Shown here: positions 1-64,000 of the stretch, piece by piece
How positions within the stretch are numbered: the first letter of the stretch is position 1
How the letters are laid out: every line of letters begins with the position of its first letter
From: Vitis vinifera
Taxonomy: Eukaryota; Streptophyta; Magnoliopsida; Vitales; Vitaceae
Direction: 5' to 3'
Assembly: GCF_030704535.1 (NCBI RefSeq)
Contig: NC_081820.1
Coordinates: 26,765,001 to 26,829,000 of the forward strand
DNA length: 64,000 nucleotides
Notes under the pieces: generated by a model
What the model was told of the DNA's origin: nothing
The model's input: the letters and a program-made list of their open reading frames with translations, nothing else
Databases searched by the model: none
Position numbers and translations under genes: made by a program

Positions 1-140
1 TCATTGCTTTAATCACTGAATTGCATCTGTGTGTTTATTTCAAGTTTGATCGCAGGAGGAATGGGAAATGTAATGGTATAGTGACTTAACTATGATCCAT
101 AAGCAACTCTTTTCTTTTTTTTCGTTTTTCAATTTTTCAA

Positions 141-259
141 GAGAATCCCATGTAGGTTTTTTTTTTTTTTTTTTTATATATATCAGTAAATGAGATTTAT
201 ATCAAAAAGCGCCAAAAAGGGTGCACCAAAGTACCCACAACGAGGAGAATCCCATGTAG
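141..259 (-). mobile_element. Severely 5'-truncated LINE 3' end with 15-bp target duplication
   Basis: The 15-bp word GAGAATCCCATGTAG occurs at 141-155 and again at 245-259. Between the copies lies an 89-bp insert that starts on this strand with a long T tract, so the element reads on the minus strand and ends in poly(A). The insert resembles the 3' tails of plant L1-like LINEs. A poly(A) end plus a long perfect duplication is what target-primed reverse transcription leaves. It is too short to code. Confidence 0.8.
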
Positions 260-629
260 CTGGAATCATGTGTTTGAATTTTTGAGGCAGATAGGTCACT
301 TGGATGGTTGGATTGTGTTTGCATTGATCATTAGACAAATGGGTTATCATTTCACTGGCATCTTATCACTACACAGTTGTAGAAATGAGGATGGATGAAG
401 ACTATGGTTGTGGAAAAGATGGGGAAGGCTTACCATAATTTGAAGTACCTTGCTTGATTTGTCTATTTATTTCATGTCCCTGAATAAATGCCCAACTGAG
501 GCTTGAGAAAATTTAGAGACTTACTATGGGGAAGAGGAGCTTTAGAAAAAAAGATGCAAATTTAGAGACTTACTTTGGGGAGGAGGGGCTTTAGAAAAAA
601 AGATGCATTTAATGAAATAACCGATTGTT

Positions 630-1935
630 TGTTGGAAGAAGAGAAAACGAGGCCTAGGAATTAGAGGCCTCCCTTTGCTTAATAGGGCTCTCATGTGTCA
701 ATGGTGTTGGAGATATGCTTTAAAATGAGAAGCCTTATGGAAAAACGTCATTCAGGAAAAGTATGGAGAGGATGAGGGGCTTGGTGTTCTTGCAAAGTGA
801 GGGAAGGGTATGGGGTTGGGGTTTGGAAAAACATCAGGAATACATAGGACTTGGCTGACAGTAGCGTATCCTTTGAGAAGTTGATCATGGAATAAGGGTG
901 AAGCTTTGGAAGGATAGGACCCTTATGTTTGGCTTTCCCTCCCTTGTATGCCTTAGCATCATCTAAAGAGGCTTGGTGGCAGATGTTTAGGATGATTTGG
1001 GAGAGGGGGGCCACTGGAATCCTTGTTTAACTGGACACTTCAATGATTAGGAGCTAGATAATGTAAAATCTCTTTTCTCAAGGCTTCAAGAAAGGTCCTT
1101 GAAGAGGGAAGAGAGTGATAAGAGTGTATGAATGGATTCTAGGAATGGGTTTTCTCTATCAAATCTATATATTCCATTACAGACCTAATGCATGTAATTC
1201 CTTTAATTGTGGTCATTATTTGGAATTCATGGATCTCATCAAAAGCAAGTTTTTTTGGCTTAGGAAGCTAGCAAAGGCACAGTGTTGTCCATGGATCAGC
1301 TTTAGAGGAGAAGGCGGTCAATGGTGAATAGATTTGTTCTTTGCAAAAGTGAACTAGAATCAATAGATCGCATTCTCCTTCACTGCATCTAAGTAAGGAC
1401 ACTATGACAACTTTTGTTTTCTTTGTTCAACATTATATAGGTCCTTCCTTCTATGATCCGAAAGATTATTTTAAGTTGGCATGACTACTTTGCGGAAAGA
1501 AAACATACGAAGGTTTGGAGAGCCAGTCCATAAACGCATTTTTTGGACAATTTGGAAGGAAAAAAGTCAGAGTATTTGAATTTTTTTTTACTTTTGTGGC
1601 ACCTTTGTACAGTCCTTGTGTACTTTAGTGTGACTTCTTTTGAAAATGTTATTAATAATAGTCTCTTGCCTTTTAAAAAAAAAAAAAAGAAAAAAGATTA
1701 TTCAAAAAGCAAGGAGTAGCCAATTCTTTCCTTAGCAAACTTGTGCCATGGGTTAGCTTGTTCATAGAAGTATCAATGTCTTTAATTCATCTTGTAGATT
1801 GGGTGGAATCTAGTTGAGGGGAGGGAGTAACTATTTTTTGTGTGTTTTCTCTCTTTTTGGCAACAACTTTTAGTACCTATCATATACATTATATATATAT
1901 ATACTATTTTCGTGCTTATTTATCAAAAAAAAAAA
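630..1935 (+). mobile_element. Degenerate L1-like LINE relic, C-terminal zf-RVT region
   Basis: Translated plus-strand fragments match the end of plant LINE ORF2, downstream of the reverse transcriptase: a GLGIRGLPLLNRAL-like block near 650-690, a CKSELESIDRILLHC block (zf-RVT cysteine/histidine pattern) near 1348-1392, and a KVWRAS...FLDNLEGK block near 1515-1560. A poly(A) stretch at about 1675-1690 suggests a second short LINE tail inside the relic, because LINE-like C-terminal coding seems to resume at about 1735 and ends in another poly(A) at about 1925-1940. Many stops and frame changes show it is long dead. The 5' limit is uncertain. Confidence 0.6.
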
Positions 1936-2189
1936 AAAAGGGGGAAAAGGAAATGGGGATAGCAGAATTGGTTGATTGGTTAAGGTCCCTGGGATTTTGC
2001 TCCTTTTCACACTGAAAGAGTATTTGGAAGAACAGAGCAGAAGATCAACCTCACTTCTCTATCAAGCGTGTGCTTGAACCAAGTTTCAAGGCATTGAGAA
2101 GCCTAAAATGTTGTCTTGCAAGGAAACTGTGTAGATGTTGATGTTGGATGTTTCACTAGAATGGCCGCTGTTTGCTTTGGAGAAGTATC

Positions 2190-2275
2190 TGTGTATAGAA
2201 AGAGGGACTTGGAACATACTTTCTGGTGCCATCTGTGAATTTGTTTGTGTATAGAAAGAGGGATATGGAAGACAT
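2190..2275. repeat. Short imperfect direct repeat
   Basis: The word GTGTATAGAAAGAGGGA occurs twice about 57 bp apart (near 2192 and 2249), each followed by similar sequence. The flanking stretch of about 1,960-2,540 shows no gene I can recognise. Confidence 0.5.
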
Positions 2276-2537
2276 GCTGTGCTACAGCCAACAGCCAAGT
2301 TTATATTAGATGCTAGCTACATTTTGCGGAGATGAGAGTGGACTCCAGGGCTTTTATCAGAATAAGAGTATGCACATCATACCGCTTTGGTGATTGGGAC
2401 TTGCCACTGTTCATGGACCAAACCAAAAGGAAAAACCAGGAGTAGTTCAATCTAATGGTGGAAAAGAATTGGAAAGAACTCGACGGACTGCCTAATCATA
2501 GCACAAGAGGTCTTTGTTTGAGTGGATGTTGCATGGA

Positions 2538-3254
2538 TAATTTTCTTTTTCTTTTTTTTCTGTTTTTTGATATGCAATTAAAAATGTATATATAAGGCAA
2601 TAAGGCAAAAGAAAAGGGCACACAAGATATATGGAATGGGCTAAGAAATGGTCAAGCTACAAAAGAGATCACAAAACCCCCCCCCCCCCCGCTCTCTCTC
2701 TCTCACGCAGCGAGTTCCTAACCAATCAACAAGATCAATTGAAGGTATTGATCCTTCTCTGATGTATGTCCTGACCCATGCTAAGAGGTTACTAAGGAAC
2801 AAATATTTCAACTTTTGATCCGACATTTCATTGTTTTTAAACTCATGTTGGTTTCTTTCCTTTCACAATGTCCAAAAAATGCATAGGGGAGAAGCTTTCC
2901 AAAACTTTTTCCATTTTTTTTCCTACAAATGAGTCATCTCAACTTAGTAGAGTTTCTTTGATCAAAAAAGGAAGCCAAGCTAATGCCAAAAAAAAGAGAA
3001 CAACAGCTGTAATAGAATCCTTAATTTGATTCAATGAACAAGAATGTGATCAATTGATTCCCCTTGGATTTTACAAAGAGAACATCTATTCACCGATGAC
3101 CACCCTCTTTTTTGGAGTTGATCTATTGTCAATACTTTTTCGTGCGGAGATACTATGCATGGAGCATATAGACTGCCTGACTAACTCATTCACATGTTGC
3201 TGCTACTGCTGCAGCCTATTCAAAATCGTCTTTGAGACTGTTCGATATCCCTAG
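2538..3254 (-). mobile_element. Second degenerate LINE relic (zf-RVT region), minus strand
   Basis: Read on the minus strand, fragments resemble the LINE ORF2 C terminus: a CKIQGESIDHILVH block (zf-RVT) near 3035-3080, a KKFWKASPLCIFWTL block near 2870-2915, and an LFLSNLLAWVRTYI block near 2755-2800. The T-rich run at 2538-2575 is then the poly(A) tail. A C14 tract followed by a CT microsatellite at about 2678-2704 lies inside. No target duplication was found. Stops and frame shifts make it a fossil. Confidence 0.6.
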
Positions 3255-4753
3255 TCATTGAAACCTAATCCTTCATACTTTGGCAGGCTCTTGAGGTCTA
3301 TCTAGACACTTCATTTTCATTTTTGTAGGGACTTTATGTGTAGGAAATTACTGGCTTTTGAAATCCTCAAAAAGTAGTGTAACTTTTGGAATTGGTGGCA
3401 CCCAATCTCTGCCTTTCATTCTCCTTTTTCAGTTCTTTAGAGATAGAACTGTTATTGTCTGTATCTATGATCTTACTATTAGATTATGAGAAATGGTTCC
3501 TCAGCTACCACCTGCCAAGGAAGTGGGACAACAGCCCAACCCAACTGTCAAAAAGACAAAAAAAAAAAAGTAAAGGATGAAAATTGACTGAATATCTAAA
3601 ACATTTAGGAATGTATAACAAACTATTGGCTTGATGAGGTACTCCATTGAAATCATCCTTATTTGTCCAATAAAAAGGAAATTATTCCGAGTACTTACTT
3701 TTAAGCAAAACCCAAGATTGTCAGCACTCATTTGGACTTTAGTGAGTGAAGCTTGATATGATCAGTTCAGGGGCTAGTGGTTTAGCTCATTTCTGCTACT
3801 TCTTTCAATTGTCTTAGTTGTTAAGTTAGTGGGTCTCTAGAGTTTTTCGAACATATGGCTGGTAGGATGAAGTAAGGAGAGGGTGGAAATCAAAACTCCT
3901 TGACTGAAGGTGAGATCGTTTCTCTGATAAAGGAATCGAGCTCATCCTGTTTCTCAGTAAATGAATCGAGCTCAGCCTCCCAGTCTTGCTTGGTTTGTGC
4001 CACTGTAGTATTAAGAACAGAACTAGAACAGTAAAAGAGAATCAGTTTATTCTCTTTGTACGAGTGTAAGTGTGGAATGGACGGAATTAAACCTACAAGC
4101 AAGCCCATCAAGACACACCTATTTCCATATATTTGAATGAGTATATTCTTCAGTATGCCCATTTTTCCAAACACCCAAATTCCATGTCTTGGGGATGATT
4201 CAAAGCACCAAGAAAGAGAAAAATTTACAGAAAGCCAAAGGCACAAAGGGACCCAGCAGTTGGGGCTGTGCAGGGATCCAAGAGTTCCATTAGCTCTATA
4301 ATAATTTAAAGGTGAGGGATTCAGATGGAAATTTTAGGATTCCTTACCCAGAAAGCAGTAGAATTCCCGCCTTTTATGTTTTCTTTTCTCCCTGGAATCT
4401 CATCTTTCTCCATGCCCAGAAAACAATCAAAGAAGGAAAGGCGAAAGAATCCCGCCTCATCGTTCCACTCTCTCAAAAAACCGCTTAAAAAAGATACTAG
4501 AAAACTTCTTTTTTCTATCTTTCCTCATCACATGTGAGGCGAAATGAAGTCAGAATGATGGAAAAAGAGAAGATAAGATACACAATCCAAACAAGCTTTT
4601 CATTCTCACTTATAATTGTAACTTTCAATCCTATCTTTCCTTATTAATTACAGATACTGAAGAGCAAAACACATGAACCCTTAAGACAGCAAAATAGGTA
4701 ACAATGCAAACACAAAGAAAGAACTCACTGGATGTGAATAGTTAAATCTTAAT
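3255..4753. other. Spacer with no recognisable gene
   Basis: Several small open frames occur, the longest on the minus strand at 3890-4246, but none resembles a known family or shows splice structure. Bases from about 4,560 to 4,753 probably include the 3' UTR and terminator of the NHL gene that ends at 4754. Confidence 0.5.
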
Positions 4754-5386
4754 TCAAACAGTAGTAGAGCACTGAGTTCCTTCTTTTGAACTCAGTGGAC
4801 CAGATGGGATGGAGGGTCCAAATGCCATCACAGCAACACAATTAACGTTAAGTCGGTATCGGCCAGAAACCCAAGTCCCCACCTTCCATCGAACCCGGCC
4901 ATCGAGCTTTAAACTCAGAACAAGTTTTCCTGCCGTCTGATCACGTCCAACTTCATAACCAAAAGATGGAGCCACCGGTAGGGCAGTTCCAACCAAGGAC
5001 GCCGTCAAGAGATTGCTTTCTTCATGACCTTGATAGAAGGGAGGAAGAGAGGTGTCAACAGTTATCTGTTGGCCCTTGTAAGAGGCATAAACTTGTACCA
5101 TGTCATAGTAAATGCCAACCTTCGTATTTGGATTCTTGGAGAGGAGTGTGAGTTGGATAGAGGAGTTGAGAAGATGAGGCCCTGAGAGGTTGAGCTGATA
5201 GATATCGGCTTCTTTGAGGCTGAACTCAGGCTTAGTGGGATGTAGGATAAGCCAGACAAGTAAGATGAGTGAGAGAACAGAGAACAGAAAGGTAAAGCCA
5301 GACCAATATAGCTTCTTGTAGAATTTGTCAATGTTCAATCCTTTGTCGGCACAGTGTTTGGGAGATTTTGAATCGACTTTAGACAT
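4754..5386 (-). CDS. NDR1/HIN1-like (NHL) LEA_2-domain membrane protein
   Basis: A single-exon gene of 210 aa. Seen: a short basic N-terminal cytosolic tail (about residues 1-28), one hydrophobic segment at about 29-48 (the FTFLFSVLSLILLVWLIL stretch), then an extracytosolic LEA_2-type beta domain (about 70-185) with the NPNTKVGIYYD motif that marks plant NHL proteins. Known of the family: NDR1/HIN1-like proteins sit at the plasma membrane or related membranes and are linked to pathogen and abiotic stress responses; the molecular activity is not settled. Length and the lack of introns suit the family. The first ATG gives the expected short cytosolic tail. NHL12/NHL3-type is likely, but the exact subgroup is not assigned. 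Confidence 0.88.
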   Translation of the reverse strand: MSKVDSKSPKHCADKGLNIDKFYKKLYWSGFTFLFSVLSLILLVWLILHPTKPEFSLKEADIYQLNLSGPHLLNSSIQLTLLSKNPNTKVGIYYDMVQVYASYKGQQITVDTSLPPFYQGHEESNLLTASLVGTALPVAPSFGYEVGRDQTAGKLVLSLKLDGRVRWKVGTWVSGRYRLNVNCVAVMAFGPSIPSGPLSSKEGTQCSTTV

Positions 5387-8172
5387 TTGCAGAAGGCGAG
5401 AGGAAGGTGGAGGAGGAGAGGGAGGAGGTTTACAAGGCTAAGCAATGAGAGGTAGTGGATTTAAAAAGGGGAGGAGCAATAGGGAACAGAAAGCAGCAAT
5501 TATTTTGCCCTTCCCACCTTTTGACTGGCAGCTCCTCCTGGTGGTGGATGGTAGCTGTGAGATATTTACTCATTTGATTTCTCAAATCAACGTTTATATT
5601 TAGGCTGAACCGCTTTGGCTAATAATTACATGATTCCCCCATCTGAAAATCATCTTCTTAACCGTTGGATCAGTCGACTACCCCTTAAAAGTAGTCCCCG
5701 CTCCACGCTTCCATTGTTGATTATATAATGCATGCCATAGTCTACCAACTGAATTAGGAACAAGCCATTGATGTGAGAGGAGCTTAACCTTTTTCAAAAG
5801 CAGGTAAAGCTTCTTCGATGTTCATATTTGTTGACTTTCCAAATAAAAACACATGAATTCCTTCTACCATCATTTCTATATTAGGTGTTTGGTACTAGAC
5901 AAGTTTCAAGTTTCGATACTTTTATCAAGCATAACCCTGTTGATCATGTTCCATGAAAATTGAATGCACCAAAAACTATTCACCTTTTAACGCCGTTTTA
6001 TTGAGTAGTTAGCATGAAAATAGAAGACCACTAGGAATGTGGTACATAGTTTATATGTTAATCAAGTTTATCAGAGCTAAAGTTTGGTATGCAAGGTGTC
6101 ATGGTGATTACCAGCTGAAACAACTCTGATGGTTGAAATAGCATACATGTAGGGACACCCAAAATACAACAGGTATCAATTTTCCCTGTTAGGTCCATCT
6201 TTCCCAGTTCCTATCAAGAATATGCATGTATCTTTGCTATCTCATAAGGGAGAGACACCGTGCTTAACAAGTTGCATATTTTATTCTTGCTTTACAAATT
6301 TTTATGCACACCATGATGACTGATGGGATTGAGAGAGTGATGCGGGGATATCTATCTGAGCCGAATCAGAGGGAAAGTGCACGCTTATAGAATGATTGAG
6401 ACCAAAGTAGAGCTTTATAAAGGGCTAAGAGATAGTGTTTGGAGATAAGTTAGAAATGATACAATAGCTGAATGGCCTCTTACTGTTTCCGCCTTGTTTG
6501 GCAGACAAAAATTTGTACATGAAAATGAAATCAGTTTTGGCAAGTAGAGAAGTGAAAGCAAGGATGTGTAATTTGTATGGAATGAAAGAGTTTTGAAGTT
6601 ATGGGTATCGTTTGTTTATTGAGCTGTGCACGGAAAAAGACTTCAAAAAGAAAGAAGACATGGGGAATCTGAAAACTGGCTTTTAGGAAGGCCCTAGGAA
6701 GCATCCATTTTCCTAGGGTATTATAGCGTCTCATTTGGCTGTTACTTTTGAGTTAAGAAAAGAGTAGAATTGTTAGTTGAGATGACACTGATTTAATCTC
6801 AACCATCCATCTTTTGATCACTGGTGTAGGATGGTGATTGTCATGGTTTAGCAGCAGGAACTTCATGTTTTTGGTAAAGCTGTAGGACCCCTCCTGGCCA
6901 GGATCTTCAAAAGAATATTACAGTCTGGGAATTAAAGGGGTTTGAAATTAGGGAGAGTTGTTTTGCTTTTGAAAACCTTTCAGTTATATCGAGCCCCGCC
7001 TGCAATCAAGAGAAAGTTGGTCGACCCCATTGTTTTTTAAGTGATTTCTCCTCTACTTTTCTTTCCTTTTTATTTTTGGCTTAATTTCTTCGCAATGGGA
7101 CCAAAACAAGCCCCATATGTCTTGGATTAGAACAGGTAAAGAAAGATCTTCACCTTTTCTATTTCATTGAATTTTAATAGGAAGTATGCAATTATGGGGT
7201 TTCTCATCCCATCACCTACACCCTACTGGCTGTTTGTGTCTTCTAGAAAACCCGAAAACCCGGTGATTTGCAGGTTCTAAGTCTACCGTGTTTGGTAAAA
7301 ACCTTATTGCAATCCAGCAGTTTTAAGGCACTTAAATTAAACCCAACTTTATGGTGGTATGGTACTTTACTACTTTCTGGTAAAGCATAAGAGCATTACC
7401 AAACATTTCAGAAGGAAAGATACAACGTCTGATAGCTCTGCTACCACCATATTGGTAGGAGTGCCCGTGAAATGTATTGTTTTCAAGCCCTTGTATTTTT
7501 CTCTATGGGCATATGCGGCTACCAGATTGTTCTTGATAGCTCCATCTCAAACTGAAGTTACAGTAAAAAGTAAGATCAAAATATTGTTGCATTTGAAAAA
7601 GTTTTATTAGGTTAGTAGTCAAAGATCAACATGTCCTCGCTTGAAACAGTACAACGAGCCATTTTTTACTTGGAAAAAAAGCCAAACCACCAACCTTCTC
7701 AGAGTTGGGCAAAGGCAAACCACACGGAACTGTCTGAACAAAAGTAACCAATGTTCACTTCATAAAAATCTACAGAGCCCTTGGACCCAAGATCATTTAA
7801 ACTTGGATATGGATGAGTAATGCAAAAATTATATACTATTTAATGTATGAGAGTTACTGAATAAAGATATCTACATATGGACAAAACAAAAAATTAACTC
7901 AACAGCTCCTGCACATAATGCAGAGAAAGGCGGGATTGGAAATTTACAAAACCCATTTCACAACAAATACAAAGACTATTCAAGTCAAAACCCACAAGGG
8001 AGACAAGAAGCTACTGAAATTAGAAAGTACCTTCAATGCTCCTTGTGTTCCCTCCTCTCTGTTCCTCAAGCTTCAAGAAATCGAAGAGGTGGAAATTTCG
8101 TGCTTGCAGATCATCTGAGATCTTCAATGCAGTTAGGTGCATCTGCTTCCCCTTCTGGAAGAAGTTGAGTGA
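5387..8172. other. Spacer: NHL upstream region and PRR5 3' flank
   Basis: No coding region could be supported. About 5,387-5,600 is the likely promoter and 5' UTR of the NHL gene; no clear TATA box was seen. The right end, below 8,173, should hold the 3' UTR of the PRR gene. Small open frames (for example 7359-7610 and 7918-8118) have no family resemblance. Confidence 0.5.
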
Positions 8173-11100
8173 CTAACCATCAAACGAACTGCCATAGTAT
8201 GTATCAGGCTCTGCAGGTGGGGGGATGGTATGCACTTGTCGAACAAACTGTCCTTTTACTCGGGGTCGCTGCTCTGCAAGCTTCTTTCTGCTTTCATAAC
8301 GAACCTGTGAACAAAGTTTTGAGTCTCAAAAATTTTAGCAAATGGGCACATTGGGTGTGATCTGCAACTGAAAATCGATTACTTAATACATATGGGGCAC
8401 AGCCTGTTGCTACATCTATGTAATTCGCAAGTACAATGTAACAGTACTAATGCTTATAATGATAATGGGAGTTTTAGCAGGGAATGAGCTTTATTCTTGC
8501 TTTGATTTTCATTTTCAGCTCCATTTGGTATTTGAGGAAACAAGCTTGGAAATGATTCAAGAGATTTCAAGCTGCAAGAAAACATAATCCTTCAGAATAA
8601 AGGACTTGACTTCCTACCACAATTTAGGGTGGCTGATTCCCAGAAAAAGACTGGTTTTCCACATCTCATTACATATCAAACCAACCTCACAGCCATAAGA
8701 ATACTAGTTTCATTGGAAACCATCACTTCCCTACTCTTTCAAGGTATGTTATCAGCTGAAACAATCATGTTCTTCAGGAACAAGGTTTACAAACAGGAGA
8801 CAAAATACAGGCAAAACAGACCATGTCCTGCCATCCACATGTAAAAACCAAAGGTTGCTCATCTAAAGGACACTAAGGTTATCTCCCTGAGGTAGTTGTT
8901 TGATCCTGGGAAGCCTCTGGTTCATTTTATATAGGTTTAAACCAATGCCCATCGGGATGGAAAACTGCCTGTCTTGCAGAACTTGGGGTAAAATGTGGGA
9001 TGGTTTATGAAAAAGACATTTAGAAACAACAGCAGTAATAACATACCTTCTTCTCAAAGCATCTGTCTTTCCGCTTCAAGCGAAACTTGGTTAGAGCAGC
9101 TTCTCTTTGGATAGATCGTTGAGAGTGTCCTTCATGACTGAAGATACCTTCTTCATTCTTGCCCTCTGCAGCGGCCTGAACAACAGCAACTGTATTGGCA
9201 TTCCCATTACTTCCACAAATGCTTCCACACCCAAAGCTATTCAGATTACTTGCACCACCATTACCAAAACTACTACTTGAATTCTGATCAGTGGCAGGAG
9301 AGAAGTGCCCTTGACCCTCCAGTGAGTCCAATTTGTGCTCTGGCTTGTGATTAGTCTGGCTGGTGGAATTGTTGGCATTTTGCTCAAGTGCGTTACAAAG
9401 ATGTTGAGAATCACTGGTTTCATGTCTGGATAGGTGACATGGATTTGCTCGAAAGGAGAGTTCGTGCTGCCCAGCTGAACCCGGACTTGGCATAGGTGAT
9501 GGGCCTGATTGTGCAGAAAATATTGGGGGAACCACAGAACTATAACCAGTACACAGACCATCAAACCTTACACCTCTCACTGGAACTGGAGCAGGAAAAG
9601 CTCTCTGTTGAGGGCCACAAAGTGCAATTTCAACTCGTCCAGATGGACTAGTAGCTAGAGAGATCACACTTCTTTGAGTACTCAGTGTGGGACTAGTAAT
9701 ATCAGAGTTATAACCAGTAACCAGCTGAGATAAACGTTTATCAGAATCAGCTCCAAAGTTTTTCTGCTGATTGAAAACACCTGTTGATGGTAGATGTGGT
9801 GGCTGCAATGACCTGTTTATGTAGCTGCACAAAAGATCTCTGAATTGATTAGAAAATAGGAACTTGGTTGATAATTCAAAGTATGGTGTACTTTAGAAAA
9901 GGAGCCCCATCCCATCCCAACAAAAAGTAAAAAAGAAAAATAGAAAGAGTAAAACGAGAGAAAATGACTCAAATAGATCAGATTTCCTCTTTAGAACTTC
10001 TGATATTACAATAATTTCAGCTTATTTCTATGTTTGCCTTTTATGCACCTTAAGACTCCACTGGGAGCTAAGAGAATGACACAAAGAAGAGGCACATAAT
10101 GATAATAGCTTGAAAAAGGAAGCCATTCTGAAGAAATCTTCAGCATTTTCCTTTCCTTTCCCTCATTCTTTTCAGCATCCAAAAGAGCCTAAAGCATAAA
10201 ATGTTGAAGAATACATAACAGTTGTTTTAAACTTTAAATGGGTTAAGCACTAAAGCATAATATTTCCCCAACAGAAACCATGTACTGTCTGTTTAGAAAA
10301 TAGATGGAGAAATAATAAAGTTGCCACTTACTAATCATAAAAGGATAATCAGGAATAGAAAATGGAGACTCACCGTGAAAAGGCCGAGCCATTAGAATGG
10401 TTCAGTGTATGCCTTTCATCAGCAACTTGATTCTCAGGGCTACTAGGATGAGATCTTCTCAAGGAAAGGTCCAACTGTGGAATAGAATCACTCTTTTTGG
10501 TGCCATTATTTGAAGAAGAATTTCCATAAGTGCATTTTTTAGAATTATCAAATACTCCAATCAAGTCGATGGCTTCTCTAGATGAGCTGCCCAATATGGC
10601 ATTGTTACCACAAGCCTCACTAGGAGCGTTAGCACCTTGCCCATCATTTTCTGGTTCCACTGCTTCAGGCTGAGTCATTGTGTTCACATCCCTGCAGGCA
10701 GCCTCCAGTGTTCCTATTTCATACATTTGCAAATATAAGATTCTTCTCTAGTGAACTAAACAAACAGACAACAAGATGCCAAATGGAAACAAGGGTATTA
10801 CCCCCAGCTTCTTTATTGTGCATAAGAAATTTCGGGCCCAATTTGGCACATTCTTCATTCTTCTGCATTTTTGTGTCACTCACAAGAGATCTGCTCCATG
10901 TCGGATTTGAGAAATCCTGCATAGTTTCCATGTAGGCACTCTCAGCTTCCAAGTCTGGCTTTGAACAAGAGCTCTGCACAAGAGACAGCAAACATGCAGT
11001 CTCTACGTGAAATTTCATGTAGCCAACCTAAACTGAGAGGAAATTCCTTTTACCCATAAGTAGCCTTATAAATGTATATAATCATGGATCCTGGATAATG

Positions 11101-14100
11101 TATACATGATATATACCCAGCAACATAATTAAATAATCCATGAGTAATCTACATTCAGCTAAAAGGGCAGCATACTGGATGGAAAAATGAAACCAATCCA
11201 GTATGGTTTTACATGGCATCAGAAACAAACCATTAAGGTGGCTTGTCTTAGGGTTCTAGAACAAGGCCCAACCTATCCTACAGCCAATTCTAATGTAAAT
11301 ATTATGGTTAAATAAATGATTGCATTTCCATGGACCCCCAAATGTCTCTTCACACAGGTCAAAGGAAATGCCCAATCAATTAATACACATCTTTGTTGCA
11401 TTCTACTATTTGTATGGGACAACATTATGAATGGATCCTTATATATTAAAAGGAATACATTTGCTCCATCAAAAGAATGTCCAGAAAATGAGAAACACTA
11501 ACCTGAGCATCACTCACTTTATTGAGTGCTTCCTTATTTTTCTGAATACAAGCAACATGATCACTTGAGTGATTACTTGTGGGGTTGTTTTCAGAAGTGG
11601 CTTCGACCTTCTGTTGTGCAACACTCTCATCTTGGGGGCCATTTCCGCTAACAGTTGACTGATAGTACAATATAGTAAATCAAGATTTGTTATAAGTTAT
11701 TAAGAAACCAAAAGGAAGCATATAATATTTCTGACAAGTTTAAGGATTAAGCATACCGATTGTCTTCTCCAGACATGTTGCCACAAATTCTTCAGCTCAT
11801 TTCTTCTAACAGGCTTAACAAGAAAGTCAGCTGCACCTCTCAACATGCATTTATAAACCGTGTTTATCGAACCATGTGAGGACATCACTGCATTATCACA
11901 CAAGAAACACTAAATTATTTTTAAGATAAAATTTAACATGGTGAAAATCAAATTTGCGGTATGCATATTCAGAAGTTATTGTTCACTATTCCATACTTAT
12001 AACAGGAATGTTTTTGCAGATCTCATGTTCCATAACCAAGGTGAGGAGAGCAAAGCCAGATATTGATGGCAACTCCACTTCTGTCAATATGAGGTCAATG
12101 TTGTGGGGTCTAGCCTTCAGTACCTCCCATGCCTTTAAGCCATCAGGAACAGCAGCAACTGCAAATAGAAAAAGAATTGTTTTCAGTTACAAGAACAATA
12201 CATCTACATGAATTCAATAGAAAAATAGTTGGGCCTGAAGGAGATATTCATTAGAGGTGAACTGCTTTTCAAGTGAATGCTACTGCTCTTGCACTTATTC
12301 TTAAAGGGACCAATCCAGCACTCCCTACTAACATCATCAAATCTCAATGTTCTACACAAAAGTACAGTTTAAGTTTTTAACAGACGGGTAAAAGTTGCTT
12401 AAATCAGTTCATGAAGCTCAAGCAGTCTTTATCAAAGGTAGGGTTGTTTCAGATAATTCCTTGTTAGCCCAGGATCTTTTAGGAATTATTGTTCCTCCTT
12501 TGTTAATCCTAGATGTGCCTTCAAGGTGAAAATCTAATTGACAAGATTATGAATAGAATCAAATTATAGAATGGCAAGTTTCTTCCTGAGAAAAGTTGAC
12601 CTCAGCTGGTTATTATTATTATCAGTGCTTGGGTGTACAAATGTAGAACGTTCATTCTTCTCACACAGGTGACCCAAACAGTTCAATTGAAAGAAGCCTA
12701 CAAGTGGTATTAATGGCCAGGACTCAATTTAAATTAGAAAAGTTGTTTGCACTTTTTCTAAGGCTATAGAAACTGCCTATTTTGAGCCATGAACTTGATG
12801 CTATTCTTTTGGGAATACAAGTGACAGAGCCAAAAGATATATTCTGAGGAACCCTGCCGATGCTCCTTGGAGTGTCAATGGAGCATCTAAGGAGACTGTC
12901 CAAACCCCAACATAGTCTTAAGTATTGCCAATGCATCCAAGTATACAGGGAGATAAATTAAGCTTCTGACTTTATACCTGCCTACTGCCATCCTTCTAAT
13001 AACGGAGACTTATACACTTAAGCAGAGTTTTCCTGCTTGTAAATGATTCCCTCGATTGTTTATGTCTAAAGAAAAAATCAGATTCATGTTGTCCATAACG
13101 AACTAGATTATAAATAAACAAAATCACATGAACAATACGAGCCCACATATACAGATTTCAGTTTTTGAACCTGGCAAGTCCCTGAAGACCATGGGTAAAA
13201 GTCTCCTACCCAAAGATTAGACACTCAAGGGTAGTTCAAGGAATGATCAGGTCAGTGCAAGAAACCTTGTACTTAGTATTTAGCATCAACCTGTGAAGAT
13301 AGTTTTGCCAATCAAGGGGATCTGGAACATCGGTTGCAACATTAAAGAGCAAAGATTACCAACATGCCTCACTAATAATCAGATTGCAAAAACATGGATT
13401 TTCCCAAAAAGTTAGCCAAACAAAAACCCAAAGGACACAAACTCAAAAGAAAAAGGGAAAATAAAAAGCCAAAACCAACTTTCTTAACTCCTTGCTTAAC
13501 ACTTAATTCTTGCTCTGTTTCAGCAGAACAAGGAATATTTTCATTCCCATATCACGTAAACTCAAAAACAAAAATTTAACCCAAAACACAACTCCATTAG
13601 AATGAACCAGAAAAAATGGAAATAGTTTCCAAGAAATAGGAGGTTAGAAGATCAAGGAGGGTATTCATGAGAGATGACGGTATTGATGATAAAACCTTAA
13701 AAATTTTACCCTTGAAAGAAATAGATGAATTGTACAGACCAAATTGGAAGAAGTTTGTTTAAGCAACTCTACTCATAAAACCATTGCTCTCATTTGCTCA
13801 TGAAAATTAAAGAGAAGCATTTTTTTTATCCCTCCAAATCAAATAAACATTCCCAAGATATTGACAACAAAGGCAATTCAACATCCCAATTTACGAAAGA
13901 CCCCAAATTCACAAGCCTAATCTTCCCAAATCACAAGACCCCAAACCCCAAATTCCCAATTCAAATTTTGAAAAACAATGCTCAAAAACCAAACACAAAT
14001 CAAAACCTGAAGCAAGCAAAGAAAACCCATAAACAAACCTTTGTAACTGCATTTCCTGAGAAGCGCAGCGATAATTTGCCTGGTGGAATCGTCCGCTTCA

Positions 14101-14234
14101 ACCAACAAAACCCTGAGAACCATTCTGGGAAGAAACCTCTCCCACCTCACAACCCCACTGCCCACCTCCTTCTTCTCCACCTCACCCTCCATGCCTCCTC
14201 CTCCTGCCTCACTGCTCACCACAACCTCACCCAT
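8173..14234 (-). CDS. PRR5: Pseudo-response regulator of the circadian clock, PRR5 type
   Basis: Eight coding exons (descending): 14234-14039, 12158-11997, 11887-11757, 11658-11503, 10973-10802, 10713-10374, 9824-9047, 8304-8173. All join in phase with GT-AG introns and give 688 aa. The receiver-like domain (about 40-158) has the acidic pair D48-D49 and the conserved K144 in DFLVKPV, but Glu (E92, in LTEVELP) replaces the phospho-accepting Asp, the hallmark of pseudo-receivers. The CCT motif (about 626-668) is split by the last intron: RKDRCFEKK, then [15 protein letters not shown]. The VRWERFLP and [11 protein letters not shown] blocks fit Arabidopsis PRR5 better than PRR7. Known role: nuclear repressor of CCA1/LHY-class genes in the clock. 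I chose the second in-frame ATG (MGEVVV) because TTAGGGTTTTTG precedes it; a 7-codon upstream ATG at 14255 is the alternative. Confidence 0.93.
12405..12600 (+). mobile_element. Possible LINE reverse-transcriptase scrap in PRR5 intron 1
   Basis: On the plus strand, antisense to the host gene, a short stretch near 12420-12475 translates as [20 protein letters not shown], which resembles the plant LINE RT block (QSAFV.GR.I.DN.LLAQE). A PRCAFKV block follows near 12505-12525. Beyond about 12,600 the similarity is lost. Very degenerate; low confidence. Confidence 0.4.
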
Positions 14235-14303
14235 CAAAAACCCTAACGCCCACAAAACCTACACCGGTACAGCGTCTGCCCCAGAAACTAGAACTAAAAT
14301 ACA

Positions 14304-14312
14304 AAAATATCT
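14304..14312 (+). promoter_or_regulatory. Evening element AAAATATCT (1), PRR5 promoter
   Basis: An exact AAAATATCT, 70 bp upstream of the chosen PRR5 ATG. Evening elements bind CCA1/LHY/RVE-class MYB factors and work in either orientation. Confidence 0.75.
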
Positions 14313-14401
14313 ATGCCGCAGTGAATTTGACGGCGCAGATTGAACGATCGGACGGTGGAGACGCAAAGCTCACCGATGACCGCCTCAAACCGAGAAGGCA
14401 C

Positions 14402-14410
14402 AAAATATCT
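14402..14410 (+). promoter_or_regulatory. Evening element AAAATATCT (2), PRR5 promoter
   Basis: A second exact AAAATATCT, 168 bp upstream of the ATG and in the same orientation as the first. Confidence 0.75.
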
Positions 14411-14576
14411 CAAAGGAGTGTTGGGTGGGCCCGGGTGTGCCACGTCAGCGTAAAATCTAGCCAGATCAAAAGGAAAGGTGCCATTGGCCTCTCGTCGTTG
14501 GCGCATTTGTAAGGCCTTCATTCAACTGCCTGTTTTTTTAGGATATTTTGTGTGTGGGCGTGGGTCCTACTTTGGA

Positions 14577-14585
14577 AGATATTTT
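14577..14585 (-). promoter_or_regulatory. Evening element (3), PRR5 promoter, gene-sense orientation
   Basis: AGATATTTT on the plus strand is AAAATATCT on the minus (gene) strand, 343 bp upstream of the ATG. Confidence 0.75.
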
Positions 14586-14652
14586 TGCCTTTTTTTATAA
14601 TATTTACTGCGCCGTCCTCACCCGGTATTGGATCTCGTGGACAGAATTGTGA

Positions 14653-14658
14653 CACGTG
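14653..14658. promoter_or_regulatory. G-box CACGTG, PRR5 promoter
   Basis: CACGTG lies within GACACGTGGA, 419 bp upstream of the PRR5 ATG, and a further ACGT core (GCCACGTCAG) lies at about 14440. G-boxes are bound by PIF/bZIP/HY5-class factors, which fits light and clock input to PRR genes. Confidence 0.55.
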
Positions 14659-14819
14659 GAAGAATATCAGGAGTGCTTGGTTTGTGGCTTCGAAGTTCTC
14701 CCACCGCCATCCTTTATATTTAATCAGATTCCCCACTCGCCGAGGTTCTGAAAGTGGTTTGCTACTCGCTGCCACATTGGAGATATAAGACCTGCGAGTA
14801 TGATAAGGTAACATCTACT

Positions 14820-16575
14820 CTCCTCCTTGTTGGCCGCCGTGGTGGGTGGTTGCTTCAAATCTTAAATTCTAAGTCAGAGTATTATTATATTATTTTCTAG
14901 GCAATTTTTTAAATTCAATGGCGTGGATTTATTCTCAATGGGACAAAGTCAACCTAAATTGATATGACTTGAATTGATTTGAGACGTGAGTGGACAATAA
15001 AAAAATGAAAAATAAATTCATCTTGTGTTTGGTTTTTGAAATATTTAAAAAAAAAAACAACGTAAAAATAATATGAAAAATAATAATAATAAGTTTAAAA
15101 TTGAAATTAAGGCTAACGAACCCAAGTAAAAAAAGGAATGAGTTAGGTTTTTAAAATTTTTCTAAAAAAAGAATTTCAAGCAATAATTAAGAAAAAATTG
15201 AATTGAAAAGAGAGTTAGAAATATTGTAAACATTAATTTTATATTGGTTCGATCAATTCAACTTACGTCTACCCTCCACAAGTTCTTTTAAAATAAAATA
15301 TTTAAACCTAACACAATTAATAAACACATACAAAGAAGGTTAAGATGAACATATGGATGCACGGAAAATGAATTGCAAGTGAGAGTTTAATAAACCAACA
15401 AGAGAACGAGAGCTTTGACAATGAGAAATAAATAAATACGGAGTTTCATGTAAGTGTTATATTGTAATAAATGAATAAAAATTTTCTATTTATAGGTTCT
15501 CAATATAGGACATGAAAAAAATATACCAATAGGCTTTTCCTCATCAAGGTTCAATCGAGCAATTGACTAATTATTGGACATTTAATGCTTGACAAATAAT
15601 CATTAGAAGGTTTAATGGGAAAAGGTACCCTTAACCAAAAAATGGATTTTCCTCATTTTGGGAGAATAACCATTCTAGAAGAGAGAAAAAACTTTTGCAC
15701 CCATCAATCCTCAATTGGGAAAAGGTAATTAGTCACCTAGTTCCTTAATTGGTTGAACCCATCTTTGTTCAATTAGACGTTTTTAGCTATAAAAAAAAAA
15801 CCCATCTTTTTCGATTCAAATTTATTCTAACACTTAAACAAGGTTTTTATGTAAGTTTATAAACTAATTTTGAGTGAATTTACCAAATTTTTTTAAATAA
15901 ATACTTGAGCTTAAATAAAATAAATTTTTAATGTTTAACCCATTTATGAGAATGACACATGAATGAAACAAAATTTCTAAATGCACCCAAATATTCATCT
16001 TACATTAAGATCCTATACTTGAAAAGTCCTATACTCTCTTAATCCTGCATTTCTTGGATCCTTTGATGATTAACTTAATTTCTCATTTAAATCTTTTAAT
16101 TAATACTTTAAACTTTTCTTGATTTTAAATTATTAGTACTCTATCCATATTTTATTATCATAAAAAAAATTATTAGAGCAACCCTTGGGCTAACATTTAT
16201 TTTATCTATTTATTTAAATTTACTTTATTTTTATTTATATCAAAATTTTCCATGAAAAAACAAAATAAGAAAATAATTTTAAAACTTTTTTCTTTTCTTA
16301 GTACTTATTTGAAACCAAATATGATATCAAAATTATTTCTAAATGTTTTTTCAAATACATTTCACTTTTTCCTTCTTTTAATTATATTTGATTATTTTTC
16401 ATATGTTTTATATTAAATTAAATATTAAAAAATATTTTTCTTAACATTTTTTTCTTATTTTTATTTATTTATTCCTAAAAGCAAATTTAAATTTATTGAT
16501 ATTGAGGTGAATTATAAACTATGAGTGTGAAGAGTATTAAGAAATGAGCAAACATGTTATCAATCAAAGAGAATC
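14820..16575. other. AT-rich spacer
   Basis: No gene is seen. The stretch at about 16,200-16,470 resembles the AT-rich repeat type also found at 22.2-22.5, 24.8-25.1 and 63.4-63.95 kb (runs such as TTTTAATTATATTTGATT and AAATAAGAAAATAATTTT). Confidence 0.5.
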
Positions 16576-19495
16576 CTAAGTGTAGACCCCCATTTGGGGC
16601 TCATTTTCTGCAGCTTGCTTTTAGCCAAGTGTCACCATCTGGGGGAAGCCACGTGTCACATTTTGACTAGCTGCTAGAGAATCACAATAGTGGAGTTGGA
16701 GGAGCAATCAGGGATTGACACCTGGAGGGGAGCTGCAGAAGAGGTACGTTTCTGTTATGGGGGAGCGTCTCCTGCAGGTGGTGGTGGCTTTTAGAGAAGG
16801 CTGCAGAAATCTTTAGAGGGAGAGAGCTTTTGTTTGGTTGTTTTTGGGAGCGAGGGGAGAGATTTCCATTGCCAAGGAGGAGGAGGAGCGTTTTTGGCTG
16901 CAGGGGAGGACGGCGGTTGAAGATATTTTTGAGGGCATTGCTTAGCTTGAGAGGGGAACCGGATGAGAGAAGTTGGAGGCTGCAGAGGATGAGGTTTTTC
17001 ATGGCTTTTTAACAGAGATTTTGAGGCGTTTGAAGGGAACAGAACCTTACCGGAGAAGGGCACTCTCAGGTATGAATGCAGCAGGTACATTGTTTTATTT
17101 TGGATCCTTGCTATTTCTCTGCATTGCTTGTTGATATTTGGATATTTGTTGTTTTGCTTGGGGTGGATAATGAAGGCCACTTGTTGCTTGTTGAGATATA
17201 ATCTTGAATTCATACCTGCCATTGTCAATCTTAACATGTTATGTTTCTATTTGTGACTATGAAATGCCCGAGAATCCCACCAATATTGGCATTTGATGCT
17301 GTTTTTCCCCACCTAATAGGAAGGTTCACTGATGACTCATGATGTGAATCTTCCTTTGAGGACCTTTTTATTTGTTTCCCTTTGTGCTCTGTTTTCATGC
17401 ATTTCTTTTCATGGTTGAGGCCACCTCTGTTCCTGGATCTTGTTCATTATACGGGTTTTGAGAGAAGAGATACCTTTGAAAGAAGAGATGTCATCTGGGG
17501 ATGAGAGGAAGAGAAAGTGCAGCTGCATCAACAGATCAGATAGAGAGTCCCCATGAGGAAAATGCCCGTGAGAAGAGAAAGTCAAGCTCCAGTAAAACCG
17601 ATGTTCCTCTTCTCTTGGACCTGCAGGTGGAGGAGACAAAATATGTGCTGAAGTGAAGACGATTCTGAGGATGGAACTTCTGGTGCTTTCTGCTCTTCAG
17701 TGGAAGATGAATCCAGTGGCCCCAACTCCGTTTTTCTTATCACATTATAAGAAGGCTTGGATTGAAGACCCGCTTGCATTGGGAATTTCTGGGGAGGTGT
17801 GAGCGCCTTCTCTTCTCTGTCATTACCGATTCGAGGTTCTTGTGTTATCCTCCTCTCACCTTAGCTACAGCAACCACGCTGCATATAACCACAGAGCGAG
17901 CCACAACACTTGGTGGTCTCAGTGTCAGTGATTGAGATACTCCTATCACTGATATCCAGTGGGGAATTAATGTGCCTGCAATGGTTCTCATTCTTTCAAT
18001 TCCAAAAAGCAATCAGGATGCAGTTCAAATGGCCTATCATCTTCATGACCATCCGGAAACCCATCGAGGAAACAAACTCCAAGTGCTCAGTACGCTCTTT
18101 CCCACCAAATATCGCCCGTTGCTCTACATGCACACTCATCCTCTTTAATACCCTTCATACCCATCAAAATCTTTCATACCCATACCCACCACCCATCATT
18201 CATCCCATGCACGACCAGAGGAAAACACTTGTGATAATCTGGACCTCGATAGTGGTGTTGGTGATACATGCAGTACCTAGCTGGAAACTGATGCTGAAGA
18301 CAGGAATTTAGTTGCATCAGATGATAAGGAATCATCCAAGATGGAAAGCTCTGAGCAGTACATAGAGTCCTCATCCGATGCTTCATTGGCTAATATTGAA
18401 TCTTTCCTTCCAGAATGCATAAACAATGTTGCTCGTCCTCTTGAAACAATTCCTCAAAGTGCTGATACATGCCACATCCTTGTTGAGAAGAAGGGAATTG
18501 CAGTTGTTCTGGTAGGAACTTGATTTCTGAAGATGTCAGTCCAAGACAATTGAAGCACATGCATGCTAATAACCTAAGAGAAATCCCTGGAAATTACCAT
18601 GGAGCATCTATGTCGAGAGCAATTGCTAGTCAGTCTCTGAATAGTGGTCATTCCAGGTTGCATGCACAGTTCTCTCAAATGAGACCCGTCTTGATGGCAC
18701 CTTCAATTGCACCACGGACACCAATAAATCCCACGAAGAGCAGAACCGAGGAAAGCTACCTGTGATAACAAATTCAGCCGAGGTAGTGGAATAAGAAATC
18801 TGGAAAGAATTCCCTGAAGACTCCTTTTGAAGTTGTGATTGCTAGATTCCCCATTACCTCATTCTTTCATTTCTACTTGGTTCGTCGGAAGTGGAATCCA
18901 TCGCTCATTGGTGCAGGGATGTGATGATGCCGACTGAAATTCAAATTGTCTATGTCATTGACTGTCTTGGTGTCGACACATCTGATGAACTAGCAGGCTG
19001 TGTATATATGATGGCCATGCGCACACGCATGATGCTGAGGGAAAGAGTCTGATTGGAGCCATGTCAGGCCATGAAAACTGGGTGCTCTGTGAGGCTATGA
19101 CGCCTTTAACTGTGGCTGATTCTGTTCCACTCATCCAACTAATCCATACCCATGCTTCTCTCATCACCTTCCATCCCTCATGCCCCTTATATCTCCATAT
19201 TCTATCACTCATCCCATTAATTAATACCCATTCATTTGTTAAATCATTCGTCAGCCATCCCACTCATTGTTCATGCCTATCATACCCGTCCTCTACCTCA
19301 CCACCATATCCCCACCTTTTGATACCCATTTCTTGTAACATACATAGCCATTGTTCATACCTCTTCCTCCCACTAATCTGTACCGCTCATATCTCCAATT
19401 CATTTTGCCCATCACTATACTCATCACGCCCCTATTTTACCAGCACTTACCTTTTCATAAGGGATGCATAGAAGCTTGGGTTGTTGGTGTTGATG

Positions 19496-19620
19496 TGAGC
19501 ATGATGAGACAGTGTAGGAGCCTCAAGCAGATAGGGCCTTTGCAACTTCTGAGGATGCATGGAATGAATCACTTGGAAGTGGAACCGAGATCAGATTGCG
19601 TCTCAGTGAGGAAACGAATG
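19496..19620 (+). pseudogene. Captured fragment of an endoplasmin-type HSP90 gene
   Basis: This stretch contains ADRAFATSEDAWNESLGSGT followed by EIRLRL, close to the plant GRP94/endoplasmin N-domain block (ADGAFAISED.WNEPLGRGTEIRLHL). It is about 40 codons of a protein of some 800 aa and lies inside the LTR-bounded element. Divergence shows it is not under strong constraint. Identification is from memory of the family. Confidence 0.6.
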
Positions 19621-19784
19621 GAAAAATATACCCTGTACTGATTGCAAAGCATGATGTGATGGACTGGACATGTACACGAGGATGGCTGAATTTTCCAGTT
19701 GGTTTGTCCATGGAACATGAGATATACAAGTCAGCTAATACATTGAGGAGCAAGGCAGGCGCTGTAGCAACTTTCTCAGGCATG

Positions 19785-20105
19785 ACTCGGGACATGACTA
19801 GGCCCGTCAAGCTGCTTTTTCAACTGGAAATCTGCAGCTTGTAGGGACTGATCATTGTGCCTTCAATTCCACACAGAAAGCTTTTGGAATAAATGATTTC
19901 CGAAAAATTCCTAGTGGTGTTAATGGTATTGAGGAGATGATGTATCTGGTTTGAGACACAATGGTGGAGTCTGGCCAAATCTCAGTCACTGATTATGTCC
20001 GGATAACAAGCACTGAATGTGCTAGAATCTTCAACATGTATCCAAGGAAATGAGCAATACTTGCTGGATCTGATGCAGACATAATCATATTAAGCCCAAA
20101 TTGGA
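19785..20105 (+). pseudogene. Captured fragment of a dihydropyrimidinase (PYD2-like) gene
   Basis: It contains GTDHCAFNSTQKAFGINDF and, about 35 codons later, VESGQISVTDYVRITSTECA. Both are near-identical to the C-terminal half of plant dihydropyrimidinase, the second enzyme of pyrimidine catabolism. Only about 105 codons of roughly 530 are present, without introns visible inside the piece, which suggests capture from mRNA. It is a fragment within the LTR-type element and cannot encode an enzyme. Confidence 0.75.
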
Positions 20106-20559
20106 TGAACCTGCACCGACAGAAGTGATGAAGAAACTGTTTAAGAATTACAAAAAAATGGGGGCAAGTATTTGGATCCGAATAGTGGCTTTTGGCTACC
20201 TGGTACCAGAATCCACATGCAGGCCCACTTCGGTGTGCATGCTACCAGCTTTGGGCTAGTTCCTAGCCTTGAATAGTCTACTAGACGATGCTAGAGAGTG
20301 ACAGGTGGGATGCACGCCTGGTCAGGCCCATCAGTAGCTTTCATGAGCACTGCACCCATCTAGGTTATGGTACCTCAGACACTGTGTTTGGTTTAATTGG
20401 AGGGAGGAACAGAACAAGGAGACTGACCTTATTCATATTATGGATGCCATGATAGACTTGTTCACCATTCCAATAGGAATCTTCATTTGGACTTCAACTC
20501 AGGTTTCAGCATGTCAACGTGGAAGCAATAATGATTCGACAGGTAAGAAACAAAGTGAG

Positions 20560-20825
20560 AAGAATCTACAGCAGAATGGTTTTGTGGAAGTTAATGGAAA
20601 TATCCCATTAGCCAAGTATGAGAACAATGAGAAACCTTGGGATAGAGAAGAAGTTGGGCTCTTGATAAAAGGGATGCTGAAATATCCCAAAGGAACGTCT
20701 TGAAGATGGGAGGTTATTTCAAAATACATTAGCACAGGAAGATCCGTGGATGAGATATTGAATGCAATCAAAACAGTTCTTCTCCAGAAGCCCAATGCAG
20801 CCAAAGCTTTTGGTTTATTCCTTGA
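20560..20825 (+). pseudogene. Captured fragment of a ZRF1/DnaJC2-like SANT-domain gene
   Basis: Seen: EEVGLLIKGMLKYPKGTS at about 20650-20703 and a nearby [19 protein letters not shown] block at 20734-20790. They match the SANT/Myb-like region of plant ZRF1-type J proteins (consensus [42 protein letters not shown]). Only one SANT-sized segment is present; no J domain is seen. It abuts the cysteine-protease piece. Confidence 0.7.
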
Positions 20826-21090
20826 TGAAGATCAGATTGCTGCTAATCTTGTGAAAAATGGTCAAATGGTAGTGGGCATCAATACAGTGTTCATGCAGAC
20901 ACATATTGGGGAAGTGTCACGCCCATACATATGCTTTGAGAGGATGGCTCATGGAGTGTTACTGGTGGGGCATAGTTCAACAGGCCATGATCCCATCCGG
21001 ATGAAGGGTAGGCCTTACTGGATCGTAAAGAACTCATGGGATGAGAAGTGGGGAGAGAATGGATCCTACAAAAGCTACAGGAGACCGCAC
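20826..21090 (+). pseudogene. Captured fragment of an RD19-like papain-family cysteine protease
   Basis: Seen: [20 protein letters not shown], then [10 protein letters not shown] (catalytic His region) and [16 protein letters not shown] (catalytic Asn region). These follow the C-terminal lobe of plant RD19-type proteases. The propeptide and catalytic Cys are absent. The open frame 20746-21360 runs from the ZRF1-like piece straight into this piece, so at present a chimeric reading frame exists. Whether it is transcribed is unknown. Confidence 0.75.
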
Positions 21091-22007
21091 TCTTTGCATG
21101 GCCACCTAGGACATGCAGCCTTTGACCATGTGCCACCACCTTTTACTTCCTCATTCTCTGTTTTAATAACTGTTCCTAATCCCATTTTGCAAGCATTTTC
21201 TCAAAAATCTGGTTTTCAAATAATTCCAATTCTCTCATGCTTCCTCATTGGAATCTTTAGGTTCCAAAAGTTTCCACTTTCTAATAAAAATTTGCTGTCA
21301 CTTTTCTCCCTTACAAGCAATTTTCACAACTCCTCAGATTTTCAAAATGTTTTAAAATAAGCTAGAATAAAATTCCGTAATTCCAAGCAAGGGAATTTAT
21401 GGAATTAATTCATGCAAAAATGAATTGGGTCTTGGTGGAGGCCCTACATATGAGATTCCATGATTGATTGATTGATTTATTTGTCATGCATGATTGATTT
21501 ACTCTGTTCCTTGATATACACATTATCCTTCTGTGTTTGTTCACTAACCATGTTTGTGATAGCGCGTTGCCATTCGCTGATCAGGTACGCATCCACTTCC
21601 ACTTCGGTTATTTTCTATTGCATATCCTGATACTCATATGTGCATGATCGATTCGAGTATTCCTTGATTTTCTCATTGATTGCCATGTCAACTTCATCTC
21701 ATTAGTAGAGACCCGACTTTAGGGACTTAGAGGGGTGCTACGGTCTTTACCGTACCTTCCCGATAAGTAACCTGACCCCCGAACCCGATCCGGTTTTTCG
21801 TAGATCACCTTTTCCAAAATAAGGAGTCACACTTAGGGTTTTTCTTTCTTATTTTGTTTACCCTTTAAAAATAAAACAAAAATAAGTGGCGACTTCAAGT
21901 CATTTTCAAATAATCAATAAAAATCATTTTTCTAAATAAAAATCGAGCTCGCCATCGAGTGGGAAACGCATTCGAGCATGAGCCGAAATGCGGGGTCCAC
22001 ACTAAGC

Positions 22008-22860
22008 TTATATTTTTTTTTCACATGTCATTCAAAAATCATAATTCATTGTTAATGGTTTTTGGTAAGGACCACTTCAACGAAATGAAGTGGTCTACAA
22101 TTTTTCTTGGTTTAGTGTCAATCGGATGTTTCCAAAATATCTTAAAAAGTAGGAAATAATGCTTTGGAAAATATCTTCCAAAAAGTATACTAGGAAATTT
22201 TTTAAAACAAAATATTATTGTTGGTAAAAAAAAGTTAATTTTGCATAGGTTCCGGGTTATGTTTAATTCAGAAAATTTGAGGAAAAATAGGAGAGAAAAA
22301 AAATAAAGAGGAAAAAAAAAGTGAAAGAAAATAGAAAATAAGTTTAAACTCGATAAATTATTTTTATATGTTTCTTTAAATTCATTTTATTTATTTTTTT
22401 ATTATATAAAAATTAAATAATTTAAAAATATATAAATTTTTGATAAATTTTAATTATATTTTATATTTTATTTCTTTTGTATTTTTTTTCAGAAAAAATC
22501 ATTTTCCTTAACATTATTTTCTTTTCTTAATAATTTTCAGGAATCAAAGATAACCTAAACGTTTGAGCTAAATATACATAGTAACTATTGATTTAAAATT
22601 TTGTTAAATTCCTTCTTTATTATTTTTATTTGTTAACTTCTTTCATATCTTTTTTATTCAAAATGAGATAAGTATTTAATGAAATTTCAAACTAATAATT
22701 CTTTTGAGAAAACATTTTAAATTTTGTTAAATTCTTCGCATTTATATAATTATGAGAAAATAGTTTAAAACAACTAAACTGTTTGAGAAGTATTTTTGAA
22801 AACATTTCTAAAAACTATTCTATAATATTTGTAGAACAAAAGTCTATTTTGAAACATTAA
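22008..22860. repeat. AT-rich repeat spacer
   Basis: No gene. The part 22,210-22,560 belongs to an AT-rich dispersed repeat with relatives at 24,790-25,090 and 63,440-63,930. The shared landmark is the order TAAAAATTAAATAATTT, then ATATAAATTT, then TTTTAATTATAT. Confidence 0.5.
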
Positions 22861-23544
22861 GGGTCTGTTTGGTTGCTGTTTTTTAAAACTGTTGTGAAAA
22901 ACAATTTTTAAGAAGAGTTTTTTGTGTCTTCAAAAAAAAGAAAAAAAAAATTGTGTTTGGGAACTGAATTCCGGAAAACAGTTTTTGTTCTAAAAAAAAA
23001 ACATGTTTGATTGAGTTAATAAAAAAAATAAAATAAGTAAAACAAAAAATATGTTTGAAAGTTATTTTTTTAATTAATAAAGTGTTTTCTTCCATTAACT
23101 TGATATTATAAATATATAAATCATTTTCATATACACAATTCATTTAAATTAAAAAAAATTATTCCATTTAAAAATTTTTACAACAGTTATAATATTTTTA
23201 AACAAATGATGACTTTGTAACCATGTGTAAGTATATTAATTTCAATAATTTAAGGAAAAATAAAGGGCTTGGCCAGGTGGGGGTGTGGTGGTTGGGTAGG
23301 GCTCACATTTGTGGAAACACAAAAAACAATTAAGAAAATACAAAAAAAAAAAATCTATTGTTTTAACAGTGAAAAAACAATGAAAACATCTTTTTATTAT
23401 TCTAAAAAAAAAATGGTTTTTGAGAACACGGAAAACACAAAAAAAACAAAAACAAAAACACACTCCCTTCCCCAAACAAGGTTTTTGTTTTTTGTTTATA
23501 AAAACAGAAAACAGTTCTTGAAAATAGGAACCAAACAAGCCTAA
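22858..23544. mobile_element. MITE, Tourist/Harbinger-like
   Basis: The left end GGGTCTGTTTGGTTGCTG and the right end, read on the other strand as GGCTTGTTTGGTTCCTA, form an imperfect inverted repeat of about 30 bp. Flanks are TAA at 22858-22860 and 23542-23544. TAA duplications with GG..TGTTTGG ends suit PIF/Harbinger (Tourist) MITEs. The interior is AT-rich and non-coding; small open frames in it are chance. Confidence 0.65.
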
Positions 23545-25369
23545 GTATTCTTAATTTGTTTTTTTTTTTTTTATGTTTTTAAATATGTTATAAAAATGAC
23601 TTTTATTTGTCATATTTTATTTTTAATTATTCTCAATATTTATATAATTATTTTTTTTAAAATCCCTTAAAAAATAAGTTAAAATAACTAAAAACAATTC
23701 AAAGTTATTCTCTAAAAATACCATTTTATTTTTTGTTTTTAACAATAAAAAACTATTTTCTACTTTCATGGTTTTTTTATTTTTTATTTGGGAGAGTAGA
23801 ACTTTGTTTTAAAAAAACAGTTTCGAGGCCCTATTTTTTGTATTTTAATAATGGAAATATGGGCTATGTTTATGAAGTTTTTTTTAAACAATTTTGAAAA
23901 CCAATTTTTGATATAAGTTTTTAAAATTTGTTTCACAATGTTTTGTAAAATAAAAGTCCATTTAAGAACTTGAAATGTTCTTAACTTATTTTGATATATT
24001 GTTCTAAAAAATAATTTTTGAAAATTGTTCTATAATGTTTTGTAAAATAAAAGTTTGTTTGAAAACATAAAATGTTTTTAACTTATTTTTAATATTTTTA
24101 AATATGTTTTAAAAATAAATTTTATATTTAGTATTTTATTTTTAATCATTTTACATGTTTGTATAATTATTTTCTAAAATAACCTTTAAAAAACAATAAA
24201 AACATGTTTTCTAAAAACATTTTGTTTTTTTTTCTTAAAAATAAAAAAGAAAATACAATTTATAGTTGTTAAATGTGTTTTCTTATTTTTTATTCTAAAA
24301 AATAAAATATTGTTCTCCAAAACAGTTGTCAAATAGACCATAATTTTTTTTTTTTATAAATAAAAAATTATTTATTAGTTTCTTATTATAAAAAAATGTT
24401 TTCCTTTTTTTTTTATTAATTTCTTATTATAAAAAAATAATAAAAAAAAACCGACAACATGTTAGGTATTGATGAGATTCACATGCCTAAATTTTTCTAC
24501 ATATCATTCACAAGTTGCAACTCATTGTTAGTCATGACCATGACAAGAAGTTTCCAACTATTAGGACATCTCAACAAAATTGTTTGACATACAACTTTTC
24601 CTCATGACTATCAAACAAGATCTTTCCAAATATCCTAAAAAAAAAAAAGTAACAAATAATGTTTTCACATGATGATCAAAATGTCAAAACAAGTTGTCTC
24701 CTATTAGACAACTCGCAAGAGATCCATTCACATTGCATCGGCAAAAAAATGCAAGAAAAATTTAATAGAAAAAAAAATCGAATATAAGAAAATAATTTTC
24801 TCTTCTTAGCCTATGTTTAGTTATCAAAAAAATTGAGGAAAAAATGAAAGAGAAAAAAAAATTAGAGAGAAAAAGTAGAAGGAAATAAAAAGTAAAGGAA
24901 AATAAAAATAGATTTAAAGTCAATAATTTATTATACTTATTTAAATCTTATATCTAAATATTAAATAATTTAAATATATATAAATTTCTTAATAATTTCA
25001 ATTATATTTGACTTTTTTGGTATTTTTCGTGGCAAAACCAAACATTTCCCTAATGCTCTTCGAGAACCAAAACTTAGCATTTTTTTTTCTTAGTATTTTA
25101 TGAAAATCAAACATAATCTTAGTGTTTTTCAAAAATCAAACCGATGATCAAAATTCTAATTCTAATAAATAGAAAATTATTTTTAAGAATAATTCATGGG
25201 GAGAGTCTATTAAAATTATTAGAAAGCAATTCTAAACAAACAATTTATAAGCATAATTCTTAAAAGATAATTTTTATTTTTTTAAGAACAAAATTGTAGT
25301 TGAGAACTTCAATGAAAAATCCTTGAAATCCCCCTTAAAAAAAATGTTTTTAAGATAAATTTCAAAAAT
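23545..25369. repeat. AT-rich spacer with internal repeats
   Basis: No gene. The phrase ATGTTTTGTAAAATAAAAGT occurs near 23,939 and 24,034 in similar surroundings, and a weaker relative precedes the MITE near 22,830, suggesting MITE-like copies of one family. At about 24,790-25,090 lies another copy of the dispersed AT-rich repeat. Confidence 0.5.
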
Positions 25370-25463
25370 CTTATTGTAGACCCTCATTTTTTGTCGAGGT
25401 TTTTTTCATTTTTGGAGCACATTTTTACCACATTTTAGGAGGTTTTGGCAGCAGGTGTAGGAG

Positions 25464-28379
25464 ATAGTTATTAGAATAAATGTGGACCCACATCATATTA
25501 ACCATTGTTCAGGATTTAGCTATCCATATATATATATATATGATTTCTATTTGATCTAGAGTATGGACTACCTCATGTGTAGAGCCTAAAGCCATAACGG
25601 GTATTAGATGATGAGCTTAAGACTCGCGAGGCCCAATAATCCATAAGGTATGGTCTCTATGCCGTATAAATATAAGGTTAAGTGTATGTTCTTAAGATCA
25701 CATCTTTTTAAGAATAGAACCCGCTCTCTCCCGCTCCCATTGTCAGAGAGACTAAGAAAGATGGATACCCCTCTACAACCTAAGAAGATTCATACCTCTT
25801 CATCAAGCACATAATGGATTTAGGTTGGTTCCCTATCTGGTGATTAAGGCATGTTGTTGAATGCTTGAGATATATATATAATTTGTGTGTTTGGTGTTAA
25901 TGGAGAATATAGAAGTCCAACAATTGGTATCAAAGCCTGGTTGCATTTCCCATTTTCACCAAAACCTTTTTTTTTAATAAACACAAACAAAAGGTCCAAA
26001 GCAAGAGGAGGGTTGGGAATGCCGCTACAGACGTCGTTTAGGCATCATTTAGCACCTGCAAGAGACACCACTCAGGGCGCCATTATAGGCGTTGTTCAGA
26101 CGCCATTTCAAGCGCACTCCATATGCGGTTCAGGCACAGTTCGGGTGTCGTTTTCCCATCGTTCCATTTTGATGCCATTGATGACGCCGTTTAGCAACAT
26201 TCTCAGGCGCCGATGAGGGGTGTCGTTTTGACGTAGTCTGGTGGTTGGAAAAGGCGTCATTTGGCACCGTTTTAGGGCGTTCCATGCGTCGTTTTCAAGC
26301 ATTCCAAATGCCGGTGAGGAGCTCCGTTTTGGCGTTGTTGCAGGCATCCTTGCGGCGCCGCTCTCGGCGTTGCTAATGTTCAGAGAAGATGACGTCATCT
26401 TGGCGTCATTCGGAGGTCACAGAAGATCGATTTAAAGCCGTTGTCAGTTCCGCTTCGCTGTGGGCGCCACTGCCGCCGTTGTTGCGATGTTGGTTCTAGT
26501 GCTGACATCGTTTGGTGATGGGAGAACACCGATTTAGGCAATCGAAAAGACATCGTTTTGGCGTCGTTCCCAGTCGACAACGCCGTTTTGGCTCCACTAA
26601 GGCACCGATGCAATGTTGCCTAGAGAAGCCGTTGTCGGCGTCGGCTCTCCATTACAGCTTGCAACGCCACTACCGGTGTCCTTTGGCAATCGGAACGTCA
26701 CTTCCAGCGTCCTATGGCGTCATTTGGCACGAGTGTAACCCTCTTCATAGTTGGATTCAAATGGAGCCTCTGAATGGTTAAAATGGGCCAAATCTATCTC
26801 AAAGGCCAATGTTGAATTGCCCACTTATTTCTTTTAACAAAATGGGCTTCTCTCCATGGCCCAACATTCAACCATTTCTTTTGCAAATTGGGCCACTACA
26901 TCATGCAGTGAGCCATATGGCTCAAAGGCACTTAAGTGATAAAGTATGAGCTTGAATTTGTAAGCGTTTTGGGCCATCTTTGGCCCACTTTACCATTTAA
27001 TGATGAAACTTCTGGGGCCTCAAGAAGCAGTTCAAAATTTTTTTTTTAGATAATGGGCCCTTAATCAAGGGTTGAACGATAAGCCCAAAAATCACTTTGG
27101 CTGCACTATTAAATGAAGGCCCAATTTATTGAGTTTACTTGATGGGCAATTCATTTGAATAAATAAATTGTTTCTTACTGAATTTGTGTTTAACATTTCA
27201 AAATAAATAAGTTATGTATATTTGTTGTCAAAGTAACTTGTGTTACGTAATTTTATTTATTTTTTAAATATGTAAGCATGTTATTATTATATAAAACAAT
27301 CGACCCAAAAGAATATTATTTTAATATAATAATAAATAAAGTAATCATAAATATGTGACATATAAAGTTTATCTTACATGATGTATGTTAGTCCAAAGAT
27401 AGACATATTGTTTCGGTTTTATTGTCAATATTTATGAATTAATTTTGAAAAAGATATCAATTACAAGTTGATATTTTTGTCCAAAGACTGAATATCAATG
27501 TTTATGCTAGGTATCTTGTAATAGGCCCACATCGCGTATACATATATATGTTAAAATTTTTATTTATTCATATATGTATGATATTTTGTGACTGATTGTT
27601 GATGGATTGAGAAACCATTGAGAATCAATTGTGATAATAAGGCCGCAAAATTATATTCTAAGAACAACCGAAGTTCGTCAAAGTCCAAACACATTGACAT
27701 CAAGTTCTTGGTTGTAAAAGAAAGAGTTCAGAGTCTTCAAGTATCAATTGAACACATAAGCACAAACTCCATGATTGCGGATCCGCTCACCAAGGGTTTG
27801 CCACCCAAAGTATATAATGAGCATGTCACATATATGGGTGTTGTACACATTGATGATGTGCTAGTATAGTGGGAGTTTGTATTTAGATTTTGTATTTGTT
27901 TTCTTGATGTGATATTATGTTTGTGTTATCTGTACATACCTTAATTTTAAAAGACTATTGTATTTGAATACTCTAAATTGAAATGATGACTTTCAAAAGC
28001 AGTTTAGCATCAAGTGTTGAAAGTAGAATTTGACTATTTTTAGTCATAAAGTAGGACCAATTAGAAATAGACATATTAAAGATCACATTCTATGTAATTT
28101 CCATGTTACACATCCATATTTGATCTATGTTGCTAATTTTGTTAATGTTGTGATCATTGATGGGTCTAGTTATAATTATGATTAACGAAGGCCGCTTTGA
28201 TCCTATGTTAGCATAATTAGTAGACCGGATTGTTTAAGGATATTTGAATAGGATAGCAAAGATGAGCTCAATGAAGTATTATCATGAACATTGTTGGCTA
28301 ATATATGTGGTCCAAGTGGGAGATTGTTAGAATAAATGTGGACCCACATCATATTAACCATTGTTCAGGATTTAGCTAT

Positions 28380-28448
<69 letters not shown>

Positions 28449-28832
28449 ATTTCTATTTGATCTAGAGTATGGATCACCTCATGTGTAGAGCCCAGAGCCA
28501 TAACGGGTCTTAGATGATGGGCCTAAGACTCGCGAGGCCCAATAGTCTAAAGGGTATGGTCCCTAAGACATAGAGGGTATAAATATAAGGCTAAGTGTCT
28601 ATTCTTAAGATCACATCTTTTTAAGAACAGAACCCGCTCCCCCCCCCCCCCACCCATCGTTAAAGAGACTAAGATAGGTGGATACCCCTCTATAGCCTAA
28701 GAAGATCCATACCTCTTCATCAAGCGCGTAATGGATTCAGGTTGGTTCCTTCTCTGGTGATTCAGGTTGGTTCCCTATCTGATGATTAAGGTTGGTTCCC
28801 TATCTAGTGATTAAGACATCATGTTGAATGCT

Positions 28833-28908
<76 letters not shown>

Positions 28909-28958
28909 TGTATCTGTGTGTTTGGTGTTAATAGAGAATATAGAAGTCCAACAATAGT
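25464..28958 (+). mobile_element. Nested Copia LTR retroelement, internally reduced, TSD ATAGT
   Basis: The element is 25469-28953. The 5' LTR is 25469-25922 and the 3' LTR 28325-28953; both end AGAAGTCCAACA, and ATAGT flanks at 25464-25468 and 28954-28958. A primer-binding site complementary to initiator-Met tRNA (TGGTATCAAAGC, 25925-25936) follows the 5' LTR, and a polypurine tract (AAGTGGGAGAT) precedes the 3' LTR. The only recognisable coding remnant is a Copia RNase H tail at 27618-27869 (around ADPLTKGLPP). The 3' LTR is longer because of TA microsatellites (about 28,383-28,441 and 28,838-28,906), a C tract near 28,638 and a triplicated segment near 28,740-28,815. It is a broken, non-autonomous copy, younger than its host element. 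Confidence 0.88.
26010..26745. repeat. Degenerate GGCGTCGTTT-type motif field inside the Copia element
   Basis: Words such as GGCGTCGTT, GACGCCGTTT, GGCGCCAT, GGCATCATTT and GGTGTCGTTT recur many times in both orientations over about 700 bp. The stretch is much more GC/CpG-rich than the surrounding AT-rich DNA. It overlaps the place where gag would sit but shows no gag motif. Confidence 0.55.
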
Positions 28959-30684
28959 GGGTTGGGAATAGTGACCTTTTCTGGAAGCAACCAGCATGTG
29001 ACAGGTGGCATGGGAATATTCTGCAAGCCGTTAGAGGAGAGCTATAAGGGAAAGAGAGAGCTGGAAATGTGGGAATAGATCGTTTTTTCGGTGAGAAAAA
29101 AATGTTGAGCTGAGCATGAGACAACGGAGAAGAAAGGTTTTTTAGAGATAGCTTGAAGAAAAGGAAAATCAGCTTAAAGAAGAAAAAGAGCAGAGCAGAG
29201 AAGGAGATGAACTCATAAGTTTCCTGGCTCATTTTTGCTAGAAAGGAGCTCTCCTAGGTGCAAGCATTATGGATTTTATGTTCATATTTCTCATTACATT
29301 GTTCTTCATGCATTTTTCTTGTTGTTTTTAACTTTCATTCGCTGCTTGGATGCGACTACTCTGTTATTCTCTCATTTTCTTTTATTTCACTTGAGGATAT
29401 CATGCGTATGGGTTCATCTGAATCATGTTAATGTTCTCTGTCATTCCCCTATTCATAGCCCATGGATTCACATCTGAAATGAGGCTCAATATGTTTGCTA
29501 TTTGGTATTTCCCGTTTGTTTCTTGGGATTTACCTTGTTTTAACCTCTATTTTTTCTTTTTCCATACACGTTTTTTTTTTTCTTTAAATTTGTGAATCAC
29601 CTGTTGAGTTGTGTGAGGCTGGAGAGGGAATGAAAGTCACTACACTTAAATCATGCTTTGGAGTCATCAATATTTCTTCAAGGAATTGCATTCAGCTTCA
29701 AGAGCTAAATCTAAGCTTGGGATGAGAAAATGGTTTTATGGAGTAGGTTTCCTGAGATAGGGAATCTTCTGCACATAAATGGGTCTTATGGAGCTTTTGA
29801 ACATGGCCCGGTAAGAATCTAAATATCATCACTTGTTGGATTCCAGTGAGCCATCACCACTACCAAGTTATGCTATTTTGAGGTGTAGAGAGCAATGAGT
29901 ACATTGATCATAATGGCTCATGGGATCAATCATTTGCATTCTAAACGTCATAGTCTACCATGTAGCCAAGCTCTGAAACCAGGCCTCGTATCAATGTAGA
30001 TTGGCATTCGCCTCAATCTCTTGCTCTCTTACTTTGTATCTCCATTTTTAGTCTCGGCTCATGCAAAGTGTGAAAGCTTCAATGGCTGAAAGGCTATGGG
30101 TTCTATGTTTTTGAAGCTATCAATCAAGACATTAGGTTCTATTCTCCTTAATTTTTAATAATTTTCTGATTTTCATTTTTTTTATAAGCATGAATAATTG
30201 TATAATTTCAAATAATGAAATTTATGGAGTTAATTCATGCTAAAATAAATTGGGCTTTAGTGGGATCCAACATATGAGATTTTCTCATTCGTCGATTGAT
30301 TGCTATGCTTGATTGACTTGCTTTGTTTTGTGACACATGTGATTATTTTGTATTTGTTTACTAACCTTCATTTTCCATGAAGCAATCAACTCACTACTTA
30401 GGTATACACCTTGTCTTTCTTGTTCATTTGATTATTTCTAAATTGATATTCTTCTGGTATCATGTTTAATCAATTAATTGTCACACTTACTTTAACTTAA
30501 TTAGAAGAGATCTAATTTTTAAAGCTTAGAAGGGTGCTACGGTCTATCACTGTAAATCAATTATTTTTCCCTTTAAAAATAAAACAAAAATAAGTGGCTA
30601 CTCTAAAAAAGTTTCAAAAATTATTTTTCAAAATAAAAAAAACGAGTCGTACGCATGCGTGCAGAATGTAGGGTCCACACTTAT

Positions 30685-30938
30685 TTATAATAAAGTCCAC
30701 ACTTATTTATAATAAAAATTTTGTTTTCAAAAAACAATGACATCAAAACTCAAATGAAATAAACCATGAATCATAACCATGAAAGTCTTGGAAATGAATT
30801 AGTAAAGCTTCAAATTTTTGTGGAAGATAAGAATCATAAAAATATCTATGGTGTCGCCGGAAAGTCAAAATTACCCATTTGGGTAACAACACCACCTTAT
30901 GGTTCCATACCAACTACCAAACATCCTAGTCCAAATTT

Positions 30939-30987
<49 letters not shown>

Positions 30988-31400
30988 AATATTTTGCCAA
31001 AACACTTATAAGATTTTTTTTTTCAAATTATATTTTAAAACTCAATCACTCATATCAAATTTGAATGTAGGAATGGAATCAAACTTGTTTAAGACATGGC
31101 ACCTTCATCCCAACTTTATATTCATTATTTAAAATAAAAATTAAGATATAAAAAATATTTAATTGTAAGTATAGTTAATAAGGATATAAAATTGGATTAT
31201 CTATTAATCCAATTCGTCGAGACTGGTTACTCTCATCTCATTTTTGTTCTTATTATTTAAACTTTTTATTTATTTATTTTAGATTATATTTTGTTTTCGC
31301 AAAAGGATAAGAAAAGGAAAAAAAATACTAAATAAAATTATTTTCCTTAAATTATTTTTTATTTAATTATATAAATAATTAGGGGCAGACAAATCGACAA
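30685..31400. other. AT-rich spacer with TA microsatellite upstream of PSRP1
   Basis: A (TA)n run lies at about 30,942-30,982; the rest is AT-rich without a gene. The end of the interval leads into the PSRP1 promoter. Confidence 0.5.
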
Positions 31401-31404
31401 CTGT

Positions 31405-31410
31405 CACGTG
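31405..31410. promoter_or_regulatory. G-box CACGTG upstream of PSRP1
   Basis: CACGTG lies 143 bp upstream of the PSRP1 start codon, and another ACGT core (GCCACGTC) near 31,452. Both suit a light- or ABA-responsive plastid-protein gene; function is inferred from the motif alone. Confidence 0.5.
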
Positions 31411-31552
31411 CCATAGGTTTCTCTGCAAGTTTATCCTGTTTGGATAAGCTGAGCCACGTCTGACATCATATCTTCTTCGCCTTTCTCAAAATTTTCGCCC
31501 ACTTTCCCTTTCTTTTTTCCATCCATCCAAACGCTCCCGACTTCACCCAACA

Positions 31553-33233
31553 ATGGCGGCTCCTTTCCCTTCAGCTGCTCTGCAAACTGCTTCCTTCCAT
31601 CGCCAGTATCCGCCCTCTCCATCTCCGTATTCTTCTTCCTTTTTAGCTTCATCCAAGTCTCTCCGCTCGCTGTCCAATCTCTCCTCATCTTCTGGCGGCT
31701 CCTCCATTCTCAAACTCAATGCAACCACTCGCCAGACCAAGCCACTGGCTGTTCGAATGTCCTGGGACGGTCCGCTCTCGTCGGTTAAACTGATCCTCCA
31801 GGGCAAAAATTTGGAGGTGAGTTACTTTACCCTAGTCCCATGTTTGGTTGCTGAGAAAACGGAGGAAAATGTTCGAGATAGGAAGATTTTTTTTTTCTTT
31901 TCCTGCATTTTTCTCAGCAACCAAACAGAGCTTAATTCTCTTGCTGTATTTATGTTTTCAAATATTCTAAACTCAATTCAAGAAAAAATGTTTGCGTGAA
32001 TTCGACAGTTAACTGATACAGTTAGGAGCCATGTGGAAGAGAAAGTGGGGAAGGCAGTTCAGAAGCATAGCCATCTTGTGAGGGAAGTGGATGTTAGGTT
32101 GTCTATTCGAGGCGGAGAGCTTGGGAAAGGCCCCAAGATTCGGAGATGTGAGGTGCCTTCAAATAGCAATGTCTTAGTATTCCCAGTTCCATTCGATTTT
32201 TCGGGTTTTTGGGGTTGTATTGAGAGGGTTATTGTGTTTGGATTTGGTTTCTTAGGTGACTTTGTTTACGAAGAAGCATGGAGTGGTTCGGGCCGAGGAA
32301 CATGCTGAGACACTCTATGGGAGTATTGATATGGTGTCTTCTATTATACAGAGGAAATTGAGGAAGATTAAGGAGAAGGATTCAGACCATGGTCGACATA
32401 TGAAGGGGTTCAACAGACTTAAAGTGAGGGATCCAGAGACTCCATTAGTGGAGGAGGAAGCTGATGTAGTTCCTCAAAAAGAGGATGGGGACCTAATCAA
32501 TGAGGTTGTCTCTTCGTGTATTGCTTAATATATTTTCTTATTTATCTAGCTTCATAGGGTCGATTTCACATTTTCATATTCATTCTGAGTTCATCATCAT
32601 CATCATCATCATTTGCATGAATATTTTATATCCTATTCAGAAGCACAATCCATAGTTGATTGAGGTGCATCAAAGCATGAAGATAGTTTTTGTGCCTAAT
32701 TTGTGTGTAATTTAGCTGAATGCCATACGATATTGCTGGGTGGAAAATTGTTTGGTGATCTTGGTGATGGTTTTCTTCACACCTGAGGATCACCACAGCA
32801 GTCCTTACTGAAATTTAGGGCTTTTATTATGTCTGTTATTGATTGTGAACCTATATCTTCTGTCTTGAGCTCATAATCACTCTGTGAACTCACCTTTCAG
32901 ATTGTTCGGACAAAATACTTTGACATGCCACCTTTGACTGTACCTGAAGCCGTTGAGCAGCTGGAAAATGTTGATCATGACTTCTTTGGTTTTCGAAATG
33001 AAGAAACTGGTATGGAAGATCTCACATCTTTCTATTGTCTTCATATTTCATAATTCGATTTTGTGCTATCTGATGATTGAATTTCTTACGCCTTCGTTCC
33101 AGGTGAGATTAATATTTTGTACAAAAGAAAAGCTGGTGGATATGGGCTTATTATTCCTAAAGAAAATGGCAAAACTGAGGAATTAGAGCCTGTGGTGGTA
33201 AAGTCAGATAGGGAACCTTCCTTGGCAGAATAG
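31553..33233 (+). CDS. PSRP1: Plastid ribosome hibernation/binding factor PSRP1 (long HPF family)
   Basis: Five exons: 31553-31816, 32009-32152, 32256-32504, 32901-33009, 33103-33233, all GT-AG and in phase, giving 298 aa. Residues 1 to about 67 are Ser/Thr-rich and nearly free of acidic residues, as in a chloroplast transit peptide. An HPF/YfiA N-terminal domain follows (from [21 protein letters not shown] to about residue 175), with KVGKAVQKH and [15 protein letters not shown]. After a charged linker comes the C-terminal dimerisation-type domain (about 235-290; [19 protein letters not shown]). Known: plastid PSRP1 binds the 30S decoding region and holds plastid ribosomes inactive. The length matches spinach PSRP1 (about 300 aa). 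Confidence 0.93.
31841..31927. mobile_element. Hairpin MITE in PSRP1 intron 1
   Basis: The left arm TGTTTGGTTGCTGAGAAAA (31841-31859) is the exact reverse complement of the right arm at 31909-31927, with a loop of about 49 bp. Intronic location and GTTTGGTTGCTG ends recall the 22.9-kb MITE. The transcript could fold a 19-bp stem here. Confidence 0.7.
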
Positions 33234-33328
33234 AAGAGACAAACAAAGGGCGATCCTTTTGTAAGATAACTTGAAGAAGTTATATTTTGAAATCATCTGA
33301 CTCTTCTCCATGGCATTGTCATATGCTT

Positions 33329-33527
33329 GTGCCAGGGCATATATAGACTACCTGTTTAGGGTTTCAGATCAAGTGAAGAGAGCTTTTGAAATGTTTGAAA
33401 CATTTTTTTGTCAAGACGATGATTTTTGTAAAGATGAGATGCACCATCTGGTGCCCAACTTACTGAGACGAGAAGGATCATTATGTAATTACAATGCATT
33501 TGTGTACAAATTACCATCTCAGTTATT
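33329..33527. repeat. PSRP1 3' flank, left copy of the segmental-duplication edge
   Basis: The stretch from about GTGCCAGGGCATATATAG to ACCATCTCAG recurs almost unchanged at about 40,052-40,247. It marks the left edge of the duplicated segment. Confidence 0.85.
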
Positions 33528-33955
33528 ACTCCTCTCTTTCTCTAGTATCATTATATAGTCACAGTGCATTATAGACAAATCACCATCTTAGTCATTACTA
33601 TCCCTCTCTCTCAACTAGTGTTTTGCTCATTGTGAAATTTGTCATGCAACAATGTGTCTGTTAAGTTGTCATTTCTATTTTTGTAGGTTAATTTTTTTTT
33701 TTTTGCTTTATTTTGTCTCTATCCTTGGTTACCAATTGGTTGGTGCAGGGTACCAAGGGACAACCGCATTTATAGGATCTAACAAAATGATTCAGAACAA
33801 CACAATCATTGATGAAATACAGCATAGAGCAAAAGAAGAAACCATTTTATTCATCTGATTTTGATTACCATAGAGTAGCAGTTTCCTTATTACCAGAGTT
33901 CTATATTTTAATTTTCAGCCAAAAGCTGGACATAATCGCAGCGGCTGAATTACTT

Positions 33956-36900
33956 TTAGCTGTCATTAGCATAAGATTCTTCGATCATAGTTCTCACAGA
34001 TATGGGACTTTTCACTGCATGCACCCCATCAACCCAAGTCAAGCTCCCAAAAGAGTATTCTGTGTTCACCTGGTGAATTGAGGAAACTGTGACACTGAAG
34101 GTAACAGTTTTGATGGTGGAGTTGAAAATCAAAGTATCAGGTTTTACTGTTATGGTTATGCCTGCTGGGGATATGATAGAGGCTTTGTATGTGGAGTTGA
34201 CAGCTCCAACATTTGTGACGTTTCTGGTGAGAGAGGTTGAATTTTGGAGGCTTGGGATGGTTATGGAAGGAAGATTCAAGTCAAGAATAGAATGCTCTCG
34301 AGTGGGGCAGCGTATGGATTGTTCTGTGAACTGAAAAATGGCAGAGTTGTTGTAGCCCAAGGTACAGAGATAATGAATATAATCCGCTGTACCCATGTCA
34401 TACACTAGACCAGGATCCGCTGCTCTATTCGGATTCACAATTCCACCTCCAAAATCAAATGGATCAGCAAGCTTTGTTGGATCTCCCTCGGCAAAGATTG
34501 GTTCTCCAGACGGATCGGTTGTCCATCCTGCAATAAGATGTTTTTAAGCATCCAGAGACAGTGGATGGGGGGTGTTTGTGAAGAAATTAGCAGTTCAATG
34601 GAAGGGACATATACCTGTTGTGACAATTGCTGATTTAATTGCAGCTGGGGACCAATGTGGGTGCAGGGATTTGAGTAGTGCAACAATGCCTGCAATGTGA
34701 GGAGTTGCCATGGATGTTCCAGAATGGAAAGCAAATTCGGTGTTCTTTTTCAGATCAGAAGGTAGAACTGCCCCAAGTATTTGGGCACCTGGACCTGCTA
34801 TATCTGGCTGTGCCATTCAGTGCCCAACATGGCTGTCAGTGAAATTCTAAAAAGAGAAAATTTCTCAAAATCCTGACATGGTTATCTTAATTAATTAGGC
34901 AGGGCTAGCGGAGAATACCTTCAATACTGCTGGACTAGGGAAACTTGGCCCTCGAGATGAGAAGTAGGCCACATTGGTTGGCACGGGTTTCCCAACATGT
35001 GTTTTAGAAGGGCTCAGCCTTACATGGGGATGCCTGCACAAGCCTCTCAACAACCAAGCTATATGAGGATAATGATGATGAGGATGATGATATTTTTTGT
35101 GATAATGTTGATAATGGTACCTGGTCGAACTGATGTAGTAGAGTATCTGGCTTCCAGTTTCGTAGCTTACTTTAATACATGGGAAGTCACTGATGCATGA
35201 CGCCTGGGTGTTTCCAGAATTCTCAGCAATAATTACCCCCAGGCCACGAGCTTCTTTCACGAAAGATGCAGCAAATTGTGTCTCAAATGTACCTGAAGTG
35301 AAGCAGAGCGCCACTTTTCCAGCCACTGAAGTGTCATTCGGTGACATATATAGACAACTGCTGCAACAGGTGAGTGGTAGTAAATATATAGAATGGGCTA
35401 CACAGACAAGTGAGTCATTTATTTTGACGTCTAATAATTTTTATGGACTCGATTTTAAATGTAGGCCTTCCAAGAGGTGGGATCCGAAGTGACAGTGCAG
35501 GACAAGGGATCAATAGGGCCCTAAACAGAAATAGTGAAACACCGAGTTAGAACAGAAGGTTGCTGTCCTTGGAAGATATTTACCTAGGACTCTGGAGATG
35601 TGGGTCATCTGGGTACACTAAGCTAGCGAAGCCTGTAAGGTTTCCAATGAGCATGGCTTGACCCTGCAAGTAACCAAGTTGTTCAATAATGCAACAGAAA
35701 GAGCTGTAGGAGTGAGTGATTAATATAAATTTTATTTTATGTTGTTATGCAGTGCAAAATCCAGATTATGGAGAATTACCATGACGGTGCGGTTGTTGCC
35801 TAGTGTGATGGGTGTAGGGAAGGACCGATCAATGCTGCTAGCTGCTACAGTTAATATCCACGGTGCTGTATTCTCTACTGTTTGAGCACTTGGGCCTCCA
35901 TTTCCTGCTGCACAAACAACTGAAATCCCCTGTGCCACAGCATGGAATGAACCAATGAGGATGCTATCAGGTTTGATAATTTCAGTGAACGGGATGTCGT
36001 CGGAACCGAGTGAGACTGATAACACATCTACTCCGTCGTGGATGGCTTTGTCAAAAGCTTTCAGTATATCAGCATCTGAGCAGAATCCCCCCTCCAAATT
36101 CCAGCACACTTTATACATGGCCAGCCGAGCCCCAGGTGCGCCACCCCTCACTGTTCCAAAACCAAGCCCATAGTAGCTGGCATTGACCACAGGAGAACCA
36201 CCAGCAATAGAAGATGTATGTGTACCATGTCCAAGTGCGTCTCTCGGGGACAGGTATTCTAGGTATTCAGTGGTATTCAATGGCTCTCCAATCTCTGCTT
36301 CAAGTCCCTTGAAGAAATAACGAGCTCCAATAAGTTTTCTGTTGCAGTGCTTTGTTGCATTGAAGCTCTGTCCTGAGCTGCAGCCACCTTTCCATCTAGA
36401 CGGGATTGGCCCCAGACCTTTATCGCTGAAAACTTCTGATTCGGGCCATATCCCTACTCACAATTCAAGTGGAGGCAATTCAGTTTTATTCACACATACA
36501 GACATGCAGACACATGCAGGGGAGAGGTAGAGAACCTGTGTCAAGAAGGCCAATGATGATTCCATCACCGTTGTTGGTTTCATACAGGAGATTGGTGGAA
36601 GAATGTGAAGAGGAGAGGCCAAGGTAATCCCAGCTCCTTGTTGTCTTCAGCTTATGAAGGCGAGAGGACATGACTTGAACCACACCAGGTAACTCTAAAA
36701 CCAAGACAAAAAGGGAAAGACTGTAAATACATTATATGGAACAACATAAATTGCTTGTAAGATGACCGATGGGCTTTTCATATTATGCCTGTTTCCAAAT
36801 ACCACTATGGACCCTTTTTACCCTTTACTTGCCTTCAGTAGAAATGGCCCTCAGAGGACCAAAGGCAGCCACCTTGCTTACTGCTATATGCCTTTTGTTC

Positions 36901-37571
36901 AGGCTGCCATTCTGATGTGAAACACAAACCCTCATTCAGTGGTGGCTGTGCATGCAGTGGATTCAGGCCATTGCATACGATGTGTACCATGCATACCATT
37001 TGATGTCAAAGGTATATCATAAACCTAGAATCTAAAGCATTCACCAGTAGAATTTGTAATCTTTGTGACATGGAAGATTACCTGAAACTGCTTGTGCTTG
37101 AGCTTCTGTCAACTTGGCTGCAAATCCAGAGAAGCCATGTCTGTAACTGTAGATCATGGAATCTACAGATGCTTCTTTGCTGCATCATGAGAACATGGTG
37201 AACCAATAGTTATGACACTGGACTATCTCAGTCTAGAATTCCAAACAAAAACATATAGATTTTGACTCTTTCTTTCTTCCCGGTTTACCTTCCAAGAACT
37301 GTAGTTAGCATTTCATGATGAATGTTGGTGATGAGTTCTGGATCATGGTGCTGCCTCTTTCCCAAATAAACAATGTGGACCTGCGGGTTTCCATGGAGAA
37401 TTTAGTGATATGGAAAGTGATGAAGTTAGAACAGACAGTGATTAGAATGATTCGATTACTTACCTTGCTTTTAGGTTGTGCAGGAGATACCGAGCTAACT
37501 TTCTCGTTTAGAATCAAGATGAAAGAAGCTAAGAAAATTAGTATGAGACTTCCATGATGGAGTGAACTCAT
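33956..37571 (-). pseudogene. Subtilisin-like serine protease, copy A (one-base frameshift in last exon)
   Basis: Ten exons (descending): 37571-37464, 37380-37289, 37179-37082, 36694-36536, 36453-35780, 35663-35584, 35360-35121, 35033-34919, 34807-34615, 34528-33956. The encoded layout is signal peptide (about 1-27), I9 inhibitor prodomain, peptidase S8 with a PA insert, and a C-terminal fibronectin-like domain: the cucumisin/SBT family of secreted plant proteases. Catalytic residues are visible: Asp (GLLDTG), His (GHGTHTSS), oxyanion Asn (CAAGNGGPS) and Ser (SGTSMATPH). In exon 10 a run of three G at about 34,500-34,502 has one base more than copy C, shifting frame soon after TTDPSGEP and losing the Fn3-like domain. 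Either a pseudogene or a sequencing error; all other exons are intact. Confidence 0.85.
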
Positions 37572-39700
37572 TGTGTGTGCTAATGGAGCTTGTGGCTCAT
37601 GCTATACAACAAGGGAGTCCAATAACTCCTTAAAAGGTTGAAAAAGGATGAGTGCACGGACCTCGACGGCGAAGACATGGTACATTTCCAGTCTTCGGAA
37701 GATTTTTATTATGCACAGAGGTCACTTTCCTGGAATTATGTGACAGATTTTTCCATTGGGAGGCCCACAGGTAATGTTTTGATTGGTCGAGAAATGAGAT
37801 CGATGTTTCTAAGTGGCAGTATAGATCATTGACTCAGATGGTTCTAAGTCGTCGCATCGGTCTCAACATCTCAACTCGGTGTTGGTTGATATGCAAAATA
37901 AGATAATTAAAAGATTCAAAAAAATTTATAAAAATATTATAAAGTATAATATTATATACCACTATGGTGACTTGTGATGATCATCCATAATATTTCTTTG
38001 TGATTCTTTGTGACTCCCTTCTTAAGGGAGGGACCCTATTCAAAATCGATTTAGTTTTCCGGCCCTTACATTCCATCTTCTTTTGTTTTTTTTTTTCCTT
38101 ATGAAAATTTGAAAAATAAATAAATATAATTAAGAAAGGTTAAAAAAAATAATAAAATAAGATTTTTCACATTGAACATTATTTCAATAATTACAAAATG
38201 TTGACCGAAAGTAATTTATGATAATAAATGGAATTATTTTATTTTAAATATAATGATATTTTTATTAAAAGACATATAATTCAATCATCAACTTCATTTT
38301 AAATTTTTATTAAATAACATATTCTTAGTTAAATTATTTTAATATATTAATATAATAATAAATTAAATGGTTTTTATATATTATTAATAGTAAATTAATA
38401 TAATGCTACCATTTTTTATATAAAATAATAAATTATTATCATATAAAATAATAGATTATAAAATCTGTTAATATAATATTACCAAATTAATGCAAGTTAG
38501 ACCTATGATAGTCATTGATGTGCTTCTTCCTACTCATCATGGGTCATGGTTTTTGGCTGTTGAAAAGCTTTTTCCTTGAAGACAAGCTTTGATTTGTCTA
38601 TTATTGATATGTTGTGATTTGAAAATGAAAAAAATAATTTTTTTTTTTAACTCGGATATCTCAATCGAGTCAACTCGAAATTTTTTTATTGACTCAATCG
38701 AATTTAAATGATTCTTGAGAAGTTTGAGTTTCAGATGGTATCGGGTGTCGGACTCGGTGTGAAAAGGCCGAGGCGGATACGAGCACGACTTGTCCTCGAC
38801 CGATATTTTGAACCATGTTACGTGGCACCGACTGAAGGGGTCTTGGGGAAAAATCTTTTGGAAATTGAGGTGGATTCCATGAAACCACATGTGAAGCTAG
38901 CCTAAGGTGCCGTCTAAAGACTACTCATTGATTAGCCTTTTAGGGAGAGATTTTCCAACTGGGGAGACCCACAGGTGATGTGGAGATGCCTTACCCAGTA
39001 ACAGAAATTTCGGGTGTAGACCACCTTGTAACTTGTATTAGTCTTCCAGTCCTGGGTAAGAGGAAGTTTCCTTCCATCAGGGACTGCGACCCACTGTTGG
39101 TTAACGGAAACCACCATCGGGTGACCGCCCTGATGGTAGGAGAGTAAACCCTGTCCGGATTCTGGAGACCACTCTGAATTTCGGTTGATAGTTCGGTCTG
39201 AAGTTTGAATAAATCTGAATTTGTATGAAATAGGAGTAGAAAGCCATGCAAAAGAAAGTGAAGTAAAAGAATTTTATGTTTTTTAAGAGACAAGACGATT
39301 AAAACATCTAAAAATAAAATTAGACGTGTATTAATATGCCTTGTAATCATGAAGCTTAATTTCCACATTAAAAATAACTAATCTTATGTTTTAATTCTCA
39401 AAAGTCGCATATGGTTTTGAGTTCGAATCCTGTCATGATACTCCGAATTTATCTGAGGTTTGGTCCGAATCGAAAGTCCTAAGGGTGTGGCTATAAAAGG
39501 TTACTCCGTTATAAAAAATTTAAAGAAAAATATTAGTACAAGGGTGAAGGACAATATCATGCCATCCATTCCACCATGAACAGCCCTGAAACATCTGAGT
39601 TAAAAGGACATATCATCACCATCATCAATGTTTTGTTCATAGTTCATATTTGATTAAAAGCAAGTTTACATCCACAAATTTGATGTTTCTGTAGACCCTC
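37572..39700. other. Spacer between copies A and B, with about 1 kb absent from the other unit
   Basis: The parts 37,600-37,800 and 38,830-39,400 align with 52,140-52,440 and 52,440-53,000. The middle, about 37,800-38,830, has no counterpart, so it was inserted in unit 1 or lost from unit 2. It is AT-rich, with no gene seen. Confidence 0.6.
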
Positions 39701-39703
39701 CAG

Positions 39704-40049
39704 CTATGGAATGGTGAAATCACGTCTCACTGATATGGGAATTCTTACAGCATGCTCTCCATCAGACCAAGTCAAGCTTCCGAAAGAGAATCCCGTGCTC
39801 ACCCGGCGAGCTAGGAAACCATGACTCTGAAAGAAGACGAGTCTATCAGGTTCTACTTTTATGGCATTTCCTGGTGGAGGGTCGATAACAGCTTTGTACT
39901 CTGAGTCAACAGCTCCAACATTTGTGACACTTCTGGAGAGAGAGACAGAGTACCGGCCGTTTGGGATGGTTATGGAAGGAAGGTTTACGTCCAGAATGGA
40001 AGGTCGGTTGCTGGGACACGATGTGGGTCGTCCAGTGACCTGAGAAATG
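39704..40049 (-). pseudogene. Subtilase copy B: last-exon fragment cut by the duplication junction
   Basis: Only the 3' part of the last exon remains, encoding TGRPTSCPSNRPSILDVNLP and SVTNVGAVDSEYKAVIDPPP-like sequence nearly identical to copy D (53415-53780). A segment present in D, around its VMVSS codons, is missing here. At about 40,050 the homology to D stops and the copy of the PSRP1 3' flank begins. It has no promoter or catalytic domain, so it is dead. Confidence 0.9.
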
Positions 40050-40051
40050 TG

Positions 40052-40247
40052 CTTATGCCAGGGCATATATAGACTACCTGTTTAGGGTTTTAGATCAAGT
40101 GAAGAGAGCTTTTGAAATGTTTGAAACATGTTTTTTTGTCGAGATGATGATTTTTGTAAAGATGAGATGCACCATCTGGTGCCCAACTTACTGAGACGAG
40201 AAGGATCATTATGTAATTACTATGCATTTGTATACAAATTACCATCT
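40052..40247. repeat. Right copy of the PSRP1 3' flank (duplication junction)
   Basis: Near-identical to 33,329-33,527. Its left end abuts subtilase fragment B, and its right end is cut by the Copia relic. Confidence 0.85.
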
Positions 40248-43200
40248 CAGTTCCCCTTCTGTTGTACTCTTCGTTCTGATCTTCTCCCTTCTATGGCTCG
40301 AGGCAGCTCTCAGGTAGCTTCCAACCAGCGTTCCACTATGAATACTTCTAAGATTATCGGCCCCTCGACGATAATGGAAGATTCTGGCAGTCCCTATTTT
40401 CTCCCAATGGCGATCATCCAAGGATGATTTTGGTTTCTCATTCTTTGACTGGGCCAAATTTCAACACATGGAGTCGATCTATGACGACGGCTCTTACTGC
40501 GATGAACAAAATCGCGTTCATCGATGGCACTCTTCCACGACCAGATTCAGGACATCTACTTTATAATGCTTGGATTCGCTACAATTCAATGGTAACGTCT
40601 TGGATCTTAAATTCTGTTAGCAAAGAAATAGTCGATAGTCTTCTTTACATTGAAACTGTTTCGAAAATTTGGCAAGATCTTCGTGACAGGTTTCACCAGA
40701 GCAATGGGCCGCGTATTTTCCAGATCAAGAAACACCCCATTGCTCTGAATCAAGGAGCCATGGGTGTGAATAGCTATTTTACCCGATTGAAGATTCTTTG
40801 GGATGAATATAAAGATTTTCAACCTCTCCCTCCTTGTCAAAAGTTTTTGCATTGGTAGTGCAAGAAGAAAGATAACGTACTATTACCCATGGAATTCCTT
40901 CTCTTTCCGAAATTGCTCCTGTGGCCAATGCAGTTTCTGCACCAGCTAAACAAAGGCGTGAGAAGCCTATTTGTTCACATTGTGGTGTCCAGGGGCACAC
41001 AATTCACAAATGCTATAAAATACATGGTTATCCCCCAAGAACAATTTGAATGTTCAAGCAAATCAAGCCGCAGCTGCTGTTTCTACCTATTCACCATCTC
41101 AGAATCTAACTCTATCTCAGGTCCAACAATTGATTGCTCTTCTGAGCTCTCAGCTTCATGCAAGCGACTGTCTCTTCTGAAATTGTGCGGCCTATTGCTT
41201 CTTTTTCCAGTATTCATGGTATATTAGCCCTGTCATCTATTTCTAATTCACATTAATTTTCTCATTCTTGCTGGGTGTTAGATATGGGTGACACACATCA
41301 CATCTCTTGCACTTCAGAAACTTTTATTTCCTCTACTCCCATTACAAATTTTGTTGTCATGCTTCCTAATGGTAATTCTGTTCCTATCAGTCGTGTTGGT
41401 TCAGTGTCACTCTCACCTCACATCATTCTTGACAATGTCCTATTTATTCCTCAATTTCAATTCAATCTTCCTTCAATTAGCTGGCTTACACAAAGCCACA
41501 AATATTCAGTTAATTTTCTTCCTGATTTTTGCTTTATTCAGGACCTTACTCAGGGAGTGACAATTGGGGAGAGTAGACAAGAAGGGAACCTTTATTTCTT
41601 GGAGTCTAGCAAATCTGTTTCTCTTGTTTCTCAAATTTCAGTTCATTGTAATAACGTCTCCTTGTCTTCAACTAGACTTTGGCATTATCGGTTGGGACAT
41701 CCCCCTTATGTAAAACTGAATATGATGAGTAATGAATTGAGAATTTCTTCAGATTTTGAACCTTCCAATCATTGCTCTATCTGTCCTTTAGCTAAACAAA
41801 TACGTTTGCCTTTTATTTCTTCAAATCATTTGTCATCTGAACCATTTAATTTGATACATCTTGATATCTGGGGACCTTTTCACACAATGTTTATAGAAGG
41901 TTTTCAATATTTTCTCACCATTGTTGATGACTATACTCGTTTTACTTGGGTGTACTTCTTATGTGCCAAATCTGATTTTTTTTTCTTCTAATTTTGACTC
42001 AATTTGGAGCTAAAATCAAATCTGTCCGATCCGATAATGCTCCTGAACTCACATTTACAGATTTTTATCGTACACATAGAATTCTGTTGTTGAGCGTAAA
42101 CACCAACATATTTTGAACGTAGCTCGAGCCTTGTTTTTTCAGTCCCACGTTCCCCTCTGTTATTGGAATGATTGTGTTGCTACTTCAGTTTATCTCATTA
42201 ATAGGACACCATCTCCCATTCTCTCAAACAAAACACCCTTTGAACTGCTTTGGAAAAAGAAACCTTCATATTCTCATCTCTGAATTTTTAGTTGTCTTTG
42301 TTATGCTTCAACTTTAGATAGTCCTCGCCACAAATTCTCTCCTCGTGTTTCTCCTTGTATATTTCTTAGATATCCACCTGGTTACAAGGGATATAAGTTG
42401 CTTGATTTGGATACTAACACCCAATTCATTTCTCGTAATGTTGTTTTCCATGAATCTAAATTTCTTTTTCACAACACACCCTCACCAAGTGTAACACATG
42501 ACATATTCTCTGGCTGCATTCTTCCTACTCTAGTTTCCTCATCCTCACCAAAAATCTCTATTTCTTCCACTTCCCCATCACTACAAGTCGATTCCACTCA
42601 TATTCGTCACCCTCCTTATCTTCAGGATTATCATTGCTATTCCACAATAGTTGAGTCCTCTTCTACTTCTCATCTCTTATCTCAAGTACTTAGTTACCAC
42701 AAATTGTCCTCCACACACACAACCTTTGTTTGTGCTCTTTCTTCCCATGTCGAACCCGCAAGTTATGCTCATGCTATAGACATTCTAGAGTGGCAGATTG
42801 CTATGGCTGATGAATTGCGAGCTCTAAAAAGTAACAAAACCTGGTTTGTGGTTTCTCTTCTTCATGGTAAGCACCCGGTGGGCTGTAAATGGGTGTACAA
42901 AATCAAATACCTTGCTGATGGTTCTATAAATTGTTATAAGGCTCATTTAGTAGCAAAAGGCTACACTCAACAAGGAGTGGACTACTTGGACAACTTTTCC
43001 CCAGTTGCCAAGCTTGTTACTGTCAAAGTCTTGCTTAGCTTTGTTGCAATTCATAGCTAGTCTCCCACTCAACTCGACGTTAATAACGCCTTTTTACACG
43101 GTGATTTGCATGAGGAAGTTTGTATGTCTCTTCTTCCTAGTTATCACCATGAGGGCGAGCCTTTACCTCCAAATGTTGTTTGTCATTTGCACAAATCACC

Positions 43201-46200
43201 GTATGGTCTGAAACAAGCATCACGACAATGGTTTTCTAAGTTTTTTGGTGTACTCCTTGCCACAGGTTTCAAGCAATCTGTCTCTGATAGTTATTATTTA
43301 TCAAGAAGGCTGACTCATATTTCTTAACTCTGCTTGTATACAATGATGACATTGTCATTGTCAATAACAATCAACAAGAAGTGGACAATTTAAAGGTTTT
43401 TTTGGATAATCATTTTAAACTCAAAAACTTGGGAAATCTGAAATACTTTTTGGGTCTTGAAGTTGTCTGGTCTTCTAAAGGAATTTCAGTTAGTCAGTGA
43501 CCAAACTTCTCTATTATTCCAAAATATTTAGTCTTTTTACGTTGCAACTCTAGTAAAAAAAAAAACTAGAGAAAGAGTCACTACCGCTTTTGTAGTACTT
43601 TGGGCATTGTCCTCAGGGACTGACTTATGGAAATTGTCAATACTAGAATAAATTAATTGCTTTTGTTTAAATCCTAAAGTGAAAAACAACTTGTGAATTA
43701 TCTTTTATGAAATGAGATTAAGTGAATAAAACTAAATTAATAACAAAACGAATATTGATTTAATTCAATCAATTCAAGTTTGGGGCTTTCCACAGTTCAA
43801 CTTAAGGTATAGAAATAGAGAGAACAAGGGTTTCTTAAGTAAAGTGATCTTAGGGTTTTGGGATCATTGGCCACTTGCAATCAACTTGAGTTCTATAACT
43901 CAAAATTGCATCTGAAACCTAATTTTTTCTTTTTAAAACAGATTTCTAAAACCATGAAATGAATGAGATTGATTACTAGTTTAAAATTTGGCTTTTTTTA
44001 ACCCCTCCTACTCTTTATAGCTTTGTTTTGGGGCAAACAACGATAGAGAAGACATGGATAACTAATGATCAAGAATTTTTAAGAATCACTAGTATTGAGT
44101 AATAACTTACTGTATCATTCCCTAAACTAACTCACAAGGATAGGATAAAAAAAATTGATAAATTGTTACTCAATCAATAATTAATCTCATTGTTATAATA
44201 ATTTATCCATTATCCCTATAGGTTTCCTAACCCCTAGGTTTTCATGTTTCAAGCCCCAAGTTGACTTCCTAGCTTCTCATGGGAGTGATGTCACATTCAC
44301 AATTCATAATAAGGTAAGAATCTATAATTTGAATAAAAAGAAACTAAAAACAATATATTTAATAAAGAAGAAAAAGAAAACAAATCAAAGTTCTCATCTT
44401 CTTCCACCTTAAATGTCTAACTTTCTCGAAAAAAAATTCAAGATCCCTAAAACCTAGAACTAAGAGAGTTTATATAATATCATTAATTACCTAACATGTG
44501 ACACACTCTCATTGATCACTTACTACAAAAATAATTATCTAAAAAATGATTAAAAAATAATCAAATGATGATTTCTAGTCATGTGGGGTCCACTTCGGGT
44601 GGATGGAGTGCCCTAGATGCAATTCCCAAGATAAAGGAGGTGAAACATCAAAGTGGCAGTGGATGAATTCGAAATTGGGGTCATTTTGAATTGGATTTCG
44701 AATTCATGAGTTGAATTTCAAAATGCCCTTTAGTTTTGCACAATTGTTCGAATGACCATAACTTCTTCATTTTAGCTTCGATTTATACACTGTTTGAAGC
44801 GTTGGACTTTTGACTTCCTGAGCTTCAAAACAATATACAATATGCCTAAAATGGACTTTGGGAAGTACTCAAAATTTTTCCTCAAAGTCAAAATATATGT
44901 TGCCACCATATTTTGAGTTCTAAATTTCTATGCAACTGAATCTTGCTTCATGCCTCATTTCCCATGTTTTCTTGCCTTCTTTCTTACTCCATAATGGTCA
45001 TTTCTCATCTCCCAAACTCATGATATCCTCGTCTTACCTTTTCTCTTGGTCCATGAGTCTTGACTCGCTTATTTTTTTCAAAATCTAAAGTAATTCAATT
45101 TGCATCATTTTTTTTCTCTTGAGCCTTAGATAAATCTCCAAAATACAAGTTAAACTCATGGCTAGGGTCTTAGCATCGATTTAGGTTAAGTTGGGTGATT
45201 TGAGTGTCCTTTGATGCTCAAATCATATTGAATATGTATCATTAGAGCACATATTTTCGCTCCAATCAGTCAGCGTCACTATGCTTTGAAACTTTTATCT
45301 GAGGCCAGATATCTTAGATGCAAAACTCGAAAGACTAATGGATCCAAACTTAAAGTTGTCTCAAGAATATGATGATTTACTTGATGATTCTCTTAGATAC
45401 AGAAGGATGATTAGAAAACTTTTGTATCTTACAATCACAAGACCAGATTTATCTTATTCAATGAATCATTTAAGTCAGTTCCTAGCTAATCCACGTGTTC
45501 CTCACCTTCAAGCTGCCTATCATGTTCTAGAGTATATCAAGTCAACAGTTGGTCAAGGCTTATTTTTCAGCACAACGTCTTGTGTTCAGCTTAGGGCCTT
45601 TGCTGATGCGGACTAGGCTGCTTGCCCAAACACACATCGATCAATTAGTGGATTTTGCGTTTTCATAGGAGAGTCTCTAGTTTCCTGGAAATCCAAGAAA
45701 CAACACACCATATCACGCTCTTCTGCCAAAGCAGAATATCGGGCCTTGGCTAATGTTACTTGTGAGTTAATGTGGTTGCTCTCTCTACTCAAGGATATGT
45801 ATATTGAACACCCTCAACCAGCCTTGCCGTTCTGTGATAATCAAGCAGCACTACAAATTGCAGCAAATCCCGTGTTTCATGAGCGCACGAAGCATATTGA
45901 GATAGACTGTCATCTAGTGCGTGAACAGATTCAAAAAGGCATTCTGAAGACACTTCACATACCATCGCAGCATCAAATTGCAAACTTGCTTACAGAGGCT
46001 CTTTTCCCGGCTCAGTTTGCTCACTTACTAAGCAAGATGGGAGTTCACAACATACACTCTCCATCTTGAAGGGGAGTATTAAGATAGGTTACTTTACTAA
46101 TTAGAGTTGATTAGTTGCATTTTAGTTGTTTTGGTTATGAGGGATGAGCTGGCATTTAGTTTGCACGGTTTCACGTTCTGTTCCCAGCTTCCCATATATA

Positions 46201-46266
46201 TCTTCTCTGTGCCTCATTTGAGAAAATAACAGAACAGAAAACTTCTGTGGATTTTTCTCTTCTAAT
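40248..46266 (+). mobile_element. Copia LTR-retroelement relic lacking its 5' LTR
   Basis: Parts in order: 5' leader; gag-like region (about 40,290-40,860; AFIDGTLPRP); zinc knuckle near 40,970-41,010; protease/GAG-pre-integrase and integrase region (about 41,275-42,290; LWHYRLGHP at about 41,677); reverse transcriptase (about 42,760-43,490, resuming at 45,274; GCKWVYKIKY); RNase H end (about 45,600-46,050; [22 protein letters not shown]); a purine-rich AAGGGGAG; and a 3' LTR-like end of about 190 bp from 46,077. Several breaks are present and it cannot be autonomous. It sits exactly where the duplicated PSRP1 flank stops, and host homology resumes at about 46,267, so about 260 bp of flank was lost. 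An inner element (43498-45268) interrupts it. Confidence 0.85.
43493..45273. mobile_element. Solo-LTR-like element nested in the Copia relic, TSD GTCAG
   Basis: The insert (43498-45268, 1,771 bp) begins TG and ends CA, with GTCAG directly repeated at 43493-43497 and 45269-45273. Copia reverse-transcriptase coding is interrupted at the left edge and resumes at the right. No protein domain is seen inside. The family is not assigned; the size and ends suit a solo LTR. Confidence 0.8.
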
Positions 46267-46429
46267 AAACAACACAATCATTGATGACGTACAGCATGGA
46301 GCAAAAGAAGAAACAATTTTATTTCCTTATCTGATTTTGATTATCATAGTAGCAGTTTGCTCATTACTAGAGTTCTATATTTTAATTTTCAGCCAAAAGC
46401 TGGACATAATCGCAGCAGCCGAATTACTT

Positions 46430-49400
46430 TTAGCTGTCATTAGCATAAGATTCTTTGATCATAGTTCTCACAGATATGGGGCTTCTCACTGCATGCACCC
46501 CATCAATCCAAGTCAAGCTCCCAAAAGAGTATCCTGTGTTCACCTGTTGAATTGAGGAAACTGTGACACTGAAGGTAACAGTTTTGATGGTAGAGTCAAA
46601 AATCAAAGTATCAGGTTTTACTGTTATGGTTGTGCCTGCTGGGGATATGATAGAGGCTTTGTACGTGGAGTTGACAGCTCCAACATTTGTGACATTTCTG
46701 GTGAGGGAGGTTGAATTTTGGAGGCTTGGGATGGTTATGGAAGGAAGATTCAAGTCAAGAATAGAATGCTCTCGAGTGGGGCAGCGTATGGATTGTTCTG
46801 TGAACTGAAAAATGGCAGAGTTGTTGTAGCCCAAGGTACAGAGATAATGAATATAATCCGCTGTACCCATGTCATAAACTAGACCAGGATCCGCTGCTCT
46901 ATTCGGATTCACAATTCCGCCTCCAAAATCAAATGGATCAGCGAGCTTTGTTGGATCTCCCTCGGCAAAGATTGGTTCTCCAGACGGATCAGTTGTCCAT
47001 CCTGCAATAAGATGTTTTTAAGCATCCAGAGACAGTGGATGGGGGGTGTTTGTGAAGAAATTAGCAGTTCAATGGAAGGGACATATACCTGTTGTGACAA
47101 TTGCTGATTTAATTGCAGCTGGGGACCAATGTGGGTGCAGGGATTTGAGTAGTGCAACAATGCCTGCAATATGAGGAGTTGCCATGGATGTTCCAGAATG
47201 GAAAGCAAATTCGGTGTTCTTTTTCAGATCAGAAGGTGGAACTGCCCCAAGTATTTGGGCACCTGGACCTGCTATATCTGGCTGTGCCATTCAGTGCCCA
47301 ACATGGCTGTCAGTGAAATTCTAAAAAGAGAAAATTTCTCAAAATCCTGACATGGTTATCTTAATTAGGCATGGCTAGTGGAGAAATACCTTCAATACTG
47401 CTGGACTGGGGAAACTTGGCCCTCGAGATGAGAAGTAGGCCACATTGGTTGGCACGGGTTTCCCAACATGTGTTTTAGAAGGGCTCAGCCTTACATGGGG
47501 ATGCCTGCAAAAGCCTCTCAACAACAAAGCCATATGAGGATAATGATGGTGATGATGATGATGATGATATTTTTTGTGATAATTTTGATAATGGTACCTG
47601 GTCGAACTGATGTAGTGGAGTATCTGGCTTCCAGTTTCGTAGCTTACTTTAATACATGGGAAGTCACTGATGCATGATGCCTGGGTGTTTCCAGAATTCT
47701 CAGCAATAATTACCCCCAGGCCAAGAGCTGCTTTCACGAAAGATGCAGAAAATTCTGTCTCAACTGTACCTGAAGTGAAGCAGAGCGCCACTTTTCCAGC
47801 CACTGAAGTGTCATTCGGTGATATAGATAGACAATTGCTGCAACAGGTGAGTCGTAGTAAATAGATAGAATGTGCTACACAGACAAGTGAGTCATTTATT
47901 TTGATGTCTAATAATTTTTATGGACTCGATTTTAAATGTAGGCCTTCCAAGAGGTGGGATCCGAAGTGACAGTGCAGGACAAGGGATAAACAGGGCCCTG
48001 AACAGAAATAGTGAAACACCAAGCTAGAACAGAAGGTTGCTGTCCTTGGAAGATATTTACCTAGGACTCTGGAGATGTGGGTCATCTGGGTACACTAAGC
48101 TGGCGAAGCCTGTATGGTTTCCAATGAGCATGGCTTGACCCTGCAAGTAACCAAGTTGTTCAATAATGCAACAGAAAGAGCTGTATGAGTGAGTCATTAA
48201 CATAAAATTTTATTTTATGTTGTTATGCAGTGCAAAATCCAGATTATGGAGAATTACCATGACGGTGCGGTTGTTGCCTAGTGTGATGGGTGTAGGGAAG
48301 GACCGATCAATGCTGCTAGCTGCTACAGTTAATATCCACGGTGCTGTATTCTCTACTGTTTGAGCACTTGGGCCCCCATTTCCTGCTGCACAAACAACCG
48401 AAATCCCCTGTGCCACAGCATGGAATGAACCAATGAGGATGCTATCAGGTTTGATAATTTCAGTGAACAGGATGTCGTCGGAACCGAGTGAGACTGATAA
48501 CACATCTACTCCGTCGTGGATGGCTTTGTCAAAAGCTTTCAGTATATCAGCATCTGAGCAGAATCCCCCGCCCAAATTCCAGCACGCTTTATACATGGCC
48601 AGCCGAGCCCCAGGTGCGCCACCCCTCACTGTTCCAAAACCAAGCCCATAGTAGCTGGCATTGACCACAGGAGAACCACCAGCAATAGAAGATGTATGTG
48701 TACCATGTCCAAGTGCGTCTCTCGGGGACAAGTATTCTAGGTATTTAGTGGTATTCAATGGCTCTCCAATCTCTGCTTCAAGTCCCTTTAAGAAATAACG
48801 AGCTCCAATAAGTTTTCTGTTGCAGTGCTTTGTTGCATTGAAGCTCTGCCCTGAGCTGCAGCCACCTTTCCATCTAGACGGGATTGGCCCCAGACCTTTA
48901 TCGCTGAAAACTTTTGATTCAGGCCAGATCCCTGCTCACAATTCAAGTGGAGGCAATTCAGTTTTATTCAGACATAGAGACGCGCAGACACAGGGGAGAG
49001 GTAGAGAACCTGAGTCAAGAAGACCAATGATGATTCCATCACCCATGTTGGTTTCATGCAGGAGATTGGTGGAAGAGTGTGAAGAGGAGAGGCCAAGGTA
49101 ATCCCAGCTCCTTGTTGTCTTCAGCTTATGAAGGCGGGAGGGCATGACTTGAACCACATCAGGTAACTCTAAAACCAGGACAAAGAGGGAAAAACCGTAA
49201 ATACATTATATGGAACAACATAAATTGCTTGTAAGATGACCGATGGGCTTTTCATATTATGCCTGTTTCCAAATACCACTATGGACCCTTTTTACCCTTT
49301 ACTTGCCTTCAGTAGAAATGGCCCTCAGAGGACCAAAGGCAGCCACCTTACTTACTGCTATATGCCTTTTTTCAGGCTGCCATTCTGATGTGAAACACAA

Positions 49401-52112
49401 ATCCTCATTCAGTGGTGGTTGTGCATGCAGTGGATGAAGGCCGTTGCATACGAGGTGTACCATGCATGCCATATCATAGATGTAATGCCCCAAACCCAAT
49501 TCAGGGTAAAATTGTAATTTAAAAAATAATTTATTTATTTAATAAGGGTAAAAATATATTTTCATATTTAAAATCCCTAAGTATTAATTAGATCTTTCTT
49601 ATCTTCTCTACTCAGAAAAGCCTTTTACACAAAGATCAGAAATATCAAATAGCATAGGGCAAATTAGAGATTTAGGGTTGAAGATCAAATTTCAAGTAAG
49701 ATTTTAACATTTAAATTAATATTTTCTATTCATTAATTAGTTTTAAACACTTTAGATATTCTTTGGAAGATCTCAATCTAGATTAGGATTTGTTAAATTA
49801 ATTTTTAGATCAAAAGATAAGAAATTTTTGAATGGGGATTAATTTATGATGGAAAATAGGAAAATTTAGAAAATTTCAATTGAATAGAAAAAAAAAATCA
49901 ATGGAAGGAAAAAAAATAGATTTAGAAAATAAATAAATAAATGGTTTGTGGAGCCTTTAGATTGGAAAAAAAAACGTGTAGATATATGTACCATGTGAAA
50001 ATTAATAATAAAAATAAATAAATAAATAAATTAGAGAACACGTGTGTTTCCAAGGTGTTTGCTTAGGCATTGAAAAATATTGCATATGCAAATATATTAT
50101 TATAATAATAAATAATGAGAAGAAACAGAAGGCTTAGTGTTTTATCTTAGGGCTTTGTACGTGTAATGAAGATAGAAGGATAATATGTTGGTTATAAATT
50201 GAATTTGAAAATTAATAAAAATAATAATATTTAGTTTTAAGCTAACAAAGGAAATATTAGTAATAATAATAGTTTAATGCAATAAATAGAAAAACAATAT
50301 ATTATTAAGAAATTTAGTTTAAAAATAATAACAATAAACTAATGGAATTTGGGGGATAAATTTTGGAAAGAACTCAATTTTTTTAGAAGAATTTAAAAAC
50401 CCATGTGTTAAATTATTATTGATTAAGAAGTTAAAAATAATAAGTGACATAATATAGAAAATTATTAGGTTCTCAAACCTATAAATTTAGATAAATAATT
50501 AATAGTAATAGTTGTGTCTTTTTTTGTTAGGTTTGAAATAGATTCTTTAAGGCAAAATTCTTCGGGATTAAATACTTAAAGGTTTTTTAGTGTTTCTTTG
50601 AAGTAAGAGAAATTAATGTAAGTTTTATAAAATGCAATAGTTTCTTTTTATATTGCATTTTGATTTGAAATGTATAAAAATAATATTTTTATTTTTATGC
50701 ATGAATCAAATATATGTTTTGTATAGAAAATATATTTGAATATTTTCTTTGTTTATGAAAGATGAAAATTGTATAGATATAATATTTTGTTTTGTAAGTT
50801 TGAATTAATGAAATGAAGTGTTTGACTCTGATTTCTATGGCCTAGTCAACAGGTTATAATAATTGATCTTGTGACCCTAATCAACGGGTTATAATTGTTA
50901 ACATTTGGTTTTGTTCACTTTAAATGAAACAAATTTAAAACCAATCACTCATTTGTAAAGTACCACCTAATTGGACACTATTTGTTATTCGATAACCAGA
51001 GTGAAGATATTTTAAATGTATTTGATTGGGTTTTAAAGAGAAATTGTTTTGAAATGGATATTAGAAAGTTTTGTTAAAAAGTTTTAAATGTATTAGCATG
51101 TTTAACTCAAAAGTTTTTATGAAAATGAATATACGTTATATCTCATGTTTATAATTATAATTGAAAATGTTTGATTCACAAAACTATATTAATGTTCCTT
51201 ATTAGGCTTTGAGGCCATGCCCCTTCGTTGATAATATTTTAGGTACTCTCAGTTTAGACGATGAGTGATGGCTAGGCTGGGAAATTTTTCTTTATTGGGA
51301 TTTTGGTTCAAACTTTATTATAAACATTATTTAGATATTAAAATTTAATTACTATTTGAATTATTTGAGTTTTGAGTTATTTGGACAAAAACACTTTAGT
51401 TGATGTGTTAATTTTTATAATTGAGAATTGAGGATTATAGAATTTATTTATTTTACTACTTTCAATAAGAATTTGGTAATTAGTAATTTTCAATTACAAT
51501 ATGAATGTTTGTATTGTTTCACTGTCATGCCCATGGAGTATGTTTTGGGGCATGACAATAAACCTAGAGTCTAAAGCATTCACCAGTAGAATTTGTAATC
51601 TTTGTGACATGGAAGATTACCTGAAACTGCTTGTGCTTGAGCTTCTGTCAACTTGGCTGCAAATCCAGAGAAGCCATGTCTGTAACTGTAGAGCATGGAA
51701 TCTACAGATGCTTCTTTGCTGCATCATGAGAACATGGTGAACCAATTGTTATGACACTGGACTATCTCAGTCTAGAATTCCAAACAAAAACATAGAGATT
51801 TTGACTCTTTCTTTCTTCCCGGTTTACCTTCCAAGAACTGTAGTGAGCATTTCATGATGAGTGTTGGTGATGAATTCTGGATCATGGTGCTGCCTCTTTC
51901 CCAAATAAACGATGTGGACCTGCGGTTTTCCATGGAGAATTTAGTGATATAGAAGGTGGTGAAGTTAGAAGGGATATACTGATTACAATGATTCGATCAC
52001 CTACCTTGCTTTTGGCTTGTGCCGGAGATACCGAGCTAACTTTCTCGTTTAGAATCAAGATGGAAGAAGCTAAGAAAATTAGCATGAGACTTCCATGATG
52101 GAGCGAACTCAT
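46430..52112 (-). CDS. Subtilisin-like serine protease, copy C (intact)
   Basis: Ten exons (descending): 52112-52005, 51919-51828, 51718-51621, 49168-49010, 48931-48258, 48140-48061, 47837-47598, 47504-47390, 47281-47089, 47001-46430. They sum to 2,331 nt in one frame, 776 aa. Order: signal peptide (about 1-27), I9 propeptide ([13 protein letters not shown] onward), S8 domain with PA insert, Fn3-like C terminus (about the last 110 aa). Catalytic triad and oxyanion residues are present: Asp (GLLDSG; Ser in place of the Thr of copy A), His (GHGTHTSS), Asn (CAAGNGGPS), Ser (SGTSMATPH). A secreted endopeptidase of the SBT3-like/cucumisin type is expected; the substrate is unknown. Intron 3 is swollen to 2.45 kb by a solo-LTR-like insertion. 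It is very close to copy A, its tandem twin. Confidence 0.9.
49476..51562. mobile_element. Solo-LTR-like element in intron 3 of subtilase C, TSD ATA(A/G)A
   Basis: The insert (49481-51557, 2,077 bp) begins TGTAATGCCCCAAA and ends TTTTGGGGCATGACA, a near-perfect inverted repeat with TG...CA ends. Flanks are ATAGA at 49476-49480 and ATAAA at 51558-51562; the empty site in copy A reads ATCATAAACCTAG, so the duplicated word was ATAAA. Ends of this type are common in Gypsy (Tekay/Del-like) LTRs; the family is inferred. No coding domain is seen, so a solo LTR is the simplest reading. It inserted after the segmental duplication. Confidence 0.85.
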
Positions 52113-53414
52113 TGTGTGTGCTAATGGGGCTTGTGGCTTATGCTATACAACAAGGGGGTCCAATGGCTCCTTAAATGGAAGAAAAAGGATGAGTGCACCA
52201 ACCAAGACGACGAAGACTTGGTGCATATCCAGTCTTCTGAAGACTTCGATTATGCACCGAGGTCGCTTTCCTGGAATTATGAGCAGAATTTCCCTCGTCT
52301 TTGATTATTCACGGAGGTAACTTCCGTTGAATTATGCAACAGATTTTTCATTAGGGAGACCCACAGGTGATGTTTTGATCGATCAAGCAATGGGAACGCC
52401 CCATTTAGACTGATTGAAGGTCTCGGGGAAAAAGCTTTTGGAAATTGAGGTGGATTCCATGAAACAACGAGATGCTTAAGGTGGGGAAAAAGGCTTGGTG
52501 AGATGATTTAGTTTTTCCAGTCTTCTTTAATCATTGATCAGCCTTTCAGGGCGAAATTTTCCATCTGGGGAGACCCACAGGTGATGTGGAGATGCCTATT
52601 AACGGAAATTGCGGGAGGAGACCACCGCCCAAGTTTGTATTAGAGTCTTCCAGTCTTGGGTAAGAGGAAGCTTCCTCCTGGGTTAAGAGGAAGTTTCCTC
52701 TTGGGTTAAGAGGAAGTTTCCTTCCATCAGGGACAGCGACCCACTGGTGGTTAACTGAACCCACCGCCGGTGACGACCCTGATTGAAGGAGAGCAGGCCC
52801 TGTCCGGATTCTGGAGACCACTCTGAATTTGGGTTGATATTTTGGTCTGAAGTCTGCATAAATCTGAATTTGTATGAAATAAGAGTAGAAAGCTATGAAA
52901 AAGAAAGTGGAGTAAAAGAATTCTGTGTCTTTCTTAAGAGACCAACGATATTAAAACATCTAAAAACTTAGGGGGAAAAACAAATTGGGCATCCATTAAT
53001 ATGCCTTGTGATTATGAAGCTTAATTTCCACATTAAAAATAACTAATCTTATGTTCAGTTCTCAAAAAATTTAAAGAAAAATACGAGGACAAAGGTGAAG
53101 GATAATTTTATGTCATCCTTTCCACCATGAACAGCCCTGAAAACATCTGAGTTAGAAGGACCATCATCATCATCAATGTTTTATTCATAGTTCATGCACA
53201 AATCTGATGTTTCGTTGACCCTCCAGCTATGGAATGGAATCATCATAAAATGCGAGTCTACATGCACAAATCTGATATTTTGTTTTATTCATAGTTCATA
53301 TTTGATAAAAAGCAAGTCTACATGCACAAATCTGATGTTTGTTTTAGTCATGGTTCATATTTGATAAAAAGCAGGTCTTCATGCACAAATCTGATGTTCC
53401 TGTAGATCCTCCAG
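52113..53414. repeat. Spacer between copies C and D with small tandem repeats
   Basis: Matches the A-B spacer. At about 52,655-52,725 a unit of about 24-26 bp (GGGTTAAGAGGAAGTTTCCT type) occurs three times where unit 1 (39,053-39,078) has one. At about 53,190-53,410 a unit of about 60-70 bp (CATGCACAAATCTGATGTTT type) occurs about four times where unit 1 has one. No gene is seen. Confidence 0.7.
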
Positions 53415-56400
53415 CTATGGAATGGCGAAATCACTTCTAACTGATATGGGAATTCTTACAGCATGCTCTCCATCAGACCAAGCCAAGCTTCCGAAAGAGA
53501 ATCCCGTGCTCACTCGGCGAGCTGAGGAAACCATGACTCTGAAAGTGATGGTTCTGATTTTGGAGTTGAAGACGAGCCTATCAGGTTCTAACTTTATGGT
53601 GACTCCTGGTGGAGGGTCGATAACAGCGTTGTACTCTGAGTCAACAGCTCCAACATTTGTGACACTTCTGGTGAGAGAGACCGAGTATTGGAGGTTTGGG
53701 ATGGTTATGGAAGGAAGGTTTACGTCCAGAATTGAAGGTCGGTTGCAGGGGCATGATGTGGGTCGTCCAGTGACCTTAGCAATAGCAGAGTTGTTGTAAC
53801 CCATAGCGCAGAGGTACAGAATGCAATCGTCTTTGCCCATATCATACACCAGACCGGGGTTTCCTGCACCATTGGGGTTCAGAATTCCACCTCCAAAATC
53901 AAATGGATCAGCAAGCTTCATTGGCTGTCCCTCGGCAAAAACCGGTTCTCCAGAAGGGTCAGTTGTCCATGCTGCAATCACACCATCCATGGTTGGAATC
54001 AGATACTCCGCAATGCTGCAAACATGTTATAAAAATGAAGTACCTGTTGTGACAATTGCCGATTTTATAGCTGCTGGGGACCATTCCCTGTTCAGTGCCC
54101 TGAGCAGGGCAACTGCCCCAGATACATGAGGGGTTGCCATTGATGTTCCTGACATGAGATAATATTTTGTACTCGTTGGAACAAAAGAAGGTTCTGCTCC
54201 CAATATTTGGAACCCGGGGCCTGCTATATCTGGCTGTACAATTCAGGGATGGCAAGCTGAGTAAACAGGATTATCGGATTCTAGTGACTGGTTTCATCAC
54301 TTAGCCATGATGACTAGGGGAGAAATACCTTGAGTATTGCCGGGGCAATGGAGCTAGGTCCTCTAGATGAGAAGGATGCCACTTTGGTTGGCACAGGGTT
54401 GCCCAGATGTGTTCTGGAAGGGCTTAGCCTCACTTGGGGATGCCTGCAAGGTTCTCAGATGGTCATACGATCATGAAGATGATGATTACAATTTACAATT
54501 ATCTGTTTTAGCAAGAATGGTTATGGTACCTGGTAGAGCGAATGTAGTCAAGAATCCTGGCTCCAATTTCATTGCTTACTTGGATACATGGGAAGTTTTG
54601 GCTGCATGAACTCAGGTCATTTTTTACGTTACTGGCAACAATCACCCCCAGACCACCAGCCTTTTTGACAGACTCTGCAGCAATGTGACTGGAATCTGAA
54701 GTGAAGCAAAGCACCACATTTCCAGCTGCAAAAGTGTCGTTTGGCAAGAGAGATTCACAATAGCTGCATAAACACCCTGGTTAATAGTCACCAGAGAAAA
54801 GAAAACTGCAGCAAACAACACAGAATATGCTTCATTCCTTTCGGTCTATGCCAAGCACAACCAAATCCAAGGAATCAGCCACACCCACTAGCTGGATTTT
54901 GGATTATGCCAATTGGGAATTTAAGCTGTGTTGCAACTTGCAAGACTATGAATGCTAACAATTAAGCATCAATGGGCTAATACCGTGGAGCTAGGAGGTC
55001 TGAGACTTCTGGATACGCCAAGTTGGTGAACCCTGTATCCTTACCTAAATACACAGCTTCACCCTACAATTGATGGACCAATCATTAGACTAATGGAACC
55101 GAAATCAATTTTTTTTCCCTGTAACCAAATGAATAATCAAGGTTGCAGAGATGTTACTGTTATGGTCTGGTTGTTTCCAAGTGTTATATGGGTGGCAAAC
55201 AATCTATCCATGGTGCTAGCTGCAACAGTTATAATCCATGGTGCTGTGTTTGATACTGTTTCAGCACTTGGACCGCTATTACCTGCTGCACTAACAACAG
55301 GGATCCCCCTCACCACAGCATGGAATGAAGCTATGGAAATCCCATCATGCTGGTCAACATGGGAAAACAAGGGAATATCTGAGCTGATGGACAGTGATAA
55401 TACATCAACCCCATCATGTATGGCTTCATCAATGCCCTTGAATATATCAGCATCTGCACATACACCACCATATAAATTCCAGCACACTTTGTACATTGCC
55501 AGCCTGGCCCGGGGTGCACCACCCCTCACTGTTCCAAGACCAAGGCCATTGTAACTCACATTATGCACAGAGGATCCACCGCAATTGTAGATGTGTGTGT
55601 ACCATGTCCAAGCCAGTCTCTGGGGGACAAGTAGTCGGGGTTTTCAGTGGTGTTGAATGGCTGTCCAATCTCAGCTTCAAGTCCCTTAATTAAATAACGA
55701 GCTCCAATTAGTTTTCTATTACAGGCTTTTGCTCCGTGGAAGAGCTCTCCCGATTCACAAACACCATTCCATCGAGAGGGGATGGGCCCTAGACCTTTCT
55801 CACTGAAAACTTCTGATTCTGGCCATATTCCCGTATCAAGAAGGCCAATGATGGTGCCATCACCCATCTTGGTTTCATGCAGAAGACTGGTTGGTGAATC
55901 CAAAGGGAGTCCAAGATAATCCCAGCTTCTCGTTGTTTGCAGCTTATGTAAACGATTGGGTATGACTTGAACAACATCTGGTAACTCTACAAGCAACCGA
56001 TAATTCAAGGATAAGCTTCAAATACATGAAAATTAACATATCAGAATGCTTGAGGGGCGAAGGTTTCCAGAATTTTTCATGGTCTCTCAAAGGCCTTTAC
56101 CCAGTATTTGCCTCCAAACAGATAGTTCTGGGAAGGCTTAGTAGGATATGGTCCTAAGGCCTAACCACCTACATACATTTCTACATTAGGTAGCCACTTT
56201 CAAAAATTGAACCAGCACAGCAATTCAACCAGAAAATGGCTGAATTGCAAAGGAGATCACATGTGTGGAGTTAAAATGTATCACAAACATAAAATCCAAT
56301 GCATGTGCAAACTTGCTGTAATTGAACCAGTGTGTTCCCTAGTGGGTTCCTGAGCATGGACACGGAAGCCAACTGGTACAGACCTTAGTCGTGATACCCC

Positions 56401-56945
56401 ATTACATCTGCGAGCAAAATCAATAAGAAGAATAACTATTGAATTTACCTGCAAACATTTGCGCTTGAGCCTCCGTCAGTTTGGCTGCGAACCCAGAGAA
56501 GCCATGTTTATAGCTGTAGACCATGGATTCAACTGATGCTTCATCGCTGCACCATGAGAAGCATATAGTGAACCAACAGCTAATTCTGGCTAATGTCAAT
56601 CAAAGAAAGAAAAAAAAAACATCAAAACAGTTCTCTTTCTTGTGCAATACCTTCCAAGGACTTCAGAGAGCATTCTGTGATGACCATCCGTTATAAGATC
56701 TAGGTTGCCATGTTGCCTTTCTCCCATATAGACTATATAAACCTGCCAGTTTTTCATAAAAGTTTTACTTGGTTGCATTATGAAGAAGAAGAGAAAATGT
56801 AGCAAGATGGGCAGGGACTACTCACATTGCTTTTGGCATCAACAGCAGCAGGGAAGAACACCTGGTCATGTAGAATCAAGAGCACAGAAACTATAACAAA
56901 CCAAAGAGCACTGGAGCTTTTCTTTTGAAGTGAAAGCGAGCTCAT
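53415..56945 (-). pseudogene. Subtilisin-like serine protease, copy D (one-base frameshift in exon 4)
   Basis: Nine exons (descending): 56945-56826, 56742-56651, 56546-56449, 55986-55158, 55063-54984, 54763-54530, 54443-54329, 54233-54044, 53971-53415. With one base restored the length would fit 771 aa. Signal peptide (about 1-34), I9 propeptide, S8 with PA insert, Fn3-like end. Asp ([11 protein letters not shown]), His (GHGTHTST), Asn (SAAGNSGPS) and Ser (SGTSMATPH) are present. Just after [10 protein letters not shown], near 55,580, one base is missing relative to A and C, so translation leaves frame and stops early. Unlike A and C, the DTG/IWPES site has no intron. Either a recent pseudogene or a sequence error; all splice sites look sound. 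Confidence 0.85.
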
Positions 56946-57121
56946 TGTGTCTCTGCGTGTGTTGGTATGCCAAGAAAGGAGAACTACTCTCAAATAGAGA
57001 AAAAGATTAATGTGGTGAGTTGAAGTTTAAGAAACCACGGTACTGTAATCACCACTCTCTAAATGGAAGATGATGAAGAACAATTTGAGTGCTGCAGCTG
57101 AAACCTTGAGTTCTCAGAGGC

Positions 57122-57129
57122 TATTTATA
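57122..57129 (-). promoter_or_regulatory. TATA box of subtilase copy D
   Basis: TATAAATA on the minus strand, 177-184 bp upstream of the ATG at 56945, predicting a 5' UTR of roughly 150 nt. The upstream stretch to about 58,330 shows no further gene. Confidence 0.6.
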
Positions 57130-58338
57130 AGGACTCAAAAGCTCAATCATTTGCAGAAGGCAGATCCACATGTAATATGATATCGAGAATTATTCAAAGG
57201 TTAATCATGGACCATCTCTGGACCAAGGTTGTCTGTCACCAATAATTCGGTTAAGGGAAGTGATCAAATCACCCATGGGAAGAGGAAGGCTTAGCTATTT
57301 CACCTTGTGAATCAGGTTGTACGAGGTATACAAACACTAGTTCAATTTTTACATCCTGGTTCTTCTTTGCTGTTGTCTAACCATGATCTAATAACTGGAT
57401 GCTGCTGTGACCCGAGAGGTGACACATTGAAATCGTTTTCCTTTCAACCTCTCCCCTGCTCTGCATCACCCATTAAGGGCCACTGTTGAAGATAAAATTT
57501 TGTCTACTTCCATATAACTCCTACCTGCTTATCCTCTCATGGCCCTCCTCATTTGTCTGCATTATAATTATTGTGCTTCCATTACAGTAGCTTGCTGATG
57601 GCATCCACTTTTCAACCTAAATGCTATAAACGTGTACTAGACATTTTTGTCAATATCGATGTTTGTTATCTTATGCCTAGCCCTATACATGCTAATTGGT
57701 CTTCTCATATACAAACACAATGGATGAACCTAGTAGTAAACCCTAAGTGGCTGAAGATGTGCTTTTGGAAGCATCTCCATGGAGGAAGTGCTTCACAAAA
57801 TACAATTACTCATTCTTCGTCGTTGCTCTCAATCTTATTCAGAATCAACTAAAGTAATTTTTATGTTCTGGACACTTATTTTCGGGCATTTTTGGAAGCA
57901 AGCAGTGGAATCTAAGATCTTGGGACAACTTCCCGCCAAGGAGAGAACAGACAGTAATATCAACCAAGGAAAACAAAACATGGAAGCATTTTCAAGAAGA
58001 TTTAATCCTGCCATTAATGCTTCAGACAAACAAACATAGGCACAAAGCCCATTTCAGCAAAGCCGATCCCTAAGCAGATTTCAAAATTAATTGCACAATT
58101 ACAAAAGCCAAAATATCGCTATTTGAAGAAATAATTTCAAGTTGTATGCACTAATAAAATAGTGTCATTCTCAAGTGTTTGAGCTCCAGCCACTAGGGAG
58201 AACCAATATTCCCCTACATATGACGCAAACAAGGAGAAAGCTACAAGCAAGCTTTGAATAAAGCAATGGGGTAACTTGGGGCTGAAAACAATCCATGAAG
58301 ACTAAAAAACAGAAACATATGTGTTGCATCCAATTCAT
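57130..58338. other. Spacer between subtilase D promoter and mTERF8 3' end
   Basis: No gene or repeat was recognised. Small open frames (57571-57852, 57779-58039) lack family resemblance. The right end should include the mTERF8 3' UTR. Confidence 0.5.
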
Positions 58339-59964
58339 CTAACCTTTACTTCCACTCGGATTCTCAGTTGTATGTGCTGGATCCTTCTTCTTCCTCCTTG
58401 AGAATCTCTCTGTAGACACACTCAAAAGCTTGTTGAGAGACATTCCTTCTCCTATAATCTTCTTCTTTACTTCATACCTATGCTTGATTCTGTCATCAAG
58501 TTTGTAACCGAGAAACGCAGGAAAAGCCAACAGCTCATCAACTTCACGACCCATGTCCTCAATCAAGTATTCAATCTTCTCCTTCAAAGAAGTGGGATTG
58601 TATTGTAGTATCTGGGGATGCTTATTGCTCATGGCAACAATGTCCTCACAAGATAATCCATAACTCAAAAATAGCCCAATCACCTTCTGTAAATTCTCGC
58701 AGCTTGTTCTTGTCACAGCTCCCATGGCGATGGCCAATTCCCTTGTCCTATATTGATATCCGATCTTCACCAATAAACTGAGTTTGTGCACGAGGTTCTC
58801 TTCAAAGGACAACCCTAGAAACAGAGGCGCTTTTATCAAGAACCTGAAGATATCATAGGAATTCAACCCACATTGCTTGAGAAAATCAATCCTGGGATTC
58901 AATTTCCTCTCCTTGCTTGCACTGAAAACATTAGGGAACACACATACAATCTTGAAAATTTCCTGGTCACTAAGACCGGCAAATGACCTCAAGAACTCCA
59001 CATGACCACCCAAATGCTCCTCACTATATCTCAAAATTGCCGGGAGCTTACGCAAAACCACTCCTGTGGCAGCATCATCTCCCCCACTGAGCTCTACAAG
59101 AACCCTAACCCTAGGAATCAGTTGACTCTCCAAGTCATAATTGAGAATTGCCGGGCGCTTAATGATTATATCAACAGCGCCAAAACGACTCAAGAAGGTG
59201 AATGTTTTTTCAATTTCTTCAGCTGACTTAAGGCATATTGCCCTGGTTAAATTAACATTGTTGAGAACATGAGCAATCCTCTCCTGGGGGATTCCATGAT
59301 GAACGAGCAGTCTAACCTTCCCATCAAAACCCACCAAGAATCTTGGTTCTGCGGCCTTCAAAAGACGGCAAATCTGGGCGGGCTCTATCTTCCCCTCTAA
59401 ATCGTCCCGAATGAAACTAATTAATGGATCAATTTCAGGAGCAGTTAACACATCTGGACATTTGGTAATCAAGCTATACAGCGCAACCCCATTGATTCCA
59501 AGTGACTCTAAAGAACAAACCCGTTCATGTACACAATCAAAAGACGCAAGCCGGAGAGCCGGGTTCTTGTTTAAAAGTAATTCCACCTCCCTTTCATCGA
59601 CTCCAAGTCCTTGGAAGAGCGAGAAGAGTGATCCTGCAACAAAGGAAAACCAATTTTAGAGGGCGCTACGTGTTTGAAAAATGGACTCAGAGAGTTACTC
59701 GCCCGTGTCATTGAAGACATCGGAGGAGGAGATGGTGCTGTTAATGGCGAAGCATTTGGGCAGCAACAGCGTCTTCAGTTGACTGGTTCTGGTTATACTA
59801 GCATTGATCACAGAAACCCAATTATGAAGATGACTAGTTGCAGATAAAGCAACTGAGAACTGAGGTGTTGCCGGAGTATTGATGGGTACCGAAGGGAGCG
59901 ACGGAGAAGATGAAGAAGAAGAAGAAGAGAATGGATTCGGAAGCAAAGAGAGTAGAGCGGCCAT
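58339..59964 (-). CDS. MTERF8: Plastid mTERF-family factor, mTERF8/PTAC15 type
   Basis: Two exons, 59964-59703 and 59633-58339, giving 518 aa. Residues 1 to about 60 are Ser/Pro-rich with almost no acidic residues, as in a plastid transit peptide. The rest is a chain of mTERF repeats (about 30 aa each, with Pro at position 8 and hydrophobic I/L/F spacing), for example KCPDVLTAPEID, KRPAILNYDLE, KLPAILRYSEE, VFPNVFSASKE, KHPQILQYNPT, and a basic RRKKK tail. Known: PTAC15/mTERF8 belongs to plastid transcriptionally active chromosome proteins, and mTERFs bind plastid nucleic acids. The 69-bp intron must start at GC (ACGG/GCGAGT) to keep frame into GSLFSLFQGLGVDE; a GT three bases further on would break the frame. 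Confidence 0.9.
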
Positions 59965-60034
59965 CGCTGCAAATGGTTGTTTCTCCGGTTGACAGGTTTT
60001 TCTCTCAATGGAATGAAATCAAAGCCAACTCCTT

Positions 60035-60048
60035 AAACGACGTCGTTT
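60035..60048. promoter_or_regulatory. 14-bp palindrome upstream of mTERF8
   Basis: AAACGACGTCGTTT is a perfect palindrome with an ACGT core, 71 bp upstream of the mTERF8 ATG. It could be a bZIP-type or core-promoter site. Confidence 0.45.
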
Positions 60049-60049
60049 T

Positions 60050-60767
60050 ATACTGGTGCTTCATGCCTGTTGCCTTGCTAGCATGCCTCCCTCAGCACCC
60101 ACCAGTGAGAATTGGATTTCTTTCAGTTTCTCCTCAACCAAACACATCTTGCAGGAAAAATCATTTAAGAAATCACTCATTCGATTCAGAACTGGCATCA
60201 AAAAACCAGTAAATGGTGGATAATTTGAATGGGGTTTGGTTAATCCATTACTGAAAAAGATTTTTCCAATAGTTGGGTGTTTTTGTTAGGCAACTCCCCA
60301 TCACCTGCCAATATTCTAGGGTTTCCAATTACCTAATGACCACCGAGAACAACATCAACAGTCACGAACTACATCTGGGTATTTCCAACCAACAGGTTAC
60401 ACAAGGAAAATTGAAAAAGAACTGAAAATTATTAATGGATTGCTGCAATGGGATACAAAATAAAGATAAATTAAGGTCACACCATGGTTGATTGGTGAGG
60501 AAAATGCAGAATCATAAGGTCGGGTATGAAGTTGTTTTAGATGTAATCCAAAGTTTATCATGAACTCCTCTTTAACTTTTTCCAAAAGGGAAGTAGATTA
60601 GTAAATGGAACAAAATGCCCATATTGGATGGCTTGTGCCCTCACAAGGGGAGATGTCAAATAGCTGTGGTTGAATCTCTGGTGGCACCAAGGGGAGAAAT
60701 GGCAGATAGCTGATTGTACTGGGGATGACTGCCGGTTTTGCTTCAGACCTTTGAAATAGCAGATTGA
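60050..60767. other. Spacer
   Basis: It lies between the mTERF8 promoter and the 3' end of the next minus-strand gene. No gene, RNA or repeat was recognised. Confidence 0.5.
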
Positions 60768-62947
60768 TCAAGCCTTGTGCCGTCTTGAAGTATCCTTGAG
60801 AGTGATTTTAGGAAGGTTTGCCCCAGTTTTCTTGCTGCCTCTTACAAGGATAACAGGTGAGCCTCCCTCCCTTGATTTCCTGGGTAATCTAGAGAAAGGC
60901 GACCTGCAATGTACACACTCAGGATGAAATATATCTCTAATTTTATGCGAGCAAATTTGAGTAGAAAACAAATAATGGTAGAAACTACATCTCGCAAACA
61001 AGATGACTTGCCTCTTTTTAGGAACTTGGCTGAGACCATCTGAAGTCTCTTTGCACTCTTCCTTTTTGGCATTGTGAGGATTTTGTTCCTGCATAGAGTA
61101 GGAAATTAAGCCACAATGAAGCTCAATAAATAGGAAAACCAAACATGCATACACATCCACGACCCACAAAGCCATGCACAGAACCTCTGCAGTTCCAACC
61201 AAATCACAGCTCAAAGCATGATACGTCCTAGAAAGAAAGGCACTACCTTCATTTCATAGAAAAACTGGGATATTTCAGTATTTCAACCCCTGTTTTGCTA
61301 CAATTTTTTATACTTTTCTATAAAGAAATGAGCTCTCAGTGGAGCATCGATGCTAGAAAACCTGGGAGATGAGGAAATGCATAAATTTTCCCAACTGGTT
61401 AATGTTATAATACATAAAAGTTCTTCACACTTGTAATGCTTTGAATTAGACTTTGTGTATATAGTCTGTCTCACGGGTTTGGCCATCTTAGTGCAATGGA
61501 ACACCTATCTCCAGTTCCAAATAGATTGGAATTTGATTATGCATCAAAAGAGAAAGAAACTTTAGATGGATGGAGCTTAGGATCAAGGAAAACTAGGAAT
61601 TCACCAGCCATGATTGAAGGGCAGGTAGAAGGCCTGTAATTCAATGAACTCCCAAGTGCACCCAAAATCAAAGAACATGACGGTAAAATACACATGAAAT
61701 GCTAAAAAAAAAGAGACACCAGCGATTTTCGAGCTTGACCCATGGTATCAAGATGAATGTGAAAATGAACACATGCAATTACAAGCTGAAAAGAAGAGAT
61801 ACAAGACCATGAGCAAGTAAAATCTGCATAAAACCCATTGTGGTTGAAGCCATATTCAAATATTAGAACTAAGTATAGGACAGTGGCATCTTAATGAACA
61901 ATAATTGAACATCACTTTACAGCTAGACGATAATTGGCAGCTTAAACAATTATTGATTGATCTAAGCAAACACCCATGTTCAATCATCGCTAACTTTTTA
62001 TGGTGGCTATATTGCAGATAGAATCATCGCCAAAACTAGCAGAAAATATGAAGAAATCAGCTTCTCGTAAGCATGCAATACTGGAAAACTAAAGCTGCAA
62101 CTTTGTTTGTAATCAAAGGAAGGTAATTGAACAAAAAAAAAACATCATTAAATGCAACAGATAATCTTACTTCATTTGATGGCATTGCAGACTCTTCTTC
62201 ATTTCTTTCCTTGAATGATTCTACAGAAAGTTTCATCTTTTTCCTCGCTTCCAACTGCTCATCGCATTCACTCGCTTTCCTCTTCTTTCTCCCAATACTC
62301 CTCGACTTCCCTTTCTTATCTCGAACCTTCCACACATTCTTCTTCCTAAACAACAACTTCTCAAACTTCCACACCGCACAGCTCGTATCAATCACCGTCA
62401 CTTCACTCCGCGAGTACGCCGAAAGATCCTGATTGCACTTCTCTTCCTCAGCATCCAAACAATCAACCTTCCCTTGATTTACCGTCTTCACCTCGCCGTT
62501 CGAATCCTTCATCTCCGTCAAACTGTTATCGCCGCTGGACGGCGCCGTCGCCGGAACCTCATCCTCCTGCCGCACACTCGAGAGAAGGCAGATTTTAGGG
62601 TTTGTTTGTTTCCTGGAACTCTTCTTCCCGGAAAGCTTGGGGATTTGGTTGGAGTCTCCCATGTTAAAAAGCTCCGCTAGAACATTGCTCATTATACCAA
62701 ACCATTCCTTTTCTCCGGTCTCCGGCGGCTGGCTCCGATCTTGAACCGGCTTTTCATCGGAGCAAGTGGAATCGGATATGGATTTGGGATCGGAGGGTTT
62801 GGTGATTGGAGAATTGGACAGGTTAGGGTCTCGGTGGGTGAGGAAGTGCTCGAGATCATCGTCGTTGCCGGTCGGAAAACCTTTGGCCGACCGGAGGCGG
62901 TCGAGCCACTTGGAACCGGATTTTCCGGTGGAGATCGAACAGAGCAT
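60768..62947 (-). CDS. Uncharacterised basic, probably nuclear, plant protein
   Basis: Three exons (descending): 62947-62171, 61088-61012, 60903-60768, 329 aa. Family not recognised. Seen: a conserved-looking N terminus (SGSKWLDRLRSAKGFP), acidic and Ser-rich low-complexity sequence to about 160, then VWKFEKLLFRKKNVWKVRDK and two clusters of basic residues (GRKKRKASE, EARKKMKLS) that look like nuclear localisation signals. The C-terminal exon gives SPFSRLPRKSREGGSPV, then VRGSKKTGANLPKITLK. Intron 1 (about 1.1 kb) is GT-AG. Intron 2 keeps frame only if it starts at GC, and the site AG/GCAAGT is the ideal GC-AG donor. The joined frame and the codon-like composition make this a real gene despite the lack of a named domain. 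Confidence 0.78.
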
Positions 62948-63083
62948 TGCTCAGATTGTTGCTACCGGAACTGCAGAGAGGCGACAAAGACGAGAGGGGG
63001 AAGCGCATTCGCAGTTAAGAGAAGAATGCTATTGTGCGCGTGGGTGCGCGATACGCCTAGCTGCTCGTCTTCCAGATCTGAGA

Positions 63084-63089
63084 CACGTG
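63084..63089. promoter_or_regulatory. G-box CACGTG upstream of the unknown gene
   Basis: CACGTG within AGACACGTGGACG, 137 bp upstream of the ATG at 62947. Confidence 0.45.
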
Positions 63090-63299
63090 GACGACCCCGA
63101 AGACCATTTGCTCGTTCTGGATTTATTTCAATGGTCCAGATTCGACTTTACTGGATTACAATAGCCCTTGGATTTAAGGACTTTTTGGTGGTTGCCCGCT
63201 AAGGGCTGGCCACCAGTTGGGCTGGGCCCAGGCCCACCTAGAAAAAGAACGTGGTGGGTCCATTTAGCCCAACCTAATAATTTAGCTGGCTGATTAAAT

Positions 63300-64000
63300 C
63301 TTTGGGCTTTTTCTTTAATTAGAAGTTGAAGTTGGTATCAAAATCATAATTATAAAAAATAAAAATAAAAATTTCATCAAAACACAAAATAATTTCCCCT
63401 ATAATTTAGCTATAAAATTCCAAAATTTATAATTCTTTTTACACAATTGGTTCTTGGATGATTTGAAGGAAAATAGAAAGATAAATAAAATAGAGAGGAA
63501 AATACGAAGGAAAGGGAAAAAAAAAAAAAGAATTATAAAATAAATTATTTTTTGTATATTTGTTTCAAATTCATTTCATTTCATTTTTTTGTATAAAAAT
63601 TAAATAATTTTAAAATACATATATTTCTAACTAATTTTAACTGCATTTGATTTATGGTTTACAGTAATAAAATCATTTTCATTAGATTATATTTGGTTTT
63701 CAAAAATATTGATAAAAATAAGAAAAATTAAATTCAATAAATTATTTTTATATGTTACTTGAAACTCATTTTACTTATTTTAAGTTTTTTATATAAATTT
63801 AAAAATAAATAAGTTTTCAAATAATTTTAATTATATCTGGTTTTTTTTTCATATCATTTCTCACACACAAACATACAAAATTATTTTCTGTAACATTTTT
63901 TTTCTTTTTCCTCGATATTTTCAGTAAACCAAAATATCATTTGGTATTAGAAAATTTTCCATGATATACACATTTATTAAATTATTATCACTTGATCAAT
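63300..64000. repeat. AT-rich dispersed repeat at the window edge
   Basis: It matches in style and word order the repeats at 22.2-22.5 and 24.8-25.1 kb (TATAAAAATTAAATAATTTTA, then TAATTTTAACTGCATTTGAT). A second, partial copy appears to follow from about 63,690. No gene is seen. Confidence 0.5.

Follow-up and report, generated by a model that had tools for sequence, protein, structure and literature searches.

A solo long terminal repeat carrying a series of intron-free host-gene fragments, probably captured by template switching

A single long terminal repeat at the locus

The window, i.e., the whole 64-kb stretch of DNA that was analysed, contains a 5,421-bp unit at 16581–22001 (+ strand), which starts with TGTAGACCCC and ends with GGGGTCCACA. 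The unit is flanked by a perfect target-site duplication, CTAAG, at 16576–16580 on the left and 22002–22006 on the right (neither copy being assigned a strand), and the TGTAGACCCC at 16581 matches the reverse complement of GGGGTCCACA at 9 of 10 positions. The TG...CA ends, the near-perfect 10-bp inverted repeat and the 5-bp CTAAG duplication given in the first-pass annotation are thus all present, although its right edge, 22007, lies one base beyond the true end of the duplication at 22006. The same annotation described an LTR-ended element, which is not borne out. Neither an internal LTR pair nor a direct terminal repeat was found within the 5,421-bp unit, and the 64-kb window holds one full-match LTR start and one LTR end, with no primer-binding site (PBS), no polypurine tract (PPT) and no tRNA or Rfam match.

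The unit is a single very long LTR, i.e., a solo LTR rather than an LTR-bounded element: it runs from TG to CA inside a 5-bp duplication, neither an interior nor another LTR adjoins it, and related units elsewhere are the direct repeats on either side of interiors with a PBS and a PPT. Its ends are common to paired and solo LTRs elsewhere in the genome, where the 3'-terminal 18-mer (with at most one mismatch) occurs 1,978 times and the 5' 22-mer (with at most two mismatches) 312 times; when the patterns were reversed as a control, each gave 0 occurrences.

Three blocks of this LTR recur in other copies. The 5' terminal block (16581–16723, +) is 98.6% identical to the C10 LTR and 92.4% to the C17 LTR; the first 80 bp of the C2, L030 and L036 copies are matched little or not at all by other LTRs at the threshold used. 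A 5' inner block (16966–17598, +) is found in only some LTRs, with 97% identity over the whole block in the C10 LTR and 93% and 94% over about 500 bp in the C5 and C19b LTRs, respectively. The 3' block (21088–22001, +) is common to nearly all copies compared and would hold the promoter, R and U5, the U3/R/U5 borders likewise being putative. The LTR is thus a mosaic, with a 5' inner block that is 97% identical to C10 and a 3' half that is about 96% identical to C5.

Host-gene fragments and their donors

Eleven fragments in this LTR, all on the + strand, each trace to a different donor locus, and these loci are spread over several contigs, so that a single contiguous donor locus, the finding that would have spoken against a patchwork of at least four unrelated host-gene fragments, is ruled out. 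The series begins with a cyclin D fragment (17597–17896) in which three exons of the donor at C7:26905429–26905976 are joined, with junctions at 17626 and 17828. It is followed by a fragment at 17898–18129, presumably from a 40S ribosomal protein SA-like gene (RPSA-like), of which 17899–18013 matches an exon at C9:460781–460898 with 76% identity; three further loci align with the greater part of the stretch at 88–89%. A first Pfam scan of 17440–18099 found no family. The next fragment (18282–18511; donor C19:8799972–8800201, 92%) derives from a HECT ligase with DUF913, presumably of the UPL type; DUF913 was detected with E = 0.012, which places it outside the Pfam count made at E ≤0.01. An unnamed gene contributes 18508–18656 (donor C11:2638261–2638409, 94%), and 18658–18725 (donor C18:8490027–8490094, 90%) is taken from its peptide to be polyadenylate-binding protein-like (PABP-like). 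Together with the WD40 and FYVE-protein fragments below, these five pieces are what the exon-like stretches left unnamed in the first-pass annotation (for example 17,940–18,060 and 18,280–18,770) resolve into.

Further downstream lies a WD40 fragment (19008–19084; donor C11:1380693–1380769, 91%), presumably SKI8/VIP3-like, followed by a fragment at 19517–19613 taken to be endoplasmin (GRP94 HSP90), the name also given at first pass (donor exon C18:12441493–12441589, 85%), and a FYVE-protein fragment (19642–19751; donor C11:411129–411238, 99%). The dihydropyrimidinase fragment (19833–20102) joins four exons of C6:18659716–18660360 at 93–100% identity, with junctions at 19925, 19966 and 20019. 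The series ends with a ZRF1-like SANT fragment (20517–20831; donor C1:707613–707926, 90%) and an RD19-like papain protease fragment (20820–21081; donor C3:267431–267901, 87–100%) from which an intron was removed at 20872. All four host fragments named originally, i.e., endoplasmin, dihydropyrimidinase, ZRF1-like SANT and RD19-like protease, were therefore recovered with their donors. The true donor paralogue may be another one for the RPSA-like (76%), HSP90 (85%) and RD19 (87%) fragments. The HSP90–FYVE stretch is also common to loci on C2, C17, C7 and C4; the idea that donor divergence grows with the number of copies sharing a piece was dropped, as sharing and divergence did not align simply.

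Introns, junctions and orientation

The expectation that the pieces lack donor introns is confirmed where it is testable: all six donor introns spanned in the window LTR are absent at GT..AG positions, as is the one intron tested in a relative, that of WDR11 in the C10 LTR, whose donor exons are about 9.8 kb apart. The resulting count of 7/7 absent introns concerns a minority of the pieces, most of which fall within one donor exon and are uninformative on splicing. The GT..AG model is not the unique best fit, as it shares the highest score with others in the six window-LTR cases and falls slightly short of the highest for WDR11 (0.877 vs. 0.886), and the ungapped fit at the first cyclin junction is only 84%. 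With narrow limits, a first splice test gave no GT..AG at the second cyclin junction and nothing for RD19; wider limits gave both. Short overlaps were seen at two of the three junctions viewable from both sides, namely a 4-nt overlap, TCTG, between the UPL/DUF913 and C11-gene fragments and a 12-bp overlap of the SANT and RD19 matches, with no overlap between the C11-gene and PABP-like fragments.

All eleven fragments lie in sense orientation relative to the LTR, the strand being called by Pfam for six, by the presumed protein names for four and by the sole open frame for one. Several intron-free host pieces do therefore lie in series on one strand, as had been noted at first pass. Pfam scans (three frames per strand, E ≤0.01) of eight LTRs, i.e., that of the window and seven from twenty 10-kb genome pieces, found sense-frame families in seven of the eight, the C19a LTR giving no Pfam family; in antisense, where 24 frames were scanned, two weak EGF-type families appeared. 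The sense matches are therefore not due to chance. This set omitted the C8, C19b, C15, C18 and C3 copies, the second C5 LTR and two further C2 LTRs. Seven further LTRs were picked by their ends from C1 and C2, where the matches listed comprised 12 starts, eight of them with a listed 3' end within 7 kb; seven of these were used, and the eighth start–end pair, the partner LTR of L034, was omitted. Pooled over these seven LTRs, 13 Pfam families were found in sense and 0 in antisense; of the 13, two or more have probably been counted twice and one is probably spurious. The C17 LTR shares a 175-bp segment with the L035 LTR, in which it is inverted, and the sense rule is therefore not followed by every insert.

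The LTR family

The relatives have paired LTRs of 4.6–5.4 kb flanking interiors of 7.9–13 kb with a PBS and a PPT. Because these relatives are paired LTRs or solo LTRs and the unit itself is one LTR, the patchwork sits inside the LTR. The LTRs of the C5 element (C5 9150352–9155792 and 9135398–9140825) share 99.6% identity across 4,606 bp and 97.4% across the remaining 846 columns, i.e., about 99.3% overall, and both carry a counterpart of window positions 19170–22001 at about 96% identity. A search for other copies with the same fragments, suggested at first pass, found five of the eleven in the same series in both of these near-identical LTRs, and these pieces were therefore replicated with the element. 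The duplication that flanks the C5 element, being an AT repeat, is not decisive. In the C2 copy, CCTGC repeats enclose three LTRs with two interiors. Other copies, solo LTRs among them, share the same termini with different target duplications (AGTCA, GTGGC, ACAGG, AGATG and TTATT, and also ATAAG, CAACC, GTTTG and GCATG), a result that answers the earlier concern that the termini might be private to this unit.

The PBS of the relatives reads TGGCGACTCC(A/G)CTGGGGA, and a search for the primer tRNA gene with one strict tRNA-gene pattern gave no gene; the PBS of Ogre elements is complementary to tRNA-Arg. An internal ORF of the C2 relative encodes, in order, PF00078 (RT), PF17919/PF17917 (RNase H), PF13456 (RVT_3) and PF17921 (integrase zinc), and one internal frame of the C5 relative has gag. 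The domain matches of the C2 relative, RT-RNase H plus a second RNase H, probably place the family among the giant Ty3/gypsy retrotransposons of Tat/Ogre type. In the available text of PMC6317226, the criterion for Tat is such an additional RNase H (aRH) besides the RT-RNase H.

In a comparison of 15 LTRs, which leaves out C8 and C19b, the last 700 bp are covered by 12.1–14.0 of the 14 other LTRs and the middles by only 0.07–1.14. The family LTR thus has a short kept 5' terminus, a 3' block of about 0.75–0.9 kb and, between them, a slot of 0.6–6 kb that appears to be filled largely with sense cDNA pieces of spliced host mRNAs.

Origin of the patchwork

The unit is quite probably the solo LTR of a Tat/Ogre-type element whose slot was filled as the reverse transcriptase switched, time and again, to host mRNAs packaged with the element RNA, probably during the copying of U3; template switching during reverse transcription, raised at first pass, is thus supported as the likely cause. 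Host mRNAs would be packaged together with the element RNA, and after the first strand transfer the reverse transcriptase copying the U3 of the 3' LTR would jump to an mRNA at short homologies and later jump back to the element template. Both LTRs of the newly made DNA receive a copy of U3, so that a capture there would be present, and inherited, at both ends. Repeated cycles, together with switching between different family members, could build serial, mosaic LTRs; the mosaicism itself and the five pieces in both C5 LTRs are direct observations. LTR–LTR recombination, the standard explanation for a solo LTR, would finally have deleted the interior, leaving one LTR between the CTAAG repeats. 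It is about an even bet whether the long LTR of this family is a standing capture site, with a hypervariable U3 slot refilled with host mRNA cDNA so often that nearly every insertion lineage has its own series.

Capture at the DNA level, by a gene-loaded Helitron or Pack-MULE inserted in an ancestral LTR or by genomic DNA filling a double-strand break, is very unlikely. Plant Helitrons and Pack-MULEs do bear gene pieces, according to the part of PMC6431247 available, and the segment inverted between two LTRs would fit such an origin. However, all seven tested donor introns are gone, all eleven located donors are in sense, and the ends of the window unit are LTR ends with a 5-bp duplication rather than Helitron or MULE termini; a single nested insertion is excluded because the middles of the 15 LTRs are largely different. 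Rated lower still is the accumulation, in old LTRs after insertion, of LINE-driven processed pseudogenes or of cDNA patched into breaks. Intron-free pieces, as observed, would be expected from it, but the sense bias would be unexplained, the protein-matching pieces are coding stretches in which simple reading brought up neither a tail nor a private duplication, and the same five-piece series in both C5 LTRs is impossible for post-insertion events.

The least probable reading is an LTR-bounded element, e.g., a non-autonomous one of the LARD or Bs1 kind with captured pieces in its interior. The TG...CA ends and the 5-bp duplication agree with it, but the unit has no direct terminal repeat, the window has no PBS or PPT, and the C5 element is flanked on both sides by equally long units that have these ends; barring assembly artefacts at the C5 and C2 pairs, the paired copies refute it. 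Less remote, though still unlikely, is a variant compatible with template switching at U3, in which switching would place captures in the interior or 3' flank and later inter-element recombination would move them into the LTR. The mosaic composition of the window LTR (5' inner block 97% like C10, 3' half 96% like C5) is consistent with this variant, and the lack of any interior capture in eight open frames of two elements argues weakly against it.

Known systems and significance

Ogre LTRs of 1.9–6.5 kb are called extraordinarily long (PMC6431247, in the part available), and the present family resembles Ogre/Tat elements in its very long LTRs, additional RNase H domain and large interior. The Ogre literature, in the portions available, gives long LTRs but not LTRs of host pieces, whereas here the middle is largely host mRNA and varies by copy; no description of host gene pieces inside Tat/Ogre LTRs was found in the excerpts of the open-licence literature searched. 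The captured pieces of maize Bs1 sit between its LTRs. Bs1, described in the available part of PMC13317346 as an LTR retroelement with pieces of three host genes, is similar in having taken up host pieces, and the present family fits a Bs1-like gene-transducing retrotransposon in that its pieces come from spliced mRNA, are in sense and are replicated with the element; here, in contrast, the pieces lie inside the LTR, one LTR has eleven donors and other members carry other pieces. LTR elements of maize, rice and sorghum likewise carry host gene fragments (PMC2774510; PMC3726574, as far as their text was available), and none of the elements in a maize survey, in its available part, is reported to carry fragments of two or more standard host genes. 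BARE-2 and Veju are described as chimeras formed by abnormal template switching (PMC13317346, same part); in BARE-2, too, foreign sequence entered the LTR through template switching, but its source was another retrotransposon rather than host mRNAs. Gene capture by LTR retrotransposons is already known.

If the long LTR is indeed a standing capture site, the length of Ogre-type LTRs would be an accumulated patchwork of host mRNAs rather than the element's own sequence, and the 1,978 LTR 3'-end matches would be a large archive of past host transcripts. A large family of serial, sense, spliced pieces would show frequent mRNA template switching in a plant lineage, concentrated at one step of reverse transcription, and the LTR middles would keep a natural record of the mRNAs that were packaged and of the time of their packaging. 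Such LTRs would also steadily supply sense copies of host exons adjoining a promoter, and could give rise to exon combinations and perhaps to small RNAs that target host genes. For annotation they are a hazard, since they may be miscalled as genes, pseudogenes or Pack-type elements.

Identity of the unit

The window was placed at G000:C16:26765001-26829000 of an assembly of 495.6 Mb in 21 contigs, and C1, C2, C5 and so on denote contigs of this same genome. The unit spans 16581-22001, opening with TGTAGACCCC and closing with GGGGTCCACA; each motif has one full match in the window. Its ends are inverted repeats matching at 9 of 10 positions, and CTAAG lies on both sides (16576-16580 and 22002-22006), confirming the near-perfect terminal repeat and the duplication reported in the first-pass annotation. 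The same annotation had described an LTR-ended element, a reading that was abandoned because no long direct repeat was found within the unit and whole units form flanking pairs elsewhere. The unit is thus one LTR, a solo LTR like other copies; a search of the window for a PBS and a PPT found none.

The whole-unit search matched at least 51 stretches in the genome (40 of 4,361 candidates were scored), several of them paired on one strand 12-18 kb apart. The C5 pair (9150352-9155792 and 9135398-9140825, each ~5.43 kb) lies around 9.5 kb and is 99.6% identical across 4,606 bp and 97.4% across the remaining 846 columns; the duplication of this copy is not decisive because its flanks are an AT repeat. 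On C2 (17348873-17383714, fetched as pieces L008-L011), three near-identical LTRs of ~4.65 kb stand in tandem with interiors of 7.9 and 13.0 kb, and the whole copy is bounded by CCTGC repeats as one duplication; it is perhaps the product of recombination between copies. In the relatives, the PBS AAATGGCGACTCC(A/G)CTGGGGA adjoins the 3′ side of the 5′ unit, and the PPT GAAGAGGGGCATATT or AAAGAGGGGCATATT directly precedes the 3′ unit. Solo LTR copies carry their own duplications (AGTCA, GTGGC, ACAGG, AGATG, TTATT, ATAAG, CAACC, GTTTG, GCATG and CATGC, the last with four right-hand bases read). A solo LTR on C8 (20296478-20301556, pieces L006/L007) is followed by a second, partial copy (117 bp) of the LTR 3′ end, the two parts being joined via PBS-like sequence and flanked by TTATT.

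One of the two C2 interiors contains a stop-free minus-strand frame (L010:5619-9998) of 1,459 or more codons, open to the fetched edge, which encodes RT, RNase H, a second RNase H-like domain and an integrase zinc domain. One frame of the C5 interior encodes gag, and domain tests of four other frames there found nothing. A passage in PMC6317226 describes the Tat clade, which includes Ogre, as marked by an additional RNase H, a feature that the C2 relative shows in its second RNase H-like domain. Ogre LTRs are given as 1.9-6.5 kb in a passage of PMC6431247.

Host-gene pieces and their spliced origin

Donors were located for eleven pieces in the unit, with some stretches between them left without a name: cyclin D, ribosomal protein SA-like, UPL/DUF913, an unnamed C11 gene, PABP-like, SKI8-like WD40, endoplasmin, a FYVE protein, dihydropyrimidinase, a ZRF1-like SANT protein and an RD19-like protease. 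RPSA, PABP, SKI8, endoplasmin and UPL are names that we presume for their pieces. All eleven donors run in the LTR reading direction, extending the earlier claim of at least four unrelated host-gene fragments on one strand. Strand was assigned by Pfam for six pieces (cyclin, DUF913, FYVE, amidohydrolase, SANT, papain), by the presumed protein names for four and by the only open frame for the C11 gene; with random strands, the two-sided chance would be ~0.001 for 11/11 and ~0.03 for 6/6.

Exons are joined directly in three pieces, with three introns missing from dihydropyrimidinase, two from cyclin D and one from RD19, and at all six junctions a GT..AG intron model of the exact length needed was among the best-fitting models; an earlier, narrower splice test had missed two of the six. 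The C10 LTR joins two WDR11 exons that lie ~9.8 kb apart in the C11 donor, with a GT..AG model fit of 87.7% vs. 88.6% for the best shifted model. Donor introns, whose loss the first-pass annotation had proposed as a check, are therefore absent in 7/7 cases tested, the remaining pieces lying within single exons or outside the test. The tested pieces derive from spliced RNA.

A variable middle between conserved ends

With up to one mismatch allowed, the genome contains 1,978 occurrences of the unit's last 18 bases; with up to two, it contains 312 of the first 22. Reversed control patterns of both motifs gave 0 occurrences. Fifteen LTRs of 1.9-7.4 kb were each compared with the 14 others. The last 700 bp were covered by 12.1-14.0 others, the middle by just 0.07-1.14 and the first 80 bp by 0.0-10.2 at the threshold used, showing that the 3′ block is kept, the first 80-150 bp are variably kept and the middle varies almost completely. 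The only inverted sharing in this set is a 175-bp segment (96.6%) in opposite orientations in the C17 LTR (2365-2539) and the L035 LTR (3719-3893).

Parts of the unit recur in different relatives: 16966-17598 in the C10 LTR (97%), 18203-18734, taking in UPL, the C11 gene and PABP, in the C9 LTR (96%), 20626-22001 in the C2 and C8 LTRs (92-94%), and 19170-22001 in both C5 LTRs (96%). This last stretch holds endoplasmin, FYVE, dihydropyrimidinase, SANT and RD19, so that copies with the same fragments, sought at the suggestion of the first-pass annotation, exist in part: five of the eleven together on C5 and three on C9. Donor identity ranges from 76% (RPSA-like) to 99% (FYVE), single exons reaching 100%, which suggests captures of different age, the nearest paralogue being uncertain; piece sharing among copies shows no simple correspondence with donor divergence.

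Three-frame Pfam scans (E up to 0.01) of the window LTR and seven relatives identified sense families in seven of the eight: papain, amidohydrolase, cyclin and Myb in the window LTR, NOT1 DUF3819 in C9, malate or lactate dehydrogenase and WDR11 in C10, papain and Tub in C2, LSM, papain and amidohydrolase in C5, tubulin and a weak QLQ in C17, and RMI2 in C14. The C19a LTR gave no family in its sense frames at this threshold, and a scan of all eight LTRs in antisense (24 frames) yielded two EGF-type families, both weak. Since these relatives had been found by similarity and some pieces were common, seven further LTRs were chosen on C1 and C2 from their end motifs. In sense, these yielded 13 Pfam families, including thymidylate synthase, DHFR, DUF641, DUF2053, PPR, ribosomal L2, HSP70, aminotransferase and WDR11, and in antisense none. 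Of these families, EGF_Teneurin is probably a spurious hit; PPR and PPR_2 may come from a single gene, as may thymidylate synthase and DHFR.

Possible route of capture

The located pieces lie in sense, and five were inherited in both LTRs of the C5 relative. We infer that host mRNAs would be packaged and that reverse transcriptase, during minus-strand synthesis, would jump onto them at short homologies and then back. The UPL/C11 gene junction has an overlap of TCTG and the SANT/RD19 junction one of 12 bp; none was found at the C11 gene/PABP junction. The switching would take place in U3, where it is placed because a capture there would enter both LTRs and leave promoter, R, U5 and the attachment end intact, the conserved 3′ block being taken to be promoter, R and U5. 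Selection alone, by purging captures elsewhere, could also give the confinement to the LTR. Among the literature matches listed, no report of LTRs built from serial host mRNA pieces was found.

Other observations in the window

Within the unit, 19125-19290 is C+T-rich with ACTCATCC and ATACCCAT repeats and recurs at six or more other loci (92-94%), and the unnamed stretch 20100-20523 is common to C16, C10 and C7 loci (89-91%). Directly after the solo LTR, 22001-26000 is very A+T-rich (G+C 0.21-0.25). Further on, 30203-30281 (81%) and 30565-30602 (95%) are short matches to the LTR 3′ block and possibly a remnant of a related LTR.
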